Program-made: the position numbers and the translations under genes
Origin: Phycomyces blakesleeanus NRRL 1555(-)
Lineage: Eukaryota > Mucoromycota > Mucoromycetes > Mucorales > Phycomycetaceae
Assembly: GCF_001638985.1 (NCBI RefSeq)
Contig: NW_017265136.1
Span: 2,896,150 to 2,960,149, forward strand
DNA: 64,000 nt
Direction of reading: 5' to 3'
Shown: positions 1 to 64,000 of the stretch, piece by piece
Layout: every line of letters begins with the position of its first letter
Numbering within the stretch: position 1 is the first letter of the stretch
Notes under the pieces: generated by a model
What the model saw: only the letters and a program-made list of their open reading frames with translations
Databases searched by the model: none
Told to the model about the DNA's origin: nothing

Positions 1-2
1 TT

Positions 3-299
3 GGCCTAATAGACACTTGCAATAGAATAATAATAATTTTCAAACAAATTCTTGAGACAGCCGATTATTCGTGCATTGACTCCACTCATAAAACATTTAA
101 GACTTTGGTGGGGTCAGACAAGCACTTGTATCTCTATACAAATATTTTGAGAGGCAACATTACGAATAAGGGTGTTCCAATTTGCTTCTTCATCACTAAT
201 GCTGACAGGAACACGGCCAGACAGAGAGTAACAGATAAAAAGGACAAGACAAAGAAGAAAGGATACCTTTATCTAATGTGTTGCTCGCTTGATCTGTAG
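3..299 (+). pseudogene. MULE-like transposase fragment, cut by the window edge
   Basis: An open frame runs from the left edge to a stop at 297-299. It contains a D-S-T-H-K-T motif (codons at 78-95), followed by a hydrophobic strand (KHLYLYTNIL) and a second strand ending in FFIT. This matches the start of the DDE domain in Mutator-like transposases, where a D-A/S-T-H/Y-K-T motif carries the first catalytic Asp. The fragment then runs into Lys/Arg-rich sequence and stops, so the remaining catalytic residues are absent. There is no credible start inside the window. It is not part of the complete MULE at 1055-5700 and is probably an older relic. It could be the 3' end of a larger element lying to the left. 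Confidence 0.45.
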
Positions 300-519
300 A
301 GGATCAAGCGCAATGGGTATTTATATGAATTCTAGCTAGATGTCAATGGTAGGTAGTTATAGAATTATCTACTCTAATAAACAAAACAAAACAGTTGATT
401 TGTATTAGTTGTGATTAAACCTATGAATGACTTTATATTTATAAGTACTTTACTTATTAATAAGATCTTCCATGATATTTGGCAGTTCTCCACTTGTAAG
501 AGAGTATAAGCAATGCTCT
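300..519. other. AT-rich spacer, nothing recognised
   Basis: No open frame with codon-like composition and no clear terminal repeat. It separates the MULE-like fragment from the 3' end of the minus-strand gene at 520-1023. Confidence 0.4.
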
Positions 520-1023
520 TCAAGAATTGTTGGATCTGTGAAGAGCAATGCTTTTTAGGGTTGCATTCTTTTCAAGACTGCTGCTCATTATTGCCTTTTG
601 GTCATCTGTCAGACTACCCCATGACGGTATAGCTATATTATTGGCACTGTACTCAGAGAAGGAGTAGTGGACTAGCTCTTGAGCAATCTTCCCCACTACC
701 CTGTACACTTGTTCAGCTTTGATGAGATCGTCTCCGGTAAAATGTGCAGCCGACACTTTCTTGAAACATTTAACTGACTGATTCCAACCGTCTGGCTTCC
801 CTTGAGATGAGGGGCGTTTGATATCACAGTCACTAGTTGTAGGTAACAACAGAATTGCATTTGGAGCATTGTCTCTAGTCGACAGAGCTAGTTCCATTTC
901 AGAATCTTCGGTTAAAGATTTGCGCCTATCTTCCAATAAAGAAACTTTAGATCTTAGTAAAGCATTAGACTCTTCTCAGTATGCCAGACGTTCAAGAATT
1001 TGTGTAATTTTGTATGTTGACAT
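520..1023 (-). pseudogene. Coiled-coil accessory protein of a Tnp2-type element, one premature stop
   Basis: The frame starts at an ATG at 1021-1023 (MSTYKITQILERL) and runs to 520, about 167 codons, with a single in-frame TGA at 976-978. The N-terminal 40 residues are heptad-like (ITQILERLAY, then SNALLRSKVSLLEDR), predicting a coiled coil. The C-terminal half contains an AIPSW motif. The partner genes at 51970-53200 and 62282-63452 end with comparable LPSW and FPQW motifs, so I infer the non-transposase protein of a two-gene transposon. It lies divergent from the Tnp2 transposase at 5916-8937. The MULE at 1055-5700 separates the two, inserted about 23 bp upstream of this ATG. The biochemical role is unknown; DNA binding or transpososome assembly is a guess. 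Confidence 0.45.
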
Positions 1024-1045
1024 AGTAAAACATATAGTTGGAAAA

Positions 1046-1054
1046 TAAAATGAA
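1046..1054. repeat. 9-bp target-site duplication of the MULE, left copy
   Basis: TAAAATGAA is repeated exactly at 5701-5709, directly outside the right inverted repeat. Confidence 0.85.
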
Positions 1055-1086
1055 CGAAAATCTTAGGGGACAGGGGGTTTTTGGAT

Positions 1087-1208
1087 GATGGGGACAGGGT
1101 GTTACACAAGCTTATAGTGAGTAGTCCGGCAGATAATTAGAGGCGTGACTACTTTTAACTTGTCCGGCAGACATCCATCGTTTCTGTGTGTAACACCCTG
1201 TCCCCATC
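1087..1208. repeat. Subterminal palindrome of the MULE left end
   Basis: A perfect 22-bp inverted pair (1087-1108 and 1187-1208, core GGGGACAGGGTGTTACACA) encloses a 78-bp spacer. The spacer holds a shorter inverted pair built on TCCGGCAGA. Related GGGGACAGGG repeats near the right end suggest subterminal transposase-binding sites. Confidence 0.6.
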
Positions 1209-2204
1209 CAGTATAATCACTTGTCTTTATTCACTAAGAAAAATCATGCAAAAGTGGAAGAACATTTGTCCATAACTTTTCATTTTCTTTTTTTTTTATT
1301 TTTAAAAAATTCATAACTCGTTCAAAAAAATAGATAGAAATATGAGAGTAAGATGGTTGGTTTTGTTGATTTTTTCTGCATAAAGTGAGTATTTGTTTGT
1401 TTTGCAATATTTTTTGAATCACGTTTAATGAGTGAATTACAAAAGTTCTGTACATTTCATTTGTGAAAGATTGAACAAAAAAACAACAATTTGAAAATAT
1501 TAGTAAAAATCACTTGCAAATGCTTTATATCAATAGAAAATAGTAAAAAAACGTTTCAGTAAAAGTTTTAGACCATATTATTATGTAGAAAAGATATTTA
1601 TTAGCAAAAATAATCTATCTCAAATGGTTAAAAACGTGAAAAAAAGTGTATATTTTGCTTGTTTATTCAACCAAAACATAATAAATTAACTTCAAATTTT
1701 GGATATAAAGATGTATGTATTTTTTCAGCAATACGGCAAAATATCCAAGCTTTAGAATTTGAATTAAGACAGAAATCTATCAAAAGCTATGCGTCGTTTC
1801 TGTTTTACATCTTTTATGGTAAAATTCACGTCTGTGATTGGATGAAGATCTTAATCAGATTGCTTATAAACGCACAGACTGTGTACTCCAAAAAATAAAA
1901 GCCAATTATATAGTCTTCCAATTAGTTGGATGCCAATAATATTCGTATCTGGGTTTTACATGTAACATTAAAATTAAAGACAGACTGGGTGCAATTGTGT
2001 TTGTTAAAAAATTAAAGAAAAAAATAGGAGTAAAGTATATTAAAAGATAGAAAGATAGATAAGTTATATATGTGTGAGGTCAATAATATTGGAAGAATTT
2101 ACGGGAGAATTTGTAGGAGAGTTAGTGGCAGTAGTAGTAATTGTAGTAGTAGTAGTGGAGGGTAAAAGATAAGACTTGTTCTTTGGGAACTGACCCCAAT
2201 GATT

Positions 2205-5200
2205 TCAACTTTTGGAAAAGCAGTCAATGATACTCTCTCTACGGATAGCATCAAAATACAGCGTATTTACCTCAGGCCAGGACCGATGTACATGAGGCTT
2301 CACTTTAATTGTTGTCCAGTGGCACCCATGTACATGGTGCAAGACCATTGGCAATGGCTTTCTTTTGAGAGGCTTCCGATCATGGAGGGGAAGGAAAGTT
2401 ACAGGCAAGACGCTCCGATCGTCCGAGTACACACAAACAGGCTTGTTATAGGTGTCAGCTATTATCTGAGCACAGTCTGGTGCAGAGAACCACATAGAGG
2501 AAGGGCAAGATGGGATATTTTCCCCAAGAGCAGGGTCAATCTCGGAGCCAAAGGCAATGACCTCTGTCACTTTGGCAACATCAATGCCAAAGTTGTGCTT
2601 GTAAAGTTTACCATGGGTTGCCATCGTGGCCAACATCTTCTTCTTCACCAAAGGAAACTGATCCTCTCCACCCTCTTTCAGGTGTGCAAATACACGGAAA
2701 CCGCACCAACCATTTGACTTGGGGTTAAACGTCAACGAAATGGCAGCTTGGTCAATTTGAGCAGGCAGAGCAAAGTCATGCACATTTTTGTTTTGTTTTT
2801 TTGGACTAGGCAAATTGTACCAGTAGTCGTCTTGAAGATGTTTAGGTCTTTTAATTCCAGAGAAATATTTTTTAGCTAATAAGAAACAAAAAACAATGTA
2901 ACATTTAGCATTTAATTTTAGTAAAATATCTTATCGGTTACCTTCTTCGAGAGGCTCTTGCTTTTTAGCAAAATTGGTTGTTTTAGCTATAGAGAAAACA
3001 TGCAATGTGTGAGCAAACCATACAAAATATTTTGTGATTCATTTATAAGTTATCAAAAATTACCTTCTTTGAGAGGCTCTTGTTTTTCAGCGAATTGGGT
3101 TTCTTTTTTTATTTCTTTTATGACTAGAAATAGTAAGCATTAGATATTACATTGTAATTTCACAAAAAAAACAATTATAAATTACTTTTTTTGAGAGGCT
3201 CCTCCTCTAAGAACTCCTTCATCACTTCTTTAAGTCCTTCTTTCAAAATACTTCTGATATCATTCTAAAGAAATAAAGAATAAATATGTATTAGATTGTG
3301 AAATCATGTTTGTGTATGTTGCATGCTTACTTTGTTCTTTTGCACAAGGAGATGTCTGTGCTTGTGACGGACAAAGTCCTTTGGGAGAGCAGTTTTTCTT
3401 TTGACGTGCTTAGGTCTTCCGGGAGCTTTGACCTCACTTGACAAAGGAAAGGCAACCTCTCGGTGATCCTTTAAATTACCAGCATTATTTATAAGATCGT
3501 TCACCTTTGCCATCAGGTTACAGATTTGTTGTTCTCCTTCACATCATCTAAACAACTGCTCAAGTTATGCAATTGATTTCATCCACGGAACTTGTTTCTC
3601 AATTGCCACAGTACTTATACTTTCCAATTTTTCTACTTCCTTATTATAGAATGGGAGGGCAGAAGAGAGAACCCATCTTTCAGGAATGTCTGCAAGTGTG
3701 AGGGCCCGATTTCGTGGCAGAGTATGACGGCAAGGGAGACCAAACATAGTCTTTACTCTGCAGTAACAAGCTTCACCAATAATAATCTCTTCAAGAAGTT
3801 CAGCGCGAATCGTGAACAATGCCATTCTGGAAACCGAGTGGACCAATCCACAAAGGCGCTCATCAGCAAGGATTTTTGCATCGGTCACCAACTTCTCATC
3901 CAGTGTACGATCTTGGTAGTCACCCTCAAATTGCAAGAGATATAAGCATATTTGCTCAAACAAGGAGTCCAAAGACTGGAGAGCCAAGATACTCCTTTTC
4001 AGGGCATGATGACCACTCTCAACACGCTGTGTTGTCACACAGTCAAAGTGCTTTAGCTTATTGGTGAGGTAGCCAGCCCACTTCTCTTTGCAGCTCATCT
4101 ACTCCTTCTCAAAGTACTCCTCAAAACTTTTGACTGCACCATTTTTACCATTTTCAGACAGTCCTTCAGTCTTGAGATCTTCACAAGAAGCCAACGATCT
4201 GAAATTTTCTCTTTTCTGCATAAACTTGCCAGCATCATCTTCAAATATCATGCTGTTTATCAAGTTGGTGCACGTATTCCTGTCTTCTTTGCCATCTTGG
4301 CAATGTTATTTATCATGTGCCAACCACAGAGAAGCTTTTTGTTCACGGGGAACTCGGAATCAAGGGCATTCATCAATGCCTTGCACTTGTCTGTAACAAA
4401 GATAGGGCTGTTCTCGATTCCCTCCAACACGATTGATTTCAGTGATCTTGCGAACCAGGCATAGCTTGTCTCTGTCTCATCAGAAACCCACGCAAATGCA
4501 ACAGGAAAGCTCTTCAATCTTTCTCTACCAAGGTTGCTAACACCCTCTACACAGACTAAAGGCATCTTCGCGCAGTTTGTCTTGTAAGTGGCATCAACAA
4601 TAAGAACCTCAGGAAAACGACGGGCTCTTTTTATCATCGTCTCATTTGTAAAGAAAATGTGCGTGAGGCTTTTTCTCTCAATGAATTGATAAAGGACGGA
4701 AAATCCCTTTGCTTCCATAGTTCTTATGAGCCCAGTAGCGCCATGAATTAATGATTCACCACCACGAGAAGAGCTATACTTCAGGTTGTTGATATTGCTA
4801 ATTCTCAGCTTTCTCATTCCCATAACCTTATCTCTTGTAGCTTTCTGAATATTGCGAGTCTTGGCATGGTTTTCTAGCATTGTCTTTGCAATAATTGCAT
4901 CTTCCGAAGTCAGGAGAGACATTCTTCTCTGGTGAGAAGACGCCAAGTTGTTTGGGGTGATGGGGTGGTTATGACAATGCTCATTGTCACTGTGGGCAGG
5001 CAAGGGAAGGTATCTCTGACTCTTATTTTTAAAAGAAAATCTCAATAGGAAGGGGCATCCAGTGAGGGAAGAGTTAGGGGCCTTCTTTCTTTTATCCTCG
5101 CTGATGTTACACTTATCACGATAGGCACCAGCCTTTGAACAAGCAAGGTGAAGTGTTGGAAACTTTCTATCCTTAATTTTGACAGTAAAGTTATTAGAAA

Positions 5201-5321
5201 GGGCGTACTCGTTTACGGCCTCCAAAATGCTTTGTTTGTCAGGATAACCATTCTCGGGGAATGAGAGAGTTGTTTTAAGCGAGTACATCTTCTCAATAGG
5301 GGTATTGAAGTTGGTGTTCAT
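2205..5321 (-). pseudogene. MULE transposase - SWIM - GRP motif - OTU cysteine peptidase fusion
   Basis: Exons read on minus are 5321-3331, 3264-3186, 3123-3064, 2986-2942 and 2875-2205. All four introns (62-78 bp) have GT..AG ends, and the phases join in frame. The N-terminus resembles a FAR1/WRKY-GCM1-like zinc region. The DDE core has VDATYKTN (first Asp), VTDKCKALMNAL (second Asp), LLCGWHM, and RVESGHHALK (Glu). A SWIM zinc finger follows (CYCR..GLPCRH). Next come a GRP AT-hook-like motif, a Lys/Glu hinge repeated over three small exons, and an OTU-like domain with the Cys box NGWCGFRV and the His box GCHWT. The frame is damaged: a 1-nt shift near 4265-4290, TAG at 4098-4100, TAA at 3565-3567 and a TGA near 3530. 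MULE transposases excise and reinsert the element. The OTU part would be a deubiquitinase-like peptidase if active. Confidence 0.8.
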
Positions 5322-5372
5322 ATTTAATAAAAGAGCACTGTAGTTATATAAGTATTTTTATTGATTCATGTA

Positions 5373-5417
5373 CGCAATGTACGCAATGTATGCAATGTAT
5401 GCAATGTATGCAATGTA
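5373..5417. repeat. Five 9-bp tandem repeats upstream of the MULE gene
   Basis: Unit YGCAATGTA is repeated five times, about 50 bp upstream of the transposase ATG at 5321. It may be a simple slippage array or a set of promoter-proximal binding sites. Confidence 0.6.
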
Positions 5418-5700
5418 CATAACGTAAAAAAGGCATCATATCTTGTTATTTGGAAATATTATTTTTTATTCTTACAACTAAATGTTAATGACTTTAAGAA
5501 AGGGGGTGTTTGTATTTTTCCCGGGAAATAGGAATGATCTAAAGATGGGGACAGGGGTGTGCTTATAAATGATGGGGACAAGGGTGTGCTTATAAAGAAT
5601 GGGGACGGGGGGTTCTTCAAGACACTTTATAGCCAGGCCTCAGACTTGCAGTCACCTTAAATTGTGTGGTGCCGTTACCCCCTGTCCCCTAAGATCGCTG

Positions 5701-5709
5701 TAAAATGAA
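5701..5709. repeat. 9-bp target-site duplication of the MULE, right copy
   Basis: TAAAATGAA matches 1046-1054 exactly. Confidence 0.85.
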
Positions 5710-5915
5710 AGGGGGAAAGTTGGTCGAAAAAAATGAGTAGAAAGTAATTTAAAAACAAACTTTCAAAATTCTTTTAAAAAAAATTATTAAGACAATTAGC
5801 ATACTTGTAATTCTCACTACCAATGTGCCAATATAATGAAAAAATATTCTCATTTCTTGAACATTTTTCGCAACCTTACACCCCTACTTCCTTTAATATA
5901 CAAACATAAGCCAAA

Positions 5916-8900
5916 ATGAATATCAAAGATTTACTTAATCATAATTCCAAAACCAGAACAGATGGTCATATGCTTAATGATTTGTTTGTTGTAGAACACT
6001 CAAACCGAATTGAAATCTGTATTATTGCTCAAGCACGCAGAAAATTTAACAACAGAAACAAGGGCTCTATTACTGCCCCTATAGATTTTGCCAAGTTCTT
6101 GGCTGCAGGCAATAAAACAACACCAAGGTAGAAAGTATGGATACCGATGATATTCAAGTCGAGTCTGTTGAGGAAATCAACGAAAACATTGACTATATGT
6201 CTGGTAAGAAATAAACAAGTAAAAAGAAACATTAGTATTAAATATAATTGTATTCAACTTTAAAAAAAATATATCAGATAATGACTATAGACATTTGCGT
6301 GTCCGTAATCTAGACAGAGTGTACAATGTTCCAGTAGAACATTTCACTGATTATGAAAATCTTGTTCCCACATGCGTGTCCAACAGTCGTGCACAGACTG
6401 TCAGTCTGGAGTGGTTTTCCATGTTTTTTTGAGAACAATGTCTCTCGTGAAGTCTATGACAAATGCATAAAAATTGTTAATAAGTACATGGCAGAACTTG
6501 GATCCAGTAAGTTTATAATTAGTATACTCTTTTTATATTACATGCACTTACCACCATTTTAGCTAAAGTGGATTTACTTCTATCATACTACAAGGTAGAC
6601 ATCTTGTTGAAGGAGTAGTACCAGATGAAGTCCGTTGCATACAATATGTGCATAGATGGATGCTGCAGGTTCTCAACAGTTGAAGAAAGAGATTTCATCA
6701 GTGAGGACAGGTACAAAGTGGAAAAAGCAAGTGCAAAGACTACACAGACCTTCTGGATTGTGCCTCTCTCAGAGCAACTGAGATTCAAGCTTGCCCACCC
6801 TGAGAAAAGGGCAAAGATAGCCTATGATACAAGGTGTTTGGCTGATAGATGCGAAGATAGATATGAAAACATCTTCAGTAGAGATGCAGTCAGATGGCTA
6901 CTTGATTGTGGAGTGGTTGGTCAGAATGACGTTTTGGTGACTATGTTTATTGACTAGTTCAACACATTTAAAAATATCAAAAGGACATCTTCTGTTATTC
7001 ATATTATTAACCTGAATATCGATTCTAAAGAAAGGTATTTAAAAAAAATAATTTAGATAAAGTTACTAATAAGAAATACTTAGATACAAGGTAGGTAACA
7101 TGATACAGTTGGCTATCATATTAAGACCCAACCATTCAAAAGATATCACTTCGTTTTTGGAGCCTGTTCTTGATGACCTGAGAAACTTGGGGGCAAATGG
7201 CCTGCAGTTCCAGACTGATTCTGAACCAGTGATTGCCTAGGTTCATCTTGTCATAGTGACTGGAAATACTCCAGCCGTCTCTGACTTGATGAACCTGGCT
7301 CATCATAACGCCCACCATAGATGCAGAGCTTGCGTCTTGTACGGTGCAGGAGATCCAAGCATGACTTGCATAGTAGAAAGAGACGGACCATCACTGTTGG
7401 GAACAGAAGAAAGTCTATACCAGTCTATTGAAGACATAAGTTGTAAACTGTTTAACAAAATAAATATTGATACCATTTTAGATGTACGGCGTCAAAGGGC
7501 CCAACATCTTCAAGGACTTGCCCACAATGATCAATATTGCTTTCTTTGGACTGGGTGAGATTCACCTTCTGGGTCACAGTACAGGCCAGCAGCTTTACGT
7601 TGCACTTGGAGGAAAGTTTTGTCCTTGGGCCAGCAACAGTGGCAGAAGCGCACATGGCATTCATTTGCAAGATTGGTTAAAGCACCACAGGTACCCATTT
7701 GCTCTGGATATCAGCCTAGAAGATATTGACAAAGCAATTTGCACATCCAGAACCAATATACCAGCCGATTTTACAGGAACGTAGAGACTCTTGAAGGAAT
7801 CCAATGGCAAAAGGAAAGCTATCAATTGAATAGACTTCTTCTTGTTTGTTGTTCCAATGATCATTGTCGATCATTTCGTTTTTGATCGTATGAAAGCAGC
7901 AGTGATGAGCCTTGTTACTGCATGCAAAATCGTTCAGCAGTAGAGCATCACTGCTGCCAATATCAAAAAAGCAGAGGAGTAAGTCAATTGAATATATGTT
8001 GATCAGTGTTTTAATCATCTTTATAGAGCCATTGGTTGCTGGCATGTTTTCCTCAATTGTGAGATCGTAGAAAAGAGGCTGAAGCCTACAATTTTTGTGA
8101 TGAACCAGCATATGCTGATTCATCTCGGCTATATGATATGGGAAATGGACCCTCTATGGGCATACAGTTGTAGGCCACTTGAACGGGCAATCAGTGTCTA
8201 CAGTGCGGCCATCAAGTTGAGAAAAAAACCGGGAAAGAACATGGAGAATCTCTTACTCAGAAAGGCCGCAATCAATCACTATCTTGGTTGCCAATTTTTC
8301 ATTTGCACCACAAATGACAGAAGGGCTAGCAACTTTGAGGTTGCAAGTAATGATGTTGCTGGTCCTCAACTTTGGTTCAGGCCAACTCAAAGCTCTCTGG
8401 TTGAGCTGGCTGCCACCATTGGCATAGAGTGCCAGAACTTGGTCCGCAGTTTGATACCTTTCTGGGCAAGAGAAGGCGCTGTTTCCATTGAGGAAAATGA
8501 TGAAGTGGTTTGCATCAACAAGATGTGGAAAGTCTCAGTAGTCTATAGAGTTCTGTTCTCTGTTGACAGCAGGCATGGTCGAGCAAACAATCTTGCTGTG
8601 CTTGAAGATGCCAGGGAGTAAGTAGCACTAATTGTATTCTACATTGTTAAATTTTATTAATCATAACTCATTTATATTTTTTGAAAGATATGGTTTTATT
8701 TTTAAATTCTTTTCCCAAACCGTCAACAGAGTGACCAGACTCTTTGTGGCCATTGACTGTATTTCTGATGTTCAATGCGTGAACCAGGGTCTTTTCTCTG
8801 CGTGGGATAGTCTAGACTCTGGTGTGGTAAAGGTGTTGGACATGAAGTTCATTATGGGAATTGCTGGCCTCGGTCATGACACAAACAATGAGACCATGCA

Positions 8901-8937
8901 GCACATTATCTGGCTCTCGCCAAAATACTATCAGTAG
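5916..8937 (+). pseudogene. Tnp2-type (CACTA/Plavaka-like) transposase, copy 1, degraded
   Basis: Several open blocks follow the Tnp2 order. There is an acidic N-terminal exon (5916-6208, donor GGTAAG). The block 6625-6957 contains a WIVPLSEQLRF strand and then FID-stop-FN, where intact copies read D-W-F, the probable first Asp. VTGNTPAVSDL..NAHHRCRAC (7257-7340) matches the Tnp2 P-A-A-R-K..C-x-x-C region. YGVKGPNIFKDLP (7485 on) and WIDFFLFVVP-like sequence follow. MNQHMLIHLGYMIW..YSCRPLERAIS (8099-8200) matches the DUF4218-like segment. The C-terminal exon (about 8690-8937) ends in HIIWLSPKYY. In-frame stops include 6955-6957 and 7237-7239, and several frames shift, so it is dead. Copy 2 (14149-21866) shows the same C-terminal pattern. 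It is divergent from the coiled-coil gene at 520-1023. Confidence 0.7.
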
Positions 8938-9340
8938 TTTTTTTTCCTTCATTAGATAGTATCATTAAATGTTCTGAACTCACCAGAAAAATGGAGACAT
9001 TTATAAGTTGCTATATTTGACAACTGACATCTGAAACAGATACAAAGTTGCTTTTTTTAGAACTAGGATTTTCTCAAAATTTGAAATTTTTTCTAATTTT
9101 CAACTTGCAGGATTTATGCTATTTCTCTTTGCTTTAAATAAGATTAAGCTCATATTATTTGCATTTTGCTACTTCTTTTCTGCATTTTATACTTTATACA
9201 CCCTATAAACATCATACAAAATATTTTATACGATGTCACCAAAAAGAACAAACAAAAACTGAAATGAAAACACCAAAAAAATACGTATCAAGATGTATAT
9301 GTCATCTACCAACAATTCTTCCCCTCCCCAAGTCTTGCTC
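8938..9340. other. AT-rich spacer
   Basis: No coding frame or clear inverted repeat found. It should contain the right end of the Tnp2-type copy and the left end of the Harbinger element, but I could not pair either end. Confidence 0.3.
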
Positions 9341-9349
9341 CTTCTCCAG

Positions 9350-10189
9350 GTTCTTCCCAGAAAAAAAAGAAAAGGGTGTATAGGAAGTGGACACTACAAA
9401 AAGAGATTGCTCTTTTAAAAGAGCATGCATGAATTTTCTCTCCTGATTGTGGGCATGGCAACCAACTTGCTGCCTGGGCTTAGGTTATGGCAGGTGCCAA
9501 TATCTTAAACCCAGATGAGCTAAAATTGACGCCTGACAGTGAACGTGACACTCTTCACAGACTGTTAGAGTTATCATGGCAGCTTTGAGAAAGAAGTCGT
9601 GTCCTCTGTTTCTGGATTCAACAGAAACAGATCTGAGATAGAAAAGGCTGCATTAGATGTGCTGCAGAAGGTATATCATATATAAAGCATATATAAACAC
9701 AGTGTTGTGCTTTAATTAGACTTTAACTATGTCTCTTAACTTTATAGGGGCAGCTATACAATGATACGAACAAGATGGGCGAGAATGCTACAACAAAAAG
9801 ACAGCAGATCCTTAGCAAGGTCGAGTTGGACATGCAACATCTCACTGACACATCCCTTTCAGAAAGAAAAGGTCTAGATTATGCTACTGTCAAGAGCTCT
9901 GAAAAGGGCAAGGGGAAAGAATCGGAGGCAGAAACTGTGGAATGTCTTTCCCTTCCATTGAGGATTGTGAGTCTTTGACTGGCACTGCTGTTATCTCAGT
10001 TATGCCAGCTGAGGAGATGGTGTACATGCAGGAGCAAGAAAGATTTTGAGAGGATGTGAGTATGTTCTCTTGAAACCAGAAAAGGCTATTGGAAGCCATA
10101 TTGGTGTCCTGCCAGAACCAGGAAAGGACATTCAATGACATGAAGAAAACAATGATTGAGATAATAAACCAGCTCAAAAATAAGCAATA
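9350..10189 (+). pseudogene. Myb/SANT-like second protein of a PIF/Harbinger element, degraded
   Basis: A Lys-rich stretch followed by YRKWTLQKEIALLKEHA (from about 9385) resembles the first helix of a Myb/SANT-like domain. PIF/Harbinger elements typically encode such a domain as their second, DNA-binding protein. Downstream, an intron-like GTATATC..TTTATAG gap (about 9670-9748) precedes MGENATTKRQQILSKVELDM. The frame ends in a helical tail (FNDMKKTMIEIINQLKNKQ) at 10187-10189. Several in-frame stops break it, including TGA codons near 9430 and 10050-10070. It is convergent with the Harbinger transposase, whose stop lies at 10211, so the two genes nearly touch tail to tail. The assignment rests on one motif plus this neighbour. 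Confidence 0.45.
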
Positions 10190-10348
10190 ATAAATATTTA
10201 TTATTAATTACTAAGCTAACAGAAGATCTTCATTTTCACCATCGATTTGTTCTTTTTTCAATTCAGAAATATACTCTTCAAGTGTTGGTGGCTTCAACTT
10301 GAAATATAAGCTTGTTAGCAAGTCATTACAATAAACACAGTGAACTAT

Positions 10349-13108
10349 GGTGCGATTGGAGATAACTATCTAAGTTTTTGGGTATTTTTTAAAAGTTTAT
10401 AACTTTTGCAAAACTTAAGTTAATATAATTCTAAGCTCTTAATTTGATAGATATGATCATTATCTATAGAATTAAGAGTTTACAATTGCTCTAACTACTC
10501 TGAATAAAAAGTCTTAGACTTTCAAAGTTGGGATGTATTAGCCTATTTACAATGGAGTTTACCCGGTTTTTACAATATTGAAACAAGTTAAATGGCTGTC
10601 ACTGACAGACATTAAATATAATTTCTTAAAAAGGCAAATCACGTGCATGTGACTTTGACTTTTATTGCGTACCTTTTATTATTTTGGTCTTCCTCAAGTG
10701 TTACTACTCAAGCTTAACACACTTATATTTAAAACACTCTAAAATGCCTTGTCCAAAAAAGAGATCAACAATGGCAAAGAAAATAAACAGATCGGCTAGT
10801 AGTGGAGCTTTTATTAAAAAAATACAATTAGAAAATGAAGATTATGTGGACTTGGAGTTTGACCATGAAGACGATATTGTTTTGGACGACAGAGAGCTCC
10901 AGGGAATGTCAGAAGAAGCTACTTCAGCTGCATATACAAACCAGCTGCTGAAATGGCATGAAGATGCTGATAAGTCGCTTTGTGGAACTTATCAGAAAAA
11001 TTCGTGAACAATTGAATGAAGAAAAAGAAAAGCAGATAATGATGCTTCAAATACGCAAGGAAGCTACCATCTTACAGATAAAGGCTTCTTTATTAATGTT
11101 CAAAAAGAGGCTCTAATTGAATTAAAAGAATCTATTGATAGTGAATTGGAGAACATACAGATTGACAAAATTGCTGTGCTTAAACTTGCACATGAAGATG
11201 TTAAGAAAGAGATTTTTTCTTATACTCGCGCAGGTCCTTCTTCTCAGTCAGTTGATGCTTTTGAACTCTGTAAGCTTAAATCAGTTGAATGCTACCTTCG
11301 ATACAGAATATCAGGCACCAAAACTATGGAAGCTTCAGAGAAAGCATTGATGGAAATATGGCTTCACAAAAACACTTATCGTTCAGCTGCTATAAGAAAG
11401 TATGCCAAAGAGTATGTTGATTTCCGTTCAATTGCCTTATACCAACAAGGAAAGCATTTGAGAAGACATTCTTTATTTTTGGATGAAGATATAAAGTCTA
11501 CTATCTGTAAATGGATTCAAAACCAGAGACCAGAAAGTCAAAGTCTTATCGAAGTGAAGAAGTACATTGATGGAGAGATTTTGCCAAGAAAGCTTGATAT
11601 ACCTGGAAATACTTCCACAAGTACAATCTAGAAGTACCTTCATGAATGGGGTTATGTGTTTAGAAAGAACTCTAAAAACATTTATTACGACGGTCATGAA
11701 AGAGAGGATGCGATTGCATACCATCAGAAATGGGCAAAAAGAATGATGGTGTACAAGAAGAAAATGGCAACTTTTTCTGAAAATGAAGAAACTATAGTTT
11801 TGCCAGTACTTAGATCCAATGAAATAGAGCATGTTCTTGTTACTCACAATGAATTGACATTCTATGCAAACGATGGGAAAGATACCATGTGGCTAATGGA
11901 AGTTGAAAATCCTATCCGTAAGAAAGGTCCAGGAATGTCTCTCATGATCAGTGGGTTCAAGTGCGTATGCCACAGAACAATGGCTGGAGGGGCATGGTTG
12001 TCACAAGAGGTATTCCGCCCTGGGGCCGACATAGATGGGTACTGGATGAGTGCGGATATGTTGAAGCAATTGAAAAACAATGTTATTCCTCTTTTTGAAT
12101 TGATTCACCCAGGGTGCAAGGCCGTCTTTTCATTTGACCAAAGCACAAATCACAAAGCGTATGGTCAAAATGCTTTGATCTCAAGCAAAATGAATCTAAA
12201 TGACAAAGAGATTGAAGACGACAATCCTTGTTCTTTGCGGGATACAGTATTTGTCCGGAATGGTGTAGAGGAAGTACAATCAATGTACTATGAGAAGGAC
12301 GAATGGTTTGCAAAGAAAAGTGGACAATTGGTCCAAAATAAGGTTAAATATGTTAAAGGCGTCCATCATATTCTGGAGGAGCGTAGTTTGTGGCTTGAGA
12401 AGGATCCGTATAATTCTATTAAGAAATGGCAACTAGACTGTAAGAGTAAAGACGCCTCTAAAGAAAGCAAGTGCTGTGCACATCATTTTCTGGCTTTACA
12501 ACCAGATTTTATGTCACAGAAAACTGCTCTTCATGAGGCTGTCAAAGACTCTGGTCATATATTTGAACTTTACCCTAAGTTCCATTGCGAATGCAATTGG
12601 ATTGAGAGGTATTGGGGTGCCGCAAAGCGTGAAGCTTGCCTCCAGTGTGACTATACATATAAGTCCCTGGATAAGAATATCCATACTTTCCTGGATCACA
12701 CTGGTAAGCTTCCAAATATCCGCTGGTATTACAACCACTCGTGGCGCTACATTGAGGCATACAGCCAAGAGATGAACGTGAAAGAAGCCAATGATGTTGT
12801 AAAAAAATTTACAAAAAAAAATATACTTCTCATCGCCGTGATGAAGGAAGAGAATAGAATTTTTATCTGTACTTTCTTTATTTTTTATTATTTTTGCTTA
12901 TAAATTATCTTTATCTCTAATTAGTATTTTATTAAATATATCAATTCTACTTTTGTGCTTATTCTTTACGTTTTGAGTGCTAAATATCATTGAATTTTGA
13001 TTTTTTTTTAAAGGTTGTCGGACATTAAATCATAATTGGCTGGCGGAGTTTTCCAGGAGAAAATTGAAACAAGTCCAAAAACATTGATACTTATCTCTGA
13101 TTGCACCA
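10349..13108 (+). mobile_element. IS630/Tc1-mariner-like DDE transposon
   Basis: Terminal inverted repeats of about 34 bp, both reading inward from TGGTGC (10349-10382 and 13075-13108), with roughly 80 percent identity and a shared GTTTTTGG inner end. TA dinucleotides flank both ends (10347-10348 and 13109-13110), as expected for a TA target duplication. The 2.76-kb body carries one plus-strand transposase. It interrupts the Harbinger transposase in frame. Confidence 0.8.
10744..12903 (+). pseudogene. IS630/mariner-like DDE endonuclease with coiled-coil N-terminus
   Basis: The start at 10744 gives MPCPKKRSTMAKK and an acidic segment. A helical segment (QLNEEKEKQIMMLQIRKEA, frame-shifted near 10975 and again near 11095) predicts a coiled coil. 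A helix-turn-helix-like region follows at about 11350-11630. The catalytic half is open from 11656 to 12903: YANDGKDTMW, then VFSFDQSTNHKAYG (Asp), CCAHHFLALQPDF, and FHCECNWIERYWGAAKR (Glu). This pattern is familiar from large fungal families of DDE endonucleases distantly related to IS630. A TAG at 11629-11631 separates the N-terminal and catalytic parts in the same frame. Two frameshifts and one stop make it non-functional as it stands. The 3' end sits about 200 bp inside the right inverted repeat. Confidence 0.75.
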
Positions 13109-13916
13109 TATCTTCTTTAATACAGTAGAGAGCAGATATATTTTCACTGGACTTATCTCTTAGATCTTCATTGCATACTTATACTTACAGAACTTAAAGT
13201 ACTTTTGTATCTCACCAAACTCCCATTCAGCTGCAACTCTAACCTTGAACATGCTCTTGTTGCATGCAGCTTCTACATCTATTATAGAACATTGAGCTTT
13301 TAGATATTTTATTAGTAATGATTAATATTTAACTTATTATAAAGACATGTACCCTGAAAGGGCAAATACAAGCATTGAGACCATATATGCTGGAACTCCA
13401 TACAAGGCGTAGCTTGCTTCAGAAATAGAAGCTGACTTCAAGTATTTCTCTAGTCTCTCTTCTGTCTTTGAGACAGAGTTGACATACTGGTCATATTTTG
13501 CTCCAAAGTATGGACCAAGTATGCTACTTGTAATTCTGTCATGTGTGACAATGTCTTGAAACTTTATGGCATGTATGTGTTTCCAGCCATTATAAAACGT
13601 CTTCTTAATCTCCTTGGGTTCACTTGGCTGCGCAATTGCTTGCCTTGTTTCATCAATGAATCCAATAACATTTAGAAGCATTGTGCCCTTATCATATATT
13701 GTCTTTGCAAGCCTTTTCAAGTTTTTGAAACTGAATTGCTTCGTGTTGAATTGGAGACCATACTAGATATTTTTGTATATGGCATTCTCCATTCCTTTGC
13801 ACACAGTTGAGATAGATTGGCAGCTCATTCCAAAAACCATAGACATTTCACTCTGACGTTTAGAAAAAACATAGTGATAAAGTAAAATCACAAGACCAAG
13901 ATTTCTATTAACTTGC

Positions 13917-13937
13917 ACTATGGGAAAAAAGGGGCGT
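13917..13937 (+). repeat. Putative CACTA-type terminus of Tnp2-type copy 2
   Basis: CACTATGGGAAAAAAGGGGC begins exactly where Harbinger homology ends. It lies on the 3' side of the minus-strand Tnp2-type transposase. The matching opposite end is not visible, because copy 2 is truncated at 21971. Tentative. Confidence 0.35.
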
Positions 13938-14149
13938 TTTTTGTAATTGTGACTTAAGTTTTGACTTATAATAATTAAAGAATAGCCAAAAATGCAGAAT
14001 GAAACAAGAAAATCTCTGTTTTTTGAAATAGCTGATAAAAAGCAAATTGACTATCTAGAATTAGATCTCAGAGGAGACAAAAGTACATTTTAACTACAGG
14101 TTTTACATTTTTAGCATGTATAGATTGAAATCGAGGACTATTAAAAGTC

Positions 14150-14164
14150 AGAGGTAAAAGACAA
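14150..14164. repeat. 15-bp target-site duplication of LINE 1, left copy
   Basis: AGAGGTAAAAGACAA is repeated exactly at 19510-19524. Confidence 0.85.
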
Positions 14165-14208
14165 TTTTTTTTGTAGGGAGCTGAAGGCTCTAGTTTATTA
14201 GTGAGCCT

Positions 14209-17200
14209 CTATGCTGCAAGGCAAAAGAGGAAAATCACAACTTGTTTTTGGCTTTTATATTTGTACAATGTTTTTCTATTTATATGTTTGTAGTTATATA
14301 TATTGTGGAGGTATGGAAGGAAGCTAAAGGGGGGGAAAGTCAAGAGCAAGTTCGCTCTTGAGGTGGTCGAGAAGAGAGGAAGCAGTGGAAAAGGCAGCAG
14401 AGGAGACAAAAGGAACGTGATCAAATATGAACAACCAATGATGGCGCCATATAGCCAGCAGCGTGCAGCCAAAATTGAGGCAGCAGAAAGAGAAGAGTTG
14501 GTGCACGGAGAGAATGTGAAGGATTGCAAACCAGAAAGTAAGACAGTGGGTGTCGCAGTCTGGGCGAAGTACAACGTCCAGATTGACAACCATACAGACA
14601 GTTTGACCGGACACTGGAACAAAAAATGAGTTTGATTGTCCAGAGGGTGAGAGCAGAGGGCACAGGATAGGTCTGGGAAAGTGGTAGGGATCCTAGAATT
14701 GAGGTGAGAACAGCAAGGAATGTTCTTGTGCAGGGCACGAAACCAAACATTGTGGGCCCCATGAGGCAGGGGGAAGGACCAAAACTGACAAAGCTGGCGA
14801 GGGACAAGTGTGGGGCTTATGGGGCGTGCAGAATTGGAGTGGAAATTGCAGAGTAGGCGGAAAGACTGGGTGGACAAACAATGTCAAGGGATGCCGGGGA
14901 CAAGAGCCGTCAAGAAAGGACACACATCAACAGCTGTACTGGAAGGCATATCTAGCAAAGGAAACTGTATGGCACAGATCGCAGGGGGAATGGTGGCATG
15001 ATACAGGACAGGGTGCAAGACAAGAGAGCAAGTGTAGAGACGTTCGAAGAACCGGTGAAGGACAATAGAACGACAGAGTATGCGGTGGAGGGGGCGTTGG
15101 GCAAGCATGCCAAAACTAGGATCTACTTCATAGGCGTCGGAAACCTGGAGATCGCGCCATGCAGATGGAAAGGGAGGGTGGTCTGGTTGTGCAGTAGTGA
15201 GATAGGAGAGAGGCAGAGAGAGACAGGTGGGGAGGTTGACTACCACGTCAGAGAAGTTGTGAGGGAGAAGGTTAATGGCAGCAAGTAGGGTGGTCAGAGG
15301 AGAGTCGAAATCAGTCGATGAGAGGATTGGAGAGATGGAAATATCAAAGGAACGAGTGGATCAGCAAATGAAGAGTCAAGGCAGAGAATGTAAAAGAACC
15401 AAGGCAGGACCAGGCCAGAGGGGGACAGTGGAGAGCGGACGAGAGGCCGAAGCCAGCGCAACTGAAGAGTAGCCTGTTGAATCTGAGAATCAAGGACCCC
15501 TAAACCGCCGAGCCAAATAGGCTGGCAGAAAGTGCCAAGAGAAATGGGAGGAAAGGAGCAGTATTGTATAAACTTACTCATGATTGAGCGAAGTCGATGG
15601 AAAAAGGATAGAGGTACAGTGACAACTCTGAGGACATGCCAGAGCTTAGAGAGGATGAGAGAGTTGAGCACTGTGGCACGGCCACAAATAGAGAGAGAGC
15701 AAGAGTAGTGGATATTACAGGTAGATTTAATCTTGGAAAGAATGTTGTCACAGAAAGAATGTTGTCACAGAAAGAATGTTGTCACAGAAAGAATTGCGCT
15801 GAGGTAAGGATTGGACAAGAGAAAAGCCAAGATATTGCAGGGGAGTGGAGGAAGATCTGTCAGACCAGGCGGTGATGTCAAATTGTTGTAGGATGAGATG
15901 CCATTCTGGCAGTGGAAGACCAGACAGGGAGAAAGCTTCAGTTTTATGGAGATTGATGCGAGCATTGGAGGCATGAGAGTATATGAGAAGATGATAATGA
16001 AGATGGGACAAGTGGGCGGCATCAGGCAGAAAGACTAGCAGATCATTGGCATAGGCCAAGAGCTTGATGGGCAGAAGTGGTGGAATAGCAGTGCATGGTG
16101 ATGGAGAAAATCCGGCAAAGGAAGGATCATGAATCCCATGATGCAACAAAGGTTCGAATGCAAGGTTAAAGAGTACAGGAGAAAGAGGATCACCCTGCTG
16201 GAGTCCACGAGCCTGAAGGAATGATTGGGATAGGTGTCCATTGACATTGATTTGAATCTGTGTAGAGAACAAAGTTGAGATATACAGGTAAGGAGGGAAG
16301 GGGGAAAGTTGAAATGCTGCAAGACCTGGCAAAGGTAGTCGGGATGGACTCTGTTGTAAGCTTTCTCCTGATCCAAAAGAAGGCCTACACCAGATGAACC
16401 GTCCTGTCTAGCCTGTGCCATAACCAACTTGGTCAGCATGCCATTGTCAGCAATGAAGCGTCCTTGTACAAACCTGGTCTGGAAGGGCGTAACAAGGGAG
16501 GAAGCAGCAGGCACCATGTGACAATTGATGAGGTGAGTGAACACTTTGGCATTGGTATTGATGAGAGCAATCAGGCACCAGTTGCGGAAGGAGGTGAGGT
16601 CAATTTTCTTGGGAAGAAGAGAGACGCAGGTTGATTGCCAGGACGAAGGGAACACACCAAGGGCAAGCCCATTGTTAAATATTTGAACAAGTAAGACAGC
16701 ACACATCAGATGGTTCATAATTAATCGCAGAATCTCATAAGGCAGGCCATCCGGCCCAGGGCTACTGGCATTAGGAGTACGAGTGGTGCTGTCTCAGATG
16801 TCATCCAAGGTGAAGGGTTTAAGGAGGATTGTGAAGGTAGTTTCGGAAAGAAAGAGGTCTGGTGGCAAGTGAAGGAGGAGGTCGTCAATAGTTGTCTGAG
16901 CAGGAGGGTTGGGTGTGTAAAGATCTTCATAAAATGCAGCAGCAGCTTCCATAAGATCATCAGGATCAGTGCATAAGTTGTCAGTGAAGGGGTGGCAGAG
17001 GCTGGTTATTGTGGTTCAAGCTTGGCGAAAAGCAACTGTGCATTTCAAAAACCCAGCGGTAGTTTCGCCTTGCTCTCTCCAGTGTTTTCCAGCACGAAGG
17101 GCTAGTATCTTGGTGCATTCCTGTTGAACTTGCTGAAGTTGATGCTCGACGATGGGCAGCTGAAAGTTCTGAGCAGGCTGGTGGCAAAATCTATGTATCA

Positions 17201-18182
17201 AATGGTCACATTTACTCTGAAGCTTTACCTCCAAAGTGGCAAGTGATGGGCAGGTTGTGCGTGAATATGAACGTGTGAAACGAGCCACTTCGACTTTGAT
17301 CAGATCCCACTGTGATTGGGGGGAAATTGAAGGCGAGAGTAGTGGTATGAAGGATGAAAGACAGTCGGACAGGGAGGAGCGGAAGGAAGGGATGTTTGCC
17401 AAATGAGGGTTCGCACACCACAAACCTCGACCAATGTGAGACAGCATAGGAAAACTAAGACAGGTATGTACAAGGCAATGATCGGTACACAGGGGCTGAA
17501 CAAATGTGACAGTGGATGAAGAGTGACAAGATGCTATATCCTTGGAGACATATATGTAGTCAATAGTCAAAGAGGAAAGGTTGCAATGAAAGGTAGGCAT
17601 AGATTGAGCGTTAGACAAAGGGACACAGTCTACAAAGTAGTTAGCAACAAAATGCAGCCATAGACGTGGTGCGAGGCCAGCACAAGAGGTATTTGCATAT
17701 GAGGAATAATTAAAATCTCCTAGCATAAGAAAGCGAGAAGGAAGGGAAGGGAGAAGATGTGGGGAGGATAAGAGAGAGGTGAGAAAATCATATCAAGGAC
17801 GATATGAAGCAGGGACATATAAAACGCAAATACAAAATGGGGCAAACAAATTGGAAGAGTGAACAATGGTGGCAGTAATGCAATGACCACAGAGAGAAAA
17901 AAGAGGATCAGTAAAAGAAATGAGGAGAGAGAGGGAAACCAAATCACAGTGAGGAGATTATAGTGAGTCGGATGCTTGAAATTGAAGATGAAACGTCTGT
18001 TGAAGAGCGTCTGTGTTGGCATGAGTTTCTTGAAGGGCAAGTATGTCTAGAGAGAGGGAGCAAAGATATCTAATAAATAGAGAGTGATTATTGGTGTTTC
18101 CGGACTTGACAAGTCCATGGCAGTTTATGGAGGCTATATTAATCATAAATTTAAGAATGATTGCCGTCTGCCATCTCGTCAT
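14209..18182 (-). pseudogene. LINE 1 ORF2: AP endonuclease and reverse transcriptase, degraded
   Basis: The N-terminus holds IASINCHGL and LDILALQETHA (Asn and Glu of the APE-type endonuclease). MLGDFNYSSYA, LTIDYIYVS and CTDHCLV (17710-17450) complete the endonuclease. RT blocks follow: SPGPDGLPYEI, LLLDQEKAYNRVHPDYL (15990-16400), GLQQGDPLSPVLFNLAFEPL, and LLAYANDLLVF at about 16040, where the usual A-D-D catalytic motif has become A-N-D. The C-terminus carries a zinc-binding CALCSHPLDNQTHFLFQC (zf-RVT type). It is spread over many frames with multiple stops. The mutated RT motif alone would abolish polymerase activity. Confidence 0.75.
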
Positions 18183-18389
18183 CAGTTAGGATATTCTGGG
18201 AGTCTTGGTCATTGTCGCCATCAAAAGCGCTGGGGTGAAATTCTTCTTCGTCTTTAGTGGAGCCGGAAGTGTAGAAGGAGGGAAGAAAAGCGTTGTGGAG
18301 GGGGTGAAAGACGGGATCATACTGGGTGTTGTGTGTCTGAGGAAGAGGCAGAGTGGGGTCGAAGAGTGCGCCTGTGTGGCTGTTGTCAG

Positions 18390-19509
18390 TTAGTCTGCCA
18401 AGTGCAGCAAACCTGTTGGCAGACTGGCAGAGGGAAGTAGGAACAGCAGGGACAGAGGTCGTCGCAGTGTCAAGGAATTCGTGTGGGAGGTGGTGGTAGT
18501 AGGTGGGGATCCCTCAGCCATCATAGGTGTACCACAAGGGGGGATCGATTTCTTGGCTGGAGGTCTGTGAAATGCACCGGAAGTAGTCTTGCATGAGTGA
18601 TCAGGGAATTTAGGTGTTGTGGAAACCTTGCAGGGTCTCTTGGAAGAGCTGGCATCCGTGGGGGGTGCTCTAGGGCAGGCATGTTGCAAGTGACCAGTCT
18701 GGTCACAAGTGAAGCAGCGTCAGGAATCTTTGGGGTGGTCTGGACAGTTTTCAATAGCATGGCCCATAAATTTACAATAATTACAGTGAATACCCATCTG
18801 TTTCCAGATACCTAAGAAGTACAAGTCGCCATCATACGGGATCTTATATGAGAGTTTGGCAAGGGTGGCATCAGGGTTGGGTGGTCATTCAAGGTAAGCA
18901 AAACCAGTGCCATCAAAAAAATTGGCATGAAGATGCAAACCGACTTTGTGGATGGTGCCATATGCAGCCAAGGCTGTTTTGATAGCCTCTTCAAGCAGAG
19001 GGGAAGGAAGGTATGGAAGCTGGGAGAGGGAAATATGCAAGATTTTTGTGCCTGGGGCAATACCCATAGAGGGGAAGTACGTTTGGCCTCCAACCAGGAA
19101 GCCTTTGGAACAGAGTTTGGTGCAGATGGTAGAATTGGTCAGGTGTAATTCGTGGATGAGCAGTTGACGATGAGCGAATGGTATTCCCAAGGTGCATGCT
19201 GTAGGAACGCTTGCTCTGAGAGCAGTCCAGAATTCAGAGGTAAGGGTAGAATCCGTTGGTGGGGTGAAGAATACCGAATGACAAGATATACTTTCATGCC
19301 AGACGCAATCCGTAGATGTTGGCAAGTTAGAGAAAAGAACAACTGGTACTTGACCGGGGGCAGGAGTGGCTGTGGCAACATCGAGATATGACCTAGTGTT
19401 GGTTGTGGTAGAGGTAGTAGTAGAGGGTTGTGGAGTGGTTATATTGGCTTGACCTAGTGTTGTGGTGAACCCAATAGGTGGGTCCAGTACTTTAGCGGGA
19501 AGAGCTATG
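18390..19509 (-). pseudogene. LINE 1 ORF1, gag-like with two CCHC zinc knuckles
   Basis: The N-terminus is Thr/Pro-rich, followed by a globular region (LPTSTDCVWHESISCHSVFF). Two CX2CX4HX4C knuckles sit near 18690-18790 (CNYCKFMGHAIENC and CFTCDQTGHLQHAC). This matches RNA-binding ORF1 proteins of LINEs. Stops lie between the globular part and the knuckles (about 18885) and between the knuckles (about 18720). A basic, Pro/Thr-rich tail ends near 18390. The apparent open frame upstream to 19805 belongs to the target gene and not to the LINE. Confidence 0.65.
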
Positions 19510-19524
19510 AGAGGTAAAAGACAA
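19510..19524. repeat. 15-bp target-site duplication of LINE 1, right copy
   Basis: AGAGGTAAAAGACAA matches 14150-14164. Confidence 0.85.
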
Positions 19525-19802
19525 GGAAAATATCTAAACTTTCTGCTGCAAAGATGAAATTTGTTAAGACAATTTGAAAAAAAATGTATTACAATAAAAA
19601 AAACAAAATAAAGGTCTCTATATTGACCAAGATTTAATTTCGGGCTGCGGTTAAGTTCTGGCCACACTATATATTTTGTTTTTGTTGTTGTTGTATTGCC
19701 CGTTGCATCTGACACCACAAGACCAACCAACTCCTTGACGTCTGCCAGGTGGACTACCTTCAGTTTGAGCTGACCATTTACTACCACCAGAATGACATTG
19801 TA

Positions 19803-21144
19803 CACTGACCCATATTTAATTTAAGTATTTTTTAAAATCCCAATTTTTTCAATGAAAATATACAACTTCTTTACATCTTTTTATCATCTTAACGTATAGC
19901 TAGAGCTCTGAAATAATTATGAGTAATATATATTAGCTATGTGAATAGATATATGTAATTTATTAGAAAGTTTAATAGTGAGTATGGAATTCATTATTTT
20001 TTCTATGTTCTTTGATTCGATTTGGCATTGACATACAATGTGCTTTCACTACTTTCTTTTGTATTTTTTTCCATTCTTCTTGAAGAGCTCTGGCCAACGA
20101 GTGTAAATTCGTTGGCTTTACCCTTCTAGCTCTCAGCTGGCATTCCAAGTATGCCCAAATGTTTTTTATTGGGCTCAGATCAGAGCTGTTTGCTGGCCAT
20201 GTCATCACTGGCAGATTCACCTCTTCTTTGTATTTTTTTGCCAAAATACCTTTATGACAGGGTGCATTATCTTCTTGGAAAATGAACTCGCCATCTTTCC
20301 TTTGCTTAAGGCGTCGAAATTAGGGCATAAATTGAAGTCGTAAGAGTCTTATGTACTTCGTCTGATTTAGTGTGCCATCGACAATTACAAGTTTTCCCAC
20401 TCCACCAGCCCAAATGCACCCCCAGACCATCACTGAGCCTCTTCTGCCTTGTACTCTTGGACGTACATAGCCTCTTCTATATTTCTGTGCTGGAGTGCGC
20501 CAAACACGTACATTTCCTGCCCTTGGATAAACCATGAATCTGAACTCATCACTCCAGATTATCCGATTCCACTGTTGATTGCGACAACGAGCATCTCTTG
20601 CAAACTTTAATCTGTTTTTTATGTGCCTTTCCTTTAGCAAAGGCTTCTTTGCAGCAATACAAGAGCATAAACCAATCTTTTTTAAGGAATTACGAACAGC
20701 ATCCCTCTTGATGAGTATACCTGAAGATTCCTGAATTTCAGCTGTAATCATGTCTAATGTTGCAGTTGGGTCATTGCGCGCAATATTTCCCAGAGCTCTC
20801 AAATCACAATCATTCAAGAGAACAGGTCTCCCTTCACGTTTTTTTGGTAAGGGCAGTACCCGTTTTCTTCACTCTCTCAATGGTTGTTGTCACTGTCGTG
20901 TAGGGTAGTTCATACTTGTGCACAATCTTAGCCATGGGAATTCCAAAGTCATAAGCACCCACAATCTTGCCTTTCATGTAATCTGAAAGTTCTGGACTCT
21001 TTTTACGAGATTGTTTAATGATTTTAGAAGACATGAGAAGATTTGATTGAGAAAAAGAATGAAAACATAAATAAAAACAACAATGGCTGCTTTTTCTCAA
21101 AATTTCCTTTTTGGTAATATACGTAAACTTATTTAAGATCAGTG
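19803..21144 (-). mobile_element. Tc1-like transposon
   Basis: 1342 bp, with CACTGA termini and imperfect inverted repeats of about 25 bp reading inward to AAGTA and ACGTA. TA flanks both sides (19801-19802 and 21145-21146). It carries one minus-strand transposase and interrupts the Tnp2-type copy 2 coding frame exactly at the TA. Confidence 0.85.
19972..21034 (-). pseudogene. Tc1/mariner DD34E transposase, catalytic Glu lost
   Basis: The start at 21034 gives MSSKIIKQSRKKSPELSDY, the N-terminal helix-turn-helix region, continuing to VTTTIERVKKTGTA. A 1-nt shift occurs in an A7 run near 20837. The second HTH and catalytic domain follow: VIIWSDEFRF-like IIWSDEFRFMVYP (first Asp, about 20545), FQEDNAPCHKG (second Asp, about 20265, across another shift), and SSDLSPIKNIW (about 20165), where Tc1 enzymes have P-I-E-N-I-W. 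The Glu codon has become Lys (AAA). Tc1 enzymes cut and paste at TA sites; this copy is inactive on three counts. Confidence 0.85.
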
Positions 21145-21970
21145 TATAATACAGTGCTATATATCAGCACCAAAACAAGGGGCCACCTTTTACCAGAATT
21201 CCCATGTTCGAAGAAAAGAATTACTTTTCCAAAGAAGTCTTTTGCCACAGGAGTGTATTGGCAACGTACATTTGTGAACAGATCGACTTGCATCTGAAGA
21301 TGAATGTGATGTGCCTCTCTTAATGTTTTTTGGGAAAATGAGGAGTCAATCACACAGCTATTAATAAAAGCTTTGCAGCTAGTTATTATAGCTGGTTCAA
21401 TCGTCCTGCATTCCACCCCCTTTGATCTATAAAAGTCTCGAATAAGAATCGGAAGACAAGAAATGTCTTCAAAACTGTCAACAATTGTTTTATATCCTAA
21501 AGGTCCCCAGAACTCGATATTGGAATCTGCACCAGCACGCTCGCCCTTGCTAGTAATTGGCCAACCAGCAGACATATCCTCATACTATAATACAACACCT
21601 CTCTGTTTGCCTCCTTCAGAATCAGTCAACAATTGCTGTGTATGAGCCAGCCAGACCATTATGTTTCTGGCATTCACGCCAATTGCTGAATTGCTTTTGA
21701 TGGCGTGAGAGTACTTGCCAATAGCATGCTCTACTGATCTTGTGCTGTATGAGCGTCGAGGACCAAAGGCACTGATCATATTGAGGTAATGTTGTAGAAG
21801 GTGCTGGTTGATAGTAAAGACCGTTATTTTTATTTTATCATTTTGATAAAGGTCTTCAATATACATGTTTCATGATTGTAATTTTCTAGAAGAAAATTAT
21901 AAGTGGCAAGAAAAAAAACACTGAATCTTATTAAACATACCTTTTTATAGAGGTTTGTTCCTCTGCTGAT

Positions 21971-22267
21971 TGAGGTATTCGGGATTGTTTATGGGTTAGT
22001 ATCTCAATAATAGGAAAAGTAGATACTGTGAGAGTGTTATTTATTAAAGAGACAAAATAATATTGTTTATATCTGCTACTATTCAAATCCCTGTAATTCA
22101 AATCCCTGTTGTGTAATGGTTGGTTTACACTGTATGAGTGTGTAGTGTATGTGTGCCTGGTGTGTAACAGTTCCAGAGATTGTTAACTTGCCAGGTTCAT
22201 TAGCAAGAAGGAACCAGTGTTTAGTTGTGGGGTCTGTTCTTCACTCAATTGTAGTGTGTATACCACA
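21971..22267 (-). mobile_element. Solo LTR of chromovirus family A, no target duplication
   Basis: 297 bp, the same length as the LTRs of the complete element at 26628-32101 and clearly homologous in reverse orientation, but more diverged than those two are from each other. It ends TG..CA on minus. The flanking 5-mers (CTGAT left, ACTAT right) do not match. The left flank is the broken Tnp2-type copy 2; the right flank is family C LTR sequence. Confidence 0.8.
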
Positions 22268-22424
22268 ACTATAACAAAGTCAAAAGGTCAAACCCACTGG
22301 GGATCAAGGAGTATATATAAAATTAAAGAGAGGATAAAAGATACTTTTTACTTAAATGAATTAAATTGTCTTATATAGTTTTCTAGACATATATTGCGCA
22401 TTATCTGCAGTAGCTATTATATTA
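22268..22424 (-). repeat. Family C LTR remnant, right part
   Basis: Collinear in reverse with 58320-58480: shared blocks include ACTGGGGATCAAGGAGTATA, GAGGATAAAAGATACTTTTT and CATTATCTGCAGTAG. It is cut on the left by the family A solo LTR and on the right by Helitron 1. Its other half continues at 34360. Confidence 0.65.
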
Positions 22425-22740
22425 TCTATATTTTTAAAAAATTAGAAAATTAGCAAGAGCACATGATATACAAAATCTGCCTTAAATTCAGTCTTTTTGT
22501 ATATCACGTGATAAACGATTCACTCTATACACTCTATCTATATATCTAAAATCAATCAAAATTAGCAGCATCACGTGATATACGAATTTGCCTGTAAAAC
22601 ATCTATTTACATCTAAAATCTAGTCTATATATCTAACGTCAATCAAAATTAGCAGCATCACGTGATATACAAATTTGCCTGTAAAACATCTATTTACATC
22701 TAAAATCTAGTCTATCTCTAAAAAATTATATCTTACAAAA
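22425..22740 (+). repeat. Stacked Helitron 5' termini
   Basis: Three related 5'-terminal units begin at 22425, 22537 and 22624, each with ATTAGCA..CACRTGATATAC spaced about 40 bp from its start. The second unit is about 87 bp and itself ends CTAG directly before the third. Helitron 2 has one such unit at 34642. Confidence 0.65.
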
Positions 22741-24891
22741 GTCATATGATATATAAATCCTTCTCTCTCTTTCTTTTTTTTTTTCTAAAATTCTAACAGC
22801 TATAATAAAGAAAGTATAAAAAAAATTCTCTCTTTAAATTAAATAAATAAAATGGAAATAAAATGAATGGATAAATAGATAAATTTGTATATAATCAAGT
22901 GGGCGAATTACTTTTCAAGATCTTAATATGTGCCTGGAAACCTCTGATAATGAATATCAATATTATAAATAACAAAATTAAATAATAGAAAAGAATTTGC
23001 ACATCTCTTAAGAAAATTGCAACCTCAAATCCTTAGTATCAAAATCTAAATCCAAAATGCTTTCAATTGAAAAAAGTTGCTCTGTATGTAAAATGACTGG
23101 TCATAAACGTAGCAACCATAGAAGCTGTCCCATGAACCCAAAGAATTGTACTCTTTTCATCTCTCAAAAGAGAACAAGCAATGTTGTCTCTACTGAAGTG
23201 GAATATCCTGCAGAGAGCAGTAGATGGAATAAAAATCTCATTGCTTTTAAAGTTTTTAATTCTTATAATTGTTTCTATATATATTTAGCTACTAATATGA
23301 GAGTGAGAAGAGAATCTCCTGAAGATCAAGTAGTGCTTCAAGAGACCACAAGTTCTGTGATTCCTGAAACATTGATTGAGAAGCCTACCATAGCAGAAGC
23401 TCAGGATATTATTTCTGAAATTGAATCTGAGGAAATTGAATCTGAGGAAAATGATACTGTGGACACTGATATTGAACCTTCTGATGATTCCGAAGAATCT
23501 GATAATGACAAAGAAGAGATAGTTGTGCCTGCTGCAATTGTTAGATTTTGCCCAATATGTCACAGAGAGAGCTATTGTTGTAATACAAACAGACTGTGTC
23601 CTTTCAATTCCAGATATATTAGGAATGACTCCAGTAATCAACGTTTGGCTACAGAGAATATTGTCTGACTTCCAGCTCTCTGTGAGCCAGAAGTTGATAA
23701 CAAGGGAGAAATGAATGTTGAATGCAGTTTATGTGGAGCTTTGATGTAGATGGACAAAAGGAATGGAAACTCATCATTGAGAAATCCAACCTTTAGCATG
23801 TGTTGTGAAAATGAAACATCTGTTCTTCCTAGCCTTGAGTCAACCCCACCTGCAATTGCTGTACTTCTTAACAATAGAACTCGAGATGAAAAACAGTTCC
23901 TTTCCAAAATCAGAGGCTATAATAGCACATTGAGTATTATATCATTGGGAGCAAACATTGACCACAGTGTAGCAAACAATGAAAGCAGAGCTTACAACTT
24001 CTGAATCCACAGAACAGTATGTCACAGAATAGTGTCAATCACTCCTGTAACAACTCAAGACATTGATCATCCCCGGTTTGCACAAGTGTACATCTATGAT
24101 GCTCAGTCTCAAGTTCAACATTGGCAGCATTAGGCTTCATATTTGAGTAGAGAAGTACTTGAAAAGTTGCAATCGGTTTTGGGGGAGACCAACTCTTTTA
24201 TATCTTTGTTCAGATCCATGGAACAAGTTTTTCATAATAATGACCATACTGCAGATTTAACCTTGCACTTGGTTGCAGAGGGACCTCAGGATCAGAGACG
24301 GTACAACGCACCAAACACCAATGAAGTAACAGTTTTGATTATGAACAATGATACATGCACAACTAGAGATATCGTTCTGCATATACATACAAGCAACCTT
24401 CAGTCCATAAATGAGTATCACCGTTCATATGATGCTCTTCACTATGTTCTGATGTTCCCCTATGGCAAAGATGGCTGGAACCTTGGCTCAACCTCTCTTT
24501 CTGGAAAACCTGTAACAGTAATGCAATGATATTCTAGCCACCTCATGTATTGTCACAATTTCCAACATTATTTCCACCTCTTTGGCCGTCTTTTTCAGCA
24601 ATTTACTGTTGATATGTATGCAAAAGTTGAACATAACAGACTGCACTACATAAACGTCAACCAAGACAGACTCAGAGTAGATCTTTACTCTGGAATACAA
24701 GATGTAATTAGCTTAAATGACAATGATATTGCCAATATTAGAAAGAAGATTATCCTTCCATCTTCTTTCATTGGTAGCCCACAACATATGCGCCAGTTAT
24801 ACCATGATGCAATGAGTATTGTCCATCATTTTGGTAAACTAGATCTATTTATTACTTTTATCTGTAATCCCACCTGGCCAGAGATTACCAG

Positions 24892-25435
24892 TGTGGTGAT
24901 CCAGATACTCGGACGTTGGATTTATCACATATAAGAACATATTCATATTGGGATAGTGTAGTAGCTATCATCTTGTCAGTATAAAATATATATAAACAAT
25001 TAAGTAATCAGCCCAATATTTATTACAGTTAGTACTGTAGATAATATCTTAAAGATTGGTAAGATAATTATATCATACTGCCAGGTAAACTGTGTCAGAT
25101 CAATATGGAGCTAATTTAGTAGGAAGTGCTAAAGCTCTAGTATAAAAGAGAAAAGAATAGCTAAGAGCTAAAGAAGTACGATTTATGACTTGATGTCATA
25201 ATTGTAACACCAACACTAGTTAAGCAGTAAATACACTCTAATAACTAAATATAGTAAAGGAAGAAAGCCTTAAGAAACTAAGACGTAATGACAAGAGCAG
25301 ATTGTGCTTTCTTATAAAAAGGGACACTTTTTATTTATAAATAAAGGACAACTTATATACAGTCTCAAAGTATTTCTATACGTCTCTATTATCAAATATT
25401 TTATTTTTCTATTGTTTTGTACCTGAAATACCACA
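24892..25435 (+). mobile_element. Solo LTR, family B, with 5-bp target duplication
   Basis: 544 bp with TGTGGT..ACCACA ends, flanked by ACCAG on both sides (24887-24891 and 25436-25440). Removing it with one ACCAG restores the Helitron reading WPEIT then SLLSGQKAN, matching Helitron 2. The second copy is at 47854-48396. Confidence 0.9.
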
Positions 25436-26627
25436 ACCAGCTCTCTTTTGTCTGGGCAAAAGGCTAACAACCAACCAGAAATATGTTCAAAAGTCTTTAA
25501 CATGAAGCTTAAAAAGCTCATGAAGGATCTTACAAAGAAAAAGATTTTTGGAAAAGTATAGGCCTTCATATATGCCATCGAGTTTCAGAAGCGGGGGCTT
25601 CCACATGCCCATATTCTATTGATTCTTCATACTGACAGTAAGCCAAGAACGATTGAAGACTATAACTTGATAGTTTCTGCAGATTTTCTTGATCCAGTAA
25701 CTGAGCCACTTGCATATGCAACAGTAACAAAAAACATGATCCATGGTCCATGTAATAATAAATACAATGATAAAGCTCGCTGCATGAAAAATGGAAAATG
25801 TGAAAAAAACTTCCCAAAAAAAATTAACAATGAAACAATGGACGATGGAAATGGCTACCCATTATACCAAAGAAGAGATGAGGGAAGACGTGTAAGAAAA
25901 GGAAACCACATGATCGATAACACATGGGTTGTACCCCATAACAAGTATCTGTGCATGAAATACAATGCCCACATTAATGTGGAAATTAGTATATCAGTTT
26001 CAGCTGTCAAATATCTCTACAAGTATGTATACAAAGGATATGATTGCACAATGGCAAACATCCAATCAGCAACAGCAACAGCAACCACATCTACAACAGC
26101 AACAGCCAGCACCACAAACAACAGTATTCAGCAAGAACAGCCAACAAATTAAATAAATGAGTTTCTTGATGCTAGGTATGTCTCAGCTTCAGAGGCATCC
26201 TGGAAAATATTCTCCTTTAAGCTGCACCAAAAACACCCAACAACACATCAAAGACTGGCAATATATATCAAGAATACTCAGAATGTGTATTTTTGGGATA
26301 ACAATAATCTGGATGCCCTCTCAATGACAAATGTTGGCACAATATTGACGGTATAGTTCAAGTACAATGAGGAGCACATAGATGCTCGCAAACATCTCTA
26401 CCACGACTTTTCTTCTCATTTCGTTTGGAATGTAAAAGACAAGACTTGGAAACCAAGACAGAGATATTCACAAGGAACAATTGGGAGAGTGTATGCTGTA
26501 TCCCCAAGAGATGCAGAGCAATATTTCTTGGGGATCTTGCTGCACAATGTACCAGGCGCCACAAGCTTTGAAAATCTGCAAACTGTTGAGGGTGTATTTC
26601 ATGAGTCAAATCAGGCTGCATGTAGAG

Positions 26628-26924
26628 TGTGGTATACACACCACAATTGAGTGAAGAACAGACCCCACAACCAAACACTGGTTCCTTCTTGCTAATGAAC
26701 CTGGCAAGTTAACAATCTCCGGAACTGTTACACACCAGGCACACGTACACTACACACTCATACAGTGTAAACCAACTATTATACAACAGGGATTTGAATT
26801 ACAGGGATTTGAATAGTAGCAGATATAAACAATATTATTTTGTCTCTTTAATAAATAACACTCTCACAGTATCTACTTTTCCCATTATTGAGATACTAAA
26901 CCATAAACAATCCCGAATACCTCA
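26628..26924 (+). repeat. 5' LTR of the chromovirus
   Basis: TGTGGTATAC..AATACCTCA, 297 bp. The two LTRs are identical when an element inserts, so four differences imply a recent insertion. Confidence 0.95.
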
Positions 26925-26955
26925 TTTTTTACTGTGAAGTGTATTTTTGACAAAA

Positions 26956-29900
26956 ATGAACAATTACATTGCGAATGCCTCCATCACCAGTTCGAATGAT
27001 GAATCGCAGAAGAGCGAATTGCAAAAGGACACTAGAGAAGACAGCCAAAGCAACAACGAGGACTTCGAGATGGAGGAAGAGGAACGCAACCAAGAAATCA
27101 ACATCCTGGCAATTGGGATAGAAATTGACGCTTGCCGCAAGAAAGCAGCAGAAAAGTTGATAAAGGTTCTGGAAAACCCCGAGGCTAAACTCGACGATAT
27201 AAGAAAGGCCCAAGAAGAGGTGGCCAACACCAAAGAGCGTTGGGTGGCTTTCTGTGACGCCCAAGAGATGATGTCCAGCCCATCAGCCGTTGAGGTCTTC
27301 AGGGCCAATATTGAGAAGAAAGCTGGAAAATACCGAGGCAACAACAAGGCAGACTCCTTTGTTCCCCCCAACCTTCCTGCCTTCCAGCTTCGTGGTGGAC
27401 CAGTCCATCAGACCAACAAGGCAGTCCACGACTCCATTGCCGCGTTTTTGAACGACTTCGAAGTGCAGCTCCGGGCACACAACCTGGATTTTGATCAGCA
27501 CTGGGAACGCTTGTTCTGGCTTACCTGTGATGAGAGACAACGCGTCTCATTTGAGAAGACAAGGGCCGGAAGAGGTTTGAAGTGGAAGGAGGTACGCCAG
27601 CAGCTAGAAAGCGAGCACGGTAACCTGTACCATCTGTAGATCAAGAAGCATGAAGTCCACTGCATGCTGCAAAAGCCAGGAGAGCTCGTCAGAGCATATG
27701 CGGAAAGATTCCTGGACAGCGTTCATGCCACCAACCTCGACAGTAGCGACGAGCTTGTATGGCTCTTCACCTCCAAGCTGTTGAGACCTGTAAGAGAGAA
27801 AGCGTGGCAAACACTTACGCAGCACTACGGCTTGGTTGTTCCCAAGAACATACACCAAGTCATACCGTTGATTGTGGCCACTAGTGGTGAGGAGACAGAC
27901 TCCCTGTTCCAAGAGGAACGGACCACAAGTGGTACCAAGAGATACCAAGAAGACAATCACAAGTACACCGGCAGCAAGAGAGGACGCGGTGAATTCCGTA
28001 GAGAACAACGTGGAAACAATCACAACAACAGAGGATCCTGCCCTTTGCATCCCAAGGGCAGACACAGCAAAGACGAATGCCACATACTCAAGAGTATTAC
28101 GAGCACGGAGAATAAGACCTTCACACCACCAGCACCAAGACCAGCACCCCTCTGCCATTACAGTCATAAAGTTCCGTACTTCAACGTGCATAAATGCCCT
28201 GAATTTCAGTTGGCCAAAGCCAAAAAGCCGGTATTTGCAAACCGCAGCACAAGAACAGTCAACAGTGAGGATGTGCTGAATAGTAGAATTGAGCTGGACC
28301 TGAGCCAACTCAATCTACAAGCACAAGGTAAACACCTTAACATTCACCACCTCACTGCACCGTCACATAACGACGGCTCACTCTATGTTCCTATAATTGT
28401 TCAGAGTAGCTGGGTGTGGGCACTGGTGGACCCCGGAGCAAACGCTTCTTTCATTTCTCCAGACCTTGTCTCCTCTCTCTCTCTACCTATCACTAAATGT
28501 AGTTCAAAAAAGCAGCACATTTATTTAGCGTCAGAGAATAGCTTAGCGGAACATTTAGGCACTGTTGAGAACCTTTCATTATCTTATATGAGTCGTAAAC
28601 TGAATCACAACTTCGTAGTAATGAGTTTAGCCTTAGGCACACAGATGAGCATTGGCACAGACTTAATGCCCAGACTGGGCATGGCAATTAGAAACTTAGC
28701 AACTACTTGGGACGATCAAAAAAGTGATTCATTGAGAGAAAACACTCCAGATGATGGGCCAGAACCTAATAAATCTCCTGCTGGCACATCTGAGGAGCAA
28801 AAACAGTTTACGGAAGCTATAGAACAATCTATCAGATCCAACAAACTTATTCCTAAAACATCATTTTGCACTATACCAGAATCTATCATCCATATCGACA
28901 CACCAGAAGGCGTAACTTCCTACAGAAGACAATACCCTTTACCGGTAGTATATGAGCCTAGAATCCAAGAGACTGTAAACACTTGGCTAGCAGATGGTAC
29001 GATAGAGGTGGCATCTAATGATACAGAATGGAATAGTCCTATTACACTAGCACCGAAAAAAGACATGTTTGGTAATTACACAGACAGAAGACCCTGTCTA
29101 GACCCCAGACATATCAACAAACTTTTAAAAGACGACAGATATCCTTTACCTCTTATAAGAGACGTATTTCACACACTTAAAGATGCGGTTGTTTTCACTA
29201 CCCTAGACCTTACAAGTGCTTTCCATCGATTTGAGGTATACAAGCCAGACAGACCTAAAACAACATTCACCTTCAAAGGAAGGCAGTACATGTTCTGCGG
29301 CTGCCCTTTTGGACTTAAACCCATCTCATCTAAATTCCAGCGGGTTATGAACATTGCTTTCAAAGATATGCCTTTTGTAATCACATTTGTAGACGATATT
29401 GTGGTATTCTCTCGTAACATGGAGGAACACACAAAACATGTTAAAACAGCAATAGAACAACTTACTAGTGTTAATCCCATCTTAAATCCAAAGAAATGTC
29501 ATTTCGCACAAAGAGCAGTCTTCTTACTAGGCTTTTGTGTGTCAGATAAAGGCATTTCACTGGATACAAGAAAGGTCAGTAACATCCAAGCATGGCCTAC
29601 GCCTAACACCGGAAAAGATATACAACGGTTTCTTGGTGTTATAAATTACTTCAGGGAACATATACCTAATGTCTCCCAGCTCACCGCACCTCTTGATCGA
29701 CTTCGTAACGAAGGTGATCTTACACCTCTCTGGACCAACGAGCATTATAACAGCTTCACAAACCTAAAAGACATCCTACTCAAACTGCCTATCCTGTGCT
29801 ACCCAAACCTAAAGTACCCTTTTAGTGTGGCCACAGACGCATCAAACGTAGGAATAGGTGCTGTCCTATATCAAGTCATCAATGGAGAAACGCAACACAT

Positions 29901-30255
29901 CGGTTTCATGGCTCGTGCATTGTCTAAAAGCGAACGAAACTATTCCACTACAAAACGTGAGCTACTCGCAGTAATATATGCATTGAATAAGTTCCACAAA
30001 TATCTTTGGGGAAATCCGTTCACTCTATACACCGATCACAAAGCCCTCACATATATACATACACAAAAGATTGCCAACGCTATGATGATAAACTGGCTGG
30101 ATACCATACTCGAATATTCATTTGAGGTACTCCACCTGCCCGGTCTAAGCAACATCTTACCTGACCAGCTATCACGCCTTTTCCCTACAGAAAAAGAGCT
30201 GGAAGGGGGTAATGACTTCGCAGTTAATTTCACAGGCCAAAAAAACAGTCATTAA
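26956..30255 (+). pseudogene. Chromovirus gag, protease, RT and RNase H
   Basis: The first ATG after the 5' LTR is at 26956. The gag part runs through a retrotransposon-gag domain (RQQLESEHGNLYHL, a TAG at 27637-27639, then KPGELVRAYAERFLDSVHA) in one frame, so a single nonsense codon splits gag. A CX2H-type Cys/His stretch lies near 28040-28080. The protease motif reads VDPGANASF, with Pro where Ser or Thr normally sits in D-S/T-G. RT has LDLTSAFHRFEV and FVDDIVVFS (F/Y-x-D-D). RNase H has VATDASNVGIGAVL and LLAVIYALNKFHKYL. The frame leaves at 30255 after a 1-nt shift, which I place at the G5 run 30205-30209. Antisense ORFs in this stretch are shadows. Confidence 0.9.
30199..30214 (+). promoter_or_regulatory. 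Internal copy of the polypurine tract
   Basis: CTGGAAGGGGGTAATG matches the 16 bases at 31791-31806 exactly, the latter ending at the 3' LTR start. It could act as a central polypurine tract. Confidence 0.5.
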
Positions 30256-30259
30256 TAGA

Positions 30260-31668
30260 CAACAAACTGTAGTCAACACCAATTACAACGAGATGCTAAC
30301 ACCACCAGACAGTGACAGAGAAGAACTTCTTGCCAAAGCTCACACTTTCGGACACTTTGGAGCAGATGCCATGACAAACGCACTTCATGACGAAGGGATA
30401 CACTGGACAAACATATATAGAGACGCCGCAAGGTTGTATAAGACTGTATAGAATGCCAAAAGTATAAAATAGCAAAGAAAGATTATCACCCTCTACGACC
30501 AATTCACACATATTTACCATGCGATCATTGGGCTATTGATTTAGCAGGTCCTTTCACGACCTCACATAACAGTAATAACTACTTACTAGTAATAGTAGAC
30601 ATTTGCACAAGATTTTGTGTACTACATGCAATACCTGATAAAGCACAGGACACTGTTGTCAACACTGTAATAGACGTCTTCTGTAATTTCGGATTCCCTA
30701 GATACTTACAATCAGACAATGGCAAAGAGTTCGTCAATTCACTTATGAAAAAACTAGCTGAAACATCTGGTTTTGATCACAGATTAGCTACGCCCTATCA
30801 CCCAAGAGCTAATGGTGTAGCCAAATGCTGGGTTCAAACCTCAACCAACGCGATTAAGAAATGTATAAAAGGAGCAACCCGAGATTGGGACCTCTATGTA
30901 CCTAGCATACAGCTAGCAATGAATGCCAAAGTAACAAAACGTAATGGAACGGCTCCTTACAACCTTATGTTCGCCAGAACAATGAACGGATTTAAAAGCT
31001 ACGCCGATGATCCAGCAGTACCATCACTCACAGAGGATGAGCTACAAAAGTGTATAAAAACAATGGCAGACGTTGTATTTCCCGCAATCGCTGAAAGAGC
31101 AAAAACAGTAACAAATGCACAAAAGGGCAAGTTTGATAAGAAATACAGGATGATACAATTCCCTCCTAATAGCCAAGTCATGATTAAAGAACTCCAACAC
31201 GGTAAACTAGAACCTGCATACCAAGGTCCTTACACCGTAGTCAGAGAGAAGCAGGGAGGTTCTTACATCCTCATGGATGAACAAGGACTACCAATGCCCA
31301 GAGAATATTCACTCTCACAACTCAAGCTGATCTCACAGGACAAACTCGTCTCACTAGATGAAGTCCAGAAAATTGGCAAAGAATACTTTACAGTCGGAGC
31401 AGTAGTAGCTCATAGAGAACTGGCTAAAGGAAAATACGAGTACAGAGTAAGATGGGAAGGCTACAAAGAAAAAGACGATACATGGCAAACGCCTGAGTCC
31501 TTTAGCAGCCCTAAACCTATTGCGGATTATTGGGATCGACTTGGTACAACACCAATTGACAAGACACAAAACCCACATCAGACACGCGCCGTCACTGCAA
31601 CATACATTAGCAAACGCCGCACTACGCAGCCCACACCTACACGCCGAAGCAAACGCTCAAGATGCTAA
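30260..31668 (+). pseudogene. Chromovirus integrase with chromodomain, catalytic Glu replaced
   Basis: The zinc-binding H-H-C-C region is spread over two frames: HTFGHFG at 30340-30360, then DCIECQKY at 30433-30456 after a further 1-nt shift. The catalytic core has WAIDLAGPF (first Asp, 30533 region) and LQSDNGKEF (second Asp, 30710 region). The third motif reads YHPRANGVAKCWVQ (30798-30840), where integrases have N-G-x-x-E-R; the Glu has become Lys and the Arg Cys. The open frame 30745-31668 ends with a chromodomain (VGAVVAHRELAKGKYEYRVRWEGY, split here as YRVRWEGYKEKDDTW), as in chromoviruses that target heterochromatin. The core is expected to be inactive. Confidence 0.85.
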
Positions 31669-31804
31669 CGCTCAATACGCTTACGTACAACACGATAATG
31701 TTCACGATGCTAACGCCCGATGCTATGCCCAAGAAGCTAACATGGTCCGTTCAGTCTAAAGTAAATCAACTCTCAACACAGTTATTCAACCTGGAAGGGG
31801 GTAA

Positions 31805-32101
31805 TGTGGTATACACACCACAATTGAGTGAAGAACAGACCCCACAACCAAACACTGGTTCCTTCTTGCTAATGAACCTGGCAAGTTAACAATCTCCGGA
31901 ACTGTTACACACCAGGCACACGTACACTACACACTCATACAGTGTAAACCAACCATTACACAACAGGGATTTGAATTACAGGGATTTGAATAGTAGCAGA
32001 TATAAACAATATTATTTTGTCTCTTTAATAAATAACACTCTCACAGTATCTACTTTTCCCATTATTGAGATACTAACCCATAAACAATCCTGAATACCTC
32101 A
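31805..32101 (+). repeat. 3' LTR of the chromovirus
   Basis: Same length and ends as the 5' LTR. Preceded by the polypurine tract at 31793-31801. Confidence 0.95.
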
Positions 32102-34359
32102 TAGAGCTCTTGGCCTATTGATCGATGATTGTGAATGGGATGCTTGCATAGAAGAAGCCGCTGCACATGAGTTGCTGTCATCAATGAGACAATTATTTGT
32201 TGTTCTCTTGGTATTCTGTCAGGTATCTGATCCTTATACTCTCTGGATTGCCCATCGCTCCTCAATGATTGAAGACTATCTTCACGCAGCAAGAACAGAG
32301 CACAATGACCCTTCTCTGGAACCAACTCAAGAAATGTACGATAGGTGCATATGGAGCATTGAGAATCATCTTTCTGTGAATTCCGTATTCATTTCTTCCT
32401 TTGATGGTTTCACACTTCCGCCCTTGCCAACTATACCAGAGCAGGCACATGCTCAAAGAAAACGCACATTAATAACAGAACAAGAAGACCTCTGTGCCGA
32501 GGCATCCACTTTATCAGATTCTGACCTTTTCTGTTTAACAGTAATCAAAGAACAGTGTACAACACAATCTTAGATTCACTAAATGCAACTGAGATATCTT
32601 CTTGATCTTTCTTTATCAATGGCCCTGGCGGTACTGGCAAGACGTTCGTATTCAATGCATTACTGAGAAAGGTTAGACAGCAAGAAAAGTTTGCCCTTGC
32701 AGTAGCAACAAGTGGAATTGCTGCATTATTGCTGGATGGTAGCCACATGGTACATTTGCTCTTCAAGATCCCACTTGAGCTTGACATAAACTTCATGTGC
32801 AATATACAGGCAAATTCTCAAATTGCTCAGCTACTTAAAATGACCGAGTTAATCATTTGGGACGAAGCATCAATAATTAGCAAGGATATGTTCCATGCCG
32901 TTAGCCAAACAATGCAAGACATTATGAAGTCTATGAATCCACTACTTGAGTGTGTACCCTTTGGGGGAAAACTCTTTGCCTTTGGAGGAGACTTCCATCA
33001 GGTTCTACCTATTGTCCCTCGAGTCTCTAAAGCTCAAATAGTAGAACAATGCATTAGTAAATCATGAATGTGAAATCGGGTTAAATACCTGAAACTAACA
33101 ACAAATATGCGTATTGCACAGGCAAGTAGTCCAGCTGAAGAAACAGACCTTAGAGAATTTGCTGCCTATCTCTTGCGTGCTGGAAGTAGATCAATTCCTA
33201 CAGTTGGGGGGGACTATACAATCCCTGTTCGCAACGAAATGCTTATTCATGGCTCTACTATCTCTCACCTGGCCAGTGCCATATTTTCCGACCTCCAAGA
33301 CAATTCAACAAACACGGATTACCTTATGGGCCATGCCATACTCACTCCAAAAAACAATTATGCCAAAAAGATAAATAATATCTTATTAAGACAGTTTCCT
33401 AGAGAGGCACAGGAATTTAAGAGTATTGACAAAGGACTTGATGAAGATGCTCTTTTGGAATTTCCAGTTGAGTTACTCAACAGCTTGGATCCTAGATCAC
33501 TTCCCCTACACTCTCTCAATCTAAAGAAAGATTGCCCAATTATGCTCCTCAGGAACCTCAACCCTAAGAATGGTCTCTGTAATGGTACACATCTAATTTG
33601 TGATTCTTTTAGTGGTCATGTTATCAAGGTAACTGTTGTAACTGGCTCACACTCAGGAAAAGTTGTTCTGATCCCTAAGATTAAACTCAGTCCTTCCGAA
33701 TCAACTTCAACCATATCTTTTCAACACTGTCAATTCCCTGTTTGTCTTGCTTTTGCAATGACTATAAACAAGTTCCAGGGACAGACACTTGATAAAGTAG
33801 GTTTATACCTCCCTTCTCCAGTCTTTTCTCATAGCCAATTATATGTTGCCCTTTCCCGCATCCAGAAACCATCTGGTATCAAAATTATGCTCAACCATAC
33901 ATATGACCCAAATATGCCACAAGCCATTGTATATACTGAAAACGTTGTATATAACGAAGTACTTTTCAAAGTCTAAACCAAATAACCTATGCCTATGATA
34001 TATGACCCAAGTACTTTAACAAAATTATGCCAATTTCTTTTCTTACTATTAAATCTATATACTCTTTATACTGTTTTATGTTTATGCCACATGCAAACAT
34101 CTTTTTATATTCTTATTTTCCTTCTCAATTCCATATATATCTATATCTTTAATAATATAATTTATTTTATAAGCTCCTGTCTCAACAAAAGGATATAGAA
34201 AAATAACCATATTAAATTGTGGCATACAATATTTGAACTTCCAATAGGGAAAGGTTTTATATTAACTTCCGGTAGGCTCTGCCCCCCCCCCCCCCGCCAG
34301 GGAGGAGAGTCCATGGGGACCCCCCAAAGGGGGGGGGGGGGGGGGCACCACTCCCCTAG

Positions 34360-34400
34360 TATTTAAATAAAAGAAGAGTCATTATACTGCGGTTAATGCT
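34360..34400 (-). repeat. Family C LTR remnant, left part
   Basis: TATTTAAATAAAAGAAG then TCATTATACTGCGGTTAA is collinear in reverse with 58280-58330 and continues the piece at 22268-22424 once Helitron 1 is removed. Confidence 0.5.
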
Positions 34401-34641
34401 CAGGAAGATGTTACTGTGCATAAAGAGGTACTTTCAGAGTTGACATTGGTGAACAAAATCGGTAGTTATAAGCAACCAGTAAGAGTTGACTTTTTAGGAT
34501 AAAAGATCTTGACTTTGCCAATTGGTCTTTTATATATGTTTTAGACGTTTAAGATAGTGAATATACTTGTAGAAGATATTACTGGACAACAGGCATCTAA
34601 GACATATTATCATAGCTATTCTTTTAACTAGAAATCAATTA
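34401..34641. other. Spacer between the two Helitrons
   Basis: AT-rich sequence with no gene. It ends in A directly before the Helitron 2 TC terminus. Confidence 0.4.
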
Positions 34642-34737
34642 TCTATATATCTAAAATCAATCAAAATTAGCAGCATCACGTGATATACGAATTTGCCTGT
34701 AAAACATCTATTCACATCTAAAATCTAGCACTTTTAC

Positions 34738-35013
34738 TGTAATGTGCGAGAAGTCACACAATAAGATAATAAGATAGAATGAAATATGAAAATAAAGATA
34801 ATGTTTATTTGTGATAATATTTGTGATATTTATATTAATTTATAAGATGCCGCAGTATCTTAGATTCTAGCTAAGTCCTTTTGCTGTGGTATTTTGCTGA
34901 GCAATGGTTGTCTTCTTCTTCTTGGCCTTGCTCACCCAACTACTGCGGTTGGAGTAGTTGTTCCTGATTGGGTAGGATTGGAACTGAGTGTCAATTCCAA
35001 TCCGCTCCTGACA
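34738..35013 (+). mobile_element. Solo LTR, family E, 4-bp target duplication
   Basis: 276 bp, TGTAATGTGCG..CCTGACA, flanked by TTAC on both sides (34734-34737 and 35014-35017). In Helitron 1 the equivalent site is continuous (CTTACAAAAGTCATATGATATA), so this block is an insertion. Confidence 0.6.
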
Positions 35014-35135
35014 TTACTATGTCACATGATATACCGAGATATTAACCCCTTGAATTTATTTTACAAACTATTGCCAAAAAACTTATACAACTATCAAACC
35101 AAACTCTAACTTTGAAAAAAAAACCAAAAAATAAA

Positions 35136-38100
35136 ATGTCATCTACTCAATGTCGTTGTGCTGCTTGCCATATGCTTGGACATAGCAGAAGTACTCATAA
35201 GCAATGTCTCATGAACCCAAAGAATATTTCTCTCCACATTCCTCAAAAGAGAACTAATGTAGATGAATATCCTGCAGAAAGTAGCCAAAGTAACTATTTA
35301 TTTATACACTTATGCGTATTACTGCAAGTATTATATATATTTTTTAATAATAAATGTGTTTATAAAAAAAAATAGCTGCTGCCTTGAGAATAAGAAGTGA
35401 GCCTGTCCAAGACCAAAATTTGGACATAGAAACATTGACTTCTATTTCAGTTTCTGAGTTGACTGAATTTCCACTCGCAAATGAGACTATTACTGAAGTT
35501 CTTGAAGCAGTCATGGAAGAAGAGATTGAGGAGACTTCATCCAATGAAGAAGTGACTAGAAGAGAAGAAGAAGTCGAGGAGATTTCAACTGTGAATAGAG
35601 GATCAATTTTACCCCATTGTCCTCACTGTAACGGAACTGATCATCACCAAATTACAAGCAGATTTTGTCCAAACAATAACAGTAGCAGAGCAAGAGGATC
35701 TAGAAATTGAGGCAGAGGCTTGAATAATATTGCCCGACTTCCAGCTATTTCAGAACCAGCAGTTGATAACAGGGGAGATATGGATATCGAGTGTCGATTT
35801 TGTGGGGCAATGATGTGGGCACATGAAAAAAACAGTCGTTCTTCTTTAAGAAGCCCCACGTTCTCTATGTGTTGTAACAAAGGAAAGCATGTTCTCCCCC
35901 AAATTGAGCCAACATCTACAGGAATTGCTGAGCTTTTGAACTATAGAACACGTGATGGAAAGTAGTCTCTTGAAAACATTCAAAGCTATAATAGTACAAT
36001 GAGCTTTACTTCTTTGGGAGCTAAAATTGATACCTCTGTTGGCAACAATATCAATGGGGCATACAACTTCCGGATTCACGGAACAATTTGTCATAGAATT
36101 GGATCTATTTTGCCAGTGACAGAATCTGATATCGCTCACCCAAAATTCGTTCAGATCTATATTTATGATAGTGCTGCTCAGATAGATCAAAGACAGTACC
36201 ATTCCCCACAATTGGAGAGAAGTGTTTTGGAGAAGATTCAGTCCATTCTTATGGAAACAAATCCATTTGTACATCTCTTCAGAACAATGGATCAAATTTC
36301 TTGGGAAAAGGGACAATCTATAGATCTCACTTTGCGTTTAGTAGCTGAGGGGCCTTGGGATCTAAGACGGTACAATGCTCCAACTGCAAGTGAAATAGCA
36401 GTTCTTATTATGAATAATGAAGAGGGTACTTCAAGAGACATTGTGCTGCACACCAGAGCCAACTTCCAACAGAACATCAATGAGTACCACCGATCGTATG
36501 ATGCTTTACACTATGTGCTACTCTTTCCACATGGTGAAAATGGTTGGACTATTGATGCCAGCTCATTGTCAGGAGAGCATGTCACAGTAATGCAATGGTA
36601 CTCAAACCGTTTGATATATTGACGCAACACACAGCACCTCCTCCATCTTTTTGGCCGTCTCTTTCAACAATATATTGTTGATATGTATGCCAAAGTTGAG
36701 CACGATCGGTTGCACTTCATCACCAGCAATCAAAATCGTCTCCGTGTAGATCTTTATAGTGGAATTCAGGATGCTGTTATCCATAACAATTGTAATCTTG
36801 CAAATCTTGGAAAGAGAGTTATTCTTCCATCTTCTTTTATTGGTAGCCCTCGGTATATGGCTCAACTTTATCAAGATTCAATGAGTATTGTGCGTTGTTT
36901 TGGCAAGCCTGATTTGTTCATAACTTTCACTTGCAATTCAAAGTGGCCAGAAATCACAAATTCCCTGTTGGCTGGGCAAAAAGCTAATGACAGACCAGAT
37001 CTTTGTTCTTGGGTTTTCAATATGAAGCTCAAAGAGCTCATGATTGACCTTACAAAAAAAATATTCTGGAGAAAGTTTTGGCCTTTATATATGTCATTGA
37101 ATTCCAAAAGCGCGGACTTCCTCATGCCCACATTCTTTTGATTTTGCGACCACAAGTTAAACCAAAAACAATAGAAGATTTTGACAGAATAGTTTCGGCT
37201 GAAATCCCAGATCCTGAAACTGAGCCATTGGCATATGAAACAGTAAAAAAATGCATGATGCATGGCCCATGCAGAAAGAAATATCCAAAAGCATCATGCA
37301 TGAAGAATGGGATCTGTTCAAAGAATTATTCTAAAAAGCTTTGCAATGAGACTAGCGATAGTGGAAACGGATATTCTATTTATCAACGCAGTCGAAATGG
37401 AAGAGTTATTAGAAGAGGGCCAAAGATCATGGATAATGGATGGGTTGTTCCACACAATAGATACATATGTGCAAAATACAATGCTCATATGAATGTTGAG
37501 ATTAGCACCTCTGTTTCTGCTGTAAAATACCTCTACAAATATGTATATAAAGGACATGGCTATGCAATGGCCCGTGTGCAGCCTACACCCACCAATTCCG
37601 CTCCACAACAACAACAAGACCATGTAAACGAAGTTAATGAGTTTCTTGATGCTCAGTATGTCTCCACTTCTGAAGTATGCTGGAGAATATTTTCTTTCAA
37701 GCTTCATCAAGAGTATTCCAGCTACCAACGACTTTCAATCCATCTGGAAAATGCCCAACCCATATATTATAATCCATCTTCTAACCCAGAGGATGTTGAA
37801 ATTCCAGAAAAAACACTACTTTAATGGGATATTTTGACTATGATGCTACACGCCCATCATCTGAAAAACTTCTTTACGTCGACTTTTCTTCTCTTTATGT
37901 ATGGAATACAAAAGAACGAAAATGGACAGCACGTAAGAGGTTTGATAAAGGAATGATTGGCAGAGTTTACACAGTGTCTCCGAGAGATATTGAAAAATAT
38001 TTGTTACGATTACTGCTGCATAATGTTAAAGGGGCCAAAAGCTTTGAAGACATATGTACAGTAGAAGGATGTGTGTATGAAACAAACCAAGCTGCATGTC

Positions 38101-39973
38101 GTGCTCTGGGATTACTTTTGAATGATGATAAGTGGAGTAACTGTATGGAAGAGGCAGCAGCTCATCAGATCCCATTTTCTTTACGAAGACTCTTTGCTAT
38201 TCTTTTGATTTTCTGTGCAGTATCAGATCCTTTCTCTTTGTGGCTTGCTCATCGCAATTCTATGATTGAAGATTATCTTCATTTGGCAAGAGAAAGTAGT
38301 GGAATTCCTGCATTAGCCCCCACACAAGATATGTTTGACAGATGTTTATGGGATATCGAAAGTCATCTATCTGCCAACTCTATGTCTCTCATGTTGTTCA
38401 CTGGATTTGTTCTTCCACCAATGCCTGACATCCAGCACTTTAGCCCAAATGGGCAAGATGTTCAAGCCATCATACAAGAACAAGAAGATTTATGTGATCA
38501 AGCCCAGCTTTTGCCAGATCCAGATACATTGACATTCAATAATTCACAAAGACGTGTCTATACAACAGTGTTAAGTGCAATTGAAGAAAACGTGGGAGCC
38601 TCAAGATTGTACTTTGTGGATGGTCCAGGTGGGATGGGAAAGACATTTGTCTTTAATGCCTTGCTTCAAAAAACTCACCAACAAGGAAAAATTGCTCTTG
38701 CAGTAGCAACAAGTGGAATTGCTGCATTGCTGCTAGACGGTGGGCGTACAGCACATTCCAGGTTTAAGATTCCAGTGCAAGTTGATCTTAACTCCTTATG
38801 CTTCATCAACGCAAACTCGCAAATGGCACAACTTATTAGAAGAACGGAATTGGTTATCTGAGACGAAGCTTCTATGATTAGTAAAGATGTTTTTAATACT
38901 GTAAGCAGATCCATGCAAAATATAATGAAGGCTGTCAATCCATTGCTTGAAAACGTTCCATTTGGAGGGAAGTTGTTTGTTTTTGGATGCGATTTTTGGC
39001 AGGTCCTTCCTGTTATACCCAAGGCAACAAGAGCTCAGGTTGTAAGCCAATGTATCAAGAAAGCATCTGCATAAAGAAATGTAAAAATCTTGCGGCTTAC
39101 AACAAACATGCGAATTGCCCAAGCAAATAATGAACAAGAAACATTAGAGCTTAGGGAATTTGAAGCATTTCTCTTGCAAGTTGGTAGTGGTTCTGCCCAC
39201 ACAACAGGCAGTGATGACACCATCCCAATTCTGCCCCATATGTTACTTTCTGGATGTAATCCTGCTGATCTGGCCAAAGCAGTTTTCCATGATCTCTCCT
39301 CTAATGCAGCCAACCCTCATTTCCTCATGGGCCGTGCTTTGCTTACTCCTAAGAATAAAGATGTCAAGAAACTCAATGATATTCTTCTGAGCCAGTTTCC
39401 TGGAGATGCACGAGAGTTTAAGAGCGTCGACCAGGGAATTGATAAAGATGGTCAGTTGACATATCCAGTTGAGCTACTAAATACCATGATCCTGGATCCC
39501 TACCACCTCCCTCACTGTCCTTAAAAAAAGGATGTCCTATTATGCTTCTTCACAATCTTGACCCAAAAAATGGGCTCTGTAATGGTACATGCCTGATTTG
39601 CAACTCTTTTGGAACATCTGTCATCAGAGCAACAATTGTGACTGGATCAAATGCTGGGCAAGTATCTCTTATTCCAAGAATAAAGCTTAATCCATCTGGA
39701 TCAAATGATGAAATTGAATTCCAGCAGTTCCAATTTCCAGTTCGTCTTGCATTTGCAATGACAATAAACAAGTCACAATGTCAAACTCTTGAGAGTGTTG
39801 GATTATATCTCCCTGCCCCAGTATTCTCCCATGGCCAGCTGTATGTTGCTCTATCCCGGGTCAGAAAACCTTCTACAATCAAGATAATGCTTGATACACT
39901 AGCAAATTCCAACGAAACGGCAAATACTGTATTTACAGACAATGTTGTATTTAAGGAAGTCTTTGACATTTAG
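35136..39973 (+). pseudogene. Helitron 2 Rep-helicase, degraded
   Basis: The ATG at 35136 gives MSSTQCRCAACHMLGHSRST. An intron (about 35288-35372) precedes an acidic stretch. Zinc motifs follow: HCPHCNGTDHH and ECRFCGAMMWAHEK. The Rep N-domain runs to 37060, with HUH GLPHAHILLILRP at 37110 and KYLYKYVYKGHG near 37530. The helicase has DGPGGMGKTFVFNALLQ (Walker A, 38620), VI-stop-DEAS where Helitron 1 keeps IIWDEAS (38862), GCDFWQVLPV, and YVALSRVRKPS near 39840. Stops occur at 35708, 35963, 36620, 38860 and about 39072. Frameshifts occur near 37070, 37815 and 39500. It is a sister of the Helitron 1 gene and aligns throughout. Confidence 0.85.
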
Positions 39974-40205
39974 TAAAAAATTATATATAACATACACTAT
40001 AAACTCATCTAACTAATTTTTTTTTGAATAATAAAACATCTATACATATCCTTTCTTTTCATATAATTCACTCAAATAAAATGTTCCTATTAATTGTGCT
40101 ATACGGTACTTAGACTTCCAATAGGGAAGGGTTTTATATTAACTTCTGGTAGGCTCCAGGGCCCCCCGCCAGGGAGGGGGGAGGGGGGGAGCACTGCTCC
40201 CCTAG

Positions 40206-40435
40206 TCATTTTGTATAAATAGTCAAGAAATATATTTAATAAAAAGCATCTTTATTCTTATCTAAAAACTATTCATAAACTTGACGATCCCCAGTGGTAT
40301 TGATTCTGCGACTTAGTTACAAGTGCCAGAAAAGAAATACCAGATCGAGACTTGACAGTACTGTGGTTAACCATCTTCAGATTTTATGGATTCATCAAAA
40401 TAATGTTTGACACAACTCAGATCTGGAACGATATG
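40206..40435. repeat. Family C LTR remnants in two orientations
   Basis: 40236-40362 resembles the 3' part of the 58223-58513 LTR on plus (AATAAAAAGCATCTTTATTC, GATCCCCAGTGG, CAGATCGAGACTTGACA). 40370-40430 resembles its 5' part on minus (GGTTAACCATCTTCAG, GGATTCATCAAAATAATG). It is a rearranged remnant. Confidence 0.5.
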
Positions 40436-40495
40436 TACCCAACAATATAAATTAAAAACTCACACACTTAATAAGTGTGTAAGTGAGTCACAATT

Positions 40496-40567
40496 GCCTT
40501 CTGCCAGAATTGAACTGGCGACCTTCTGCTTACTAGGCAGACGCTCTGCCAACTGAGCCAAGAAGGC
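40496..40567 (-). tRNA. tRNA-Thr (anticodon AGT)
   Basis: A 72-nt cloverleaf on minus. The acceptor stem is GCCTTCT pairing with the 3' AGAAGGC. The D-arm region is TGGCTCAGTTGGCAGAGC. The anticodon loop CTAGTAA gives AGT, and the T-arm GTTCAATTC lies between complementary stems. There is no intron. An intact second LINE is inserted directly upstream on the transcription strand, so the duplicated first 15 nt of the gene recur at 45367-45382. Confidence 0.9.
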
Positions 40568-40568
40568 A
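40553..40568. repeat. 16-bp target duplication of LINE 2, left copy (in tRNA-Thr)
   Basis: CTGAGCCAAGAAGGCA is repeated at 45367-45382. Confidence 0.85.
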
Positions 40569-40803
40569 CTGCTCTTTCGCTTAAGCATTTTATTTGCCGG
40601 GTTCCAAAATTTTATTTTTGACGAATCCACATATAAAGTGTATCCATCCATCAACATCTTTACGCAAAACGATCCATCCATCACGAAAAACGTACCTCCC
40701 ATTGCCAAAAGTAGTGCAGTCCTTGTCCTTGGTATCCCAGCTGTCAGCAAAAAAAATTTCGGCTCAATCAGACAACATTACGCCATCTGCATTCTCAATC
40801 CCA

Positions 40804-41709
40804 ATGGCCAATTTGCAAATCGGCAACATGCAGGGATTGCCAACCGAGCTTACCTCATTCCTGACAACATTGCAGGCACAAATCATGAATGTGCAAAACA
40901 GAACCGACCAGTTGGAGCGACTTGCAGCAGAGAATGCAAGACTAACTACTGAATTAGACCATGCTAGAACAACAATTGCTAATCTGCAGAAGCAATTAGG
41001 ATCTCAGAGTGCACCTGAAAAAAACTTTTCAGAAATTTCACTTTCGAACCCAGCCGGCGCAGTAGGTGCTCCTGACAAAAACAAAGAACCAGGTCTGGAA
41101 GCCTCCACTTGGGCTACTAAAGCCAGTGTTTCTCTTCCTGTAACTGCCCCAAAAATGTCTACTGTTCCCTCTGCTCGCCGTATTGCAGCTTCTGTCCGTA
41201 TGTTTGCTCTTCCCTCTGGTCCTTCAGGTTATGAATATGTTTATATTCCAAGATCAAGACGCCTTAAGCACAAAGAAGTCCGTTCCTCTCTCCGCACTCT
41301 TGGTGTGGATTCTTCTCGACTTTTGGACATTAACTTCCCAGCCAGAGGTGTCATTGGCATCCTTGTTCATGTCCAGTATGCTGATACATTTAAGGCCGAA
41401 CTGACAACTGCTTCTGTTGAGATTTTGGACGCATTTGATCCACTTGATCCTGATAATGTTGCTGATCCCAAGTATGCATCTCTGTCTACTCATGAACTTG
41501 CCAACACTGCTGCCATGCTTCACCATGATAGATGTCTCCAAGCCCTACAGTTCTTGCGCCCACACGTTGCTATCCCAGTTGGTCACTTCTTTTGTGAGGA
41601 AGGGTGGATCAGTGAAGATGAAATACCAACACGTACTACTCTTACTAATGCTACTGGCGGGTCTTTGTTCAAACGTCAGCGCAGCTCATCAGTCACTATG
41701 TCTGAATGA
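40804..41709 (+). CDS. LINE 2 ORF1 protein
   Basis: I chose the ATG at 40804 (MANLQIGNMQGL). The open frame upstream has no ATG and starts near the element end. About 301 residues. A leucine/glutamine heptad region (residues about 25-75, with LERLAAENARLTTELDHA) predicts a trimer-type coiled coil like other LINE ORF1 proteins. A Ser/Pro linker and a globular C-terminal half (RMFALPSGPSGYEYVYIPRS) follow. I see no CCHC knuckle, unlike LINE 1. It should bind the element RNA to form the retrotransposition particle. The stop TGA overlaps the ORF2 ATG. Confidence 0.75.
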   Translation: MANLQIGNMQGLPTELTSFLTTLQAQIMNVQNRTDQLERLAAENARLTTELDHARTTIANLQKQLGSQSAPEKNFSEISLSNPAGAVGAPDKNKEPGLEASTWATKASVSLPVTAPKMSTVPSARRIAASVRMFALPSGPSGYEYVYIPRSRRLKHKEVRSSLRTLGVDSSRLLDINFPARGVIGILVHVQYADTFKAELTTASVEILDAFDPLDPDNVADPKYASLSTHELANTAAMLHHDRCLQALQFLRPHVAIPVGHFFCEEGWISEDEIPTRTTLTNATGGSLFKRQRSSSVTMSE

Positions 41710-44700
41710 GTAATCTCAATATCGGATTATGGAATGCCAATGGCCTGCAACCCAGAGCCATTCAAGATACCCTTCAACACTGTCAGTCCTTACATATGCT
41801 CTTCATTACAGAAACATGGCTTCTCTCTCCCTCACATCTTCCTACATCATGGTCACAAATTCACTTGTATGGGTCTCCTGTAGCTGGCACCTATAGGGGC
41901 TCTATGGGTGTTTCTGTTCTCATATCACCTCACTGTCCTTATGCCGTCACTCAAATACCTATGTCCTCCAAATATGCTCTGGCTGTCAAAATTGGCTCAC
42001 TCAGAATTGTATGCTTATATCTTCCACCAAATATGCCCACTCATGATGTCCTACATGTACTCTCTTCCATTCCTTTAACACATGATACCATTCTTTGTGG
42101 TGACTTCAATGCAAGACTTGGCTCTGTTACTGGTGACTATGCATCAAATTCTCGTGGACTGGCACTATGTTCTTGGATAGAAGAGAGATCTCTATCAGTT
42201 GTAAATGCAGATCTTGCACCTTGCATACCAACATATATTTCTTTCCGCAACAACTATGAAATCAGCAGTATTATTGACCTCTTTATAACTAATATGCCAC
42301 TCATCAATCCTTCTCTTCATATTGCTACTGACTTGTCTCTTGGATCAGATCATCGCCTTTTATCACTTTCCTTTACCTATGATCTACAGCACTCTACCAA
42401 TATGCCACCACCATTACGCAAGACATGGAACCTCTCACGCCTCAATGAACCTGATGTCCATGCTCTTTATGCTCATACCTTCAATCAAAACTCGACCTCC
42501 CTCCTTTCCACCTTGCAAGACATTGTACAGAATCCACCACTCACTAGACCCAACATTGATGCTATCACTGATGAGTTCAATTTACTCATTTATGACTCAT
42601 TAAATAGCTCAATTGGACATCGACCCTCTCGCCCAAATCATTGGAAATCCTTCTGGAATGTAGCTTTGCAAACAGCAGCAGATCGTCGTAACCAATGTTA
42701 CAAAAAATGGCGCCTAGCAATAGGTATTGACAAAGTTGTTTGGTGGACTAAACACAAGCATGCACAGGCCGAATTCCGATCTCAGGTTCAGCAAGCAAAA
42801 CGTCAGTCTTGGCATGTCTTTTGTCAGTCTATGGAACGTGACTTCAGCAAAGCAACATCAAAGATAAAGCAGTTAAAACGCCGTAGACAGCCACAACATA
42901 CTTTCCAGCACGATGATGGACCAGCCATAGCAGCAGCAACAATGTGTGACTATTTGGCAACAGTATATAGTGGACATATACTTCCAGCAACCCGACCACC
43001 AGCACCAATGACCACTTGTAACAGTGTGCCTTTTGCCTCTGATGACTCTCCCTTTACCTCACCAATTGTAGAGGAATTCATGCAATTTATGCCTAACCGC
43101 AAGGCACCAGGACCAGACCATATCAGAGCTGAAATGCTAAAACCTGTAAAAACACATGTCTCACCCATTCTTACTTTATTATTTACAGTTTGCTGGCAAT
43201 GGTCATATGTTCCAAGTTTGTGGCGCCAAGCCCAGGTCTTCCCAATCTTCAAGAAGGGTAGTCCAACTGACCCGGCAAACTACCGACCAATCTCCTTGAC
43301 CTCTGTACTGCGTAAGCTTTTTGAGATGTGTATAGCCCCCCAGTTGCACAAGTACTCTCCTCCTTTGGATGTGGCTCAAGGTGGTTTTCGTCCTCGCCGT
43401 GGTGCTTTGGATCAAGCTCTCTGTCTCCATGATCTGATGAAAGCCTATTATCACCGTCATAAGCACTACCCTGTTGTTGCATTTCTGGATATCAAGGCTG
43501 CCTATGATACAGTGGATCGACGAATCATCTGGCATGCTTTACAAAAACGTTGCACTCCACCAGCACTTTTGGGTCTCTTGGTTAACATGTTTGACAATGT
43601 CTCTATCTGTGTCCTTTTGGGTAACTTTTCTTCACACTCGTTCTCACCTGCCACTGGGGTTCTCCAAGGTTCTGTCCTCAGTCCACATCTGTATTCAATA
43701 TATATCAACTCCCTGCCCCCATTGCTCCGCACAGTTGCTCACTCACAAACTACAACCCATGTTCCATCACCCTCTCCTACCTCATTGGATGCATATAATG
43801 CTCTTCTTGCTCCTTCAGGTGTAGATGGCTTTGGACATATTCATTTCTCAACACCCATCAATTCTCTGCTCTTTGCCGACGATGTAGCTATTTTTGGTTC
43901 TCTTTCAGACGTTCAGGCCATGCTAGACCTTGCTGCAGACCACTCTCTTACTCTTGGATATCGATGGAGCCCCACCAAATGTGAAGTTATATATCCCAAA
44001 ACACATGCAAGCTTGCCAGTTCCACTTCTTTTATATGGTCAAGTTCTCTCTGCCACTGACCTGTTTATTTATCTGGGTGTTCCTTTTGCCAATAAGGGTA
44101 TTTCTTCCAAGTCTATTGCCACTCATAGACGTTCTGGTACACTTGCTACAATGGCAACCCTAAACTCTGTTGGTGCTTGTCGTTCTGGTTTTTCTCTGCT
44201 GCTCAGTTCACGATTGTATAAGATCTTTGTCCGCCCAAAGTTTGAATATGGTTTGGCAATCTCCACTCTACTGAAACAAGATATCAATGTGCTGGAATCC
44301 ATTCAAGATAAGTGTCTTCGCATGATTGTTGGGGGGCATGCCACGTCCTCTACAATTGTGTTGAAGCACATCTGCAATCTGTCAAGTATGAAGTTCCGTG
44401 CCGATGCTCTTATTGCCAAGTTCTGTATAAGATCACGCTTTTTACCGGCCTAGTGCCTCCTGTCTCTTTTGCACCGTCATCATACCGTCTATTCTTCACT
44501 TGTCTCCTTGGGAAAAACCTATCTTCTGTCCAATCTCCCTCCAACACTCAAAATTCGAAGCCCTAGTGCTGTAAAAAATCATTTTGAAAGCATTAGAGAA
44601 GCTGGATTTGCAACCTTTCTCCAGTCCAATATGCAAGTTCTCATTCAAGCATGCCGCCCAGTTCTTGGAGTTGATCCAATCTTGTTTTTGCCAGCCTCAC

Positions 44701-45029
44701 GTATGGAACGTGGCCGTTTGATTCGTTGGAGAATGGGGTGGTTACCAGGCAAAACAAAGGAATGTCCTTGTGGATCAGATCACACCTCACGCCGCCATTT
44801 GTTGGATTGCCCACTTGTTCCTGTGGCACTATTTGAACAGTTGCCTCAACCTGACCAAGATCAGATACACAGAATTGATTTTGCCATCACATCCTTGCCT
44901 TTGTCATCTCAAGAACCACGACCTGCTTACTGGATACCACTGCTGACTATTCTTTGGCACATAGATATTATATGTAATCCTGATGGTGACTATTCACATG
45001 AGACTGAACATGGTACTCTTTGGATATAA
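41706..45029 (+). pseudogene. LINE 2 ORF2: AP endonuclease and reverse transcriptase, one stop
   Basis: It starts at ATG 41706 inside the ORF1 stop (ATGA). Endonuclease: LNIGLWNANGL, FITETW, CGDFNARLG, SIIDLFITN, LGSDHRLL (residues 1-225). RT: RKAPGPDHIRAEMLKP, IFKKGSPTDPANYRPISL, FLDIKAAYDTVDR, GVLQGSVLSPHLYSIYIN, and LLFADDVAIFG, the intact F-A-D-D site at about 43870. The C-terminal zinc motif CPCGSDHTSRRHLLDC is at about 44765-44810. A single in-frame TAG at 44451-44453 separates the RT from this C-terminal 190-residue part; no frameshift is seen. Without the stop the product would be about 1107 residues. Confidence 0.9.
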
Positions 45030-45366
45030 TTTAGACCTTTTTCTTTTCTTTTCTAGTTCTCTACTTTTCTTTTCTTTTTTTTTGCTTTGCATCTCTTCTT
45101 TCTCTTTTGTTCCCCTCTGTATGAAAAGTTCTTTGTTCTGCAATTCTGTCTCCTCCCTTTCACTGTTACAACTATTTTCACAGCTGCAAAGCGGAGAGCA
45201 GGTTCAGCCATTGAAGCTAGTATGATTTGATCTTCTCTTTTCCTTCTCTTTTTTTTTGTCTTTTGTGATCCCTTGGGACTTTTTTATATCTTCTTTTTGT
45301 ACTTTGGAGGCTATATGATCTATAGATTGCCAGTAATATCTCCTTTAATAAAATATAATCTTTAAC

Positions 45367-45382
45367 CTGAGCCAAGAAGGCA
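45367..45382. repeat. 16-bp target duplication of LINE 2, right copy (partial tRNA-Thr)
   Basis: CTGAGCCAAGAAGGCA, the 5' 15 nt of tRNA-Thr in reverse plus one base. Confidence 0.85.
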
Positions 45383-47130
45383 TTTTGTGTTAATTTTAAT
45401 AAGTAACACAAACACAACCAGATCATATTTTGAGCTTGTGACTTCCTATTTTTAGTGGTATACATTATTGGAGATATCTTAGATCTTGAAACTCAGTTCT
45501 CGCAAAAAAATTTCTTTCCTTTTTGGCCCTCTGTATGAAGTTTATAAGCTTATAAAATTTTAGTAAAAACAAAAGTAATAATAATTTTTGTGTGCAGAGT
45601 TTATTAAAATCTTTATTACCAAAAACTATAAAAGATTTAATTGTAAAAATATAAAAGATTTTAAAAAGTAAAAAATTTCTAATATATATATAGTTGTCTG
45701 ATACCATTAGAAAATATGAGTCTTTTGATTTTTTTGACGGGATTTTCTTACTTTTATATTGAAAACTCGGCTTTAATATATTTTATTAGATTAAATATAA
45801 CTAGTGTAAGTTTCTTTACTATTATTGTAAACATTAGAAAACAAATATATTTTTTTTATATGTAAAACTATAATTAATTATATGAAAAAACCAGATTTTA
45901 TAATGTGATCAGATAGTTTGTATAAGTGTATGAAGCTGAAGTACTTATAGATAATAAGACCAACTTTTGAACATAAGAAAAGATCAAAACTGTTGTAATA
46001 GTTGAAGTTTTGAAAAAGTTGTTAAGAAAAAGAATTGAATATTTGAGATAAGAAACAAAGATTTATAAGAACTTATACCACTGCAAAAATCATTCTCTTT
46101 TACACAGGGAAATTAAATTAATTATGTGTAAAAGAATAGTGTAAAATTTTATCTCAGTAAGTTTTTATGAATAAAGTATTCAAAAAGAATTTTATGTAAT
46201 ATAATTGTCTAGAGAAACTTGTTTATCATTTAAAAATATATAAAACCTAAATAAATCATAGAATAAACTGCTTTATATTCCTTTTTTTATTATTAAACAT
46301 AGAGATATATTTTTAAAAATAGTTTTCAATCACAATACAGACAATAAATACAAATGCTACTGCTCAGTATACAGAGTTCAACGCTGCAAAAGGAGGGTAG
46401 GTTTGGGTGAATTTTATTTTTTGAATTTTGACAAAATTTGGAAAAATATTTCAAATATCATTGTTTTTCAATATTTTTCTTTCTTAAGATATGAATTTGC
46501 AATTTTTTCTGATTATATTAAATAAACCTAAATACAAAAACAAATATTTATTAATTAGACAATAATACTATAAATGAAATTGGTGTGACTGCTACTAATG
46601 GTAGTGGATATGCCACTAATTTATTTTAATTAACCAATCAAATTGATTCTAGAGTTTGGTAAAAATATTAAAAAAAGATTAAAAAGTTAAAGTTGTATTT
46701 AAGAGCGAAACAATATAATAAAAACATTTTTTTTTACATATATATTATATAGAGAGTATAGCAATTTGATTTATTTATTTTTTATTTGAAATCATAAAAC
46801 TTTTTTTTGTCTCATTGTCAAGATTGTTGTATTTTGACAATACCACTAATTAATGTGACAGACCAACTATCTTTTCTATTAATTTACTAAAAGTGCGAGA
46901 TTTAAATTGATTTTTTTTTATATTTTATTTTGCTTAAATTTTTACTTTGCATTTATTTTTCTCTTTCTACGTAAATGAACATCATCTTGAAGTTATTTTT
47001 TAAGATGATGGTGAATCTGTATAGCTACTTTATATATCTAATTTATATGACTTGCTCTCTATTTTATTTTTACCTGTTTTAATTTGCTAAAATAAAAGTA
47101 TATTTTAATTATCAAAAAAAACAAGAAGTT
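45383..47130. other. AT-rich region without recognised genes
   Basis: Short ORFs here are low-complexity. A hairpin at 46095-46136 (TCTTTTACACA..TGTGTAAAAGA, 11-bp stem) and a CACTGCAAAAA sequence at 46079 may mark a terminus of an old DNA transposon. Confidence 0.4.
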
Positions 47131-47853
47131 ATTTTTTATTGCTTGTGAGAGGAGTAAGACATATTCCTGTTATAATGACAGAGACTTGTGTTGACTTTAT
47201 CCCAACAAGAACAAATAAGATACCAAGTGCAACTGCAAGAATAAATGCACCAATCAACTATCTGTGAAAAAAGAAATAGAAGACGGATATCAGCATATTT
47301 TTAAAAGAGCAAAACTCATTTGATTACAGTTTTGCATATATAGAAGGCAATGTCAACGTATCATACATGAAGACAGCATTATAGAGGCAAACTGAGAAAG
47401 ATTGAGTAGTCAGCAAAAGTTGTACTACTCCTTGAGACCCGAGTAGTTAATTTTGAAATACCAATTTGCTTTACACAAATTCAGAAGTTAATGAGTTGCT
47501 GTTCTTCTCCTTCAAGGAGTGATAAAGACTGAATACCAAATGGAGAAGTGACAAATCATACATATTAAATTTAGTGTCATGCAGGATATTTCATTAATAC
47601 TTTTTTTATTAAAAAATATGCTGGCAAAGTTAAGCAGAAAAGTTCAAGAAGAAGAGTTGAGATATGTATAGATTATTCAAATATAAAACTTAATACACTG
47701 ACTAAACTATATTTTTAAAAGTAGTCTTGGTGAGACAAAAAGTAGTGTGACAGCCTCATCACCAAGAAGAAACATGCAGAGCCATCGAATTTATTTATTT
47801 TTTAAACTCCCTGTTATTTCTGTCTTCCAGAACAACAATAAAAAATTCTCTTT

Positions 47854-48396
47854 TGTGGTGATCCAGACACTCGGATGTTGGATTTATCACATATAAGAAC
47901 ATATTCATATTGGGATAGCGTAGTAGCTATCATCTTGTCAGTATAAAATATATATAAACGATTAAGTAATCAGCCCAATAATTATTACAGTTAGTACTGT
48001 AGATAATATCTTAAAGATTGTTAAGATAATTATATCATACTGCCGGGTAAACTGTGTCAGATCGATATGGAGCTAATTTAGTAGGAAGTCCTAAAGCTCT
48101 AGTATAAAAGAGAAAAGAATAGCTAAGAGCTAAAGAAGTACGATTTATGACTTGATGTCATAATTGTAACACTGACACTAGTTAAGCAGTAAATACACTC
48201 TAATAACCAAATATAGTAAAGGAAGAAAGCCTTAAGAAACTAAGACGTAATGACAAGAGCAGATTGTGTTTTCTTATAAAAAGGGACACTTTTTATTTAT
48301 GAATAAAGACAACTTATATACAGTCTCAAAGTATTTCTATACGTCCCTATTATCAAATATTTTATTTTTCTATTGTTTCATACCTGAAATACCACA
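47854..48396 (+). mobile_element. Solo LTR, family B, second copy
   Basis: 543 bp, closely similar to 24892-25435 with the same TGTGGTGATCC start and TACCACA end. The flanking 5-mers (TCTTT and TTACT) do not match, so the target duplication is eroded or lost. Confidence 0.85.
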
Positions 48397-48624
48397 TTAC
48401 TGCTATAAATTCTACAACTAAAATCTACACTGTTATGTATACATGTTAATCATGTACCAAAAATGCAATCAGAGGAATTTTGTAAAATACACAGACCTTT
48501 AAGCAGCATAATAATGCTGATAAGTTATTAGACATTGACCTAAAAAATTAAGGTAAATGTCATTTGAGTAGTATGTGCATTACTAAATAAATTATAATGT
48601 AATATTCTTTTTGTTAATTATCAG

Positions 48625-49501
48625 TTAATACAGAAGTTGTCAAAGAAGAGACAGACGTTCAGATGATAAATGTATCTGAAATATCAATTGATAGTAAGTA
48701 TAAAATCTCTTTTTAATAAATCATAATTTAGATAGCTAATAGCCTGTTTTTATTATAAATAAAGATAATTATTCTATTGTATCAGCCAAAACTACTATAC
48801 AGAGTATATCGATTTTGAGAGAAGACAAGATTTTTTAATTTGAAGAGTCTGATGTTATGACAATATCATTGGCTTCTGACAATGACAATTCTGATTCAAG
48901 TGATGAGTTTGAAAATAAGAGCAAAGTTGAGGTTGCCAGTGTTGAAGATTTTGAAGACATGATTGCTTCCAGTATGCATACATTTAAAAAAAATATACAT
49001 AAATTGTGTTACAAATAATTAACAGAAATACTTGCCTTTGTAGTTACTTCTTTGAAAATTTATGAAATGTCTCAAATAAGCCAATTTATGACTCTATTTG
49101 GCATTATCTTTCAGGCGTTTTACTTGGTCCAAACAGGTAGAACTGCTCTGTTGAAATTCTTCCGCTATCTTCTTATTGCCTTTGATAAGAATATCAATCT
49201 CCCACTTATTATTGATGCCTTAAAGACTATGACCGGCTTCAATTTCATGACAAAAAGCATTGCCAAATACATTGTCTGCAACAAGTGCTTTGCAATTTAT
49301 CTACCAGGCAATCACCAACCAAATTGCACATTCAAAAAATACATCACCACATTATCAACATACTGCGGAAATCCTCTTTTCTCTGATACCAAAGCTGATT
49401 GCCCCATCCCTCTCATGGTTTTCCCATACAATTCACTCAAGAATGCATTGGCGCAGCATTTTGCCAAACCTGGGTTCAAGCATCAAATCATTCAATGGTG
49501 A
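48625..49501 (+). pseudogene. Tnp2-type transposase, 5' fragment
   Basis: Small acidic exons (EVVKEETDVQMINVSEISID; SLASDNDNSDSSDEFENKS) separated by GTAAG-type introns precede the open block 49052-49501. That block reads LKTMTGFNFMTKSIAKYIVC and MVFPYNSLKNALAQHF..IIQW and aligns with the N-terminal third of the intact transposase at 59620-60080 (LQSMTGFSAMTKGIKRFVVC; KIMHW). It ends at TGA 49499-49501, and no downstream part is present. In the intact copy the first catalytic Asp lies further on, so this fragment is inactive. It is truncated rather than merely mutated. Confidence 0.65.
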
Positions 49502-50033
49502 TCAAGGGAGACCGTAAACAGTGTCTTGTTGAACACTGCAAAAGACAATCAATTTAAGTAGCTTAATTGTTGTTTAGATCCTCCAAAAATTAGTGGTTTA
49601 TATTCAATTATAGTTTGATATTTATTATAAAAATTGCTTCATTTAGTTAACTAAATGATGAGATTATAGATACTAAAATCAATAGATCAATTGAGAGTTA
49701 TAATTCTCCCTTTTCTTGAAATGTTATAATTGTCTGTAATTCTGGTTATATATTCACCCATAACTTCAAACCATACCTAAACCCTACTTGTTATAGAATT
49801 GGCTTTGAACTCTCTACCTCTTAAAAATTTTTATTTGCTTTAATTACATGATATTATTGGATAGACCTCACTAAAATCGATCTAGAATCAGTCTGAAACC
49901 TGACAGAAACCAGCATTCAAATGAATGATTGTAAAAAAAACTTAAATAGATCTTGCTGACACCATCAAGAGATGATGCATTTGAAATAGAATCTCATAGA
50001 AAAAATGGTTTTTATTGATTTTTGAATGGTTGG
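49502..50033. other. AT-rich spacer
   Basis: No gene or repeat structure recognised. It ends with GTTGG, the left copy of the target duplication of the next solo LTR. Confidence 0.4.
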
Positions 50034-50661
50034 TGTTGTGGGGAGAAAATAAAGCAAAATATAATATAGACAAAAGAATTCATGAGAACTTATTTAGGTT
50101 GTTTATTTCAAAAGAAAAGTAAAGAATAATAAAATTCGATTGTCTTTCTATACAGAACTATCTACTAATATTTATATGTTTCTCTAATTTGTAATTCAGT
50201 GTATGCTAAGTAATCTTTATCACAATGAGTCATCTTCCATGAGTATTGTTCTTATGGAAAGATCCGGAAAGAACAATTGATATAGTACTTCTCCAGTCAG
50301 ATCAGTCTGAGAGTTTTGGTAAAGAAGAGCATTTATGCTATTGGTAATATTTTACTATTCCGACCCAGACACTTGGATAATGTTTCATAATATTAAATAG
50401 TTGTAGTTGTAGTCTCTCAATTAAGTATTTGCCTAATAAAAGAAATATGTAGATGAAATATAATGGTGTCATATATAATGTATATGTATTTGTATATCCC
50501 ATGTCATGGTGATAATACTAAATAATCAATTATGTATATGATGATCTGTGTATTAGATAATATCATAAAGGCAGATCCGTTTGACTGGAATAGCTAAGGA
50601 TATTATTTTATTCTTCAGTCTTACTCTCAGATTCAGCAGTAATCAATACTCATTCACAACA
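50034..50661 (+). mobile_element. Solo LTR, family D, 5-bp target duplication
   Basis: 628 bp, TGTTGTGG..TTCACAACA, flanked by GTTGG on both sides (50029-50033 and 50662-50666). Homologous to 53567-54099, most clearly at the 3' end (TTTGACTGGAATAGCT and CAGTAATCAATACTCATT). Confidence 0.85.
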
Positions 50662-50666
50662 GTTGG

Positions 50667-51822
50667 AAAATATATTTAGCTATTTAATATGGACTACTAA
50701 TACTTCTTTAAAAGTGTGTATCCAAATATTACAATCTGTATACATGTTATACTTTCATTTATTAGACGGCTTGAATACATTGGATGACCTGACTTATACT
50801 ATACTTCCTTACCTTATTGGTTTCATGGATTCAGCACGTTTTTTTTTAGTGTTACACTTCTTTGAATGAAATTGAAATCCTTTGGACTTTTTTAGAGAAT
50901 ATGCTTGTTTAGAACTACATTAGTTTAGAGCAAAAAAAAGATACAGAAGTATTAATAGAAGTTTCTTTATGAAATAAAATGAAATAATATACTTACTAGC
51001 TCATTTATGGGAGTTCATAACAAACCTCACAATAGAATAGAAATCCATTTGATTGATATTTTATTTTAAATAAAAAGTAAGAAATAAAATAAACAACTTT
51101 ATTAATATGTACGCTTTGATTGTAAAGACACTTGAATTACTTACATATTATAGACACGCGTTTGCAAAAGGGAGCAAACCAGTATGACTTGAAAAAAAGG
51201 CATGATATATTTATCTGAGAAGAAGATTTGATAAGCTACATAATTTAAGTTGAGTTATATATATTATCTTTTCATAGACTGAAAATACCAGAAAGTATAT
51301 AGTACCAAGCGCAAAACATCTTTTATTACAAAATGAATAGAAGCTCTATCATTTTGAAAATAAAAAATATTTAGTCAGCAAGATATTTTATTTTAGTTAG
51401 AAGATTGTTTATTACCTGTACTGTTTTAAATGCTTGTTGAGTGTATTGTTTATCTAATATATATTAAGGTGATTCTAAAAGCCAAAAGTATTAATAAAAG
51501 TTGAGATTTTAAGAGTAAGCTTACCAAGACATATAAAAAGAGACAAAACGAGAAGAGCAGGTTAAAGAAAGAGAAAATAAAAAAGAGGGGCATGGTTATT
51601 CTATTAAATATGAATTTGGGCTTTTTTAAAAAATAAATAAATCAAAAAATACTTTTTATCTGTTACTTAGAATTGAAAGAAAACGCAGTTGCACTATTTC
51701 AGCAGCTAATATATATGACAACCAGAGTATATTATAAAATTATATTATTCAAATACTAATACATAATATAAGAATAAAACACGGATTGAAAATTAAATTA
51801 AAGAAATATGTAAAATACTCAC
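50667..51822. other. AT-rich spacer, possible exons only
   Basis: No supported gene. It contains the donor-like sites discussed under the possible host gene. Confidence 0.3.
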
Positions 51823-51969
51823 AACAAGAGTGGAAACATTCAAAGCTGTTCTTGTTACATAATAGAGCATGGTGCTCTCTGAGAAAGAATAAAACTTAAA
51901 GCCCAAATAAAACATAATATAAATAGACCCTTTGGATTTAAAAAAAACAAGGTATTCTTATTATTCACA

Positions 51970-53200
51970 ATGTCAAAAAATCTCAATAACAATTCAGTTA
52001 ACAATGCTTTTGGTAAAGAACCTTCTGTGCGAAGGTTGATTAAAACCAGGCAGTCTTCAATTTTCTTATATTAATTTTATTTTCGGTTTTTATAAAAATC
52101 AAAAAAAAGGCCACCAAGAAATACCAATGATATAAGAATGATAATGTTGCAACACTTACAGAGAACAGTAAGCAATCAAAGACCACTAGCATCAAAGAGA
52201 GCTTGGTTGGATCTTGAAGGTAGTTCATCAGGTAGAACTCGTAACATTCATGATGTGTATGAGAAACTTGATATCATGAATGTCTTAAATACTGTTTTGA
52301 AGAACACATCTTCTGAGAAAGCTGAAGCCACTGCTAGTAATGCAGTTGAGCAAGACATGTTGCCTGAACGTCAACCAATATTGAATTTAAGTAATCATAA
52401 TATGTTTTTATGTAGATAGAATTTAATATACATTTATATTATAGCAATTGTTACGTGATTATTTGACTGAAGAGAAATTGTATGATCAATACAATATCAA
52501 TGAAAATAAAAACAGGGAGGGAAACAGATCTGTTCTGAAGTCTGTGACTGATTACCTTTGCCGTCAAGAAGAGGGAAAAAAGATGGACTTGCCAACTTTT
52601 CGAACTAAGATTGTGCAGCATATTGGCAACAGAAAGTTGCAAGAAAAAAAAACAGGAGAAAAGAAGCAGGAAGAGAATCGATGGGCCTGTCTTTGTCAAT
52701 GATGTGTAAAGGTAAAAAACACATGCCCACAATATACTAGATGTGATATTAAATTAAAAATATTATATATTTATATATAGTTATATAAAAGAAAACAATC
52801 TGCCTTGAAAGCCAATCAGGCACACTTTGTGAACAGCTTTAGGGAGAATGTTGACAGTATTCTCTATGCTGGTTACATGTCAGACCTTGAGAGTGATGAT
52901 GAAAGAGAAGAAGAGAAACAGGATTCGTCTTCAGAAAAGAGTTTTTTTTGGAGATTCCGCCCAAGCTGGAGAAGCAAAGGGGTATAGTACAAAAAACTAT
53001 TTTTTTGGATGATGTATAATAATACTTACATTGGCATATAGGGAGATAGATTTGTTGATGAACTTGATGTGGATTATGAGGCAGCTCATGATAAGAAAAA
53101 TAATACCTGTTCATTTAAGCATAAATTTAAAGAAATAAGAGATAAGCAGCTTAGCAAGACCAAGGCAAACAAGCTGCCATCATGGTCAAAGAAACAATAA
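51970..53200 (+). pseudogene. Partner protein of Tnp2-type element B, multi-exon
   Basis: It starts MSKNLNNNSVNNAFGKEPSV at 51970. Further open blocks lie at 52138-52400 and 52445-52702, the second after a TATTATAG acceptor and beginning QLLRDYLTEEKLYDQY. Blocks at about 52800-52983 (ending RPSWRSKG before GTATAG) and about 53041-53200 (DRFVDELDVDYEAAH..LPSWSKKQ, stop 53198-53200) complete it. Block order and motifs match the partner gene of element C (RLLREHLWDPKF; RPGWRSDE; FPQW). It is highly charged and helical; the function is unknown. It is convergent with the transposase at 54184-56994. The exon 1 junction could not be resolved and there are internal stops, so it is probably broken. 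Confidence 0.5.
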
Positions 53201-53566
53201 GACAATAAATCAAATATTTTCTAATAAATTGATAAAAGAGTGCAAAGTGATATTTTATTAATATTATTTAAGCTTATATTTTTTGAGATAAAGAGATTAC
53301 TAAATGTTTAAATTCACTAGTTATAGTAAATCTATACTTAGCAATTGCAATTGATGAATATAAATAATGTACCAGAATAATACATTCATAGTTAAATACA
53401 GAAGAATGTTCATTTCAGAGCTCAATACCTTTATTTAATATTGGCTGGTAACTCCCCAAAGAATAACTAGAGTACCACTCAACAAATGCAAAAGTATGGG
53501 TAATGACAGTTTTGTCAATGGTTATCAAATGTTGAAATAAATACAGTATATAATCAGAAAATGCTG
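53201..53566. other. AT-rich spacer
   Basis: Intergenic sequence between the partner gene and the solo LTR; nothing else recognised. Confidence 0.4.
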
Positions 53567-54099
53567 TGTTGTGGTGGTTGAAGTTGAAGAAGCTTTTAAG
53601 AGGAAGAATTGAAGATTTAAGATTAGGAACGAAGATTCGTGAGAACTTGTGTAGGTTTTGTTTATTGAGAAAGGATTTTATATCAAAGTTTGACCAGGTT
53701 CCTACACTAAACTACTACTGATATTTATATTATTTTGTATTGGGAAAATTATATGACTGGGGTCAGGTAATCGATCCTATCTGAGCCATAATCAGAGCAA
53801 CGTGATCTTGGGATAATTAATGTATGATTAATTATATAAATGTGTGTAGTCCCAATGAAGTATTAACATCGAAAGTAAATGTGTTTATGAGTTATAATTA
53901 TGCTTATAATAATCCACTGATGTATCCCATATTATGGTGATATCATCATATGAAATATAATCACTATCATGCATGCTAAACCTGTGTGTTAAATAATAAA
54001 GTAATTGGTAGACATCTTTGACTGGAATAGCTGAGGCCTTATATTATTTCCTTCAGACTTATTCTCAATTACAGCAGTAGTCAATACTCATTTACAACA
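53567..54099 (+). mobile_element. Solo LTR, family D, near-perfect target duplication
   Basis: 533 bp, TGTTGTGG..TTTACAACA, flanked by TGCTG (53562-53566) and CGCTG (54100-54104), four of five bases matching. It lies between the convergent genes of element B. Confidence 0.75.
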
Positions 54100-54183
54100 C
54101 GCTGCTTTATTTTCACTGTTATTCTCAAGATAATAGGCGCGGAAATAATATTCAGAAGAGTATTTTTGTCCAAGAAGAGATAT

Positions 54184-56996
54184 TCATTTCATTTTCTCAA
54201 TTCGGTTATTAACAAAAATCTGGTTAGATTCCCAGTTTGAATAATGGCCAAAAAGATTGTGACTGTCATACGCATGCCTGTAAAACTCCAGTAAACATTC
54301 ATAATGTCCCTTGCACATTGTAATCCTTTGATTGAGTTTAATTGGAAACACTGAAGGGGGCAACGGCTCACAACCCAAAACAGAATGACGAGAGTTTAAC
54401 GAATATTCAATAAAGTCAGACAGAGAAAAGATACTAGCAGTAGAAGATGGATGCAATGCTGCTAATTGATCTTGACTATTTGAAATGCGATGCAGAAAGT
54501 CAATTGCGAACTGGGGAAGATGGTTGACAAAAGATTGTATGAAGCTGCCAATATATGTTCTCTCCAAAAATCTCTTCATCATCGTTGATTCGAAGCCACC
54601 TTTTTGATTTGTTTTGATATTCTTCAACAAACCATTGTATCTCTCGAAACTGAATAACCAGAAAGCATAAATTGGTTCAAATTCATGAGCACACTTGCCA
54701 AGATAAAGATGTAGATGCATATTTAATGTCATAGCCGATTTTCTATAAAGTGTCTGAAATCTTGTACAAAACAATTGGAGTTTACTGTGGGCTTCATCTA
54801 TTTCTTTGTCAGTGATCAAAGGTTTTGTAAGTAAGTGGCATGCATTAACAAACAAAATCCAGTTGTTGAGATTCTTGGCAGGGAGAACATGCTTCAAAAC
54901 AAATGGAGAGTATATGATGCACCATGACTTTCACTCGTCAGCTTTTATGAACAAAAAACCATCAGCAATCTTCTTTGTTATACATGCATAACCACAAGGT
55001 ACAACAATATCATTGGCAAGCTCTTGCATAGTTAACTGATTCTTTTCATTGATATAGTTACACTCGCATCATATCTGAATCATTTGCTTTGCAGTTCCAA
55101 GATAAAGGTTATGCATTGGGTCTATAACTGTACAGTGGACTAGGTCAAAGTAAAATAACAGATGAAGCTTTGACCACTGAGTGCCATTTTCTTTTTCTAG
55201 ATGTGTTTGCTCAGTATTGTTCAATGCATTTATTCAGCTGACAACATGTTTCAGATTCATTATCTTTGTGTCTCACCTAATTGCTATACTTGACTTCAGA
55301 GTAGTCAAGCTTGCTGGTCTTCTTTATAGTCGTGAATTGTTGTTGACATTTGTGAAAGGCGCATGTACTCATGTGGCCAGTAAATCCAGAGGTTTTGCGA
55401 GCAGCAGAGATATCCCAGGCAACACACATCAATGCAGCACAAACAACAATCTTTCTATTCTGTGAGTCTATCATTTCTACACCAATATACATCTGCAACA
55501 ATTCGTCAACGAGTGGCTTCAAGTAATGATTCATACTGTCAGTGCTTGCTTTCTTTGGCCCAGACATCATACCAACAAGAATGACATTTTCAGACTTAAG
55601 GCGTTCACTCCGTGAGAGATTGTTGATAGAGAGATATATTGCATTACTGGAATGTATTTGTCTTTCAAATGGCTGAAACCAATCGATATTCAGAGTCAAC
55701 ATTAAAGATTGGCTATCATCAACAAACTGTCTGCCATTGATGTCTTTAATATCACTCCAAACTGCACCATCGAAAATGTCAAGTTTGATGTTTTCAATTA
55801 TTTGACAATTTCTCCACAAATTGATCTTGGACACAAAATCTGGCTTGGAGAATTTTTGTTGCAAGGCATACTTCAGAGAGTTGAATGGATATATCATTGC
55901 TGAAAGAGAACAGTTTCCAGTTGACACTTTAAAGAGATTGTTATTGCAAATGGCGGATTTAGAGAATTTTTTAAATGTACAGACTCTTTGACTTGTTTTC
56001 TGAGAATAAATCAAATGACATTGTGAGTATGCAATGTATACTATTATTCCATCTGTTGCCATGTTAAATTCTGTTTTATGCTTCAAACTATTGATCGTCA
56101 ATGGAAGGGTACCAGACATATCACAGAGAGGCAGTAGAGTATTGCAAAACTTAATGAGAATCAATATACCGCTTTCCATCAAAAAGATCAAGTGAAATAT
56201 GATAATGAATACTGCAACAAAGTGGATATACAAGGGTATGTTATCAAAAGACAAAGGACAAACTATGAAGACAAAGGTTAAGTTAGTTTAAATTAATATA
56301 TTGATTAATTGTCTATACCGTATTAATTCATACCTGATTCTACTATCGAGGTTCTACTGGTCTCATCAAAGTTTTCTTCTTGTTCAAAATCAAAACTGGT
56401 ATTGCCTTCTTCAATCCCATCGCCATCAACCACAAATGCTCCTGTAATTGTATCTTTGGCAGTAAAGATGGACTCTTCTTGGGACAAAGGTAAGTCAACT
56501 AGAAAGGAATAATTGTTGTAAAGATATAGAAATAAAAATATAATTACAATTATAATCATATAAAAAATAAAAAATAAAAAATATATATATCAGTTTCAGT
56601 TATTATTTTGTTCATTTATTTTATTTTATTTTCTTACCTTCTTGATCAAATTCAATGTTTTGTTTTTTATTTTTGTCTTCATATTCGTCTTCGCCTTTGT
56701 TCTTGTAATCATAATCATTGTCATTGTCACTGTCAATACTATCTACTTCCATGTTGTCAAAATGTTCTTCAGGAACATCTATTTTATGAATTAATTTATA
56801 TTAATTTTACATGTATAGCTCGAGTTATTCTTGTTATTTACCCATTGCATTGTCTTTGGCAACAGGCACTACATGTTTCTCATAGTGTTGTTGTGCATTT
56901 TGTCTTTTCTGTTTCTTTCCACAGCTATCCAACTTTGTACAGTCTGGACATTTGCAGATAACATAACTGTCTTTCTTTTGATTATTGGACATGTCG
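54184..56996 (-). pseudogene. Tnp2-type transposase of element B, degraded
   Basis: Exon 1 (from about 56996) reads MSNNQKKDSYVICKCPDCTK and ends at GTAAATAAC, giving a C-x-C-x2-C..H zinc motif like element C. Acidic exons follow near 56780-56640 and 56490-56330. The main block 56254-55277 has LMLTLNIDWFQPF (first Asp), KSENVILVGMMSGPK, HYLKPLVDELLQMYIG and ISAARKTSGFTGHMSTCAFHKC. The stretch 55276-54898 is riddled with stops and should have held the second Asp motif (D-P-M-H-N-L). The last block 54897-54184 has FWLFSFERYNGLLKNIKTN (Glu) and the C-terminal IFVNNRIEKMK. It aligns with the intact copy at 58953-62129 along its whole length. Confidence 0.85.
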
Positions 56997-58123
56997 ATTG
57001 TTTTAAATTATAAAAAAAATTATATAGATTTTAAGAAATCTTGATCAAGGTCTTTATATACCAAAAAAAAATTATAAATAGATAAAATACTGCTCCAATC
57101 CATGACTATAGTATGCCAAGTAATTCTTTGATACATCTACCGCACATATCATTATAATTATAATCATATATCATTAAGTCATTAACCAAGTCAAATACTG
57201 CGTATATTACTAAAAGTGTACGCAATTTGTTTTAAAAGTCTTTTTTTAGAATTATAATATTTGATATGACGATAATTCGACCATGACAAAAAATAATCCA
57301 AAAATGGAACATTCGCCTCTCACAACATGTGAAATAAAAAAATCTAATATTTTAGTTCCATATATCAAATGGAAAAATCATGCAAAAATATTGCCTCAGT
57401 AAAAATGAAATCACAACCTTTTGTCTCGTTCCCTTGAAATATATTGATTAAATATTTGTTCTTATATTCACATTTATAATATATAAAAAATATTCAAATG
57501 ATTTATTTTGAAATAGAAAAAGTGAAATCTTAAGAATATATATAATTTTTATTAAATATTATATTAACTTTTGTATAAGTGTTTTTTCAGTGTAATTTAG
57601 AATTATATCAAAGAAGTGTATAATATAAAAAAAAACTCAATTTTGTAATTTTATAGCCAAAAAAATAATGGTAGTGTGATTTTACAGCTAAAAAAAAGCA
57701 ATCTGAAATCACAACAGAAAAAAATAGAAATTATTTGAAAAAATTAAAAATCGAAAATTGTAGTAAAATTTTTGCAGGTTTTCAGGAACTAAAATAGTGG
57801 TCTTTTGCAGTGATGGGTGACCATGATTTCAAAGAAGTACAATGTAAACAAATATTTTACCAAAGGAAAAATAAAAAAATATTATATATAAAAGGAACAG
57901 ATAATAGAAACGAGATTTTCTTGTGCACAGAAAAATCTTCTCTTACCACTGAGGGCACTTCACCACATTAACAAACCGTTGACATCAGCCTCTCATAACC
58001 GGAATGACACATCATGACAAATCACCAGACAAATCAAATGAGCACACTGACCCTCTGGTGCTGGACATCACGACATTGATGCATACGGCCTTTATATTTA
58101 TTATGCATATTAATAGTATATCG
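56997..58123. other. AT-rich intergenic sequence
   Basis: No gene recognised. TTTTGCAGTG at 57803-57812 resembles a CACTGCAAAA terminus in reverse and may be the right end of element B. Confidence 0.35.
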
Positions 58124-58194
58124 TCCGCATTGGTCTAGTGGTTATGATCCGTCGCTTTCACCGTCGTGACCGGGGTTCGATTCCCCGATGCGGA
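58124..58194 (+). tRNA. tRNA-Glu (anticodon TTC)
   Basis: 71 nt. Acceptor stem TCCGCAT pairs with ATGCGGA. D-loop TGGTCTAGTGGTTATGA, anticodon loop CTTTCAC giving TTC, and T-loop GTTCGATTC between CCGGG-type stems. It closely resembles eukaryotic tRNA-Glu genes. There is no intron. An LTR begins about 30 bp downstream. Confidence 0.95.
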
Positions 58195-58222
58195 ATTGTT
58201 TTGCCGAATACTCATAATCTAT

Positions 58223-58513
58223 TGTCGTTCCCGATCTGGGTTGGTCTGTCGGACATTATTTTGATGAATCCGTAAAATCTGAAGATAGTTAACCGCAGTA
58301 TAATGACTATTTCTTTAATTAAATATAAATAATAACTACTGCAGATAATGTGCAGTATTAGTTTAGAAAACTATATAAGACAATTCAATTCATATCAATA
58401 AAAAGTATCTTTTATCCTCTCTTTGATTTTACGTATACTCCTTGATCCCCAGTGGGTTTGACCTTTTGACTTTGTTATAGTAAAAGGAAGACTAACCCAG
58501 ATCGGGAACGACA
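58223..58513 (+). mobile_element. Family C LTR next to tRNA-Glu
   Basis: 291 bp, TGTCGTTCCCGATCTGGG at the start and an inverted copy CCCAGATCGGGAACGACA at the end, so it is bounded by near-perfect inverted repeats of about 23 bp with TG..CA. It is followed by ATTGGTAGCTGAAGC, which resembles the primer-binding and leader region of Ty3/gypsy elements (TTGGTAGCAGAGC-like). Family members are at 22268-22424/34360-34400 and 40206-40435. Confidence 0.55.
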
Positions 58514-58548
58514 ATTGGTAGCTGAAGCTATTTTTCCTCCTAAAGACC

Positions 58549-58731
58549 TTTGATGAATTTTGGTGAAAGACACCAAGAAAATTTTGACAAAAAGACACTT
58601 AGCCAGTTCGAGATTGAAGAACGAGTCCAGGACTTGTTACCCAAAGAACTAGTAAACTACTACAAGAAGAACCGGCGTGTACCACATATACCTGACACAG
58701 GAGAAATGACCCTGAATACCCTTGTGTGAAG
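58549..58731 (+). pseudogene. Short open frame after the family C LTR, possible gag start
   Basis: ATG at 58549 gives about 60 residues (MNFGERHQENFDKK..TGEMTLNTLV) before TGA. It is charged and helical. The position just after an LTR and leader suggests a truncated gag, but no family motif is visible. Confidence 0.3.
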
Positions 58732-58952
58732 GTTCATGGTTACATGTGGATATTTAGAGCAATTTTTCATCTCAGCATGTTTTTTGGTGTACATGTTCAT
58801 AAAGTCATGTTGTAATTTTCTATTGGCTCGGATATAATAACCATCCAAGTTATTCTATTATTATTATTATTATTATTATAAAGTTTGAACAAATAAAGTA
58901 AATGTAACACTTGTTTCTCTTTTATCTTAACATTTATAACAAAATAAACACC
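58732..58952. other. Leader of element C with an ATT microsatellite
   Basis: Contains an (ATT)n run at about 58856-58879. The left terminus of element C should lie here or slightly upstream, but I could not pair it. Confidence 0.35.
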
Positions 58953-61900
58953 ATGTCCTCTACTTCTGAACTTTATAATAAGAAGTGCTATTGCACAAAA
59001 TGCAGCGATAATCAACAAGGCTACAGCTTTGTTTCTACACAAACCCTCCAGCGTCACAATAAAAGAGCAAGATATGAAGACATGAAAAGAAGTGAAAGAA
59101 GTATGTTTTGTTTTTCATTTTCATTTTCATTTTGGTTATTTTATATAATGTTTTATTTCAATAGATATATCTGTTCAAAGAAATCTCATGGATATTGATT
59201 TTGAAAGTAAGAAACGTTAATTGTGATAAAAAGAGAAGTAAACTAAAAATTGAATTCTATATGTAGCTACATCAAACCAACAAACCGGACCCATAGAAGC
59301 AATGGACGGTCAGACCAACTCGCCTGTTTGGGAAGGAGCCCCAATTTCTGACGATGAGGTTGCTTTTAGCAATGAGTCGAATGGCGAAAGCAGTGATGGT
59401 GATGAAAATGACAATGACGAAGAAAGCAATGGCGGTGAAGAAAGTGAAGACAATGAAGAGAATATTGTTGAGATTGAAGTCGAAGAATTCGATACTGAAG
59501 GTCAGTCCGTGTTAATTAACTAATAAAAAAAGACCCAAAAAAAATTCAAGGAAAAGAACCAAAAAAGAAAAATCTGAAAAAAGGGGGGGTGTTAATTTTT
59601 TTTGTTTTTTTTACAATAGATCCTTTTGCCACCCCAAATATGCCTGAAAATCCGGTACACAGGTTCATTGCTACTTTTGTGGTAATGTTTGCTTCCCGCT
59701 ATGTGGTCAATAAGGGCGCTGTTGTCTTGATCGAATTCATCAACAAGCTCTTGTCGATTTACGAGCAGGATTTCCAATTGCCCGTGAGTCTTTCTGGTCT
59801 CCAAAGCATGACAGGATTCTCAGCCATGACAAAAGGGATTAAGAGATTTGTCGTTTGTCAGGATTGCCACAAGGTGTATGAGGAAAGTGTACCTGCTCCT
59901 TTGAGTTGTGATTTCGTAAAGCTTGGTGCACATACTGCCTGTAATTGCAAATTAATGGTCCAATCATTGTCTGGTGGTTTGGTCGCAAAGAAGTCTTATG
60001 TATATCAGTCTCTCACACGTGCTCTTAAAATTCTTTTCCTCCGTCCCGATTTCGAGCAAAAGATCATGCATTGGAACCAAGAATTCAAGATCACTGATAC
60101 ATTGTGTGATGTTTACGATGGTGAAGCCTGGACTGATTTGAAGGACAATGACAATGAAATTTTTGTTGAGCATCCTTGTTCATTGATGCTGACATTAAAC
60201 ATCGACTGGTTCCAGCCTTTCAATGGTACTAGCTATTCCTGCGGTGCTATCTACCTGGTGATTAACAACCTGCCTAGAAGTGAGTGGTTTAAAGCAGAAA
60301 ATACAATCCTTGTTGGCCTCATGCCCGGACCAAAAGAGCCAAAATCAGAAGAGATCAATCATTATCTCAAGCCATTAGTCGACGAAATGATACAGCTCTA
60401 TCTTGGAATACAGATACCCACCTACCAGCAAACAGACGGTGCAACAGTTCGTGCAGCCTTATTGATGGTTGCATGCGATATACCTGCTGCCAGAAAGACT
60501 AGTGGGTTCACCGCGCACAACAGCACATGTGCCTGTTACAAATGCGACAATCAATTTTCTCGTCTACCAGGCACTTCTTCTGTCGATTTCCGTGGATTTG
60601 ATTGTGACCAGTGGCGCCATCGAAGTGATAGAGCAAACCGTGTGCATGCTGAGGAGTGGAATAGTGCGAGTACACCCTCAGAAAGGCAGCAGCTGGAGGT
60701 CGAATATGGTGTTCGATGGTCGCAGTTGTATCGCCTTGGATACTTTGATCTAGTACGTGGAACGATCATTGATCCCATGCATAATCTTTTTCTGGGAACA
60801 CCAAAGAGAATGATTGAAACATGGACAAAAATGAAAAAAATGAAAAACAATGATCTGCTTGCAATGCAGACAGTTGCAGCAACGATGATATTGCCCAGCG
60901 ACTATACCAAGCTGAAAACGAAGATAGGAAAGGGCTTTTCCCACATGAAAGCAGATGAGTGGAAGTCTTGGGTATTGGTGTACTCTCCCGTGCTTCTAAA
61001 ACCAGTTCTTCCGTCCAATATGTTCAATGGCTGGATGCACTATATAAAAGCATGCCGTATACTTGTAAAGCCGTCAATCAGTTTCATTGAAATAGACCAA
61101 GCACACAGATATCTACAAGAATTCTGTCAATCTTGTGAAGATACATATGAACCAAAAGTCCTCACCTGCAACATGCACCTGCACCTCCATCTTCATGACA
61201 CAATTCGTGATTTTGGACCCGTGTATGGCTATTGGTTCTTTGGTTTTGAGAGATACAATGGTTTGTTAAAGAATAACAAGACAAACAGAAAAGACGGGTT
61301 TGAAACAACCTATATGACAAAATTCACTGCAGACGCATACAAAGCTGATTACGTACGAAATACGTTATCATGTCCAAGCCTCATTCCATTCCTTCCTCTT
61401 TTCGAAAAACTTACCTCTACGACCACACCTATAACGACCTATGCCACTTATGCTCCAACCAACCAACAACCTTTCCGACTGCAACAATTTGTAGACTCAT
61501 CCTTAAGTCGAGCAGCACCTATCAAAGGCAATGAACCACTCCCCCCATCCACCTTTCCTTTACAGTCCTTAAAAGAATCAACAATGAGTGATATTGATTA
61601 TCCTCAATTGTTAGATTATTATAAAATCGCCTATGCCATGCCCAATCTCATTTCTTACCACGATGCCAGATTGTCACAATATTTTGTAAATAACCGAATC
61701 ACAAAATTGAAATCAATTGATCTCCTTGGCCAAACATATATTGGGAACAACAGTTCTGGTAAGCGCGGGTCACTCGTTCAAGCTTTCTTCCGTAGCAGCA
61801 ATGGCCGAACTTCAAGCCTATATACCGGACAAATTCAGTATCTTTTTATACATTCATTTACTCTGCCTCCTCATCCAAACCACCGAGCATCAACATTACA

Positions 61901-62129
61901 TCAAGACCAGCATGTTTTTGCATACATCCGATGGTATAATTTGACAAATGACAATGAACACAGAGATGAAGGTATTGCAATCTGCTTGCCAGAATTCTCT
62001 GCTGATAATTATCACAGCATCTTGCCTGTACATCGCATACACTTAGAGGTCGCAACTGCTGTAGATGTAACTGATATGAACGAAGAAAGAATGCTGGTCA
62101 TTCCTATGCCAAAAAAATACTATGCCTGA
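58953..62129 (+). CDS. Tnp2-type transposase of element C, intact, four exons
   Basis: Exons 58953-59100, 59165-59206, 59267-59500 and 59620-62129. All junctions are GT..AG and in phase, giving about 977 residues with no stop. Residues 1-50 hold a C-x-C-x2-C..H zinc motif (KKCYCTKCSDNQ, TLQRHNKRA). An acidic Asp/Glu/Asn stretch follows. The core has LTLNIDWFQPF (first Asp), CDIPAARKTSGFTAHNSTCA with CYKC, GTIIDPMHNLFLGTPKR (second Asp), NMHLHLHLHD and FFGFERYNGLLKNNKTN (Glu). The C-terminus has PLPPSTFPLQSL, a YFVNNRITKLKS box and an HRIHLEV end. This is the Tnp2 order of CACTA/Plavaka-type DNA transposons, which cut and paste. Alone in the window it looks potentially active. Confidence 0.9.
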
Positions 62130-62281
62130 AGCCTTTATGAATAATTATGCACTATGATTTTTTATGAGAATAATTAAATAAAAACAAAGAACAAGTAATG
62201 CCTCTTTATGCATTTTTTTGGTTATTTAAAGTATAGGACGTTATGAATGAAGAAAAAAAGAACAAAAAATATAAACTTTAT
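62130..62281. other. Shared 3' spacer of the convergent element C genes
   Basis: 152 bp between the two stop codons; AT-rich, with AATAAA-like signals for both strands. Confidence 0.5.
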
Positions 62282-63452
62282 TTAGGGCCCGTTTCTAAGA
62301 GCCCACTGAGGAAACTGTGACGCAATTGCATCAGGGACTGGTCCTTCAACGGTTTCGCCAAAAGCACGTGACAGCAATTGATGGCTATTTAAGCCTAAAT
62401 CAGCTACCACTTTGTTGTCAACAAGTGTGATGAAGTGGTTGTACTATATTAAAGACATTAATATTTTATTCAGTATAATACAATATAATATATTAACTAA
62501 ATTAAATATTTCAACTTTCAAAAAACTAAGTACCTCATCACTTCTCCAACCTGGACGACGAAGACGAAGCCCACTATAAGAAACATGAGGCGAAGTGCCA
62601 TCGTCTGACTCACCAACAGACATAGCCTCTTCTATAATGAGACCAGAGCAATCTCTTTTCATCTCGTCATCAATAGCAGTCTTGTTAGACTGGTACGCTG
62701 TTTTGCGACGTTTCAAGTGCTGTTGAAAATATTAAATTAGTATTCTTTTTTTGCTTTAAATTAATGACTTAGATAAGAATTATTCAAATAATAAATAAAT
62801 AAAGTATAACTTACCTCCTTTTCGCGGCTACTCCTTCTGTTGCGAGCATTGTCTGACTTCTTTTTAGCCTGAGACTTATTAGCTGCACGCTTTCTGCTAG
62901 TGAAGTTCGTGTAGACAAAGTCACGAACATCACTTTTTCTCAGTCCTGCTCCTACGAAATTTCTTTCCAAGTAGGCAACGAGGTTTTCTGTCAGCTCAGT
63001 GTTTGGCGACTGGTTGAAGTTGACAGCCGTGTTCCACCTTGGCTTGCCATTGTTGGCTTGAATTTCAGCCAAATGTTTTGACTTGAACTTAGGGTCCCAC
63101 AAATGCTCCCGAAGAAGTCTCTATTGAATCTTGGTAAGTTATTAAAGATATAACTTACTATATGTATGATACATACTTAGGCTTTTGTTTTGTTGACTGA
63201 TTTTGCATCAGAAGCCATGGTGGGAGAACCAGCTACATTCATTTCCATGCTCACAGGAGCAACAGCATGCACTAAAGCCATCGGCTGACTCTGCAAAACA
63301 GCAGACACAGGAGTGTTCGAAGTTTTTGCTTTGATATCAGCAACGTCTTTCATGACAGTGGTCATGTCACGACGCAAGATGGCAAGAGAGTTTGTCATCT
63401 CTCTCTCAGCAGGAGTGCGTCGAGTGGGATAGCTTTCATTTTGGTTAGACAT
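62282..63452 (-). pseudogene. Partner protein of element C, one stop at an exon end
   Basis: Exons on minus are 63452-63177, 63120-62815, 62719-62534 and 62443-62282. Introns are GT..AG and exons 2-4 join in phase 0. Exon 1 (MSNQNESYPTRRTPAE, then a helical TNSLAILRRDMTTVMKDVAD) ends in TAA directly before the GTATGT donor, so a single nonsense codon breaks an otherwise continuous frame of about 309 residues. Exon 2 has RLLREHLWDPKFKSKHL and a basic Lys/Arg tail (nuclear targeting is plausible). Exon 3 ends RRPGWRSDE. Exon 4 ends PQWALRNGP. The same layout occurs in element B. I do not recognise a named family; a DNA-binding accessory role is inference. Confidence 0.6.
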
Positions 63453-64000
63453 ATTCTATTAATTTAAAAAATATAAGTTCAAATATGTATTAACTGTTAA
63501 TGCTTTTATATTCTTTGAATAAATTTCTATTATACACTACAATTATATTTATTATCAAACATACCAAAATAAAAGACAGAAAAAGATGGGAAGATAGAGA
63601 GAGAAAGTGTGAGTATAAGTAAGAATAATTGTAAGAGTGCGTGAGCAAGGGTGAGTAAGATTGTAGCAAAAACATATATTTATATTTCCAAAAAAAAGGA
63701 TGTCTAGTCTTGATTGATCTTGGTTAAAAGAATATATCTAAAGTAACTTCTTGTACACACACTGTGTAAATTGATACAAAGATTGCTTTTAGATACTACA
63801 CCATTATATCTATTATGCTTTTTGGATATTTTTTTTGAGTTTCATTTTTTTTAATTGCCTATTTTGTTTTTTTTGTATTTTATTTACTTATTTTTTTTAT
63901 TTTTCCATATTTTTCCATATTTTTCCTTATCGACCATTTTCTTTTCTTTTCTTTCTCTTTCTGATTTTTGTTATAACTGTGAATTTTACTGGTAAGATAC
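63453..64000. other. AT-rich flank of element C
   Basis: No gene recognised. It includes GA-rich and pyrimidine-rich low-complexity stretches. The right terminus of element C may lie here or beyond the window. Confidence 0.35.

What the first reader, a model, noticed from the sequence alone, without database searches (positions are those of the whole stretch)
2205..5321. MULE transposase and OTU peptidase encoded as one spliced protein
The OTU domain is not a separate gene. Four short GT..AG introns link it in phase to the transposase C-terminus after the SWIM finger and a GRP motif. MULEs carrying Ulp1-like peptidases are known. A covalent transposase-deubiquitinase-like fusion suggests the element edits ubiquitin on its own transpososome, on host chromatin or on silencing factors.
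Basis: partly seen in the sequence, partly recalled or inferred. Interest (0 to 1): 0.75.

Follow-up and report, generated by a model that had tools for sequence, protein, structure and literature searches.

The report
Jumping-gene enzyme fused to deubiquitinase-like domain
In the fungus Phycomyces a family of jumping genes appears to make its cutting enzyme and a ubiquitin-removing type of domain as one protein, joined by tiny repeated exons; the copy in this window is a dead, patched-together member, and similar fusions were already known in other jumping genes.

Summary
The gene structure is real, but this copy is dead. Window 1055-5700 (gene on the minus strand) is a complete Mutator-like element with a 9-bp target-site duplication in Phycomyces blakesleeanus (hit names). 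The four proposed introns hold up: public model P0002 has the same joins, and 10 of 30 copies are open from the end of exon 1 through the OTU, all 10 with catalytic Cys and His. 102 of 112 OTU matches typed have a MULE domain 1.2-2.7 kb upstream on the same strand. The domain has the OTU fold though Pfam misses it. The window transposase has a frameshift and three stops, its OTU ends early, and it is a mosaic of two subfamilies. New here: the linker consists of phase-1 mini-exons with K-x-E-P-L units resembling SUMO sites, and the protein ends in an [IV]DLT tail like a SUMO-interacting motif, kept between families whose OTUs are about 41% identical. Transposase-OTU fusions are known (Ginger1; hydra MuDR-6_HM). 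Best reading: a deubiquitinase tail protecting the transposase. Splicing in RNA, enzyme activity and SUMO binding are untested.

The parts
1046..1054 (.). target-site duplication, copy at the gene's 3' side (TAAAATGAA on + strand)
   Evidence: identical 9-mer at both ends; sequence
5701..5709 (.). target-site duplication, copy at the gene's 5' side
   Evidence: sequence
1055..5700 (-). whole MULE insertion (4646 bp), gene on the minus strand
   Evidence: bounded by the TSDs
5677..5695 (-). terminal inverted repeat core, gene 5' side (19 bp identical)
   Evidence: 36-46 bp at 87-92% in L041 and L042
1060..1078 (+). terminal inverted repeat core, gene 3' side
3331..5321 (-). exon 1: MULE transposase, SWIM pattern, GRP motif; broken here (19-nt deletion near 4287; stops at 4101-4099, 3567-3565, 3546-3544); subfamily B down to about 3450
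4263..5321 (-). open first part of the transposase frame, 353 aa, with PF10551 at residues 239-339
3265..3330 (-). intron 1, GT..AG, 66 nt, phase 0
   Evidence: phase from the same join in L041
3186..3264 (-). exon 2, 79 nt, ends ..FLEEEPLKK
3124..3185 (-). intron 2, 62 nt, phase 1
3064..3123 (-). mini-exon 3, 60 nt, IKKET..EKQEPL unit
2987..3063 (-). intron 3, 77 nt, phase 1
2942..2986 (-). mini-exon 4, 45 nt, AKKQEPL unit; one mini-exon unit of this kind is missing in 8 of 30 copies
2876..2941 (-). intron 4, 66 nt, phase 1
2205..2875 (-). exon 5 as it reads here: OTU domain with Cys box NGWCGFR and His box HGCHWTT, ending in a premature TAG (2207-2205)
2064..2204 (-). rest of exon 5 as used by other copies, ending ..NIIDLTHI stop: cut off in this copy

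Best explanation
Autonomous copies of this Phycomyces Mutator-like family encode one spliced protein of about 1000 residues. Its parts in order: a putative zinc-binding N-terminus, MULE DDE core, SWIM finger, basic GRP segment, a linker of mini-exons with K-x-E-P-L units, an OTU domain, and (families 1 and 2) a C-terminal [IV]-D-L-T tail. Shown here from DNA: the gene structure, the predicted OTU fold, selection on the OTU, module exchange between subfamilies, and that the window copy is dead. Inferred: the OTU domain is a working deubiquitinase tethered to the transposase. It strips ubiquitin from the transposase and neighbouring proteins on the element, and so keeps the transposase from the proteasome. 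The SUMO-like linker and tail would bring it to SUMO-modified chromatin or repair sites, where SUMO-targeted ubiquitin ligases act. My rough odds: gene structure 0.93, OTU fold 0.95, active deubiquitinase 0.65, transposase protection as the main role 0.35, SUMO guidance 0.3.
Against: No RNA was seen, and the public gene models may be pure prediction. None of the public models seen holds the MULE core with the OTU: P0002 and P0004-P0011 begin after or inside the core and P0001 skips it. The OTU is below Pfam's cut-off in every sequence scanned, and families 1 and 2 give no OTU hit at E<=10. The residue two after the His is Thr, not Asp or Asn (that those are usual is recalled). The Asp before the Cys is Asn in 2 of the 10 open copies, and 2 others have a changed DGWC box. 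The model has only pLDDT 67.6. Closer pairs give OTU dN/dS of 0.39-0.45 on few changes. L020, one of the 10 open copies, has GC at the intron-1 donor. Family 3 shows neither the K-x-E-P-L exons nor the DLT tail, so these are not needed for every such fusion. In family 1 the K-x-E of the EPL units is preceded by E or K, not a hydrophobic residue; only the IKKET site fits the consensus. A lysine- and glutamate-rich linker can hold such motifs by chance. The SUMO consensus and the tail motif are recalled patterns, not tested here.
Confidence: 0.55

Rival explanations
1. Two products from one gene: retention of intron 1 gives a transposase alone, which ends a few codons into the intron, while fully spliced mRNA gives the fusion in smaller amount. 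Splicing would then regulate how much deubiquitinase-bearing transposase is made.
For: In 18 of 30 family-1 copies the unspliced frame runs past the end of exon 1 and stops 8 codons into intron 1. Alternative splicing of a fungal MULE (Yarrowia) appears in a reference title of PMC6446971.
Against: GT..AG sites for introns 1, 2 and 4 in 27, 28 and 29 of 30 copies. In L064 the intron region is open, so even retention would give a fusion.
Confidence: 0.25
2. The OTU domain is not a deubiquitinase but acts on SUMO or another ubiquitin-like protein, or has become a dead binding domain that docks the transposase on modified chromatin.
For: SUMO-like motifs on both sides of it; no acidic residue two after the His; the Asp three before the Cys is Asn in several family-1 copies, the window, L012, L018 and L026 included.
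Against: Cys and His are kept in the 15 aligned sequences and in all 10 open copies, DGxC is kept in the family-2 and family-3 sequences of that alignment, the nearest solved relatives are OTU deubiquitinases, and dN/dS is low.
Confidence: 0.25
3. The fused OTU works on chromatin: it removes ubiquitin from histones or silencing factors around the element, as an anti-silencing device comparable in role to VANC of plant VANDAL elements.
For: Copies decay mainly at CpG (C to T 18.1% at CpG against 3.8% elsewhere), as expected if the host methylates them; VANC as an anti-silencing protein of MULEs is described in PMC6446971 (passages).
Against: No target is known; methylation itself was not measured; being fused to a DNA-binding transposase fits this and the protection model equally.
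Confidence: 0.2
4. The OTU is captured passenger DNA, as in Pack-MULEs, sitting beside the transposase without function.
For: MULEs of plants carry gene pieces (PMC6431247 passages); 20 of 30 copies have a stop or frameshift in the tested stretch.
Against: Three families, with OTU identity to the window of about 41% and 27% in families 2 and 3, keep the arrangement; dN/dS well below 1; 102 of 112 typed matches in the same order and strand.
Confidence: 0.04

Closest known systems
MULE-Mucorales (group 5 of Dupeyron et al. 2019, PMC6446971, Table 1 read as passages)
   Same: Host group (Mucoromycota), one ORF, SWIM finger, 10-bp TSD, 40-bp TIR, against 9-11 bp TSD in the window and L042 and 36-46 bp TIR in L041-L043.
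   Different: That table lists no other motif for the group; our OTU is below Pfam's cut-off, which may be why. I did not place these copies in their tree.
MuDR-6_HM (group 14 of the same table, Cnidaria)
   Same: A MULE with one ORF listed with an Ovarian Tumour motif.
   Different: No TIR and no Zn finger listed; its sequence was not examined here.
Ginger1 transposases (Bao et al. 2010, PMC2836005, passages read)
   Same: DDE transposase with a C-terminal OTU or Ulp1 protease domain in one protein, often with introns.
   Different: Gypsy-integrase-like transposase with GPY/F motif; ours is a MULE (PF10551) with SWIM.
Ulp1-carrying MULEs of plants and animals
   Same: MULE plus a ubiquitin-like-protein protease; mentioned in PMC2836005 (passage).
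   Different: Ulp1, not OTU; no Ulp1 hit in our Pfam scans.
Helentrons with OTU or VTD domains (PMC9741609, PMC6431247, passages read)
   Same: Transposon proteins carrying a deubiquitinase-type domain; VTDs of transposons are described there as ubiquitin-cleaving.
   Different: Rolling-circle RepHel protein, not a DDE transposase; that paper says viral and transposon OTU domains had not been tested for activity.

Membership tests
Mutator-like element (MULE) | MULE transposase domain PF10551 above cut-off | tested here: met
   69.9 bits in the window, 69.4 in L041, 74.9 in L043; cut-off 27.6
Mutator-like element (MULE) | 8-11 bp target-site duplication | tested here: met
   11-bp perfect in L042, 9-bp perfect in the window; none found for L043, and only T-rich near-matches for L041; other copies not tested
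Mutator-like element (MULE) | terminal inverted repeats | tested here: met
   44 bp at 95% in L043, 36-46 bp at 87-92% in L041/L042, 19 bp identical in the window; none spanning L044
MULE-Mucorales group 5 | clade membership in the transposase tree | not tested
OTU cysteine protease | OTU fold | tested here: met
OTU cysteine protease | Pfam PF02338 above cut-off | tested here: not met
   no OTU hit for window, L041, L043, L061, P0001, P0002; 14.5 bits for L044, cut-off 23.3. I therefore call it OTU-like by fold and profile, not a Pfam OTU member
OTU cysteine protease | catalytic Cys and His | tested here: met
   kept in 15 of 15 aligned sequences and in 10 of 10 open family-1 copies; Cys changed in degenerate L034, L035 and L060
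OTU cysteine protease | third catalytic residue (Asp three before Cys, or Asp/Asn two after His; recalled) | tested here: inconclusive
   Asp three before Cys in 8 of 10 open family-1 copies, Asn in L018, L026 and the window; Thr at His+2 in families 1 and 2
OTU cysteine protease | cleaves ubiquitin chains | not testable with these tools
   needs purified protein
Ginger1 transposase | Gypsy-integrase-like core | tested here: not met
   Pfam gives MULE and ZSWIM RNaseH-like families; no integrase family listed at E<=10
Ulp1-carrying MULE | Ulp1 domain PF02902 | tested here: not met
   not listed at E<=10 in L041, L043, P0001, P0002
SUMO-targeted protein | SIM-like [PILV][IV]DLT tail and psi-K-x-E sites (patterns recalled) | tested here: inconclusive
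   tail, in some frame, in 28 of 30 family-1 copies and 16 of 17 family-2 loci read, in frame in 10 of 10 open family-1 copies; IK[KQ]E in family-2 mini-exons; not seen in the 5 family-3 loci read; binding not testable

The most novel reading that the evidence does not exclude
The protein is a SUMO-guided deubiquitinase-transposase. Its separately spliced mini-exons each add one SUMO-acceptor-like unit, its C-terminus reads SUMO, and the OTU between them strips ubiquitin that SUMO-targeted ligases put on the transposase or on repair proteins at the element. Gain and loss of symmetric mini-exons, and exchange of the OTU module between transposase lineages, tune this device.
Probability: 0.22. 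Interest if true: 0.75.

Novelty: new variant of a known kind. Interest (0 to 1): 0.48.

Why it matters
If right, it gives a MULE with about 100 OTU-linked copies, many of them broken, in a known laboratory fungus, in which the role of ubiquitin and SUMO in transposition can be tested directly: the deubiquitinase is physically part of the transposase, and natural copies differ by mini-exon number and by swapped OTU modules. It also shows that such OTU domains can be missed by standard family models, so fusions of this kind may be undercounted.

Tried and rejected
Pfam and PDB sequence searches with the window OTU alone found nothing convincing; the multi-family profile and the fold search were needed. 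PF02338 searched over the genome found two loci, neither of them the window. The idea that the OTU is a wholly separate gene was set aside: exon 5 has no ATG before its catalytic Cys in the window, and the splice frame is open in 10 of 30 copies; exon 2 does hold a Met codon, so an internal start there is not excluded. The passenger idea was set aside on dN/dS and linkage. Three protein searches returned 1, 2 and 9 proteins, all named Phycomyces; they only reach relatives that share short exact words, so I draw no conclusion on absence elsewhere. Literature: ten searches. No title or abstract start that I saw named a fungal MULE-OTU fusion or SUMO motifs in a transposase-OTU protein; the lists were cut (15 of 16, 20 of 200, 20 of 43 shown), and only open-licence papers are held. 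Papers seen as passages only: PMC7928374, PMC6431247, PMC6875170, PMC6446971, PMC3985635, PMC13359780, PMC2836005, PMC9741609. Plant MULE-OTU proteins are a recollection that I could not check. Introns varied less (1.4%) than exon third positions (3.8-4.2%) in family 1, against the simple expectation; CpG decay in exons is my guess, not tested on introns separately.

Script faults: one search printed minus-strand loci in the wrong orientation; one search used a wrong start phase for the translation, corrected; the tail column can carry over from the locus before, so tail counts are (L049 counted as not found; L051 reads DLS and was counted by eye). In one search the codon-position rates use 21 of 30 copies (8 lacking one mini-exon and L039 left out) and include frameshifted copies. 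One search uses 29 of 30 copies. Family 2 was read in 17 loci and family 3 in 5, not in all matches.

Full report
What is there. The gene is on the minus strand. A complete Mutator-like insertion occupies window 1055-5700: a perfect 9-bp target-site duplication lies at 1046-1054 and 5701-5709 and inverted repeats lie just inside. The genome is Phycomyces blakesleeanus NRRL 1555, by the names of the protein hits. Family-1 copy L042 has an 11-bp perfect duplication; family-2 copy L043 has 44-bp inverted repeats at 95% but no duplication was found.

Exon 1 ends at 3331 and introns of 66, 62, 77 and 66 nt follow, all GT..AG. Joining the exons of other copies gives proteins of 1007 (L041, L042) and 1000 residues (L043). 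Public model P0002, with six member sequences, has the same joins, but it begins inside the transposase and lacks most of the MULE core. Over 30 family-1 copies, 10 are open from the last 29 codons of exon 1 to the end of the OTU exon; in all 30 the unspliced frame meets a stop. Introns 1-4 are GT..AG in 27, 28, 17 and 29 of 30. Of the 10 open copies, L041, L042 and L020 show a transposase frame of 685-695 aa. The window and L012 share one premature stop in the OTU exon. In third-family copy L064 the GRP motif and the OTU share a 344-aa open frame without splicing.

This copy is dead. Its transposase carries a 19-nt frameshifting deletion and three in-frame stops. Its OTU exon stops early, and its DGWC box reads NGWC. 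Intact copies exist elsewhere in the genome.

It is also a mosaic. From 4551 to 3352, where it was compared with both, it is 92-99% identical to subfamily B copies (L020, L031, L032) and 58-85% to subfamily A copy L041; from 3351 on it is 96-99% to L041 and 75-95% to B copies L031 and L032. L020 is a second mosaic, with a B transposase and linker start and an A-like OTU. In line with this, synonymous divergence of the window from L041 is 1.19 in the transposase part compared but 0.06 in the OTU. So the OTU module has been exchanged between transposase lineages.

Linkage in the genome. Of 112 OTU matches typed (of 135), 102 have a MULE match 1.2-2.7 kb upstream on the same strand and 10 do not; of the 150 MULE matches listed (of 166), 103 are followed by an OTU. 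The other MULE matches are presumably other families.

The linker contains short exons bounded by phase-1 introns, each ending in a K-x-E-P-L unit. In family 2 they are 54-nt units such as DATKNKIKQIKKEPLDP and DATKNKTKKIKQEPLDP. Eight of 30 family-1 copies lack one unit; phase-1 borders on both sides would keep the frame. The protein ends in IIDLTHI (family 1), or HVDLTIT, PIDLTPK, PIDLTIK or PIDLSIK (family 2): the tail is found, in some frame, in 28 of 30 family-1 copies and 16 of 17 family-2 loci read, and in frame in the 10 open family-1 copies, although the OTUs of the two families are only about 41% identical. From memory, IKxE is the SUMO-acceptor consensus and [PILV][IV]DLT a type of SUMO-interacting motif; no call tested this. 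The five family-3 loci read show neither.

Known relatives. Dupeyron et al. 2019 list a group MULE-Mucorales with 10-bp TSD, 40-bp TIR, one ORF and SWIM but no other motif, and a cnidarian MULE, MuDR-6_HM, with one ORF and an Ovarian Tumour motif (HM as hydra is read from the naming in PMC2836005). Bao et al. 2010 describe Ginger1 transposases with C-terminal OTU or Ulp1 and already suggest a ubiquitin or SUMO role in transposition. PMC9741609 describes ubiquitin-cleaving VTD domains of transposons and states that viral and transposon OTUs were untested. So the fusion is a new variant of a known kind; what I did not see in the listings is a fungal MULE-OTU fusion with SUMO-like linker exons and tail.

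Mechanism. The tethered OTU most likely strips ubiquitin around the transposase. Protection from the proteasome, with SUMO-like parts steering it, is my first choice; anti-silencing on chromatin is next. Copies decay mostly at CpG (18-19% against 4-5%, 29 copies), which fits host methylation but does not show it. None of these activities was tested.

Noticed in passing
window 5321-2000: The copy is a mosaic of subfamilies B (transposase) and A (linker and OTU), with the break near the GRP segment; L020 is another mosaic with a different break.
   Followed up: partly
29 family-1 copies, exon 1 end to OTU end: C-to-T and G-to-A changes are about 4-5 times more frequent at CpG than elsewhere, as if the copies had been methylated.
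   Followed up: partly
introns 1-4 of family 1: Introns vary less (1.4%) than exon third positions (3.8-4.2%) among 21 copies; unexplained, perhaps because AT-rich introns hold few CpG.
   Followed up: no
window 5900-8700 (+ strand) and L044 upstream of its MULE: Broken open frames of what looks like another repeated element lie next to both MULE-OTU copies; Pfam gives no credible family for the pieces scanned.
   Followed up: partly
L031 and window: Both share two of the same stop codons in the transposase at different genome places, as if a transposase-dead copy had been moved by another copy's enzyme, or by recombination.
   Followed up: no
G000, MULE matches: 47 of the 150 listed MULE matches have no typed OTU match within 4 kb downstream, so OTU-free MULE families seem to live in the same genome.
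   Followed up: no
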